Shown: piece by piece, positions 1 to 36,704 of the stretch
Position numbering within the stretch: the stretch's first letter is position 1
How the letters are laid out: each line of letters starts with the position of its first letter
DNA from: Candidatus Omnitrophota bacterium
Lineage (GTDB): Bacteria; Omnitrophota; Gorgyraeia; Zapsychrales; Fredricksoniimonadaceae
NCBI GenBank assembly: GCA_002753745.1
Contig: PEAR01000007.1
Location: forward strand, 1 to 36,704
Length of the DNA stretch: 36,704 bases
Reading direction: 5' to 3'
Made by a program: the position numbers and the translations under genes
The notes under the pieces: model-generated
What the model was told of the DNA's origin: nothing
What the model saw: the letters and a program-made list of their open reading frames with translations, nothing else
Database searches by the model: none

Positions 1-15
1 TTTTGTAAATATAAG

Positions 16-58
16 TGAACCCCGGGAGCGGTCATGCTGCACCCGGGGTTCATTCTTT
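16..58. terminator. GC-rich hairpin, terminator-like (copy A of a twin hairpin)
   Basis: A perfect 11-bp inverted repeat (16-26 with 42-52, core CCCCGGG/CCCGGGG) encloses a 15-base loop and is followed by ATTCTTT. An upstream TTTGTAAA lies at 2-9. The same flanks occur around the terminator at 32112-32163, which supports a real terminator or small repeat family. It falls at the very start of the truncated mfd frame, so it may mark the end of an upstream gene or a rearrangement or assembly junction. Confidence 0.5.
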
Positions 59-2001
59 ATACGCGTCAGGCTATTATGTTTTATTCATTAAAATATTTCA
101 TTGGTCAGTCTGTTTCTCTTGAAACTCTGCAGGCCGATATTGCCGGGTTCGGTTATGAACGCGGGACATCGGCTTGTCATGAAGGCCTTTACGCTGTTCG
201 CGGCAGTATTCTCGATATTTTCCCCGCAAATTTTGATTCTCCGATCCGCATTGACCTGGATGATGACAAGATCCGTGCAATCTACTCTTTTAATCTCTTG
301 ACGGCTAAAAATATCTGGGAGCATAAAGCGGTCATTATCCTTCCGGCCCGCAGCAAACGCGGTCAACGGGCAGCAAAGAATGAAGGCGGGTTTACGTCTG
401 TGATGCCGCTAAACAATTTTGTTGATATTGAGCGCGGCGATTATGTAGTGCATAACATGCACGGTATTGGTAAATTCCTGGGCTTCCAGGAAATCAATAT
501 TGATATCAATAAGGTTGAACATTTTGTTATTGAATATCAAGGCGGGGATAAGCTTTTCGTTCCCCGGCGGGACCTTCATCTTGTCCAAAAATATATAGGG
601 TTTTCGAAACGTCCGCCGCGGCTTTTTAAGTTAGGCAGCCGGGAGTGGGAGAAGGTCAGGCGTACGATCGAAAAACGTCTTCAGCGGTTGGCGGCGGAGC
701 TGCTGCATGTTCAGGCGCTGCGGGCCAGTCTGCGAGGACATCCGTTCAGCGCGGATGTGCCTTGGCAGGAATCCTTTGAGAAAAAGTTCCCGTATACAGA
801 AACACCGGATCAGCTTAAATCGACATCAGAAGTTAAAGCGGATATGGAAAGCGTCCAGCCGATGGACAGGCTTTTGTGCGGAGATGTGGGTTATGGTAAG
901 ACTGAAGTCGCCATGCGGGCCGCTTTTAAGGCGGTGATGGACGGTAAACAGGTTGCTGTCCTTGTGCCAACCACGGTCTTGGCCGAACAGCATTACTTTA
1001 ATTTTTCAAAACGGATGCAGGATTATCCGGTGCGGATCGGGATGCTCAGTCGATTTCGGAGCAAGGCTGAACAATCAATGATCGTTAAGGAAGCGGTTGC
1101 CGGTAAGATCGACATTCTTATCGGCACGCATCGGCTGTTATCAAAGGATGTTTCATTTAAGGAGCTTGGGCTGATCATTATTGATGAAGAGCAGCGTTTT
1201 GGCGTTCAGGCCAAAGAACGGCTCAAGCACATGAAGATGCTTGCTGATGTGTTAACATTGACCGCGACCCCAATCCCCCGAACGCTTTACATGGCGTTGG
1301 CCGGCTGCCGTGATATGTCAGTTATTTCAACGCCTCCTCAAAACCGCATACCTGTTTCAACTCATCTGATCGGCTTCGATGAGGAAATTATCGGGGATGC
1401 GATCAGAAAAGAACTGTCTCGCGGCGGGCAAGTGTTCTTTTTACACAACCATATCGAAGATATTACGCCGATCGCCGCGATCATTCGGCGGTTGGTTCCC
1501 AAGGCCCGGTTGGCTGTCGGTCACGGTCAAATGCCTGGACGGGAGCTGGAAAGCATCATGATCAAGTTTCTTAAGGGCGAGGTTGATGTTTTGGTATGTA
1601 CCACTATAATAGAGTCGGGTATTGATATTCCTAACGCTAATACATTGATCGTTAATCGTGCGGAGCGGTTTGGCCTTTCTGATCTTCATCAACTGAGGGG
1701 TCGGGTAGGTCGTATGGATGTAAAAGCTTTCGCCTATTTTGTTGTTCCGGACAATCTCCTTTTGTCGTCGATAGCCAAACGCCGGTTGAAGGCATTGGAG
1801 AAGTTCACGGACCTTGGGGCCGGATTTCAGATCGCTTTTGAGGATCTACAGATCCGCGGCGCCGGCAACTTGTTGGGGGAGCAACAGCACGGCTATATCT
1901 CTAGTATTGGTTTTGATCTTTACTGTCGGATGCTTAAGGAATCAGTGGAAAACATTAAAAAAGAAATGGGGAAGGTCAATGCGATTTCTAAAAGCATTTA
2001 A
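34..2001 (+). CDS. mfd: Compact or truncated Mfd (transcription-repair coupling factor, RNAP-binding translocase part)
   Basis: Mfd displaces stalled RNA polymerase and recruits UvrA to lesions. Visible in order: the end of the UvrB-like module (VRGSILDIFP, about residues 54-63), a CarD-like RNA-polymerase-interacting domain (from about residue 130, ERGDYVVHNMHGIGKF), a RecG-like translocase with Walker A GDVGYGKT, DEEQRF box, TATPIPRT and QLRGRVGR, then the TRG region. The protein is 655 aa against roughly 1,150 for the family. Most of the UvrB-like half, the usual spacer between it and the RNAP-binding domain, and the C-terminal D7 domain are absent. A TGA stop lies in frame at 16-18. The first ATG (34) falls in a hairpin loop and ATG 76 is an alternative; neither has a convincing ribosome site. 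The end overlaps surA by 23 bases. A native short form and a truncated gene both remain possible. Confidence 0.8.
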   Translation: MLHPGFILYTRQAIMFYSLKYFIGQSVSLETLQADIAGFGYERGTSACHEGLYAVRGSILDIFPANFDSPIRIDLDDDKIRAIYSFNLLTAKNIWEHKAVIILPARSKRGQRAAKNEGGFTSVMPLNNFVDIERGDYVVHNMHGIGKFLGFQEINIDINKVEHFVIEYQGGDKLFVPRRDLHLVQKYIGFSKRPPRLFKLGSREWEKVRRTIEKRLQRLAAELLHVQALRASLRGHPFSADVPWQESFEKKFPYTETPDQLKSTSEVKADMESVQPMDRLLCGDVGYGKTEVAMRAAFKAVMDGKQVAVLVPTTVLAEQHYFNFSKRMQDYPVRIGMLSRFRSKAEQSMIVKEAVAGKIDILIGTHRLLSKDVSFKELGLIIIDEEQRFGVQAKERLKHMKMLADVLTLTATPIPRTLYMALAGCRDMSVISTPPQNRIPVSTHLIGFDEEIIGDAIRKELSRGGQVFFLHNHIEDITPIAAIIRRLVPKARLAVGHGQMPGRELESIMIKFLKGEVDVLVCTTIIESGIDIPNANTLIVNRAERFGLSDLHQLRGRVGRMDVKAFAYFVVPDNLLLSSIAKRRLKALEKFTDLGAGFQIAFEDLQIRGAGNLLGEQQHGYISSIGFDLYCRMLKESVENIKKEMGKVNAISKSI

Positions 2002-2917
2002 GACGTTGATATTAGTGTGTGTGTTAACTGGTTTTGCTTTGCCTGCACGGGCTTTGGATGACGCCATTCTCGCTGTGGTCAATGATGAGGTTGTGACGGT
2101 CAAAGACCTTAAGGAATATATGAAAAGCGTTTATGCTCAGCTGCGGATCGAAGGCCGTTCGCCCCAGGAAATCAATGAAGTCATGGCGCAATATGAGAAT
2201 AAAGGGATCGAGCAGTTAATTGAAGATCGTCTTGTTTTATCAGCGGCTGATAAGGCAGGTATTATTATTCGGCCCAAGGCTATTGATGATCGCCTTGAGG
2301 AGATCAAAAAGAAGTATTCTTCGTACCAGGAGTTTCTGGAGGCGATCAACAAAGAGGGAATGACGATCACCGAGATCCGTAAAAAGATCGAAAATCAGAT
2401 CAAAGGCCAGGCGATGGTTAATACGGAAGTGCGTACAAAAGTTTATGTTAATCCCCAGGAAGTTACCGAATATTATTCGGCACATGCCTCTGATTTTTCC
2501 AATAAAGCCCGTGTCTATATTGAAACAATTTTTGTAAAGTCGGCCTTTGGAAAGGATGATGCGCGCAAAAAGATTGATGCTGCATTGGCGGCGGTTAAAG
2601 GCGGGATGGATTTCAAGGCAGCGCTCGCCCAGTTCTCCGAATTACCATCGGTCGGCGAGATTGATATTGATCAGCTGCGGCCTGAGTTTAAAGAGCGGAT
2701 CGACCAGATGAAAGAAGGCGATGTTTCGGAGGTGATCGAAGTTCCCAACGGGTTCTATGTGATCAAGCTCGGCGGCCGCACGGATGCATCCAGCGTTTCG
2801 CTTAAGGATGTTAAAGATCGGATCTATCAGGAACTTTTTGAAAATAAATTCCGTGACCGTTTCAAGACCTGGATTGACGGGTTGCGTAAGAAAGCATATG
2901 TTGAAGTCAAACAGTAA
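1979..2917 (+). CDS. surA: SurA-like periplasmic chaperone / peptidyl-prolyl isomerase
   Basis: Predicted exported folding factor for outer-membrane proteins. The 312-aa product starts with a signal peptide (MRFLKAFKTLILVCVLTGFALPARA) followed by the SurA N-domain signature (DDAILAVVNDEVVTVKDLKEY) and a long helical segment. A single, degenerate parvulin-type domain follows (about residues 175-275), ending in VIEVPNGFYVIKLG. E. coli SurA is longer (about 430 aa) with two parvulin domains, so this is a one-domain type. The ATG at 1979 is preceded by GGGGAAGG and lies inside the mfd end. A longer in-frame extension back to 1814 is only mfd read in another frame. It precedes pdxA and rsmA, as in the E. 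coli surA-pdxA-rsmA operon, which supports the assignment. The isomerase activity is unproven. Confidence 0.85.
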   Translation: MRFLKAFKTLILVCVLTGFALPARALDDAILAVVNDEVVTVKDLKEYMKSVYAQLRIEGRSPQEINEVMAQYENKGIEQLIEDRLVLSAADKAGIIIRPKAIDDRLEEIKKKYSSYQEFLEAINKEGMTITEIRKKIENQIKGQAMVNTEVRTKVYVNPQEVTEYYSAHASDFSNKARVYIETIFVKSAFGKDDARKKIDAALAAVKGGMDFKAALAQFSELPSVGEIDIDQLRPEFKERIDQMKEGDVSEVIEVPNGFYVIKLGGRTDASSVSLKDVKDRIYQELFENKFRDRFKTWIDGLRKKAYVEVKQ

Positions 2918-3836
2918 AGTTATCTTGATCACGCTAGGTGATCCGGCGGGGATCGGCCCGGAGGTAACGTCTAAAGCCCTTCAGAATGTCCGTTTTCCTA
3001 AAGGCGTCGTACCGGTTGTTATCGGCAATCAGCAGGTATGGGAAAGTGTCTGGCCGCAGCGTAAAGATTCTCCGCTTTTTATTCACGTTGCGGACAAAGA
3101 CAAGATTATTCATAAGCCCGGTGTCCCAACTCCGCTGTCCGGAAAAGATTCCCTGTTGTATCTGGAAAAAGCCGTTGAGATGATCAAAAGCGGCTGTGCA
3201 CACGGACTGGTGACGGCGCCGGTTTCAAAAGAATCTATTTGTCGGTTTATACCCGGTTTTAAGGGCCATACAACGTATTTGGCCAGGGCTTTTGGTTGTC
3301 TGAATGTTGAGATGTTATTTGCGGCAGATAAGATGAGGCTGGTGCTAGTGACGCGCCATATCGCGCTCAGAGAAGTTCCTGCGATGATTACGTCCCGTAA
3401 AGTCCTTGACGTGATAACAATAACGAACCGTTTTCTTGTCGAGAGGCTTAAGATTGCACAGCCTAGGATCGCGGTTCTGGGTCTTAATCCTCATGCCGGT
3501 GAGGGCGGGCATATTGGACGGGAGGATGTCAATACAATCGTTCCTGCTATTAACAAGGCTTTGGCGCGGGGTATGAATGTTCACGGACCATTCCCGGCGG
3601 ATACTTTCTTTGAGCCAAGGAATTGCCGGGGCTACGATTTAGTGGTTGCGATGTACCATGATCAGGGGTTAGTTGCTTTAAAGGCTTTGTATTTTGATCG
3701 TCTGGTCAATATTACCGTAGGGCTGCCCTTTATTCGGACATCGCCCGCCCATGGGACGGCGTTCGGGATCGCCGGCAAGGGGGTCGCGGATCCAGGGTCC
3801 ATGACGGCTTCATTGCGGATGGTTTGCGGCTTATGA
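2898..3836 (+). CDS. pdxA: 4-hydroxythreonine-4-phosphate dehydrogenase
   Basis: PdxA oxidises 4-phosphohydroxy-L-threonine with NAD in the DXP-dependent pyridoxal phosphate pathway. Its product is condensed by PdxJ, which is encoded at 22239. The 312-aa product is of normal length. It opens with ITLGDPAGIGPEV and carries the three metal-binding histidine contexts (KGHTTYLAR, NPHAGEGGHIGRED, YHDQGLVALK) and the C-terminal FGIAGKGVADPGSM motif. The ATG at 2898 is used because the family N-terminus begins there; it overlaps the surA end by 20 bases, with only a weak ribosome site (TAAGAA). Its own stop overlaps the rsmA start as ATGA, so translational coupling along the operon is likely. Confidence 0.96.
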   Translation: MLKSNSKVILITLGDPAGIGPEVTSKALQNVRFPKGVVPVVIGNQQVWESVWPQRKDSPLFIHVADKDKIIHKPGVPTPLSGKDSLLYLEKAVEMIKSGCAHGLVTAPVSKESICRFIPGFKGHTTYLARAFGCLNVEMLFAADKMRLVLVTRHIALREVPAMITSRKVLDVITITNRFLVERLKIAQPRIAVLGLNPHAGEGGHIGREDVNTIVPAINKALARGMNVHGPFPADTFFEPRNCRGYDLVVAMYHDQGLVALKALYFDRLVNITVGLPFIRTSPAHGTAFGIAGKGVADPGSMTASLRMVCGL

Positions 3837-4630
3837 GGTCGTTTGTCCCTTCTAAGAAGTTCAGCCAGAACTTCCTGATCGATAAGAATGTTTTGGAACG
3901 GATCGTTGATTCTTGTTCTTTTAAATCAAATGAAACTGTTCTTGAGATAGGTCCCGGTCAAGGCGCCTTGACACGAGTTCTTTTGCCGCGGGTGAAGGAA
4001 ATTATCGCGGTGGAAGCGGACGGTCGTTTAGTATCAGACCTTCGATCGGGCTTTATCGGGCAACCGTTTTCGGTTCATCACGGGGATATTCTGAAATTTG
4101 ATATTTCTTCCGTTGCTGCTGGCAGTTGTATTAATGTTGTGGGGAATGTTCCGTATAATATTTCAACTCCGATTGTTGAAAGGATGATTGCGCAGCGACG
4201 GTGGATAGGATCTCTGCTGATGACGGTGCAGTTTGAATTTGCCAAACGGCTGATCGCCCCTGTGGGGTCAAAAGACTACGGAGTGTTAACCTGCCTGGTC
4301 AGGTGCTTTTCGCAGTCGGCTATATTATTTCGGATCAATAGCCGGGCGTTTCGACCGATGCCTAATGTAGAGTCTTGCTTTGTTCGTATTGATTTTCGTC
4401 GAGAACCTTTGTTTTCTCTCGATGATGCCGTATTCTTTGAAAAGTTGCTGCGGTTGGTTTTTTGCCAGCGCCGCAAGACGATCCTGAATGCTTTGGGGAC
4501 CCTGGCCCCGAGAGGCGTTTTGTCAGTGGCCCTGCGTGGAGCCGGTATCAGCGAAAAATCAAGACCGGAAGATGTAAGTGTGGAAGAATATGCTAGACTA
4601 TCTAATTTATTGGGGCATGTTTCAGGTTGA
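3833..4630 (+). CDS. rsmA: 16S rRNA dimethyladenosine transferase RsmA/KsgA
   Basis: Dimethylates two adjacent adenosines near the 3' end of 16S rRNA during 30S maturation. The 265-aa product has KKFSQNFLID at the N-terminus (family LGQNFL), the SAM-binding VLEIGPGQGALT, an acidic ribose-binding EAD, and the catalytic NVPYNIST motif (NxPY). The C-terminal helical domain contains RRKTILNAL. The start chosen is ATG 3833, overlapping the pdxA stop as ATGA; TTG 3824 is a possible alternative. It follows pdxA directly, as in many proteobacteria. Confidence 0.95.
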   Translation: MRSFVPSKKFSQNFLIDKNVLERIVDSCSFKSNETVLEIGPGQGALTRVLLPRVKEIIAVEADGRLVSDLRSGFIGQPFSVHHGDILKFDISSVAAGSCINVVGNVPYNISTPIVERMIAQRRWIGSLLMTVQFEFAKRLIAPVGSKDYGVLTCLVRCFSQSAILFRINSRAFRPMPNVESCFVRIDFRREPLFSLDDAVFFEKLLRLVFCQRRKTILNALGTLAPRGVLSVALRGAGISEKSRPEDVSVEEYARLSNLLGHVSG

Positions 4631-4648
4631 AGACCAGGAGTTGATAGA

Positions 4649-5029
4649 ATGCAACGACAAATCTTTTATCATGATACAGATGCGGGCGGTATCGTTTATT
4701 ATGGGAACTACCTTAAGTATCTTGAGGAAGCGCGTACCGAATATTTTGAAGAACGCGGTTTAGGGATCAAGCCTTTCTTGTCCCGGGGACTAAGTTATGT
4801 TGTCCGTTCCTGCAATATTGTGTACAAGTCTCCAGCGCGTTATGGGGATATAATCCAGGCGACTGCCGGAGTTTCAAAGTTGACCGGGGCGCAGATCATA
4901 TTTGAACAGACGGTCATTAATAAGGCAACAGGTCAACTTTTGGTAGAGGCTACCGTAGCTTTGGTGTGCCTTGACAAGGATTTTAAACCGCAGCCAATCC
5001 CTGCGGAATTTAAAGAAAAACTTAAATGA
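4649..5029 (+). CDS. ybgC: Acyl-CoA thioesterase, YbgC/FadM (hot-dog fold)
   Basis: A 126-aa 4-hydroxybenzoyl-CoA-thioesterase-type protein. It carries the diagnostic N-terminal active-site segment YHDTDAGGIVYYGNYLKYLEEAR, with the catalytic Asp in DTDAGG. YbgC proteins hydrolyse acyl-CoA thioesters and are often linked to the Tol-Pal envelope system. No tol or pal gene is adjacent here, so the physiological substrate is open. AGGAG lies upstream of the ATG. The 3' end overlaps the sensor kinase start by four bases (ATGA). Confidence 0.92.
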   Translation: MQRQIFYHDTDAGGIVYYGNYLKYLEEARTEYFEERGLGIKPFLSRGLSYVVRSCNIVYKSPARYGDIIQATAGVSKLTGAQIIFEQTVINKATGQLLVEATVALVCLDKDFKPQPIPAEFKEKLK

Positions 5030-6666
5030 AAATATCGGTCAAAGTCATTATTATTGTTGCTGTCTTCATTGTGATCCTGGTGGTGGACGGCTTGTTGAGT
5101 CATCAGCTGCTGTCACGGATGGGAGGGGCACTGCGCGGGGTGGTTAACCGCGATGTCGTTTTAATGCAGACGGCAACGGCTATTACACGTGACCAGCTTC
5201 AAAAAGGCGTCGTTTTTGAGCGTATTCGCCGTATCGCCGAGGAATTGGCTTACCAGCAGACGACCCCGGCTCGCCGCGAGCACCTTTTATTCCATTTGAA
5301 GCTTGGCAAGACTGATCTTGATGATTTGGCTAAGCAAGGTGCGATTTCCATTGTTAATGCCAAGCTGATGGTATCAGAAGATTTGAAAACGTCCCGCAAT
5401 TCGGAAGATACCCAGGAGTTGGTAAAGATTACCGCGATCTTTAAAGAGATCGAGAAAGCCCATATTCATTATGATGTCCTGATCAATGATGTCTTTCGCA
5501 TGTTCGATGAGGGGAAATATGAGCTTTCTCCGGAGGATATAGCCCAGATCCATCGAGATGAACGTAAACTCACGATGGAACTGCAGAACCTGATCGATTC
5601 AGTTGATCATTTTACAAAGTTATCTCTGGCTAAAGCAACGAAATATGAGATAACAGCAGAGATCATTCTCTGGGTGGCGATCCTGTTGAGCCTGCTGGCG
5701 GGGCTGGCGCTGGCGCTGTGGATTATCCGTTCGATCAACACGCCCTTAAAAAAACTGGCCGATGCCGCGGCGCATATCGGGGCTGGTAATCTGAACATCA
5801 ATCTTAACATAAAAACACACGACGAGATCGGCGAAGTTAGTCGTGCGTTTAATTTGATGGTTTTTCAGCTTAACGAATCAAAGTTAAGGCTTGAGCAGCA
5901 GCGCAAAGAACTTGAGAATAATCTGGAACTTACGGAACAGCAGAAGAAGGACCTGGAGAAGGTTAACCGGGAATTGGACCGTTTTGTTCAGACGGTCAGC
6001 CATGATATCCGTTCACCTTTGATGGGCGTCGTTTGGTATGCTGATTTCTTAAAGACCCACTACGGCGCGAACCTTGACAAGAAAGGTCAGGATAGTCTGG
6101 AGGGAGTTTGTCGTAGCGTCGAGCGTGCTAATGACCTGATCAAGGATCTTCTTGAACTGACCCGGTTATCCAGAGTCCGTAACCCATATTCTTGTGTTGA
6201 ACCGATCATCTTGATCGATGAAGTTATTGCGAATCTTGATTATAAGATCAAACAGAATAAGGTTGATCTTCATGTTCAGTCGAAAATGCCGATCGTTGTT
6301 TGTGACGGCATCAAGATCAAGGAAGTTTTTCTTAACCTGATGACCAATGCCATAAAGTTTTCTTCAGGCGGCACCCAGCAGCCCAAAGTCGATGTCTTTT
6401 ATATAGACACTGTTGATGCTCACGAGTTTATCGTTAAAGACAACGGGATCGGAATCGCGCCGGAGTTCCACGACGATATTTTTGCTATCTTCAGGCGTCT
6501 TGACACGACGGGTAAGTATGAAGGGACCGGCGCTGGCCTAAGCATTGTTAAAAGTATTATTGATGACCATGGCGGGAAAGTCTGGGTTGTTTCCGACATC
6601 GGCAAGGGGTCGGAATTCCATTTTACAATTCCAAAAGCTCTGGAAATTCATCGGAAGGCGGATTAA
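5026..6666 (+). CDS. Membrane sensor histidine kinase with HAMP domain (orphan)
   Basis: A 546-aa two-component sensor. A transmembrane helix near residues 4-24 leads into a periplasmic region of about 185 residues with no recognised sensor motif. A second helix (about 212-234) is followed by a HAMP domain (about 235-285) and a coiled coil rich in Glu, Lys and Gln. The HisKA box is VSHDIRSPLMG with phospho-accepting His326. The ATPase domain has N-box NLMTNAIKFS, G1 DNGIGI and G2 GTGAGLSIVKSI. No response regulator is adjacent and the flanking genes are housekeeping, so its partner is probably encoded elsewhere. Its start overlaps ybgC by four bases, implying co-expression. The signal cannot be inferred. 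Confidence 0.93.
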   Translation: MKISVKVIIIVAVFIVILVVDGLLSHQLLSRMGGALRGVVNRDVVLMQTATAITRDQLQKGVVFERIRRIAEELAYQQTTPARREHLLFHLKLGKTDLDDLAKQGAISIVNAKLMVSEDLKTSRNSEDTQELVKITAIFKEIEKAHIHYDVLINDVFRMFDEGKYELSPEDIAQIHRDERKLTMELQNLIDSVDHFTKLSLAKATKYEITAEIILWVAILLSLLAGLALALWIIRSINTPLKKLADAAAHIGAGNLNINLNIKTHDEIGEVSRAFNLMVFQLNESKLRLEQQRKELENNLELTEQQKKDLEKVNRELDRFVQTVSHDIRSPLMGVVWYADFLKTHYGANLDKKGQDSLEGVCRSVERANDLIKDLLELTRLSRVRNPYSCVEPIILIDEVIANLDYKIKQNKVDLHVQSKMPIVVCDGIKIKEVFLNLMTNAIKFSSGGTQQPKVDVFYIDTVDAHEFIVKDNGIGIAPEFHDDIFAIFRRLDTTGKYEGTGAGLSIVKSIIDDHGGKVWVVSDIGKGSEFHFTIPKALEIHRKAD

Positions 6667-6667
6667 G

Positions 6668-6952
6668 ATGATCACCAAAGAAACGGTTAATTATATCGCG
6701 TCACTTTCCCGTTTGCACATTGACGAAGCTGAAAACGCCGGTTTTGTCAGGAACCTGGAAGATATTCTACAGTATGTCGCGAAATTGAATAAGCTGGATG
6801 TTGCAGGAGTTTTGCCGACCAGTCATGTTTTAAAAATGGAAAATGTGTTTCGTGATGATAAAGTATCACCGTCATTAACTCAGCAGGAGGCGCTTTCTTT
6901 TGCTATTGAGAGTCATGCCGGACATTATAAAGTTCCCAAGGTTATTGAATAG
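6668..6952 (+). CDS. gatC: Asp-tRNA(Asn)/Glu-tRNA(Gln) amidotransferase subunit C
   Basis: A small 94-aa subunit that stabilises GatA and links it to GatB. It begins [21 protein letters not shown], the typical GatC N-terminal helix, followed by [16 protein letters not shown] and the extended segment [18 protein letters not shown]. It starts one base after the sensor kinase stop with AAGGCGG upstream; longer in-frame extensions belong to the kinase gene. It is immediately followed by gatA, giving the complete gatC-gatA-gatB order. Confidence 0.94.
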
Positions 6953-6953
6953 C

Positions 6954-8378
6954 ATGGATCTTTTTAATCTTACTGCCAATCAACTGTTGACAATGATCTC
7001 CTCTGGCCAGATTTCGGCTGCGGATGTACTGTCGTCGGTACGCGTACGGCAACAGGCCGTTGGGCAGAAGACTAATGCCTTTATTCGGACCTACGATGAG
7101 ACCGGGAACGGCGCAGCCTTTCCGGTGCCCATCGGGATCAAGGATAATATTTGCGTTAAAGGCCGCGAGGTTACCTGCGCATCAAAGATCCTTAAAGGTT
7201 TTCGGCCTCCTTACGATGCGGCCGTCGTTGAGAAGATCAAGGCATCCGGCGGGATCGTGCTGGGCAGTTTGAACATGGATGAATTCGCGTTCGGATCCTC
7301 GACAGAATCTTCTTCTTACGGGATTGTACGCAATCCCTGGGATCTGGGTTGTGTTCCCGGCGGGTCATCGGGCGGTTCTGCGGCGGCGGTCGCTGCGGGT
7401 GAGGCGGTCTGGGCGATCGGCAGCGATACCGGCGGGTCCATTCGCCAGCCGGCAAGCTTTTGCGGCGTTGTTGGCCTCAAGCCGACGTATGGTCGTGTGT
7501 CCCGATACGGCCTGATTGCCTTTGGTTCAAGCCTTGATCAGATCGGTCCGATCACGAAAGATACGACCGATTGTGCGCGATTGCTGGGTATCCTGGCAGG
7601 TTTTGACCATCGAGATTCTACGTCGGTTGATTTGCCGGTTCCTGATTATACGAAGTCCCTGGACCGGCATGTCAGAGGGCTGCGCGTCGGTATCCCGAAA
7701 GAATATTTCATTGACGGTATTCAGCCGTCGGTGCTGGCGGCAGTACAGGCCGCGATTGATTTTTACAAAAAAGAAGGCGCTCTTATTTGTGAGATCTCCC
7801 TGCCGCATACTGAATATGCTGTTGCAACGTATTATATAGTAGCGACAGCGGAAGCAAGTTCGAATTTGGCCCGATTTGACGGGGTGGAGTATGGTTTAAG
7901 GGCGGTGCCCTCTAGACCACGCAAAGCCGGGATTGTTGACATGTATGAAGAAACCCGGGCGAAGGGTTTTGGAAATGAGGCTAAACGCCGGATCATGCTG
8001 GGGACATATGTCCTTTCTGCCGGATATTATGATGCATATTATTTACGTGCCCAGAAGGCCCGCACGTTGATTAAAAATGATCTCGATAAGGCGTTTCTTG
8101 ATTGTGATGTCATTCTTTCTCCGACAGCGCCAACAACCGCGTTTCGGATCGGTGAGAAGACGAACGATCCATTATCGATGTATCTTTCGGATATTTTTAC
8201 TATTCCGGCGAATTTGGCAGGTATCCCGGCGATATCATTGCCGTGCGGTTTTGATGAAAAGAATTTGCCGATCGGACTGCAGTTAATGGCAGCCCCGTTC
8301 GCCGAAGAACGATTATTGGCCGCTGCATTTGCCTATGAGCAGGCTCATGGGTGGCATGTACAAAGAGCAAAACTTTAA
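6954..8378 (+). CDS. gatA: Asp-tRNA(Asn)/Glu-tRNA(Gln) amidotransferase subunit A (amidase)
   Basis: Releases ammonia from glutamine for transamidation of mischarged Glu-tRNA(Gln) or Asp-tRNA(Asn). The 474-aa protein shows the amidase signature with the Ser-cisSer-Lys triad. The lysine is in [14 protein letters not shown], the Gly/Ser-rich stretch is [14 protein letters not shown], and the nucleophile segment is [25 protein letters not shown]. The C-terminal [15 protein letters not shown] is also typical. The ATG at 6954 follows the gatC stop by one base, so translation is probably coupled. Confidence 0.97.
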
Positions 8379-8391
8379 TTTCAGTGAGAAT

Positions 8392-9825
8392 ATGGATTTT
8401 GAAACAGTTATCGGATTAGAGGTTCATCTTCAGTTGAATACGGCAACCAAGATTTTTTGCGGCTGCCGTAATGTCTTTGGCGTGGAAGCGAATACGTGTG
8501 TTTGCCCGGTTTGCCTGGGCTTACCTGGGTCGTTGCCGGTGTTAAACCGCGACGTCCTTTTTTCAGGGATCAAGGTCGGATTGGCGCTTAACTGTTCCAT
8601 TAATACTTTCGTTAAGTTTGATCGGAAGAATTATTACTATCCGGATCTTCCCAAGGGTTATCAGATCTCCCAGTATGACTTTCCTATTGCCAAGGCAGGG
8701 TTTTTGCCTGTTATGACGGGCGGGCAGGAAAAGCGCATCGGGATCACCCGCGCGCATCTTGAAGAAGATGCCGGTAAATTGATCCATGATGATGCCATTA
8801 ACGCGACGCTGGTTGATTATAACCGTACGGGAACGCCCCTGGTTGAGATCGTTTCCGAGCCTGATATGAGGTCTGCAGACGAAGCGTATGACTACCTAAC
8901 AACGTTGAAGCTGGCGTTGCAATATTTGAATGTATCTGATTGTGATATGGAAAAAGGGTCATTACGCTGTGATGCCAATGTTTCGATCCGTTCTCGGGGA
9001 GAAACAAAGCTAGGAACTAAAACAGAGTTGAAGAATATGAACTCTTTTAGTGCTGTTAAACGCGCGATCGATTTCGAAGTGGCCCGTCAGACGCGTCTGG
9101 TGATCGCCGGTGAGAGCATTGTTCAGCAAACCCTGTTGTGGAATGAGGAAAAGGGGATTACCATCCCGATGCGCAGTAAAGAGCAGGCGCATGATTATCG
9201 GTATTTCCCGGAACCTGATCTGGTGCCGTTTACGTTGACTGAGGCGGAGATTGATAAGGTCCGCTGCGGATTACCGGAATTGCCCTATGCGCGCCTGCAC
9301 CGGTTGATCGAAAAGCTTGGTGTCAGTGAATATGACGGCACGATTATTGTTCAGGATAAAACATTCGCTGATTTTTTTGAATCAGCTCTTGCATTGGGTG
9401 TTGATGTTAAGAAACTTTGTAACTGGATGAATGGTCCATTAATGAAAGAACTTAATGACCGTAAATGCCGTTTGGGGGATCTCAAGCTTACTCCAGGGAT
9501 GCTGGTTGAGTTGATCAATAAAGTTGAAGATGGTACTGTCAGTAACCTGGCGGGAAAAGAAATCCTGGCAGAGGTTGTTGCAACCGGCCGGAAGATTGAA
9601 GATATCATCAAGGAAAAAGGGTTAACGCAGGTTTCTGACGAGGCATTGATCGGGAAAATCGTTGACGAGATCATTCTTAAGAATCCTCAGGTTGTCGAAC
9701 AGGTCCGTTCAGGGAAAGCAAACGCCGCTGGTTTTCTGGTTGGTCAGGCGATGAAGCAGATGCAGGGAAAAGCAAATCCGAAAATAATTAACGAATTCAT
9801 TCAAAGGAGAATTACGAATGTTTAA
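8392..9825 (+). CDS. gatB: Asp-tRNA(Asn)/Glu-tRNA(Gln) amidotransferase subunit B
   Basis: The kinase and transamidase subunit: it phosphorylates the misacylated amino acid and binds the tRNA. The 477-aa product begins with the canonical FETVIGLEVHLQL and has a zinc-binding cysteine cluster (C23, C25, C38, C41 in FCGCRN...CVCPVCLG). GTPLVEIVSEPDMRS, KNMNSF and HDYRYFPEPDL follow, and a C-terminal YqeY-like tail ends the protein. ATG 8392 is preceded by GTGAG. Upstream in-frame ATGs lie within gatA and would add residues not found in the family. It overlaps the Ctp gene by eight bases. Confidence 0.96.
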   Translation: MDFETVIGLEVHLQLNTATKIFCGCRNVFGVEANTCVCPVCLGLPGSLPVLNRDVLFSGIKVGLALNCSINTFVKFDRKNYYYPDLPKGYQISQYDFPIAKAGFLPVMTGGQEKRIGITRAHLEEDAGKLIHDDAINATLVDYNRTGTPLVEIVSEPDMRSADEAYDYLTTLKLALQYLNVSDCDMEKGSLRCDANVSIRSRGETKLGTKTELKNMNSFSAVKRAIDFEVARQTRLVIAGESIVQQTLLWNEEKGITIPMRSKEQAHDYRYFPEPDLVPFTLTEAEIDKVRCGLPELPYARLHRLIEKLGVSEYDGTIIVQDKTFADFFESALALGVDVKKLCNWMNGPLMKELNDRKCRLGDLKLTPGMLVELINKVEDGTVSNLAGKEILAEVVATGRKIEDIIKEKGLTQVSDEALIGKIVDEIILKNPQVVEQVRSGKANAAGFLVGQAMKQMQGKANPKIINEFIQRRITNV

Positions 9826-11263
9826 GAAGGCCCTGGTTGTCATTTTATTTTTGTTCGGGTTGATGAGTTTTGCGACATATGCCCGTTCTCAATCCGACAA
9901 GGCAACAGCTCCTGTAAAGGCGGCTGGACCGGTTGTCCCGGCTGTGCTTGCGAACGTAACCGGAAACACTGAAGAGGTTAAGAAAGACGAGGATGCCGGG
10001 CCGCAGGACCTCTATTCCCAGGTTGAGCTTTTTAGCTATGTATTAACGACTGTACAGTCCGAGTATGTTGTTGAGAAGAAACCCAAAGAGCTTATTTACG
10101 GAGCTTTGACTGGGATGGTCGGGGCTTTGGATCCGCACAGCCAGTTCCTGCCGCCTGATGAATATAAGGACCTTAAGACGGAGACCGAAGGTAAGTTCGG
10201 GGGGCTGGGCATTGAGATCACCACGCGTGACGGGTTGCTGACGATCGTGACGCCCATCGAGGATACCCCGGCCTGGAAAGCTGGGCTTAAAGCCGGCGAC
10301 CGGATCGTTAAAATCGAGAAAAAGATTACCCGTGATATGACGCTTAATGAGGCCGTAAAACAATTACGCGGCGAACCAGGAACAAAGGTGCATATCACTA
10401 TTCTGCGCGAATCCGAATTTAAAGTTCATGATTATGAGATTGTTCGTGAGATCATCCATGTTAAGGATGTTAAAGAGCCATTACTGCTCGATGATAATAT
10501 CGCCTATGTTCGGTTGGTAGAGTTCCGTGAGAATTCGTATGAACAGATCTATGCCGCGATCAAGAAATTAAAAGATCAGGGAGCTACAAGCTTGATCCTG
10601 GATGTGCGTAATAATCCCGGCGGTTTGCTGAACGTGGCGATTAAGATCAGTGAAATGTTTTTACCAGCGGGAAAAACGATCGTTTCGACCCGCGGTCGAC
10701 ATAAGGAACAGGACACGGTCAGTGTGTCACACAATGTTAAGAATGAGTTTGCCGATTGGCCAATCGTTATCTTGATCAATGAAGGCAGCGCCTCAGGCAG
10801 CGAGATTCTGGCTGGTGCGCTGAAAGATAACAGGCGTGCGGTGACGCTGGGGGTTAAGTCCTTCGGCAAGGGGTCGGTTCAGTCAGTCATTCCGTTACCT
10901 GATGGTTCTGGGCTCCGCTTAACGACCAGTAAATATTTTACGCCCTCAGGCGTTTGCATTCATGACATTGGGATCACACCGGATATTGTTATCCCGAGGA
11001 TTTTTCCCAAAGGCGACGCTGACTCCGACGAAGAAGATGGAACTAAAGACAGCAAGGATGTCAAGAACATAAAGGATGCCAAGAAATCATCCAATGACGT
11101 TTTTGAGAAACTTGAAGAAGAAAATATACAGGATCCAAATATGAAAGAAAAGCGACGTAAAGAGCTTGAAGTAAAAAAACGCATGGCCGAAGATAATCAG
11201 GTTCAAGGCGCTATCAATGTCATCAAGGGTATTCGTGTTTATAAAAAATTGACGGTGGAGTGA
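9818..11263 (+). CDS. ctpA: C-terminal processing protease (S41 family, PDZ)
   Basis: A periplasmic serine protease of the tail-specific type. The 481-aa product has a signal peptide (KALVVILFLFGLMSFATYA), a Pro/Ala-rich linker, the S41 N-terminal helix region, and a PDZ domain (about residues 130-205, GGLGIEI...AGLKAGDRI). The catalytic core has the Ser in NEGSASGSE (324-328) and Lys351 in FGKGSVQ. After the core lies an unusually charged low-complexity stretch (about 400-455) rich in Asp, Glu and Lys. AAAGGAGAA precedes the ATG. It neighbours a YibQ-type deacetylase, a pairing common in diderms where an EnvC-type hydrolase gene is usually also present; none is seen here. Confidence 0.95.
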   Translation: MFKKALVVILFLFGLMSFATYARSQSDKATAPVKAAGPVVPAVLANVTGNTEEVKKDEDAGPQDLYSQVELFSYVLTTVQSEYVVEKKPKELIYGALTGMVGALDPHSQFLPPDEYKDLKTETEGKFGGLGIEITTRDGLLTIVTPIEDTPAWKAGLKAGDRIVKIEKKITRDMTLNEAVKQLRGEPGTKVHITILRESEFKVHDYEIVREIIHVKDVKEPLLLDDNIAYVRLVEFRENSYEQIYAAIKKLKDQGATSLILDVRNNPGGLLNVAIKISEMFLPAGKTIVSTRGRHKEQDTVSVSHNVKNEFADWPIVILINEGSASGSEILAGALKDNRRAVTLGVKSFGKGSVQSVIPLPDGSGLRLTTSKYFTPSGVCIHDIGITPDIVIPRIFPKGDADSDEEDGTKDSKDVKNIKDAKKSSNDVFEKLEEENIQDPNMKEKRRKELEVKKRMAEDNQVQGAINVIKGIRVYKKLTVE

Positions 11264-11269
11264 TCTTTA

Positions 11270-12172
11270 ATGGTATCTCAAGGGAAAAATAAGTCTTTAT
11301 CGCCGGTGGCGATCGTTCTTTGGGTTGTCGTGGCTGTTGTTTGCATCCAGGGTTTCTTTTTCTTTCAGAAACGATTAGCACCTGGAGAGACAAAAAAGTC
11401 TCAACAAACAACGCCTGTCAAGCCGGTCAAGAAAGCACCTAAGACAGCGCCTGAGAAGCCTGTTGTTTATAAAAAAGGAGCTGCTCCTCTTGGACGAATT
11501 GCCATTGTCATTGATGATTGGGGGTATAATAATTCCCATTGTAAATATTTAGACCAGATGACGGAGCCGGCTGGGATTGCAATTCTTCCTGGGTTGCCAT
11601 ATTCCAGGGATATTATTCAGTGCGCGGCCGAGAAAGGAAAGCAACCCATGCTGCATTTACCGCTGGAGCCCCATTCTCTCAAGGAGATATATACGAAAGG
11701 CTATGTGTTGACGACTCAAATGGGGGCAGCTGAACTTAAATCGATAACTGTTAAGATCATGGATGAGATGAAGGGGGTCGTGGGTGTTAACAATCATACA
11801 GGGTCAAAAGGCAGCGAGAGCGAGCTTGTGATGACGACCGTTCTTTCTGAGACGAGAAAGCGTGGACTGTTTTTTGTGGATAGTGTTACTTCAGACCGTA
11901 CGGTTGGAGGACAGGTGGCAGCAAAACTCAAAATGCATATCGCTAAACGGGATGTCTTTTTGGACAATAAGAATGAACGAGCAGCCATCGAACATCAATT
12001 CGCTGAAGTGGCACAGATTGCCCGTATAAATGGCTTTGCTTTGGCGATAGGACATGACCGGGCGTTAAGTTTACAAATCATCATTGAACAGATGAAGAAA
12101 CTGTCCGAACAGGGGTACGAGTTCGTGACGGTTCCGGATTATATTAAAAAAAATGAATATCCTCGGTTTTGA
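11270..12172 (+). CDS. Divergent polysaccharide deacetylase (YibQ family)
   Basis: A 300-aa membrane-anchored protein with one N-terminal helix (about residues 12-32) and a Lys/Pro-rich linker to residue 70. The divergent deacetylase domain then opens with GRIAIVIDDWGYN and continues with AILPGLPYS, MLHLPLEPH, NNHTGSKGSES and GLFFVDSVTS. These match the YibQ/DUF610 pattern of Asp and His residues used for metal binding in NodB-like enzymes. The substrate is unknown; a role in peptidoglycan or periplasmic glycan trimming is inferred from family context and from Ctp upstream. GGAG lies upstream of the ATG. The end overlaps tsaD by 20 bases. Confidence 0.9.
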   Translation: MVSQGKNKSLSPVAIVLWVVVAVVCIQGFFFFQKRLAPGETKKSQQTTPVKPVKKAPKTAPEKPVVYKKGAAPLGRIAIVIDDWGYNNSHCKYLDQMTEPAGIAILPGLPYSRDIIQCAAEKGKQPMLHLPLEPHSLKEIYTKGYVLTTQMGAAELKSITVKIMDEMKGVVGVNNHTGSKGSESELVMTTVLSETRKRGLFFVDSVTSDRTVGGQVAAKLKMHIAKRDVFLDNKNERAAIEHQFAEVAQIARINGFALAIGHDRALSLQIIIEQMKKLSEQGYEFVTVPDYIKKNEYPRF

Positions 12173-13118
12173 ATCATCTTGTGATGAGACCTCCGCCAGC
12201 GTTGTTTGCAACGGCCGAGAGGTGCTCTCAAATGTTGTGGCAACGAGTCTCAAAGACCATCAGAAATATGGTGGAATCATTCCCGAGATCGCTTCGCGTC
12301 GTCAGCTTGAATATATAAATATCGTTACAGCACAAGCTCTGACAACGGCGGGATTATCTTTGAAGGATGTCGATGCTGTTGCGGTAACTGAAGCCCCTGG
12401 CCTTATCGGGTCATTGGTTGTCGGGCGCTCGTTCGCGCATTCACTTAGCTTTGCTTTGCAGCGCCCTTTGGTCAAAGTCAATCACATCGAAGCCCACGTC
12501 TATGCGGGCTATCTGACTGAAAAGAATGAAAAGGATCGCGATCTTCTCGGTGAGTTTCTTTTGCCTGCTGTAGGCCTTGTTGTTTCTGGCGGCCATTCCA
12601 GTCTTTTTTATATAAAGGATTTTAGTTCTTTTCGCGTTTTCGGCCAGACCCGTGATGACGCCGCCGGCGAGGCTTATGACAAGGTTGCTCGTATTTTAGA
12701 CCTCGGTTATCCCGGTGGGCCGGTTATTGATAAGCTGTCTCAGCAGGTTAAAGATAACGACATTAAGTTCCCGTGCGCCCCATTGGAAGGAACAGATGAT
12801 TTTAGTTTTAGCGGCTTAAAAACTTCAGTTTTATATTACACCCAGCGTAATGCCAAGATCGGTTTCTCTGTAGAGAAAGTTGCCAATGCTTTCCAGGAGA
12901 GTGTGGTCAATGTACTCGTGCGTAAATCAATTGAGGCTTGTCTTAAGAAGAAAGTTTTTTCCCTTCTGGTGGGAGGTGGGGTGGCGGCTAATTCCACACT
13001 GCGTGCTCGCCTCTCTGAAAGCGCGGCGGCACGGGGAATAAAAGTCCGGTTCCCTTCTTTGCCACTGTGTATGGATAACGCGGCTATGGTTGCGGGCCTT
13101 GCCTATCATTTATTATAA
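12153..13118 (+). CDS. tsaD: tRNA N6-threonylcarbamoyladenosine transferase TsaD
   Basis: Transfers the threonylcarbamoyl group to A37 of ANN-decoding tRNAs. The 321-aa protein starts with the ASKHA signature ILGFESSCDETSASVV. It contains the iron-binding HIEAH (111-115), SGGHSSLFY, GEAYDKVARILDLGYPGGP, FSFSGLKTSV and the ATP-binding GGGVAANSTLR, ending with the MDNAAM motif. The first ATG of the family alignment is at 12153, inside the end of the deacetylase gene. It is the last gene before an apparent new promoter at 13142. Confidence 0.97.
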   Translation: MNILGFESSCDETSASVVCNGREVLSNVVATSLKDHQKYGGIIPEIASRRQLEYINIVTAQALTTAGLSLKDVDAVAVTEAPGLIGSLVVGRSFAHSLSFALQRPLVKVNHIEAHVYAGYLTEKNEKDRDLLGEFLLPAVGLVVSGGHSSLFYIKDFSSFRVFGQTRDDAAGEAYDKVARILDLGYPGGPVIDKLSQQVKDNDIKFPCAPLEGTDDFSFSGLKTSVLYYTQRNAKIGFSVEKVANAFQESVVNVLVRKSIEACLKKKVFSLLVGGGVAANSTLRARLSESAAARGIKVRFPSLPLCMDNAAMVAGLAYHLL

Positions 13119-13141
13119 AAAGTTCCCTTTTGATTTCTTTT

Positions 13142-13150
13142 TGTTATAAA
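13142..13150 (+). promoter_or_regulatory. Extended -10 promoter for the bactofilin pair
   Basis: TGTTATAAA fits an extended -10 (TGnTATAAT) in an AT-rich 100-base gap after tsaD. No good -35 hexamer is present, which extended -10 promoters tolerate. The predicted start near 13157 leaves about 60 bases of leader ending in GAGGAG ahead of the ATG at 13218. Confidence 0.45.
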
Positions 13151-13217
13151 ATGAAATAAAACAGTATCTACCAGTCTGCCTTTTCGATCGAAGGAAATGG
13201 AAACGAGGAGTTTTTAT

Positions 13218-13748
13218 ATGGCTTTTGGTGAAAAGAAACCCCAGCGTATCGAACCAGTTTCAAAGACTATTGAGATTAATGCTGAGATGCATGGCACTTT
13301 ATCTTTTAAGGAACTCGTCGATCTTAAGATCAATGGGCAGTTCACGGGCAGTTTGGATGTTCGTGGGACCTTAACCGTAGGCGGACGTGCCGAGGTCGAG
13401 GCGGATATCAGCGGTGATAATGTGGTGATCGCAGGCAAGGTCAAAGGGAATGTTACTGTTTCCAAGATCCTGACATTATTACCTACGGCAGTCCTGATCG
13501 GCAATATAAATGCGCCAAAGTTGAACATTGTCGAGGGAGCGATCTTTCAGGGGAATTGCCAGATGTCTCCGACAGAGTCCAATGAATGGATGAATATCAA
13601 GGAACTGGCGGTTTACCTTGAACTTGATGAAGGGTCGATCATTGAGCTGGTCCGTTCGGGAAAGATCCCTGTTGTTCGTGAGGGTGATATTCTTAAATTT
13701 GAACGAGCCCAGATCGACGGTTGGGCTGCTGCCGGGATGGTGAAATGA
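13218..13748 (+). CDS. Bactofilin fused to an excisionase-type (MerR-like) helix-turn-helix
   Basis: A 176-aa protein. Residues about 15-112 are a bactofilin domain: short beta repeats with the pattern GxxxGxLxVxGxLxVGGRAEVEADISGDNVVIAGKVKGNVT. This family polymerises into membrane-associated filaments. Residues about 124-172 (EWMNIKELAVYLELDEGSIIELVRSGKIPVVREGDILKFERAQIDGW) match the HTH_17/excisionase-type fold, normally a DNA-binding winged helix. The start is ATG 13218, seven bases after a clean GAGGAG (13205-13210); an upstream in-frame ATG at 13197 lacks such a site. Ordinary bactofilins carry short disordered tails, so the C-terminal HTH is unusual. The next gene overlaps by four bases and carries the same HTH type. 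DNA or chromosome tethering is inferred only. Confidence 0.88.
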   Translation: MAFGEKKPQRIEPVSKTIEINAEMHGTLSFKELVDLKINGQFTGSLDVRGTLTVGGRAEVEADISGDNVVIAGKVKGNVTVSKILTLLPTAVLIGNINAPKLNIVEGAIFQGNCQMSPTESNEWMNIKELAVYLELDEGSIIELVRSGKIPVVREGDILKFERAQIDGWAAAGMVK

Positions 13749-14050
13749 GCTTGAGCCCTTATGTAACAGTCAGAGAGGCGGCACAGATCCTCGGTTTGCC
13801 CGAGGGGAAGGTGATGGGGCTAGTCGAAGAGAAGAAACTGATGGCCTATCGCATTGCTGACCAGTATCTGCGTTTAAAACGTTCCGATATCCTTTCTTTG
13901 CGTGATTCCGGGAATGTCGTCGCTGAAACGGTGAAGTTCCCTTATTCAGCGGCGGAAAGGCTGCGCGATTTCTTTGTCTATAACGATTTTTACCTTCTTG
14001 CTGCCGGCATCATCTGTGTGCTTCTTGGCATCGTTTTCTTCTTACCTTGA
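13745..14050 (+). CDS. Excisionase-type helix-turn-helix protein with C-terminal membrane helix
   Basis: A 101-aa protein. Residues about 5-55 (YVTVREAAQILGLPEGKVMGLVEEKKLMAYRIADQYLRLKRSDILSL) form an excisionase/MerR-like DNA-binding domain. Residues about 80-100 (YLLAAGIICVLLGIVFFLP) form a single hydrophobic helix ending at the C-terminus, so the HTH should face the cytoplasm at the membrane. The ATG overlaps the bactofilin stop as ATGA. Pairing with a bactofilin that bears the same domain suggests the two proteins act together. No known named family was recognised for the full architecture. Confidence 0.85.
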   Translation: MSLSPYVTVREAAQILGLPEGKVMGLVEEKKLMAYRIADQYLRLKRSDILSLRDSGNVVAETVKFPYSAAERLRDFFVYNDFYLLAAGIICVLLGIVFFLP

Positions 14051-14057
14051 AATTCCC

Positions 14058-14086
14058 TTGATATTTTAAATCTTTTAACATACAAT
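14058..14086 (+). promoter_or_regulatory. Sigma-70-type promoter of tRNA-Met
   Basis: TTGATA (14058-14063) and TACAAT (14081-14086) are separated by exactly 17 bases. The predicted start near 14093 lies eight bases before the tRNA. The spacing and the close fit to consensus make this the clearest promoter of the window. Confidence 0.78.
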
Positions 14087-14100
14087 TGACCCCATATTTC

Positions 14101-14174
14101 GGCGAGGTAGCTCAGTTGGCTAGAGCATACGGTTCATACCCGTACGGTCGAGAGTTCGAATCTCTCCTTCGCCA
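14101..14174 (+). tRNA. tRNA-Met (CAT), elongator type
   Basis: A 74-base cloverleaf. The acceptor stem is GGCGAGG with CTTCGCC, the D-arm is GCTC...GAGC, and the anticodon stem TACGG/CCGTA carries loop TTCATAC. The T-arm is GAGAG/CTCTC. Base 1 pairs with base 72 and the anticodon stem lacks the three G-C pairs of initiators. The loop TTCATAC is unlike the usual tRNA-Ile2 loop. CCA is not encoded. Confidence 0.95.
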
Positions 14175-14190
14175 TTCTTCTTGGCGATAA

Positions 14191-15690
14191 ATGCGTTTAA
14201 AAATACTCCTCATTGCCCTAATTACGGCTTCTGTTTTCTGGGCCTACTGGCCTTCGCTATCGCACATCCCAAAACAAGATCAGATCTTTTACCTCGGAAC
14301 TATGGCTGACAAGGATGATTTTATATCCCTTGTTTTTGCCTCAATTTCATTTCCTAGAGATTCATATTCAGCGATCGGTGACGTCCTGCTTTTCAGGCCA
14401 TTAACGTTCTGTTTTCTTGGACTTGAGCGATTTCTGTTCGGCTATAATTTCTATCTTTGGCAGTTGACGGGAATACTTCTGCATTTTGGGGTTGTTTTTT
14501 CTTTAGGTAGTTTGCTTTGGGTTATTCGCCCCGGCATGAGTGCCATCATGGCAACTGGTTTCTTTGCATTGCAATTAACCAATGTTTCTATGGTCAATTG
14601 GAATCAGATCAATCCGTATTTGGTCTTTACGGCGCTTTTATTGTGGGCTCTACGTGAATTATATCTTTTTGAGCAAGACGCCGAACGACGTGTCGTGAGG
14701 GTCTATATTACGGCTATTTTGATGACTATCGCGTCGTTGTTTTATGAGGGAGGCGTTTTTTATTCTGTTTTGATGTTTTTATACCTTTTATGGATCTCGC
14801 GTCGTCAACATTCGAGTCTTTTTGTGTCTGCCTGGATGTTACTGCCGGTCATTGTATATACTGGCTTCGATTATTGGGACATCTCTCTTCGACATTTCGC
14901 TTTTAATGCTGAATCAGGGCTTATTATTAACAAGCTTTTTTCGTTTGAAACGATATTTAATGCGGCCCGCACTTTTAAATGGTTTTTGTGCTGTGGTCTC
15001 TTTCTGGCACCGGCAGATATCATCGAATCTGTGCGGACGTATGTGTTGCCGCATACATTAACTTGGCAATGGCCGTTTATCGGTTTTCAACCTCAGATGA
15101 TCCGGGGTGTCGTGATCATCCTGACAACACTGGCTATTCTAAGGGTCGGTTACAGCAGGGAATACGCCAAGAAGCAGGCGTCATTCTTGCTTCTTCTGGC
15201 TGTTATTATGTTTACGTATGTTGTGGTTATTGTTCTTGGTCGGGTTAATCCCCGTGGATTTATTAATGGATTGTTAGTCAGCAGTTATTATTTATATATT
15301 TTTTGGGCGCTGTTGACGGTTTTTGTGTATACCATGTTCGATCTTTCACGTTGTCAACGCCATTCTTTTTGGAAGACCTGTCGCTGGTTGCCGGTAATTC
15401 TCATTGTGCTAACCGCGGGAGTTAACACTGTTTATATTCGCGAGGTGAATGCCATGATTCTCGCAGGGCAGAGGGAAACACGTATTTACATTAATTATGT
15501 CGGAGCTTTTGTCCGTGAACACCAGAGTGAAAAGGCTTTTACGTTTGACATTGCTTCCGGTTGCCCAGGCAGTTTTCCAGACTGGGTGGCAAAAGAAAAG
15601 CAAGTGGGCGGCGGGATTGCGGAAAGTTATTACCATCGCTACATTGATCACGACCACCCGCGGTATCACCTGATGTGCCCGTCCTATTGA
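14191..15690 (+). CDS. Polytopic membrane protein, GT-C glycosyltransferase-like
   Basis: A 499-aa protein with about ten hydrophobic segments. An early luminal loop contains the acidic motif DKDDF, in the position of the acidic catalytic loop of GT-C (PMT/ArnT-like) transferases. The long C-terminal periplasmic tail contains YINYVGAFVREHQSEKAFTFD. Such enzymes move sugars from polyprenyl-phosphate carriers, but I cannot name donor or acceptor and no GT-C subfamily is firmly recognised. The ATG lies 16 bases after tRNA-Met with no ribosome-binding site, so it is probably made from the tRNA transcript. A second GT-C-like protein lies at 27020. Confidence 0.75.
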   Translation: MRLKILLIALITASVFWAYWPSLSHIPKQDQIFYLGTMADKDDFISLVFASISFPRDSYSAIGDVLLFRPLTFCFLGLERFLFGYNFYLWQLTGILLHFGVVFSLGSLLWVIRPGMSAIMATGFFALQLTNVSMVNWNQINPYLVFTALLLWALRELYLFEQDAERRVVRVYITAILMTIASLFYEGGVFYSVLMFLYLLWISRRQHSSLFVSAWMLLPVIVYTGFDYWDISLRHFAFNAESGLIINKLFSFETIFNAARTFKWFLCCGLFLAPADIIESVRTYVLPHTLTWQWPFIGFQPQMIRGVVIILTTLAILRVGYSREYAKKQASFLLLLAVIMFTYVVVIVLGRVNPRGFINGLLVSSYYLYIFWALLTVFVYTMFDLSRCQRHSFWKTCRWLPVILIVLTAGVNTVYIREVNAMILAGQRETRIYINYVGAFVREHQSEKAFTFDIASGCPGSFPDWVAKEKQVGGGIAESYYHRYIDHDHPRYHLMCPSY

Positions 15691-15750
15691 GGGCAGGTTT
15701 ATTAATCCTTTTCCTTTACATAATTGAGATTTTTAACCATAATAAATTAT

Positions 15751-16284
15751 ATGCTTAAAATTATATTTGTTTTGTTAACTTTTTTATTTTTAGCTTATTC
15801 CAGCGTCGTTTACGCGGAGCTCAATCCTTTGCTGCAGTCATCGTCTAAATATGACAAAGTGCGTGTTGAACGGGCGCTGACGGTTGACACGATCCTGCTG
15901 GCCGGGGGGGAACGTGTTGTCTTGATTGGTATTCAAGGCCCAAATCCTCCAAAATTTCGCGATGTTAAACGCGATCAGAACGGATTTATTATTCCTGATG
16001 ATGATCCAACGACCACCTTTGAACTGGAAGCACTCCGTTTTGTCAGGGGCTTGGTTGAGAATAAACAGGTTCATATTGAATTTGATGCTGAGCGTCGCGA
16101 TGAAGACGGTGTCCTGCAGGCTTATGTTTTTCTTCCGGATGGGAAGATGCTTAACGAAGAAGCGGTACGCTTTGGATATGCCCGGTTACAGTTGCGGATG
16201 CCTAATATGAAATACGCTCAGCGTTTGCGGGAAGCGTATAAAGAATCCCGTCATGAAATGCGGGGTTTACAAGGTAACTGGTGA
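15751..16284 (+). CDS. Exported staphylococcal-nuclease-fold protein, probably catalytically inactive
   Basis: A 177-aa protein with a signal peptide (LKIIFVLLTFLFLAYSSVVYA, cleavage near residue 22) and one thermonuclease (SNase) OB-fold domain. In active SNases the segment R-L-I-G-I-D-x-P-E supplies a catalytic Arg and Glu. Here it reads VVLIGIQGPNPPKF, so both the Arg and the Glu are replaced. The third Arg is retained in ERRDEDGVLQAYVFLPDG, and NEEAVRFGYARL is typical. Nuclease activity is therefore doubtful and a binding role is likelier. The ATG at 15751 gives a proper signal peptide; TTG 15724 is an alternative. No ribosome site is seen. It overlaps tilS by one base. Confidence 0.82.
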   Translation: MLKIIFVLLTFLFLAYSSVVYAELNPLLQSSSKYDKVRVERALTVDTILLAGGERVVLIGIQGPNPPKFRDVKRDQNGFIIPDDDPTTTFELEALRFVRGLVENKQVHIEFDAERRDEDGVLQAYVFLPDGKMLNEEAVRFGYARLQLRMPNMKYAQRLREAYKESRHEMRGLQGNW

Positions 16285-17279
16285 TGGGTTTCATCCCTAA
16301 GTTCCTTCGACATCTTAAGACCTCACATCTGATTGATCGGGGTGCCAGGCTGTTAGTCGCCGTTTCCGGCGGAGCAGATTCGATGTGTCTGCTACATGCC
16401 CTGTTCCGTTCTCGTCAAGAACTCGGCCTAGAACTGATCGTTGCGCATTACGATCATCATTTGCGCCGCACCTCCGCCCGAGATCGTCTTTTTGTTGAGC
16501 AGGCGGCACGGTTCCTTGATTTGCCTTTCGTGGTGGAAGTTAACCGTTGCAAAGTTTCTAAGACTGGTTCCATAGAGGATTTTGCCCGGAAGCAACGCTA
16601 TGACTTTCTGGTTCGTGCGGCTCTAAAGCATGGAGTTGATGCTATTGTGACGGCGCACACTCGCGACGATCAGGCCGAGACGGTTTTACTGCGCATCATG
16701 AGAGGGACCGGTTTGTCGGGGTTACAAGCTATTCTCCCTTTGAGAAAAATGAATGGTGTAGATCTTGTCCGGCCTCTTCTGATTTTCTCCCGACACGAAG
16801 TCGAGCGGTTCCTTCAGGAGATAAAGGTCTCATTTGTTAATGATCCTTCTAACCGTTCTCTGGATTTTACCCGTAATAAGGTGAGGCGAGTTCTTATTCC
16901 CTTTTTAGAGAAAGAATTCAACCCAGGGATAAAGGATAACCTCGCACGCCTGGCAGATACAGCGGCTCATGATTATTCATTTATAGAAACTCAGGTTGCG
17001 CTATTTTTAAAAAGGTCGCTGAAAAAGGTGGGGAGCAATGTCTCTTTCTCCTTAAAGAAATACAGGTCGCTTCATCCTTCTATCCGCCGGATGGTGTTGC
17101 GCTCTGCGTTCGCGGCTCTTTACGGCGATGCTAAACCGTTAACATTGGCTCATATAGAGTCTATGGATACGGTATTAACCGATTCCGGCGATCCTAAAAA
17201 ATGTTGTTTACCTGTTGGTGTATGCTATGACCGGCGTGGGGAAAGAGTAATATTTTCTTTTGACAAGATGCCGGCATAA
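16284..17279 (+). CDS. tilS: tRNA(Ile)-lysidine synthase TilS
   Basis: Converts C34 of the CAU-anticodon tRNA-Ile to lysidine using ATP and lysine. The 331-aa protein has the PP-loop SGGADS (28-33), AHYDHHLR and AHTRDDQAETVLLRIMRGTGLSGL, then the substrate segment RNKVRRVLIPFLEKEFNPG. It is about 100 residues shorter than the E. coli enzyme and resembles the short forms with a reduced C-terminal part. ATG 16284 overlaps the preceding stop by one base; GTG 16281 is also possible. tilS close to ftsH is a conserved neighbourhood in many bacteria. Confidence 0.94.
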   Translation: MGFIPKFLRHLKTSHLIDRGARLLVAVSGGADSMCLLHALFRSRQELGLELIVAHYDHHLRRTSARDRLFVEQAARFLDLPFVVEVNRCKVSKTGSIEDFARKQRYDFLVRAALKHGVDAIVTAHTRDDQAETVLLRIMRGTGLSGLQAILPLRKMNGVDLVRPLLIFSRHEVERFLQEIKVSFVNDPSNRSLDFTRNKVRRVLIPFLEKEFNPGIKDNLARLADTAAHDYSFIETQVALFLKRSLKKVGSNVSFSLKKYRSLHPSIRRMVLRSAFAALYGDAKPLTLAHIESMDTVLTDSGDPKKCCLPVGVCYDRRGERVIFSFDKMPA

Positions 17280-17296
17280 AATCCTTAATCTTAATC

Positions 17297-17325
17297 TTGA
17301 GATTAAGGGCTTCAACAGATACAAT
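17297..17325 (+). promoter_or_regulatory. Sigma-70-type promoter giving a nearly leaderless mRNA
   Basis: TTGAGA (17297-17302) and TACAAT (17320-17325) are spaced by 17 bases. The predicted start, about 17332, lies only six bases before the ATG at 17338, and no ribosome-binding site is seen. An 8-bp inverted repeat (CCTTAATC 17283-17290, GATTAAGG 17301-17308) overlaps the -35 and could be an operator. Confidence 0.65.
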
Positions 17326-17337
17326 AGTAAAACTTTT

Positions 17338-18552
17338 ATGGTCATAAAATTCTCACTATTTTTTTGTATGGCAGTATTTTTCATGCCGGTTCTTGCCTGG
17401 GCACAATTGCCGGCAGACGGTGTGTCGAAAGAGTTCTTTGACGATGGTAAAGTGCATACCGAGAAAACTTACGCCGGAGGCGTTCTTAACGGGGCTTTTC
17501 GTGAATACTATCCTGATGGAAAACTTTTAAGTGCTGGCATGTACAAGGATGGGCGCCTTGAGGGCGGGTATAAATCCTATTACCAGAACGGCAATCTTTT
17601 CATCGAGAAAACGTATGTTAACGGCCTTCAGCATGGGATCAATAAAGAGTATTTTGAAAATGGAAACCCTAAGAGTGTTGAGGGATACAAGTATGATGCT
17701 CTCGACGGTATCTGTAAGTACTATGCTGAAGACGGAGTGTTGAAATATTCATTGCAATTTGTCGCCGGGCAGCTTAACGGTGAGAGTCGCGAATACAATG
17801 TCCTGGGGGTTCTAACAAGTATCGTATATTATCGTGATAATGTTCTTAACGGCGAAGCTCGTGAATTTAATGATCAGGGAACAGTCCACGCTGTCTGGAA
17901 TTATCGCAATGGTGTCAAAGAAGGTGAGTCTCGTATTTTTTACGATAATGGTAAGGAGGAGTGGATCCTGAATTTCAAGGATGGTGAGATCAATGGTCAG
18001 GGCCGTAAATTTTCACGCAGTGGGGTACTTGTCCTTGATGCTCAATATAAGAATAATCAGTTCAATGGTCTGGTACGAGAGTATCGTGATAATGCCAAGC
18101 CCAAGACCGAATGTTCTTATAAAGACGGGATTAAGGATGGTGACTGCAAGGAGTTTTATCCGAACGGCGGTATTAAGATTGAATGGAATTATCTTTCCGG
18201 CGAGAAACAAGGACAAGCAAAAGAATATCGGGAGAACGGGTCCCTGTGGATGGAGGTTTCATACGATAAGGGCAAGCAGAACGGGATCATGAGGGAGTAT
18301 TACACAAATGGTAAAATTAAGAAGCAGTGGGAGATTGTAAACGGTGTTCAGGAAGGAACCGCCAAATCGTTCTACGAGGCAGGGGAATTAATGAGTGAAG
18401 AAATTTATCAGGGTGGCAAGCTTCAGGGGGAATCACGGTTGTATAATAAGGACAGCAACCTTGCTTACATCGATACTTTTGACCGCGGCATTAAGATTAA
18501 ACGTAAAGGTTTTGATGCGCGCGGCAAGTTAGAGTTTGAGCAGAATTATTAA
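17338..18552 (+). CDS. Exported protein of 24-residue MORN_2/YwqK-type repeats
   Basis: A 404-aa protein. A signal peptide (VIKFSLFFCMAVFFMPVLAWA) is followed by fifteen consecutive repeats of exactly 24 residues and a partial sixteenth. Each has the pattern G-x-x-(K/R)-E-(F/Y)-x-x-x-G-x-(L/I)-x(7)-Y-x-x-G-x-x-x-(G/N). This matches the MORN_2 repeat of YwqK-type proteins, which form long beta sheets. The function is unknown; a periplasmic or surface-exposed scaffold is inferred from the signal peptide. The start at 17338 gives the signal peptide, while a longer in-frame start at 17260 lies in tilS. It has its own promoter and is followed 10 bases later by ftsH. Confidence 0.88.
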   Translation: MVIKFSLFFCMAVFFMPVLAWAQLPADGVSKEFFDDGKVHTEKTYAGGVLNGAFREYYPDGKLLSAGMYKDGRLEGGYKSYYQNGNLFIEKTYVNGLQHGINKEYFENGNPKSVEGYKYDALDGICKYYAEDGVLKYSLQFVAGQLNGESREYNVLGVLTSIVYYRDNVLNGEAREFNDQGTVHAVWNYRNGVKEGESRIFYDNGKEEWILNFKDGEINGQGRKFSRSGVLVLDAQYKNNQFNGLVREYRDNAKPKTECSYKDGIKDGDCKEFYPNGGIKIEWNYLSGEKQGQAKEYRENGSLWMEVSYDKGKQNGIMREYYTNGKIKKQWEIVNGVQEGTAKSFYEAGELMSEEIYQGGKLQGESRLYNKDSNLAYIDTFDRGIKIKRKGFDARGKLEFEQNY

Positions 18553-18562
18553 TGGAGTTTAT

Positions 18563-20500
18563 ATGCCTTTAGAAACACCAAAAAAAGTATTACCGCCTAA
18601 AAAGACGGATTCGAAGAAAACGCCTCGGACCCCAAATCCGAATCAGGACAGCGGGGTGTGGATATTCTGGGTTTTATTATTTGTTATTTTTCTGGTCATA
18701 TCAAACCCAGCAAATAATGCGGCTAATAATTCAGCGCAGAAAATGTCATATGGTGAATTTTATTCATTGGTTAAGGACAATGATTCAACCGGAAAGATTA
18801 AGAAGCTTACGTTGACTGAGGGGCCTGAAACGATCCTGAAAGGAAAGTTATCTGATGGTAAGGAGTTTCGGGTAAATATCCCTAATGACGACAAGGATAT
18901 CCTCGCGTTAGTACGTAATAATGTGAAGGATTTCTCCGTTGTTCCGGCTGAAACTTTCTGGACTCAGTTCTTTTTTTCATTTGTCCCTGTTCTGCTGATT
19001 ATATTCTTTATTTGGTTTCTTGGTCGTCGTGGCGCTGAAATGGGGAACAAAATCTGGTCTTTTGGAAAATCCCGTGCGAAAGTCAGCGACAAGGGGCAGA
19101 ACAAAATTACTTTTGCTGATGTTGCCGGCGTTGATGAAGCTAAAGAAGAGCTGCAGGAGATTATCGAATTCCTGAAAGATCCAAAAAAGTTTGAACGTCT
19201 TGGGGGAAAAATCCCGAGGGGAGTGCTCTTGGTTGGCCCGCCAGGTACGGGAAAGACGTTGTTGGCAAAAGCTGTTGCCGGGGAAGCCGACGTGCCTTTC
19301 TTTTCATTGAGCGGATCGGACTTTGTTGAAATGTTTGTAGGTGTCGGGGCTTCTCGTGTTCGCGATCTTTTTGAACAGGCGCGCAAAGCCGCTAAGGCAG
19401 CGGGTGGAAAAGGCTGTATCATTTTTATTGATGAGATCGACGCTGTCGGTCGTCAGCGTTTTGCCGGTATCGGCGGCGGCAATGACGAAAGGGAACAGAC
19501 GCTTAATGCGCTTCTCGTCGAAATGGACGGGTTCAACTCGCCTAGCGGTTTTATTCTGGTAGCGGCTACTAACCGTCCAGATACTCTGGATCCCGCGCTT
19601 CTTCGTCCGGGCCGTTTTGACCGGAGAGTGATGGTGGGTCTGCCGGATATCAATGGCCGGGAGGGTATCCTTAAGGTTCATTGCCGCAATATCAAACTCG
19701 ATATGGATGTCGATTTGAGAAAAGTGTCGATGCAGACAGTTTATTTCTCGGGGGCAGATCTGGCTAATGTCTGCAATGAAGCGGCACTGCTCGCGGCCCG
19801 TCGCAATCGAGAGACCGTCGGGATGCAGGAGTTCCTAAACGCCGTAGAACGGGTAACTCTTGGACCTGAGAAAAAGTCGCACATTACTTCTAAGCGTGAG
19901 AAGGAAATGACTGCCCATCATGAAGCTGGGCATGCTTTGCTAAGTCTTTTAATCAATGAAGTGGATACGTTTACTAAAGTTTCTATCATCCCTCGCGGGA
20001 TGGCGGGCGGGTACACCCTTACGCCACCGACAGAAGATAAACATTATTATACGCGTTCTGAGCTTTTCGGACAGATGACAGTCCTTTTGGGTGGACTGGT
20101 TGGTGAAGAAGTGTTTATGAATGATACAACGACAGGCGTTTCTAATGATCTTGAGCGTGTCCGTGAGCTGGCGCATAGCATGGTTTGCGCTTTTGGGATG
20201 AGTGATCAGATGGGTAAGATGGCTTTTGGGAAAGGTCATCAGCCGTCGTTCCTTGGCCGTGATCTTTTTCAGGAGAAAGATTACAGTGAAGAAACCGCCC
20301 GCCGTATTGATGCGGAAGAACATAAACTTGTTGATGCTGCATATCAACGGGCCCGGCAGATCATTACAACTAATCGTGATAAACTGGATCTTATTGCAAA
20401 TAAGCTTATCGAAAAAGAAGTGATCGACATTGATGAGGCCCGGATCCTTTTGGGATTGCCTTTACCTGAAGTTTCAAGCAAGGAGCCCCTTCAGGGATGA
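18563..20500 (+). CDS. ftsH: ATP-dependent zinc metalloprotease FtsH
   Basis: A membrane-bound AAA+ protease of 645 aa for quality control of membrane and short-lived proteins. A Lys/Pro-rich cytoplasmic N-tail (about 30 residues) precedes the first membrane helix (about 34-52). A periplasmic FtsH_ext domain and a second helix (about 135-155) follow. The AAA core has Walker A GPPGTGKT (225-232), Walker [13 protein letters not shown], pore loop [13 protein letters not shown] and the second region of homology [22 protein letters not shown]. The zinc site is HEAGH (453-457). GGAG sits five bases before ATG 18563. Its stop overlaps folP as ATGA, the same ftsH-folP order as in E. coli. Confidence 0.97.
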
Positions 20501-21366
20501 TCAAACGCCGTTGTTTTAATTTTACTGCAAGAGGGAGACTTCTTAGTTTAGGTAAATCGACAGCGTTGATGGGGATTGTAAACGTGACCCCTGATTCTTT
20601 TAGCGGTGATGGCCAGTTGAGGCATAAGGACTTTATTTCACAGGCTGTTGCCCGGGCTGCCGGGATGGTAGATCAAGGTGCACATATTATTGATATAGGC
20701 GGTGAGTCAACAAGGCCCGGCGCTTCGGTTGTAACCGCGCAGGAAGAGGTGAGGCGCGTAATTCCTGTTATTGCGTCACTGGTGGCTGCTCGTCGAGAAG
20801 TAATCGTTTCTGTGGATACTTCAAAAGCTCTGGTGGCAAAGGAAGCTTTGATTGCCGGCGCGCATATTGTTAATGTTGTACAGAGTCATAAAGTTTCTGA
20901 GGGATTATTAAAGCTTGTGCGTTCTTTTGAGGCAGGCATTGTCCTTATGCATATGCGGGGAACGCCGCGAACGATGCAGGCCATGTCGCAGTATCAGCGA
21001 CTCGTTCCTGAGATTATTCTTGAACTTGAAAGGATCGTGAAGGTTGCTTGCAGCGCTGGTCTTGAGCGGCGTCAGATCATCATTGATCCAGGGATTGGAT
21101 TTGCAAAATCGGCGCAGGATAATTTTATGCTGATCAGGGAGCTGGGGCGTTTTAAATCGTTAGCACTTCCGATTCTCATTGGTGTTTCGCGGAAATCATT
21201 TATTGGTAAGCTTTTGGATGTTGATCCTGTCGAAAGGCTTTTTGGTTCAGTGGCGGCCGTGGTAGCAAGCGTGCTTGAAGGCGCGCATATTGTCCGGGTA
21301 CATGATATTGTTCAAATGAAACAGGCCGTCAGCGTTGCGGATGCCGTCCTGTCAGGAGGTACATGA
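20497..21366 (+). CDS. folP: Dihydropteroate synthase
   Basis: Joins 6-hydroxymethyl-dihydropterin diphosphate with p-aminobenzoate in folate synthesis. The 289-aa product has both signatures, MGIVNVTPDSFSGDG and GAHIIDIGGESTRPGA. The pterin-binding SVDTSK, the IIIDPGIGFAKS segment and the GVSRKSFIG loop are also present. The usual NDV motif reads NVVQ, keeping the Asn but not the following Asp, a mild departure. It overlaps both neighbours by four bases, so ftsH-folP-cdaA should be translated together. Confidence 0.96.
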   Translation: MIKRRCFNFTARGRLLSLGKSTALMGIVNVTPDSFSGDGQLRHKDFISQAVARAAGMVDQGAHIIDIGGESTRPGASVVTAQEEVRRVIPVIASLVAARREVIVSVDTSKALVAKEALIAGAHIVNVVQSHKVSEGLLKLVRSFEAGIVLMHMRGTPRTMQAMSQYQRLVPEIILELERIVKVACSAGLERRQIIIDPGIGFAKSAQDNFMLIRELGRFKSLALPILIGVSRKSFIGKLLDVDPVERLFGSVAAVVASVLEGAHIVRVHDIVQMKQAVSVADAVLSGGT

Positions 21367-22136
21367 GTTTAAATTTCTGGTTAACGTTGAAGCCAATCAT
21401 CGAGATTCTTATCCTTGCGTTTATTTTTTATAAAATCCTGGTTTTTTTTCAGGGCACGAGGGCGTTTCAGGTTCTTAAAGGGATGACCTATCTTCTGGTC
21501 GTTTTTCTCGTGTCTCAGCTTCTTGGCTTAGCCACACTGAACTGGTTATTGACGAAGTTTTTCGCGATCTGGATTCTGGCACTGGTCGTCATTTTTCAAC
21601 AGGAGATCAAGCAGGGTCTGGCGCGTCTCGGGCAGGGGAACCTGTTTAATATTTCTCTCGAGGAGTCAGAGGTGGCGGCGATTATCGACGAATTAGTTGA
21701 CGCTGTATTTATCCTTTCCGATAAGAAAACGGGTGTTTTGATCGCGATCGAGCGTGAGGCCAAGTTAAAAACCTACATTGAAAGCGGCATCATGATCGAT
21801 GGATTAGTTTCGGGTGAGCTCATCCAGACGATCTTTAAACATGATTCTCCGATGCATGATGGCGGCGTTGTCGTGCGTGGGAACCGGATCGTGGCGGCAT
21901 CCTGTTTATTCCCTCTTTCAGAAAACCAGCATTTAAGCAAGATCATAGGCACTCGTCATCGGGCGGCGCTTGGGCTTACCGAACAGACCGATGCTTTAGC
22001 ATTGCTTGTTTCTGAAGAGACCGGAGATATTTCAGTTGCTTGCGACGGAAAGTTTATTCCTGTTACCGGACCTGAGCGTTTGCAGAATATTCTCAAAGAC
22101 CTTTTGATGGCTCATCCTGCCCAGGAGGATAAATGA
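21363..22136 (+). CDS. cdaA: Diadenylate cyclase CdaA (c-di-AMP synthase)
   Basis: Makes the second messenger c-di-AMP from two ATP. The 257-aa protein has three N-terminal membrane helices (about residues 8-85) and a DAC domain. The catalytic motifs read SPMHDGGVVVRGNRI (usual DGA written here as DGG) and GTRHRAALG. It overlaps folP by four bases. Its stop overlaps a tiny gene encoding a CdaR-like helix, matching the cdaA-cdaR pairing of other bacteria. The usual third partner, glmM, is absent. c-di-AMP in a diderm of this kind is likely tied to turgor or envelope control, by inference. Confidence 0.95.
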   Translation: MSLNFWLTLKPIIEILILAFIFYKILVFFQGTRAFQVLKGMTYLLVVFLVSQLLGLATLNWLLTKFFAIWILALVVIFQQEIKQGLARLGQGNLFNISLEESEVAAIIDELVDAVFILSDKKTGVLIAIEREAKLKTYIESGIMIDGLVSGELIQTIFKHDSPMHDGGVVVRGNRIVAASCLFPLSENQHLSKIIGTRHRAALGLTEQTDALALLVSEETGDISVACDGKFIPVTGPERLQNILKDLLMAHPAQEDK

Positions 22137-22234
22137 AACGTTTTCTTTTACATAACATTTCACTCAAGATCATTTCGTTTGGGTTAGCCATCATCGCCTG
22201 GATTTATGTTAACGGCGAGATCCTCAGGAGATAA
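22133..22234 (+). CDS. CdaR/YbbR-like single-helix micro-protein (33 aa)
   Basis: The ATG overlaps the cdaA stop (ATGA) and follows GGAGG. The 33-residue product, starting MKRFLLHNISLKIISFG and continuing LAIIAWIYVNGEILRR, matches the N-terminal membrane helix of CdaR/YbbR proteins (LKIIALLLALLLWxxVN). It stops where the periplasmic YbbR domains would begin. The position directly after cdaA is where cdaR normally lies. It may be a functional CdaA-binding helix or a remnant that mainly supplies translational coupling to pdxJ, whose ribosome site (CAGGAG) lies inside its last codons. Confidence 0.7.
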   Translation: MKRFLLHNISLKIISFGLAIIAWIYVNGEILRR

Positions 22235-22238
22235 ATTT

Positions 22239-22976
22239 ATGCCTCTGCTTGGCGTTAATATCGATCATGTCGCGACTATTCGGCAACAACGCCGGGAGTT
22301 TGATCCTGATCCTGTCAAAGCCGCGTTGATCTGTCAGGAGGCTGGCGCTGACAGTATTGTGGCGCATCTCAGGGAAGATCGTCGACATATTAACGATAAA
22401 GATATCGTTTCATTGAAGAAGGCGTTGCAGATCCGGTTCAATATGGAAATGTCTATTGCTCCGGATGTGGTTCAGCTGGCGTGTAAGATTGTTCCTGACC
22501 AGGTAACCCTCGTCCCTGAACGCCGTCAGGAGCTTACGACGGAGGGGGGCTTGGATGTCGTTGGTGGTTTCAAGAAGCTTAAGCCCGTTTGTACCAGACT
22601 TCGCGATAAGGGGATCGCTGTCAGTCTTTTTGTCGATGCTCAAAAGGCTCAGGTTGATGCGGCGAAGTCTCTAGGGGTATCTATTATTGAGTTGCATACG
22701 GGTTCTTATGCTGAAGCTAAGACCAGGAAGGCTTTGTTCTTCCAGCTGAAGACATTAACCCATATTGCCCAATATGCACATTCGCTGGGTATCGAAGTGA
22801 ACGCCGGCCATGGTTTGAAATATCATAATACATCGGCTGTGGCTGCTATTCCCGCCATGAATGAACTTAACATCGGGCATTCGATTATCTCGTATGCTGT
22901 TTTTGTCGGCCTCAAACGCGCTGTTACCGAGATGCGGGCGATCTCCCGGCTAAAATCCTCCACGAGGACTGGTTAA
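22239..22976 (+). CDS. pdxJ: Pyridoxine 5'-phosphate synthase
   Basis: Condenses the PdxA product with 1-deoxyxylulose 5-phosphate to give pyridoxine phosphate. The 245-aa product begins PLLGVNIDHVATIRQQRR and contains HLREDRRHI, NMEMSI, VTLVPERRQELTTEGGLDV, ELHTGSYAEA, NAGHGLKYHN and LNIGHSIIS, all typical. ATG 22239 is eight bases after CAGGAG; the upstream in-frame start at 22206 has no such support. Together with pdxA (2898) it shows the DXP-dependent B6 route. It overlaps acpS by one base (TAATG), the same pdxJ-acpS order as in E. coli. Confidence 0.96.
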   Translation: MPLLGVNIDHVATIRQQRREFDPDPVKAALICQEAGADSIVAHLREDRRHINDKDIVSLKKALQIRFNMEMSIAPDVVQLACKIVPDQVTLVPERRQELTTEGGLDVVGGFKKLKPVCTRLRDKGIAVSLFVDAQKAQVDAAKSLGVSIIELHTGSYAEAKTRKALFFQLKTLTHIAQYAHSLGIEVNAGHGLKYHNTSAVAAIPAMNELNIGHSIISYAVFVGLKRAVTEMRAISRLKSSTRTG

Positions 22977-23326
22977 TGGTCGTTGGTATAGGTATTGACA
23001 TTGTCGAGATATCCCGTATCCGCACGGCCGTAGACAAGTGGGGGGATAAATTTATCGAACGTATTTTTACCCCGCCTGAGATCGCTTATGCCCGTTCCCA
23101 CACACTACCGTTCCAGCATTATGCCGGCCGGTTTGCAGCCAAAGAGGCAATATACAAAGCCCTTGGCGATCAATCTGTAACCTGGAAAGACATCACGGTT
23201 ATTAACGATGTTTCCGGAAAACCTTCCTGCTCTGTTAAAAGGCTTCGGGCGGGGACGATCATCCATATATCCATTTCTCACTCAAAATACTATGCCGTTG
23301 CCAATGCCGTTGTTGAGACGAAATAA
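22976..23326 (+). CDS. acpS: Holo-[acyl-carrier-protein] synthase
   Basis: Transfers 4'-phosphopantetheine from CoA to acyl carrier protein. The 116-aa product has the metal-binding VGIGIDIVEISRI, FTPPEIAYA, the catalytic RFAAKEAIYKALG and C-terminal HISISHSKYYAVANAV. The ATG overlaps the pdxJ stop by one base. Its last 35 bases overlap the start of nnrD. Confidence 0.96.
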   Translation: MVVGIGIDIVEISRIRTAVDKWGDKFIERIFTPPEIAYARSHTLPFQHYAGRFAAKEAIYKALGDQSVTWKDITVINDVSGKPSCSVKRLRAGTIIHISISHSKYYAVANAVVETK

Positions 23327-24128
23327 ACGGTCGTACAAGAACGATTTTGGGCATGTGCTGGTGGCTGCAGGATCAGCGCCCATGCTTGGCGCTGCCTGTC
23401 TGGTTTCTTTAGCTGCAATGCGTTCTGGTGCCGGATTAGTTACGGCGGCCATTCCTAAAGCATTAAATCTTGCATTGCAAGAAAAGTTGGCCAATGCTGT
23501 CATGACGATGCCGGTTACTGGATCCAGGGGAGATGTCTTTGGCACGGCCTCGTTCCGGGACATTTCTCGTTATTGGACCAAGTATACCGCTGTTGCGATC
23601 GGACCGGGTTTGGGAACTTCTTTGCCTGCAAAATATTTTGTCATGAAAATGGTATCTGAATGTCCATTGCCAATGATTATCGATGCTGATGCGTTAAATC
23701 TTTTAGCTGGTTCTTTGGGGAGCATCAAAGGCCAAACGGCGGCAAGGGTGTTAACGCCTCATCCGGGAGAGTTTGCCCGCTTGTCAGGTGAAAAACCAGA
23801 AAACGATGCTTCTCGTAAGGAGGCCGCGCGGAGATTCTCGGTTAAACACAATGTTGTTTTGATCTTGAAAGGCCATCGAACTGTTATCGCTTCTCCCGAC
23901 GGTAAATTCACGGTAAATAATACCGGTAATCCAGGAATGGCCAAGGCGGGGATGGGAGATGTATTGACAGGGATGATCGTCGCATATTTGGCACAGGGAA
24001 TCCCCGCTTATGTCGCTGCTAAAGAAGCTGTTTATCGACATGGGTTGGCTGGCGATAAATTACTTAATCGACTTAATATTTATGCATTTACTGCGAGTGA
24101 TTTAATCGATGAGATTTCTAAAATTTGA
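23292..24128 (+). CDS. nnrD: ADP/ATP-dependent NAD(P)H-hydrate dehydratase (stand-alone domain)
   Basis: Repairs hydrated NAD(P)H. The 278-aa product contains DFGHVLVAAGS, RSGAGLVTAAIP, AIGPGLG, IIDADALNLL, the phosphate-binding LTPHPGEFARLSG and the ATP-binding GNPGMAKAGMGDVLTGMI. It is the dehydratase half of the bifunctional Nnr protein; no epimerase domain is attached or adjacent. Two in-frame ATGs, 23292 and 23304, fit the family N-terminus and neither has a clear ribosome site. Both lie inside acpS, and coupling to acpS translation is probable. Confidence 0.93.
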   Translation: MPLPMPLLRRNKRSYKNDFGHVLVAAGSAPMLGAACLVSLAAMRSGAGLVTAAIPKALNLALQEKLANAVMTMPVTGSRGDVFGTASFRDISRYWTKYTAVAIGPGLGTSLPAKYFVMKMVSECPLPMIIDADALNLLAGSLGSIKGQTAARVLTPHPGEFARLSGEKPENDASRKEAARRFSVKHNVVLILKGHRTVIASPDGKFTVNNTGNPGMAKAGMGDVLTGMIVAYLAQGIPAYVAAKEAVYRHGLAGDKLLNRLNIYAFTASDLIDEISKI

Positions 24129-25566
24129 TCCTGATCGTACCGTTCGAGCAATATGTGCTGCAGGGATTCTTCTGTGGGCGTATTTATTGACGGTTAAATT
24201 TGTCAATTATGGATATTACGATTGGGATTTGTCTCTTTATTCCCAGGCTATGTGGCGCATGATCCATGGGTCCTTGGATGTTTCTTTGTTCGGAATGAAT
24301 TTCTTTGGTAATCATGCGGAATACATATCATTTCTAGTTGCACCTTTTTATTTTTTAATGCCGCATCCTTTAACTTTGGTCTATATCAACGTTATAGCTT
24401 TTTTTATCGCTGCATATGTTTTTTACTTTATTTTCAAGAGATTCCTATCGCCATGGACGGCGGTTGTCTTTTGCTGTTTGTATGTTATGTACCCTCCGAA
24501 TCTTTTTATGCTTGTTTATGAGTTCCATTTTGAGTCTCTGGCGTTGCCTTTTATCGCCGGGATGTTTTTATTCTTACTTGAGAAACGTTTTATTGCTTTT
24601 ATGATCTGTGGTGTCCTGGCCTGTCTTTGTAAAGAGAATATCCCCTCCATTCTGGTTATGTTCGGTCTGGCGTCATTTTTCAGGAAAGGTGTGGACAGGC
24701 GGATATGGGGGATGATCCCGGTCATAACCGGATTGGCCTATTTTATTTTGGTGATGTTTGTGGTGATTCCTTATATTCGGCGGGATTTGCCGCATTCGGG
24801 AAATATTTATTTAGGGATGTTTTCCAGGTTGGGGACGGAACCTGGGGAGATCATGATATCTCTGTTGACGAAGCCATGGCTTGTCTGGCAGATCCTGGTT
24901 TCCAATGGCAATCTTTTTTTCCTTAACGAACTTTTCTCTTCGGTTAGCTTCATTTCATTTTTATGTCCGTGGCCGCTTTTTATTGGAATGCCGATCTTGC
25001 TGCAAAGTTTATTTTCTTCAGCACCTCAATTTCATACTATATTTTTTCATTATACTGCTACTTTGGCACCGTTTATTTTTGTTTCTGCAGCTGCGGGTGC
25101 CGGTGTTTTAATGAAATTCCTACGGCAGAGATCGTTTCATTTCATTATGGTTATCCTGTTGTTCTCTGCCGTTGGGTTTGTCTGTAAATATCAGGTTCCG
25201 TTGATTTCCAGGTTTCATTTTCAACGGGATGTTCATGATGATCTTTATGATTCGATGGTTCAACGTGTGCCGCCGGGAGCTTCAGTTGTTGCCAGTTTTA
25301 AGTTTCTCAATCATTTGAGCAACCGTGATGGATTATACGCGTTCTACAATGTTTGGCTTGGGAAGAATCTTCTAACCGGCAGGACATATGTTCTGCCGGA
25401 TACTGTTCAATATGCTCTGGTTGACCTTGCTGATCCCTGGCTTGCGGCGGATTATCGTCTTGATCCGGAAAATGTCGATAAAAGAGTTCAGGCATTCATG
25501 GCTGATGGTTGGCAGGTGAGATCCCGTTCACAGGACACTTATCTGATGCAAAGGAGCTTCAAATGA
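24109..25566 (+). CDS. DUF2079 polytopic membrane protein
   Basis: A 485-aa protein with about ten membrane helices. It fits DUF2079 by YYDWDLSLYSQAMWRMIHG near the N-terminus, FFGNHAEYISFLVAPFYFL, LKENIPS-like CLCKENIPSILVMFG and FFHYTATLAPFIFVSA. The C-terminal third is a periplasmic domain of about 120 residues (VPPGASVVASFKFLNHLSNR...). DUF2079 proteins resemble GT-C glycosyltransferases, but no activity is assigned here. The ATG lies within nnrD (20-base overlap). The stop overlaps the next gene as ATGA, making it the first gene of the envelope glycan cluster. Confidence 0.85.
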   Translation: MRFLKFDPDRTVRAICAAGILLWAYLLTVKFVNYGYYDWDLSLYSQAMWRMIHGSLDVSLFGMNFFGNHAEYISFLVAPFYFLMPHPLTLVYINVIAFFIAAYVFYFIFKRFLSPWTAVVFCCLYVMYPPNLFMLVYEFHFESLALPFIAGMFLFLLEKRFIAFMICGVLACLCKENIPSILVMFGLASFFRKGVDRRIWGMIPVITGLAYFILVMFVVIPYIRRDLPHSGNIYLGMFSRLGTEPGEIMISLLTKPWLVWQILVSNGNLFFLNELFSSVSFISFLCPWPLFIGMPILLQSLFSSAPQFHTIFFHYTATLAPFIFVSAAAGAGVLMKFLRQRSFHFIMVILLFSAVGFVCKYQVPLISRFHFQRDVHDDLYDSMVQRVPPGASVVASFKFLNHLSNRDGLYAFYNVWLGKNLLTGRTYVLPDTVQYALVDLADPWLAADYRLDPENVDKRVQAFMADGWQVRSRSQDTYLMQRSFK

Positions 25567-26447
25567 AAATATTCACTGTATTTATTAGGCTGATCCGGAT
25601 GAAACAGTGGATCAAAAATTTGTTTGTTCTCGCACCCATCGTTTTTTCAGGCCGATATACAGAGCATGCTGCCCTCGTAACAGCCGCTTATGCATTCTTT
25701 GCATTCTGCTTTATTTCCAGCGGCGTTTATATTTGTAATGACCTCGCTGATGTCCGGCGAGATAGATTACATCCGAAGAAGTGTCTGAGGCCGCTGGCCA
25801 GCGGGCAGGTCTTGATCGGATCAGCTGTCTTGTTAGCGTCCGCCTTTATTCTTGCCGGCTTATGGCTGGCATATTCGGTTGGCACCTGGTTTGTTTTTCT
25901 GGCTGGCTTTTATCTCGTTTTGCATGGTTTGTATAACTTTGTCGGCAAGAAAGTCGTCCTGGTGGATGTTATTTGCATTGCGCTTGGTTTTTGCATAAGG
26001 ATTTGGGCCGGTGCAGTAGCGGTTAATGTGTTGCCATCTGTTTGGCTGCAACTTTGTGTTTTCCTGTTGGCCCTTTTTCTTGGCTTTACCAAAAGACGCT
26101 CGGAAATGACGACACTCAAGGAGATATCGGGGGATCATCGTTCTGTTTTAAGGCATTATTCCTTATATCTCCTGGACCATTTGATCATGATCTCGGCAAC
26201 GTTGTCGATCGTTTTTTACGGCCTCTATACGATATCTCCCGAGATCGTTGAACGGGCGAGGGGATATGCCATGACATACTCTTTGGTTTTCGTTATTTTT
26301 GGCATTTTCCGCTATCTTTATCTTATTCATGTAAAGAAAATGGGTGATGATCCGGGCGATGTTCTGACCGGTGATGTCCCGATGCTTGTGGCAGTCTCGG
26401 TTTGGATATTTTATTCAGGCAGTGTTTTATATTTTCATTTTGGATAA
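25563..26447 (+). CDS. Decaprenyl-phosphate phosphoribosyltransferase homologue (UbiA superfamily)
   Basis: A 294-aa integral membrane prenyl-phosphate transferase with eight or nine helices. The first Asp-rich motif is NDLADVRRDRLHPKKCLRPLASG. The second region is VLVDVICIALGFCIRIWAGAVAV, followed by LLALFLGFTKRRSEM. These match the DPPR-synthase branch (mycobacterial Rv3806c/UbiA) more closely than quinone or heme prenyltransferases. That enzyme moves ribose 5-phosphate from PRPP to polyprenyl phosphate, the first step toward the arabinofuranose donor DPA. No DprE1/DprE2-type epimerase is in the window, so the final sugar is unknown. AAGGAG precedes ATG 25563. An upstream in-frame start at 25509 lies inside the DUF2079 gene. 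Confidence 0.9.
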   Translation: MKIFTVFIRLIRMKQWIKNLFVLAPIVFSGRYTEHAALVTAAYAFFAFCFISSGVYICNDLADVRRDRLHPKKCLRPLASGQVLIGSAVLLASAFILAGLWLAYSVGTWFVFLAGFYLVLHGLYNFVGKKVVLVDVICIALGFCIRIWAGAVAVNVLPSVWLQLCVFLLALFLGFTKRRSEMTTLKEISGDHRSVLRHYSLYLLDHLIMISATLSIVFYGLYTISPEIVERARGYAMTYSLVFVIFGIFRYLYLIHVKKMGDDPGDVLTGDVPMLVAVSVWIFYSGSVLYFHFG

Positions 26448-26451
26448 TTCT

Positions 26452-27018
26452 ATGCTTGATGCTTTTGCTTTTGACTGCGGCTATAACGGTTGTTCCTTGC
26501 CTGACGTTTTGTCTCGCTGTGTTTTATTTGCTTCCTTTTTTGTTTTTTTTGTACTGTTATTCTATTTTAAAAAAGTTCTCAAATTCCCATTAGCTGTGAT
26601 GTCTGCAGGTTTAATTGTTTTGTTGCTCACGTTATTGCCGCAGTCATTGACGCGTTTGACAAAACTTACTAATCGTTTCATTAGTTATTCACCGTTGTCG
26701 GTTTCAGACAAGCGGGTAATGATGTTCGGGGATTCATTTTTCTTTTCTGCCTATGTCACCAAGCTTTTACCAGGACCGCGCTCAGCCAGGTTGATCACCG
26801 ATATAAATCTTCATGAAGGCGATGGGTGGGGAGTGCATGATCGGTTGACGTATTATCTTTACCCTATCGATATTAGAGTGGAGAATGGTCAATGTCAGGA
26901 CAACACTCTTATTTTCTTTCACAAGGCTAATGCTATTAAATTATTGCCACCAGGCTACAAGGTAATATTTAGACCGGATGAGGCTAATATTGTCGCTGTT
27001 CGCGAGGGAGCGTCCTGA
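26452..27018 (+). CDS. Small membrane protein of unknown function
   Basis: A 188-aa protein, not recognised. Two hydrophobic helices are visible (about residues 20-40 and 45-65). A soluble, presumably periplasmic domain of about 110 residues follows, containing SDKRVMMFGDSFFFSAYVTKLLPG and GWGVHDRLTYYLYPIDIR. ATG 26452 is chosen because the upstream part of the frame lies in the preceding prenyltransferase gene. It is four bases after that gene and one base before the GT-C gene, so it is almost certainly co-expressed with both. A partner or modulator role for the GT-C enzyme is plausible but unproven. Confidence 0.7.
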   Translation: MLDAFAFDCGYNGCSLPDVLSRCVLFASFFVFFVLLFYFKKVLKFPLAVMSAGLIVLLLTLLPQSLTRLTKLTNRFISYSPLSVSDKRVMMFGDSFFFSAYVTKLLPGPRSARLITDINLHEGDGWGVHDRLTYYLYPIDIRVENGQCQDNTLIFFHKANAIKLLPPGYKVIFRPDEANIVAVREGAS

Positions 27019-27019
27019 T

Positions 27020-28378
27020 ATGTTTATTGGTTTTTTATTATCCCTGATACTACCAACTCTTGTTGCGTATCTTTTGTTTAGATCTTTCCTGTTGTCGTTA
27101 GGTTTTTCCCTGCTTGCGATATTTGGGATTTCATATTTTATTGGGTTAGGGCTTATTACACAGGCCTTTACATTGTTTTGGATCTTTGGGATTCCGATCA
27201 CTCTGTTGAGTGGTTCCACATGTCTGGCTTTTTTGTCAGGGGTTGCTTTTTTCCTCCCGCGTTTCTCTGATTCTAAAGAAATCCAGACATCAGATGTTAA
27301 TATTTCAAGATTTGAAAAGTTTTTTATTTTAGGAACAATCCTGTATGTTTCTTTTAATCTCGTGATTGTTTTCCTTAATGCCGTTGTTCTTCCTGTGTAT
27401 GCGTGGGATTCGATTTCTTCCGAGGCATATAAAGCAAAAACGATTTTCTTTACCGGATCTTTAACACAGCTTGCGCAGGCCATTTATCCAAATTTCCCTT
27501 TTTATACACTATCTGCGATGACATGGACCATGTTCGGCCAGGGCGTTTGGGATGATCGATATATCCATTTAATATTCGCGTTCGCTTTAATGTTTTATAC
27601 GTTAGTTTTTTTCGACATGGTGCGCTTATTGACATCACGACTGGAGTCTTTCCTGGCGATCCTTCTACTGTTTTCATCTAATCTGCTGGTCATGCATTCA
27701 ACCCTTTCTTATAGGGATATTCTTATGATGGCGCACACTTCTTTATGTGTTTTGGGCATTGTTTTATGGGGAGCCAGGGGAGTTGATGGTTATATATTAT
27801 TTGCCGCTTTTTTTGCAGGGTTGTCATTATTGACCAAACTTGAAGGGTTGCCATATTATCTTGTTTACGTGACGCTTATTTTGGTGACAGGGTATGTTTA
27901 CAGAAAAAAGATCAAAGATATATTTGTCGTTTTAATGAGATTCATCGCTATTTCAGGGCTTATGTATCTTCCATTTCAAGTCTTCAAGTTTGTGATCAGC
28001 GCCGGCGACCGGGGATGGGCAGCGGCGGTGGTTTGCCCTGAAAGTTTTCTAACACGTTTGTCGATGATCTTGGGACGTTTTTTTAATGAATTGTTTCTTT
28101 GGGGAAACTGGAATGTTTTTTTCTGGCCAATTTTTACGGTCTCGACAATTATTTTATTAGTTGTTTATCAAAAGGACAGGATCAGCCTTATTTCTCTTGG
28201 AGCAGTCTTGATGTTCTTTGGCGTATATTTTGCTACTTTTCTTTTGACGGGGAGTTTTGCTGCTATGCGTACGCCGTACACGATTTCTCGATATTTGATG
28301 CACTTTTTCCCTTTGGCAATCTTTTTGATCGTCAGGATTTTATATTTAGCGAGGAAAGACCATGTTCAGCAGACCTAA
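27020..28378 (+). CDS. GT-C/PMT-like polytopic membrane glycosyltransferase
   Basis: A 452-aa protein with about eleven hydrophobic segments. The segment YAWDSISSEAYKAKTIFFTG, in the first large periplasmic loop, has the acidic residue and position expected of GT39-type transferases. HSTLSYRDILMMAHTSLCVLG and AGLSLLTKLEGLPYYLVY are the typical helix-loop patterns, with the TKLEG-like segment common in this group. It probably transfers a sugar from a polyprenyl-phosphate carrier, perhaps one made through the nearby prenyltransferase. ATG 27020 follows the previous stop by one base; GGGAG lies 11 bases upstream. The end overlaps the FkbM gene by 17 bases. Confidence 0.8.
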   Translation: MFIGFLLSLILPTLVAYLLFRSFLLSLGFSLLAIFGISYFIGLGLITQAFTLFWIFGIPITLLSGSTCLAFLSGVAFFLPRFSDSKEIQTSDVNISRFEKFFILGTILYVSFNLVIVFLNAVVLPVYAWDSISSEAYKAKTIFFTGSLTQLAQAIYPNFPFYTLSAMTWTMFGQGVWDDRYIHLIFAFALMFYTLVFFDMVRLLTSRLESFLAILLLFSSNLLVMHSTLSYRDILMMAHTSLCVLGIVLWGARGVDGYILFAAFFAGLSLLTKLEGLPYYLVYVTLILVTGYVYRKKIKDIFVVLMRFIAISGLMYLPFQVFKFVISAGDRGWAAAVVCPESFLTRLSMILGRFFNELFLWGNWNVFFWPIFTVSTIILLVVYQKDRISLISLGAVLMFFGVYFATFLLTGSFAAMRTPYTISRYLMHFFPLAIFLIVRILYLARKDHVQQT

Positions 28379-29147
28379 GGTTATTTCAATTTTAAATAAA
28401 TTCCGTTTGTTTAATTTATTGCGATGGGTATTTTTCTGGGCGCATAGTTTTGATAAGAGGAAGCTTGCCTTTTACCGTCAGTTTGTAAGCCCTGGGGATC
28501 TTTGTTATGATATTGGAGCTAATATCGGCCAGGAAATTGAATTGTTCCTTCGATTGGGAGCGAAAGTTGTCGCGGTTGAGCCTCAGGAAGAGTGTTTTAT
28601 TTTCTTGAAGAATATTTATCGAAATAACCCTAATGTCGTCCTTATTAACAAGGCTTTAGATTCGAATTCTGGACTGCGTAAAGAAATGTTCATTTCTGAA
28701 GCTAATGCTTTATCTTCTCTTTCTTTGGATTTTGTTGAACATGCCGGTAAGACTGCCTGGAAAGGTTATACGTGGAACGGACGACAGGCTGTTATGACGG
28801 ATACTCTTGATGCATTGATCGCTTTACATGGGGTGCCTGTTTTTTGCAAGATCGATGTCGAAGGATATGAACACAATGTTATTCAGGGCCTAAAGAGGCT
28901 GATTCCGGTCATCAGTTTTGAATCAACCCCATTGACCAGAGAGAGCACCTTCAAAGTTTTAGATCATCTTTCGGGTTTGGGCGAACTGAAGATTAACTGG
29001 CTTTTAGATCCCACTTTCTCAAAAGGGCCAATCAAGATGAATAATCCTGAATGGACTCAAAATATCGGTGAGGTAAAGAAAATGTTGTCTGTTGAAACTG
29101 ATTTCTATGGTGATGTTTTCGTAAAAATGTTTGAACGGAAGAAATAA
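28362..29147 (+). CDS. FkbM-family SAM-dependent methyltransferase
   Basis: A 261-aa protein with a class I methyltransferase core. The SAM-binding motif is LCYDIGANIGQEIELFLRLGAKVVAVEPQ, followed by VVLINKAL and the FkbM hallmark FCKIDVEGYEHNVIQGLKRLIPVISFE. FkbM-family enzymes O-methylate sugars or small molecules. In a glycan cluster the target is likely a hydroxyl on the polysaccharide, which is inference. The first ~35 residues are basic and hydrophobic and may associate with the membrane. It overlaps the GT-C gene by 17 bases. Confidence 0.9.
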   Translation: MFSRPKVISILNKFRLFNLLRWVFFWAHSFDKRKLAFYRQFVSPGDLCYDIGANIGQEIELFLRLGAKVVAVEPQEECFIFLKNIYRNNPNVVLINKALDSNSGLRKEMFISEANALSSLSLDFVEHAGKTAWKGYTWNGRQAVMTDTLDALIALHGVPVFCKIDVEGYEHNVIQGLKRLIPVISFESTPLTRESTFKVLDHLSGLGELKINWLLDPTFSKGPIKMNNPEWTQNIGEVKKMLSVETDFYGDVFVKMFERKK

Positions 29148-29183
29148 TTACTTATTTGCATACATACCTGGAATAGATTCTGA

Positions 29184-30320
29184 ATGATATCTTTAAAAGA
29201 TATTTTTATTTCATCTGGTAGTTGGCGAATTAAGCAATTAAAACTCGTTGATTTTTTTATCGGCGGGCTAATTGCTTTCTTTATCCCGTTTTCGAGGGGT
29301 GTCGCTAAGCCTTTAGGGATAAAAAAGATGCTGATTATCCGTCCTGGGGGTATCGGCGATGCCGTATTTCTTTTGCCCGTTTTACTACGATTGAAATCTA
29401 TGGGAATAACTGTAGATGTTCTCTGTGAGCGCCGGAATGCCGAAGTTTTCAGTTCGCAGGGAAATCTAATTGCTAATTTATATTTATATGATCGTTTGGG
29501 TAGTTTTTTTGCATTACCTAGAAACGAATATGATGTCGTTATTGATACAGAACAATGGCACTATTTGAGCGGTGTTCTTGCCTGTTTGGTCAACTCTCCG
29601 GTCAAGATCGGGTTTTCTACCCGCCCCTTAAGGGCTAAATTTTTTAACATATGCGTTACGTACGATCAAGGCTATGAATTGGAGAATTTCCGTCGGCTTT
29701 TTGATACCGTGGTTCGTGATTCTTTTACTCTTCCCCTGTCTCTTGAGAAAAGTTTCAGAGTTCCCGATAATGCTGTTCAATGGGTTAGAGCTGAACCCCG
29801 CATGAAAAACGCAGTCTCACTATTTCTTGGGGCCAGTATTCCTGACCGACGGTTGACCTTCGAGCAGTGGAAGGGTATTGTTAGCTTTTTCCTTTCAGCG
29901 AAGATGACACCTGTGTTGATCGGCGGAGCTGATGCAGCGGATATAGCCACTGCTCTGGAGCTTGTGTTTGGTGATAAGATCATAAATAAAGTTGGCAAGT
30001 TGGATTTAGGTTATTCCGCTGCTGTTATTTCTCAATCACGCTGTTTTCTGGGAGCTGATTCAGGTCTTTTGCATATTGCAGCTGCGTTGGGGGTTCCTAC
30101 ATTTGGAGTGTTTGGTCCGGGCAATGCAGTGAAATGGGGACCCAAAGGGATAAATGACAAGATTATCTTTATTGCAATGCCATGCTCACCATGTACCCGT
30201 TTTGGTTATACCCTCCCGACTTGCAAAGGAGAGTTTACGTGCATGAGGTCATTGAACATTGTCAATCTTTTAAAGCAAGATCCTTTTTTTCAAGACCCGT
30301 ATACTTCATCGGCAGAATGA
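29184..30320 (+). CDS. Glycosyltransferase family 9 (heptosyltransferase-like)
   Basis: A 378-aa GT-B fold protein. After a ~48-residue N-terminal extension with a hydrophobic stretch, the core starts with MLIIRPGGIGDAVFLLPVLLRLK, the GT9 N-terminal signature. The C-terminal nucleotide-sugar domain contains SRCFLGADSGLLHIAAALGVPTFGVFGPGNAVKWGP, equivalent to the ADP-heptose motif. A Cys-rich stretch (MPCSPCTRFGYTLPTCKGEFTCM) near the end is common in GT9 proteins. It probably adds heptose or a related sugar to a lipopolysaccharide-like core. A 36-base gap separates it from the FkbM gene. Confidence 0.9.
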   Translation: MISLKDIFISSGSWRIKQLKLVDFFIGGLIAFFIPFSRGVAKPLGIKKMLIIRPGGIGDAVFLLPVLLRLKSMGITVDVLCERRNAEVFSSQGNLIANLYLYDRLGSFFALPRNEYDVVIDTEQWHYLSGVLACLVNSPVKIGFSTRPLRAKFFNICVTYDQGYELENFRRLFDTVVRDSFTLPLSLEKSFRVPDNAVQWVRAEPRMKNAVSLFLGASIPDRRLTFEQWKGIVSFFLSAKMTPVLIGGADAADIATALELVFGDKIINKVGKLDLGYSAAVISQSRCFLGADSGLLHIAAALGVPTFGVFGPGNAVKWGPKGINDKIIFIAMPCSPCTRFGYTLPTCKGEFTCMRSLNIVNLLKQDPFFQDPYTSSAE

Positions 30321-30363
30321 CAGTTATCGTTAATTTTTGGAATTTATCAAGATGGAGGATGGC

Positions 30364-31089
30364 ATGATTGAGGCCAACGCGCAGAGATGTGCTGGATATT
30401 TTAGTCCTACAACTATCCCTGAGCTTGAGGGCGGCAATAAAATATACACAAAGTTTCCTTTTTTAAAAAAACCGTTTGAGAAATTGCGTGATTTGCCGCC
30501 TTCACCACGGATACTGGATATCGGTTGTGGACGCGGGCAGGTTCTAAAGCGATGCAAGATGATACGTCACGACGCTATTGTAGTGGGTGTGGATATCAGT
30601 AACGATCTTTATTTTATCAAAGAACCTGAATGTTCATTTTTACAGGTCAATCTTGAGGAGGGGAGAATCCCTCTTGAGGATAATTCATTCGATTTGATAA
30701 CGTGTGAGCATGTTGTTGAGCATTTAAACAACTTTAACGGTATCTTTCTAGAGATCCGCAGGCTTTTACGTTCTGATGGTATTGCTTATATTGAAGCCCC
30801 TGATCTGCGGACTACCTGGCTGCCACAGGCGCCCTTTGCCAAGTGCGGGGGCATAAACTTCTACGATGATCCAACACATATCCGTCCTTTTACTCAAGGA
30901 GCCTTCAGGCTTTTGGCTATTCGCTCCGGCTTTTCAGAGTTTAAGACTTTTCAGGTTCGAAACTGGGCGTGGTTTCTGGCTGGTCCTTATTTGCTCTGGC
31001 GCTACATTCAAAGCCGGGATGCAACGCATTTGCATTGTGCCATTAATCCTTATCTTGGCAATTTTGTGGGATGTTATTTAAAGAAATAG
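30364..31089 (+). CDS. Class I SAM-dependent methyltransferase (type 11)
   Basis: A 241-aa protein with SAM motif RILDIGCGRGQVLKRC, an acidic VGVDIS after strand 2, and FDLITCEHVVEHLNNFNGIFLEIRRLLRSDGIAYIEAPD, the usual methyltransf_11 arrangement. ATG 30364 is preceded by GGAGGA at a short spacing of four bases; ATG 30352 and TTG 30337 are less likely. It lies between two GT9 genes, pointing to sugar or lipid-linked glycan methylation, though the substrate cannot be read from sequence. Confidence 0.88.
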   Translation: MIEANAQRCAGYFSPTTIPELEGGNKIYTKFPFLKKPFEKLRDLPPSPRILDIGCGRGQVLKRCKMIRHDAIVVGVDISNDLYFIKEPECSFLQVNLEEGRIPLEDNSFDLITCEHVVEHLNNFNGIFLEIRRLLRSDGIAYIEAPDLRTTWLPQAPFAKCGGINFYDDPTHIRPFTQGAFRLLAIRSGFSEFKTFQVRNWAWFLAGPYLLWRYIQSRDATHLHCAINPYLGNFVGCYLKK

Positions 31090-31105
31090 CCAGGAGAATG
31101 AGCTT

Positions 31106-32104
31106 ATGGGGAAAAACGTATTTCTTATTACATTGTTCAGTAGTCTTGGCGATGCTTTGATCATTAGTAATCTTGTCATTAAGGCCAGGAAAGCCGGTCA
31201 ATGCTGTTATATCGCACATTTAAACAACCCGCATATACTTTCGTTTCTTCCGTTAGACCTGAGGCCCTTTGCATTTAATGTCCTCACACTAGATGGTATG
31301 GTTTCTTTGGTTAGGGCACTATCGGCAGAGCGAAGGAAGGGATCAATTGTTTTTGGTCTGCAGCAGGCGCCCGGATCTTTGAGAGGTTTCTTTTATCTTA
31401 GTTTCATGAAGAAGCTTGGTACTATTGAGCATCTTGTTGATCAAAACCTTTACGATGCTGATATTATTATTCCTGCTACAGCCGATTATATTTTAAATAT
31501 CCATCTTGATCAGATCAGTGTGCTCTCAGGAATGCATATTCCTGTTGAGGAACGATCTTTGTCTTTACCGGATATATTGCATTCATCTCTCGAGAATACT
31601 CAGCCGTTACTTGTCGGGATTCATCCGTGGAGTAGGCGGTGGAAGGAGCCGGCTTTTGTCTGGCCTTTTGAGCGGTGGGTATCTTTTGTCAAGGACGCCT
31701 CAATTAATACAAATATTAGTTTTCTTGTTTTTGGTCGAGATCCTCGATTTGATGAATTCCGTTGTTATTTAAACGAGCATCTTGATGACGCTGTGTTCTC
31801 CAGGATTTCATTTCGACATGTTAAGAACATCAAGGAAATGACGGGAGCTATCAGCCGGTGTGAGATTCTTGTCAGTGTTAATACAGGGGCAGTTCATCTT
31901 GCGCACGCCTTAAAAAAGAAAATGGTTATTCTTAACGGGCCGACATTTGATTTCTGGATCCCGAAAGGGGAGGGTGTTCGGTCAATTCGAGATAAACAGG
32001 CAAGATTTAACGGCTCTGACAGACGGGGTGGAAATATGCATTTTCCAATGGTTGCGAGAATTGACGTGAGTGATGTATTAAAAGGTTTTCAAGAGCTGAT
32101 TTAG
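31106..32104 (+). CDS. GT9-like (heptosyltransferase superfamily) glycosyltransferase, divergent
   Basis: A 332-aa protein. The N-terminus NVFLITLFSSLGDALIISNLVIKARK aligns with the GT9 'RxGxLGDxIxxTP' segment, but the Gly-rich loop is altered. The C-terminal region SRCEILVSVNTGAVHLAHALKKKMVILNGPTFDFWIPKGEG retains the donor-binding pattern with 'NTG' in place of the usual 'DSG'. These changes suggest a different donor or acceptor from the GT9 at 29184. AGGAG precedes the start. It is the last gene of the cluster and is closed by the hairpin at 32112-32163. Confidence 0.82.
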   Translation: MGKNVFLITLFSSLGDALIISNLVIKARKAGQCCYIAHLNNPHILSFLPLDLRPFAFNVLTLDGMVSLVRALSAERRKGSIVFGLQQAPGSLRGFFYLSFMKKLGTIEHLVDQNLYDADIIIPATADYILNIHLDQISVLSGMHIPVEERSLSLPDILHSSLENTQPLLVGIHPWSRRWKEPAFVWPFERWVSFVKDASINTNISFLVFGRDPRFDEFRCYLNEHLDDAVFSRISFRHVKNIKEMTGAISRCEILVSVNTGAVHLAHALKKKMVILNGPTFDFWIPKGEGVRSIRDKQARFNGSDRRGGNMHFPMVARIDVSDVLKGFQELI

Positions 32105-32111
32105 AATGTCC

Positions 32112-32163
32112 TTTGTAAAAACAAACCCCCGGTGCCATTAAATGGAACCGGGGGTTATTCTTT
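32112..32163. terminator. Bidirectional intrinsic terminator between convergent genes (copy B of the twin hairpin)
   Basis: A 10-bp GC-rich stem (32124-32133 with 32147-32156, AACCCCCGGT/ACCGGGGGTT) plus an inner 4-bp stem CCAT/ATGG. On the minus strand a TTTTT run follows; on the plus strand ATTCTTT follows. It sits between the end of the plus-strand glycan cluster (32104) and the end of the minus-strand PFK gene (32175). Flanks resemble those at 2-58. Confidence 0.85.
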
Positions 32164-32174
32164 GTGATACGTTC

Positions 32175-33380
32175 TTACATATGACGCGAAATGCGTCCTT
32201 CAGCCTTCTCAAATTTCGGCACATAGGCCTGGACAGGACGGCCGAAGCAGGTCCCCATAGCTTCATAAACAGCAACCTGGTTAAGATCAACATGACGCTG
32301 TTCAATCGCTTTCTTGGATTCCATGTAGCGTACCTTGTCGCCGTCGATACCGACGATGGTGACACCAACGGTGCCCTGATTTAACAGCAGGACCGCCGCT
32401 GCACCGGCTTCTTTGCCGAAATTGACATCATAAGCCGATGAATGACCGCAACGTACTAAATGGCCCGGGACGACTGAACGGACTTCCGGGATCTCGTTCA
32501 TCTTTTCAACATACATTTTGGCTTTCTTCATCAGGTCTTTGATCTCGGGATCAGCCTTAAGGCGTTTGGTAAGCTCCTGGCAGACATATTTCGCCGCACC
32601 GGCTAATTTTTTATGGCCGAAAGAATCTACGCCGGCAGACTCATCAAAAATCTCGGAGCCGTCCGCCGTTTTTAACCCTTCCGCAACAACAATCATATAC
32701 TGGCCGGCCAGGACATCGCTTTTTAAAATACGGTTGAAGAAACGTGTTTTCATGTGCTTGTAAACAATATCAAAATCAGTGGGGACCTCCGGGATAAGGA
32801 TCGCATCCGCGTCTGCCGCAACACCGCCGCGAAAAGCGGTATGGCCGGCATAACGACCGAATACTTCGAGGACCATGATGCGATTGTGCGTGTTGGATGT
32901 TGTTTTCAATTCTTCGACATAGGTCGCAATTTTGTTGACCGTGGAGTCACCGCCGACAGAATAGGTTTGAAGGTCAAGGTCCATCGTCTTAGGGGCGTGG
33001 ACACATTTAATGCCCTGTTCATAAAGATCAACCATGACAGAACCGGAATCGTCGCCGCCGGAGATGACCAGACCGTCGATGCCGAATTTTTTCATACCCT
33101 CTTTGATGCGGTCGTACTTTTTGGGGTCTTCGATCTTTTTGACTTTAACGCGGGAGTGACCTGCCTCGGACCCCGCAAGGTTGGCGTTGATTTTATCAGC
33201 ACGTTCAGGGGTAAGGGCTGTGATCTGGTCCATGTCGATCAGGTTATAAAGGCCGGCATAACCGTTGGGAATAACATAGGGCGTGATCCCCAGAGAATTA
33301 GCCATTTGGGCTGCGCCTTTAACAACGCCGTTGAGGCCGCCGCAGTCGCCGCCGGAAGTTAGAATGCCAATCTTTTTCAT
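32175..33380 (-). CDS. pfp: Phosphofructokinase, pyrophosphate-dependent type
   Basis: Phosphorylates fructose 6-phosphate in glycolysis (reversibly if PPi-linked). The 401-aa product starts KKIGILTSGGDCGGLNGVV. Two diagnostic positions point to PPi rather than ATP. GGDDS has Asp111 where ATP enzymes have Gly (E. coli Gly104), and PKTMDLD has Lys131 where ATP enzymes have Gly (E. coli Gly124). The catalytic Asp of TMD is kept, while the usual N of IDND is Leu. VFGRYAGHTA and VPGHLVRCG bind the sugar phosphate. CAAGGAG lies upstream of the ATG. A 78-base gap separates it from the GT2 gene. Annotation as pfkA would be the alternative. Confidence 0.93.
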   Translation of the reverse strand: MKKIGILTSGGDCGGLNGVVKGAAQMANSLGITPYVIPNGYAGLYNLIDMDQITALTPERADKINANLAGSEAGHSRVKVKKIEDPKKYDRIKEGMKKFGIDGLVISGGDDSGSVMVDLYEQGIKCVHAPKTMDLDLQTYSVGGDSTVNKIATYVEELKTTSNTHNRIMVLEVFGRYAGHTAFRGGVAADADAILIPEVPTDFDIVYKHMKTRFFNRILKSDVLAGQYMIVVAEGLKTADGSEIFDESAGVDSFGHKKLAGAAKYVCQELTKRLKADPEIKDLMKKAKMYVEKMNEIPEVRSVVPGHLVRCGHSSAYDVNFGKEAGAAAVLLLNQGTVGVTIVGIDGDKVRYMESKKAIEQRHVDLNQVAVYEAMGTCFGRPVQAYVPKFEKAEGRISRHM

Positions 33381-33458
33381 ACGTACTCCTTGTTTTACCG
33401 TACCGTTACTGATCGCGGACGGTGGGGTTAATGTTGAAGGTGATAAATTATCATGCGT

Positions 33459-34220
33459 TCAGTGTCTGGGCAAGGATTTTCTCCAGATGATCAACACGAT
33501 CTTAAGAAGATCCATGCCGCTAACAAGAAAATCGACCAGACGGAGTTTGGATCCCTTTTTGTCGATCCATTGTTCGAGGGGGCACTCGATGCAGATATCG
33601 ATCAGCCTGGGAAGGCCAGCGGTTTCTGTGATGAGAAAACGGGCGAGGATCTCAACGTCAAAAATCCATTTAACAGTAAAAGGTGCCCCGAATATGGTTT
33701 TCAGACGAGGCGAGACGCGAAACAATTTAGCGCCGCATTGTGTATCATAAACACGGATCCCCAGGATCATCGACGCCGCGGTGGCAAAGACCCGTCCGGC
33801 ATAATGGCGCGCATTATTGCGTTCAACGTTCCATCCTAATAGAGCGATGCGAGATCCGATGACAATATCTTTCTGCTTTCTAACGAGAAGGTTCTTTAGT
33901 TGAGCAATACAGTCAAGGGGTGCCGCAAGGTCGGCATCGAGATAACCGATGAACGTCGGATGGAGAGAAAATCCCTTGATAAAGCCCTGCCTGACAGCTT
34001 CGGCTTTTCCTGCGTTACGGGGCAGGTGCAGAACATGGATCTTGTCTGGTTGAGCGTTGAGTAAACCATTAAGGATACTCTCGGTGGCATCAGAACTGCC
34101 GTCGTTTACAAACAAGAATGAAATGTTCTCTGTTGACCTCGCAAAGTCAATGAAAGTCTGAGTTTCAAGGCGCTTTGCTTCGTTAAAACAAGGAATAATG
34201 ATCAGTGTATCGGTTGTCAT
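33459..34220 (-). CDS. Family 2 glycosyltransferase, dolichyl-phosphate glucosyltransferase/DPM-like
   Basis: A 253-aa GT-A fold enzyme with LIIIPCFNEAKRL, FVNDGSSDATESIL, NAGKAEAVRQGF and the metal-binding YLDADLAAP (DxD). DTQCGAKLFR and WIFDVEILAR follow, the pattern of ALG5/DPM-like enzymes that load glucose or mannose onto polyprenyl phosphate. A carrier-linked sugar made here could feed the GT-C proteins at 14191 and 27020; this is inference. ATG 34220 overlaps the recN stop as ATGA; ATG 34235 is an alternative. It ends in a short hydrophobic segment. Confidence 0.9.
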   Translation of the reverse strand: MTTDTLIIIPCFNEAKRLETQTFIDFARSTENISFLFVNDGSSDATESILNGLLNAQPDKIHVLHLPRNAGKAEAVRQGFIKGFSLHPTFIGYLDADLAAPLDCIAQLKNLLVRKQKDIVIGSRIALLGWNVERNNARHYAGRVFATAASMILGIRVYDTQCGAKLFRVSPRLKTIFGAPFTVKWIFDVEILARFLITETAGLPRLIDICIECPLEQWIDKKGSKLRLVDFLVSGMDLLKIVLIIWRKSLPRH

Positions 34221-35893
34221 AAGTGTTTGGGCCATTTTAATGCTTCGCTTAGCATATCTTTAGCGTGTTTGACGGCAACAGCTGACACAAGGTCTCCACC
34301 CATCATGTGGGCTAATTCGTTGACACGATCTCTGGTCTCAAGCGATTCTACAACTGTACGCGTTCGGCCTTTATCTACTGTTTTAGAGATCTTGAAATGG
34401 GTATTTGCAAAAGCCGCGATCTGAGGCAAGTGAGTGATCAGGATCACCTGGCGGTGTTGTGAAATTTCCTTGAGTTTAGTGCCGATAACTGTCCCCAAAC
34501 GTCCACCGATCTGGGCATCCACTTCATCGAAGATCAGGACAGGGACCGGGTCAACTTTCATTAAAGCGCGTTTGATGGCGAGCATTAAGCGGGCAGCTTC
34601 GCCGGAGGAGACGATGTCCGCAAGCGGTTTTAATTCTTCGCCGGTATTGGTGCTGATGAAGAAAACGACTTTATCAGCGCCTCTATGCGAGAGCGGTGCG
34701 TTCTCAAAGCGTGTTTCAAAAGAGATGCTTTTAAAGCCCAGCTCTTTGAGTTCATTTTCGATCGTAGTTTTGAGGAGAAGCGCGGTTTTCTTGCGCTGAA
34801 GAGTGACCGCTTTAGCCTGTTTAGTCAGGGAATTTTCCTTAGTCTTGAGGTCATTTCTAAGGTCATCTTCATTTTGCTCGAAGTCATTGAGCAAGGAAAA
34901 TTTTATCTTAGCTTCGTTGTAGAACTTCTTTGCGTCTGAGAGAGTCGGCCCGTATTTACGCTTAATGTCAATATAAGCGTCATAGCGACTGTTGATCGAT
35001 TGGGCGAAACCGGGATCAAAGCTCAAGGAATCGGCATAGTCGCGCAGGTCGTTGAGTAGGGCACCGGCGCTTTCCTGAAGGGTAGAAAGGCTGTTTAAAA
35101 AAACCGCAGCATTGTCATCAATGTCTGAAAGATGTTGTAACGGCTTAAAGGCCTTTGAGAGCAGAGATTCCAGACTGACTTCATCGTTTTCAAGGATGGC
35201 CATGGTCTGGGTTATATGGGTGTAAAGTTTTTCGGCATTATTGATCTTGATGCGGTCGCGTTCGATCTCCGCTAGATCTTCTTCCGTTAAAGGGACCTGT
35301 TCTAGTTCATTGATTTGATGGGAAAGCAGGCTGATGTCACGTTCGCGCGAGATGGCCAGTTCTTGTAATTGCGACAGCTTGTTTTTGGTTTGGGAAAATT
35401 GATCAAAGTCCCGTTGGTATTCTTTTAACGAAGGAATGAAAACAGTTAAGGCATCAATAATGACCAGGTGCTGATCTTCTGCCAGGATTTGCTGGTGATC
35501 ATTGGGACCATGGAAATCGATAAGCAGATCGCCGATCTCTTTCAGTTGGGCGATAGGGATGGCCAGCCCATTGAGCTTGGCTTTGTTGCGGCCATCAGCA
35601 CTAACGGAGCGCTGGATGATCAGGGTATGATCATCACTTTTAAAATCGTCCCAGTTGGGGAGTGTTTTAAGAAAAGAAGGTTTTAATGAAAATATCGCTT
35701 CGACCGTGCAGACGTCAGCACCGTCACGGAGATAGCTGGATTGAAAGCGTTCACCCAGGGCAAAGCGCAGGGCATCGATCAAAATCGATTTACCAGCACC
35801 GGTTTCTCCGGTAAGGGTGTTAAGCCCGCTGGTAAATGCCATGGTCGTATGTTCAATGATTCCGAAGTTCCTGATCATGAGGGATTCGAGCAT
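34217..35893 (-). CDS. recN: DNA repair protein RecN
   Basis: An SMC-like ATPase used in double-strand break repair. The protein opens with MLESLMIRNFGIIEHTTMAF and Walker A GETGAGKS (residues 29-36 with this start). It has long coiled-coil arms in the middle (about 150-370), the signature SSGEAARLMLAIKRAL, Walker B VLIFDEVDAQIGGR and ILITHLPQIAAFA. Start ATG 35893 (558 aa) is preferred over ATG 35899. The family N-terminus begins there, and the predicted transcription start from the promoter at 35900-35927 falls on this A, making the mRNA leaderless. The stop overlaps the GT2 gene by four bases. Confidence 0.94.
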   Translation of the reverse strand: MLESLMIRNFGIIEHTTMAFTSGLNTLTGETGAGKSILIDALRFALGERFQSSYLRDGADVCTVEAIFSLKPSFLKTLPNWDDFKSDDHTLIIQRSVSADGRNKAKLNGLAIPIAQLKEIGDLLIDFHGPNDHQQILAEDQHLVIIDALTVFIPSLKEYQRDFDQFSQTKNKLSQLQELAISRERDISLLSHQINELEQVPLTEEDLAEIERDRIKINNAEKLYTHITQTMAILENDEVSLESLLSKAFKPLQHLSDIDDNAAVFLNSLSTLQESAGALLNDLRDYADSLSFDPGFAQSINSRYDAYIDIKRKYGPTLSDAKKFYNEAKIKFSLLNDFEQNEDDLRNDLKTKENSLTKQAKAVTLQRKKTALLLKTTIENELKELGFKSISFETRFENAPLSHRGADKVVFFISTNTGEELKPLADIVSSGEAARLMLAIKRALMKVDPVPVLIFDEVDAQIGGRLGTVIGTKLKEISQHRQVILITHLPQIAAFANTHFKISKTVDKGRTRTVVESLETRDRVNELAHMMGGDLVSAVAVKHAKDMLSEALKWPKHL

Positions 35894-35899
35894 GCGCAT

Positions 35900-35927
35900 A
35901 TAATAGCAATTTCCTGCTTTACATCAA
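35900..35927 (-). promoter_or_regulatory. Promoter of recN, extended -10, leaderless type
   Basis: On the minus strand TTGATG (35927-35922) and TATTAT (35905-35900) are 16 bases apart, with TGC directly before the -10 (extended -10). Seven bases on from the -10 is 35893, the A of the preferred recN ATG. Confidence 0.6.
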
Positions 35928-35946
35928 AAAATAATTTTGCTATTAT
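35900..35946. promoter_or_regulatory. 10-bp inverted repeat over the recN promoter, operator-like
   Basis: ATAATAGCAA (35900-35909) and its exact reverse complement TTGCTATTAT (35937-35946) are 27 bases apart. One arm covers the -10 and the other lies just upstream of the -35. This is the layout of a repressor site or loop. recN is an SOS gene in many bacteria, but the sequence is not a LexA box I recognise. Confidence 0.45.
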
Positions 35947-36027
35947 TACGCGCTTCAAAAAGGCGGTAAGTGTTCCGACGTAAGTTTAGTTTTCCGGTCT
36001 AGCCGGAATTGCAGCCAAAAGCTTTTT

Positions 36028-36100
36028 GCCGATGTAGCTCAGTTGGTAGAGCAGCGGTTTTGTAAACCGCGGGTCGGGGGTTCAATTCCTCTCGTCGGCT
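36028..36100 (+). tRNA. tRNA-Thr (TGT)
   Basis: A 73-base cloverleaf. The acceptor is GCCGATG with CGTCGGC (one G-T pair), the D-arm is GCTC...GAGC, and the anticodon stem GCGGT/ACCGC has loop TTTGTAA. The T-arm is GGGGG/CCTCT with two wobble pairs, and the discriminator is T. CCA is not encoded. No clear promoter is seen in the 128 bases between it and recN, which hold only a 6-bp TTCCGG/CCGGAA hairpin at 35992-36008. Confidence 0.94.
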
Positions 36101-36264
36101 TGTTTTAGATTAGAAGTTGAAGGGAATTGAACTTGAGGCCTGCTGGATGCGACGAATAGGAGCATCCTATAGACAGGTCGAATGACCGACCCGCAGGGAG
36201 CGGCGGGAGGCAAAGCCTCCCGAAAAGCGACCGAAGGGCGTTCAATTCATCTCGTCGGCTTGTT
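36080..36264 (+). repeat. Duplicated tRNA-Thr 3' end flanking a ~125-base hairpin-rich element
   Basis: Bases 36080-36104 (T-loop through acceptor end of tRNA-Thr plus TGTT) recur at 36240-36264 with 24 of 25 identical, offset exactly 160. Between them lies an insert bounded by inverted repeats GAATTGAAC (36124-36132) and GTTCAATTC (36240-36248). It contains three hairpins: GGATGC/GCATCC (36145-36167), GGTCG/CGACC (36176-36191) and CGGGAGGC/GCCTCCCG with an AAA loop (36204-36222). The second tail has no tRNA body. It looks like a tRNA-targeted mini-element or a tandem duplication; no integrase gene is nearby. Confidence 0.7.
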
Positions 36265-36281
36265 CTTAAGTTTAAATTTTC

Positions 36282-36367
36282 GGGTAGATACCCAAGTGGC
36301 CAAAGGGGACAGACTGTAAATCTGTTGCATCCGTGCTTCGAAGGTTCGAATCCTTCTCTGCCCACCA
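36282..36367 (+). tRNA. tRNA-Tyr (GTA), CCA encoded
   Basis: A class II tRNA with a long variable arm. The acceptor is GGGTAGA with TCTGCCC, the anticodon loop is CTGTAAA inside AGA/TCT, the variable arm is GCATCCGTGC, and the T-arm is GAAGG/CCTTC. It ends ACCA, unlike tRNA-Thr and tRNA-Met here. It lies 181 bases after tRNA-Thr and just before a strong terminator. Confidence 0.94.
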
Positions 36368-36433
36368 TTCTCAAAAAAGCCTCCCGGTTTCCGGGAGGCT
36401 TTTTTGTGTTGTTGTGGGGCAGAGAAGGATTCG
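36347..36433. repeat. Quasi-palindrome: inverted copy of the tRNA-Tyr 3' end across the terminator
   Basis: Bases 36347-36363 (T-loop to acceptor end of tRNA-Tyr, 17 bases) occur as an exact reverse complement at 36417-36433. The terminator hairpin sits at the centre (36389 against a palindrome centre of 36390). The unmatched inner flanks are 9 and 11 bases. Confidence 0.85.
36373..36405 (+). terminator. Strong intrinsic terminator after tRNA-Tyr
   Basis: A 15-bp perfect stem (AAAAAAGCCTCCCGG with CCGGGAGGCTTTTTT), a TTT loop and a T6 tail. It begins five bases after the encoded CCA. Its symmetry (A6 on one side, T6 on the other) lets it work in both directions. Confidence 0.93.
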
Positions 36434-36496
36434 TCACCTGCAGAGATCCGCTTGCCGTAAATTCTCCAGCTCAAGATCGGATTTGTTAATTAACTA

Positions 36497-36524
36497 TTTA
36501 CTTCTTTGTCGGCGAGTTTATAAT
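36497..36524 (+). promoter_or_regulatory. Promoter of the SulP transporter gene
   Basis: A perfect -10, TATAAT (36519-36524), with TTTACT (36497-36502) 16 bases upstream. The predicted start is near 36531, giving a leader of about 60 bases. The 222-base gap 36368-36590 holds this promoter, the terminator and the inverted tRNA-Tyr tail; I see no gene in it. Confidence 0.6.
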
Positions 36525-36590
36525 CTAATGATAGTTCTCCAGTAACCTCAAGAAGTTCGTAAAACTCAATGACGAGAAAGATCTGGTTTT

Positions 36591-36704
36591 ATGTTTTCCC
36601 CAAAGTTGCTTACTTGCCTTAAAGACTACTCCAAAGACAAATTTATTGCTGACTGTATCGCGGGCATTATTGTCGGCGTTGTCGCGATCCCGCTGGCTAT
36701 TGCG
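36591..36704 (+). CDS. SulP-family anion transporter, N-terminal part (cut by the window end)
   Basis: Thirty-eight codons are visible, open to the window edge. After MFSPKLLTCLKDYSKDKFIAD comes CIAGIIVGVVAIPLAIA. This is the characteristic SulP (sulfate permease/SLC26) N-terminus, where 'D..AGi.vg.valPla.A' forms the first membrane helix and Pro-containing turn. SulP proteins carry sulfate, bicarbonate or other anions, often with a C-terminal STAS domain that is not in view. A weak GAGAAAG lies about 13 bases before the ATG. It has its own promoter at 36497-36524. Confidence 0.85.
   Translation, partial: MFSPKLLTCLKDYSKDKFIADCIAGIIVGVVAIPLAIA

Follow-up and report, generated by a model that had tools for sequence, protein, structure and literature searches.

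A bactofilin with a C-terminal winged helix and its tail-anchored helix-turn-helix neighbor: a candidate membrane-attachment module of the Omnitrophota

A set of two adjacent genes is carried by nearly every Omnitrophota species, the first coding for a bactofilin with a C-terminal helix-turn-helix (HTH) domain (bactofilin-HTH, with its domain HTH1) and the second for a small HTH protein with a single membrane helix (HTH-TM, with its domain HTH2). These are very small (about 0.2 µm) and almost entirely uncultured bacteria. The reading that we favor, with moderate confidence, is that the set would serve to attach the phylum's bactofilin to the membrane, with HTH-TM fixing the filaments through docking between HTH1 and HTH2. 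A fuller version is put forward more tentatively: a phylum-wide coupler of membrane and cytoskeleton, where an acidic pseudo-DNA-binding domain docks on the wing of an HTH receptor, and the FNDFY motif of this receptor leads to a second envelope function that does not depend on bactofilin. What is new here is the attachment part of an otherwise bactofilin-type system, and no published description of it was found. The starting point is a stretch of 36,704 nucleotides from a Candidatus Omnitrophota bacterium (the window), where both genes and all their features lie on the forward (+) strand.

The bactofilin-HTH gene (13218 to 13748) codes for 176 amino acids and has a GAGGAG ribosome-binding site just 5′ of its ATG at 13218. 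The N-terminus of the protein (MAFGEKKPQRIE, 13218 to 13253), hydrophobic and then basic, is a predicted membrane-targeting peptide; as a pattern of residues only, this MTS-like arrangement (hydrophobic at 2–5, at least two K/R in 2–12) is found in 165 of 204 bactofilin-HTH homologs. The bactofilin domain follows (13269 to 13562; PF04519 at residues 18–115, E = 1e-23, 83.9 bits for a cut-off of 27.9), and AlphaFold2 (AF2) models it as a right-handed β-helix with pLDDT of about 90, the mean for the whole protein being 81. The top matches of this core in Foldseek and hmmsearch are 6rib, 6ria, and 2n3d, and its nearest solved structures in Foldseek are the Thermus and Caulobacter bactofilins; the best Foldseek match, 6rib, has a TM-score of 0.78 by target length with an E-value of only 1.5e-3. 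After the β-helix, the model continues with the winged helix of HTH1 (13587 to 13733), composed of helices at residues 127–134 and 138–147, strands at 153–155 and 158–162, and a helix at 163–171. HTH1 matches HTH_17 (PF12728) at residues 124–172 with 28.5 bits (cut-off 27), and its recognition helix (ELDEGSIIELVRSG) is acidic.

The HTH-TM gene (13745 to 14050) overlaps the first by the four bases of an ATGA start/stop (13745 to 13748) and codes for a tail-anchored protein of 101 amino acids. Its HTH2 (13760 to 13900; PF12728 at residues 6–52, 29.4 bits for the same cut-off of 27) is modeled with helices at 9–16 and 20–28, strands at 34–37 and 41–45, and a helix at 46–55, the wing residues A34-Y35-R36 being the proposed docking surface for HTH1. 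In the AF2 model (mean pLDDT 82) this winged helix is followed by a juxtamembrane helix (69–79) and by the single transmembrane helix (81–99; 13985 to 14041), which is also apparent from hydropathy. The tail after it is about two residues long in the window protein and its close homologs, and hydropathy reveals no second TM-like segment in 210 homologs. The juxtamembrane helix and signature motif (13949 to 13996) read DFFVYNDFYL in the window, for a phylum consensus of DFFYFNDFYI. This FNDFY segment is the best-conserved part of HTH-TM among the 210 homologs, above its HTH (D75 90%, F76 93%, N80 92%, D81 94%, F82 97%, Y83 100%). The nearest solved structures for both HTHs in Foldseek are Xis, RdfS, BldC, and RacA. 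Because Foldseek searches with the full models gave no match below E = 0.001, the fold assignments rest jointly on probability, TM-score, and Pfam. The first-pass annotation had described a bactofilin with a C-terminal HTH and an overlapping membrane HTH gene, which is borne out by the coordinates, the Pfam domains, the ATGA overlap, and the TM segment; the AF2 models also agree with the winged-helix fold in both proteins. NCBIfam matches to MAD1 (defence) and MamR (magnetosome) lie far under the cut-off and were discarded.

The two genes systematically co-occur. Within the window's family, HTH-TM is present in 28 of 32 genomes, and bactofilin-HTH lies immediately upstream of it at all 29 loci, with the ATGA overlap at most of them. 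At E ≤ 1e-5, HTH-TM is found in 254 and bactofilin-HTH in 268 of 285 Omnitrophota genomes, the scores of the latter being bimodal: full fusions reach E ≤ 2e-26, whereas the weak matches stay at E ≥ 4e-13. When the two survey tables are compared by eye, 238 genomes have both genes, none has a full fusion without HTH-TM, 16 have HTH-TM without a full fusion, and 31 have neither, this joint absence being inflated by the incompleteness of MAGs. A full fusion is present at 274 of the 278 loci inspected, and in each case the next gene downstream is HTH-TM (median spacing of 10 nt, four-base overlap in 23%); these loci correspond to 210 non-redundant pairs. The four remaining loci are L102, at a contig edge, L083, L141, and L142. 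The coupling of the two genes, which the first-pass annotation had taken for a module, therefore holds across genomes, and this conservation rules out chance neighbors or a quirk of one lineage. A search with PF04519 in eight fusion-bearing genomes, including several near-closed ones (G103, G105, G239, G273, and G109), gives the fusion as the only bactofilin over the cut-off in each of the eight. In a scan of GTDB with HTH-TM, the best 80 of 223 matches have Omnitrophota-type titles, except for three records labeled Elusimicrobia, Planctomycetales, or only "bacterium". The records labeled Elusimicrobia (L041) and Planctomycetales (L083) carry the Omnitrophota locus, and the label of L041 looks wrong. 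Genome G017 has, besides its native pair, a second one on a separate contig (L004/L032, G017:C10), with an HTH-TM that shares 86% identity with that of the window; this is probably a binning contamination.

The 16 genomes that keep a match to HTH-TM and miss the full fusion are of several kinds. In G282 and G178, HTH-TM begins at a contig edge, and hence the assembly may simply stop short of the fusion. No bactofilin was detected anywhere in the genome in f12 (six genomes), f6 (four), G041, G171, G200, and L083, several of which are 97–99% complete; in total, HTH-TM is kept in 13–14 genomes without any detected bactofilin. In f12 and L083 it lies directly after tsaD, at the place expected for the fusion, and in G200 tsaD is close upstream. 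G060 has a weak match to HTH-TM and a bactofilin-like frame broken by an in-frame TAG (L312, G060:C8), possibly a decaying bactofilin. The whole family f34, with eight genomes (G177, G190, G218, G252, G268, G276, G291, and G297), has lost HTH-TM as well as every bactofilin and retains MreB. Dependence between the two genes is one-way, since the full fusion is found only beside HTH-TM, and HTH-TM can exist without the fusion. Because HTH-TM persists in genomes that have no bactofilin, anchoring bactofilin cannot be its sole function.

Bactofilins polymerize without nucleotides, and their N-terminal peptide (global consensus MFSKKKK) binds membranes weakly, working stably only in multivalent form; the bitopic client PbpC can replace this membrane-targeting sequence (PMC12448750). 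In the module that we propose, the bactofilin core would polymerize into a filament showing MTS-like N-termini and an array of HTH1 domains. HTH1 keeps its winged-helix fold and would bind a protein, since its former DNA-recognition face is acidic, and the most likely partner for this face would be the wing of HTH2 on the co-encoded, tail-anchored HTH-TM. The resulting multivalent HTH–HTH bond would tie the filaments to the inner membrane and would also link them to whatever the FNDFY juxtamembrane segment contacts, perhaps contributing to cell shape or to the placement of growth sites. The FNDFY motif probably serves the second, bactofilin-independent job of HTH-TM. The MTS-like N-terminus may by itself suffice for membrane binding.

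Besides the one-way co-occurrence, two comparisons bear on the docking of HTH1 on HTH2. Mean-field DCA was run on the 210 natural pairs, equivalent to about 162 effective sequences. The five top inter-protein pairs of positions score 1.74–1.88; the best control scores are 1.07–1.51 in ten nearest-neighbor swaps, added because global shuffling is too weak a control by itself, and 1.33–1.58 in five global shuffles of that run. Pairs between HTH1 and HTH2 account for nine of the top 20 inter-protein pairs, and for three to seven in the swaps. Covariation is no more than suggestive of a contact between the two domains, because the swaps also erase shared recent history and some of the top covarying pairs fall in the bactofilin core. 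The second comparison sets 13 HTH-TM proteins from bactofilin-less genomes, which amount to about five independent lineages with f12 supplying six of the 13, against the paired proteins. The most relaxed HTH2 positions without bactofilin are in the first strand of the wing: A34 deviates in 7/13, Y35 in 8/13, and R/K36 in 8/13. Y35 is retained in f6 and L083 despite the loss of bactofilin. At Phe79, Asp81, Phe82, and Tyr83 none of the 13 deviates, and position 80 stays N/Y. The wing of HTH2 is basic, with a charge of +4 in the window protein, as opposed to the acidic HTH1.

The same data leave some room for a different, rather unlikely, arrangement, in which HTH1 binds another protein, such as a cell-wall enzyme or a polarity factor, HTH-TM is a separate receptor working through FNDFY, and the genes adjoin because they serve one assembly. 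The persistence of HTH-TM in genomes without detected bactofilin would be expected of such a receptor, as would the higher conservation of the juxtamembrane motif than of the HTH, and the bactofilins of Myxococcus and Asticcacaulis do bind other partners by their C-termini (PMC5703909, PMC12364344). However, bactofilin-HTH is never seen without HTH-TM in the 285 genomes, and both the covariation of HTH1 with HTH2 and the relaxation of the wing argue for a partnership between the two domains.

That a domain of this kind can bind a protein has a solved precedent in CbpM, a protein of MerR fold that has no DNA-contact Tyr/Arg and binds the J-domain of CbpA, encoded in the same operon (PMC4063869). 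CbpM resembles the HTHs of the pair in its MerR/HTH_17 fold, in the loss of these residues, in binding a protein, and in being encoded beside its partner. It differs from them in that it involves no filament or membrane anchor, whereas both partners carry such HTHs in the Omnitrophota pair; also, CbpM has a coiled-coil dimerization helix, which HTH-TM lacks, the helix after HTH2 running into the TM. There is no J-domain protein among the annotated conserved neighbors of the pair. The precedent also makes conceivable, if improbable, that HTH-TM is a negative regulator, binding HTH1 at the membrane and so blocking or timing the polymerization of bactofilin, as in CbpM/CbpA. Bactofilin-HTH being present only where HTH-TM is present would fit this; the sequences offer nothing to tell inhibition from anchoring, but an HTH-TM that outlives bactofilin suggests more than its restraint.

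The first-pass annotation had proposed that the pair ties DNA, or another HTH partner, to a filament at the membrane. The HTH partner is supported by the comparisons above, if with a contact that is putative, and the DNA is not. As controls we took 25 HTH_17 domains other than those of the pair, encoded in genomes of the window's own family and order. HTH1 (WMNIKELAVYLELDEGSIIELVRSGKIPVVREGDILKFERAQIDGWAAA) is clearly a relative of the commonest of these (e.g., LMTIDEVAGYLRVKKRTVYDWVKKGKIPAMKTVGLWRFRRDRIDQWLES). The recognition helix has a mean net charge of −2.92 in HTH1 (n = 210, from −5 to −1), −1.66 in HTH2, and +2.68 in controls, with a Mann-Whitney p of 6e-20 for HTH1; the HTH1 helix is acidic in all 210 homologs (α2 charge of −3 in the window protein). 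Over the whole domain the charges are −3.3, +0.4, and +4.5, respectively. The Thr of controls (84%) is replaced by S/V/E/K in HTH1 and by E/K in HTH2, and their Tyr (52%) by L/M/E and M/I, so that the DNA-contact Thr, Tyr, and Lys/Arg are gone from HTH1 and mostly lost from HTH2. Such a loss among homologs was one of the findings that the first-pass annotation had named as refuting its reading, and it applies to HTH1 in full and to HTH2 in large part. Hence, both domains have the profile and the winged-helix fold of the HTH_17 family and lack its basic recognition helix with Thr/Tyr contacts. Together with the CbpM analogy, this suggests that both HTHs turned into protein-docking modules. A tether of the chromosome to the membrane filament, by HTH1 and/or HTH2 in the manner of RacA or of a built-in PadC, would agree with folds resembling the DNA-binding domains of Xis, BldC, and RacA and with the basic wing of HTH2, but it is very improbable given the charges and the lost contacts, and was rejected as the lead reading. 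A standalone short HTH_17 protein (L289, L284–L290; LMTIDEVAxYLRVKKRTVYDWVKKGKIPA...), basic and nearly identical in several genomes of family f1, is a plausible ancestor or paralog of HTH1.

Other known systems resemble the pair in part. RodZ works in a similar way, in that its one membrane helix bears a small cytoplasmic HTH next to a filament of the cytoskeleton, MreB. In contrast to RodZ, HTH-TM has an HTH_17, a C-terminal TM, and no periplasmic domain, and the filament is a bactofilin, MreB being present separately. A RodZ-type HTH_25 finds no match in HTH-TM, for which HTH_17 and Rv2175c_wHTH are the only Pfam matches. RacA, which connects DNA to the cell pole, has a similar HTH fold, but the Omnitrophota HTHs lack the DNA-binding residues, and the RacA system has no bactofilin. 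Bactofilins of the Caulobacter BacA type share the β-helix core, the MTS-like N-terminus, and a membrane client that can assist membrane binding, in their case PbpC (PMC12448750); to these the Omnitrophota protein adds a C-terminal winged helix and, in every fusion genome, a small tail-anchored HTH partner. In the BacNOP-PadC-ParA system of Myxococcus, a bactofilin C-terminus also recruits an adaptor; there, PadC is a soluble ParB-like DNA-binding adaptor and the bactofilin C-terminus is disordered, unlike HTH1 (PMC5703909).

A full-text search, in which subscription journals are poorly covered, found no paper joining bactofilin and Omnitrophota; judged by title and abstract, the papers retrieved for bactofilin together with helix-turn-helix describe no such fusion; and the main text of a survey of Omnitrophota (PMC10066038) mentions neither bactofilin nor MreB. 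How bactofilins are delivered to membranes and choose their clients is an open question, worked on in a handful of model species. The Omnitrophota appear to share a single answer across their phylum, for which the partner is defined, residues of the interface can be proposed, and lineages that naturally lost a partner exist. If the proposed docking is true, a transcription-factor fold would have given rise to an adhesive made of two different HTHs. Annotations as "excisionase-family DNA-binding" in Omnitrophota genomes may mark proteins that do not bind DNA.

The pair has a conserved place in the genome. Gene order is gatA, gatB, a PDZ S41 protease (CtpA type), a divergent polysaccharide deacetylase, tsaD, and the pair. 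In the window, tsaD (12153 to 13118, forward strand, Pfam TsaD) lies upstream, outside the module, and marks the syntenic place, and it is upstream of the pair in 77 of the loci examined. An MgtC-family membrane gene stands between tsaD and bactofilin in 48 loci (e.g., L147, L042, and L091) and is absent from that place in the window. gatAB and tsaD are housekeeping genes, and the presence of the protease and the deacetylase perhaps points to a function in the envelope. Directly 3′ of the pair, the window has a tRNA-Met (CAT) at 14101–14174. In f12 (L141 and L142), HTH-TM lies between tsaD and polA, and in other lineages genes of C1 metabolism (AIRC-like, FmdE, CdhD, and RACo-type) are found downstream of the pair.
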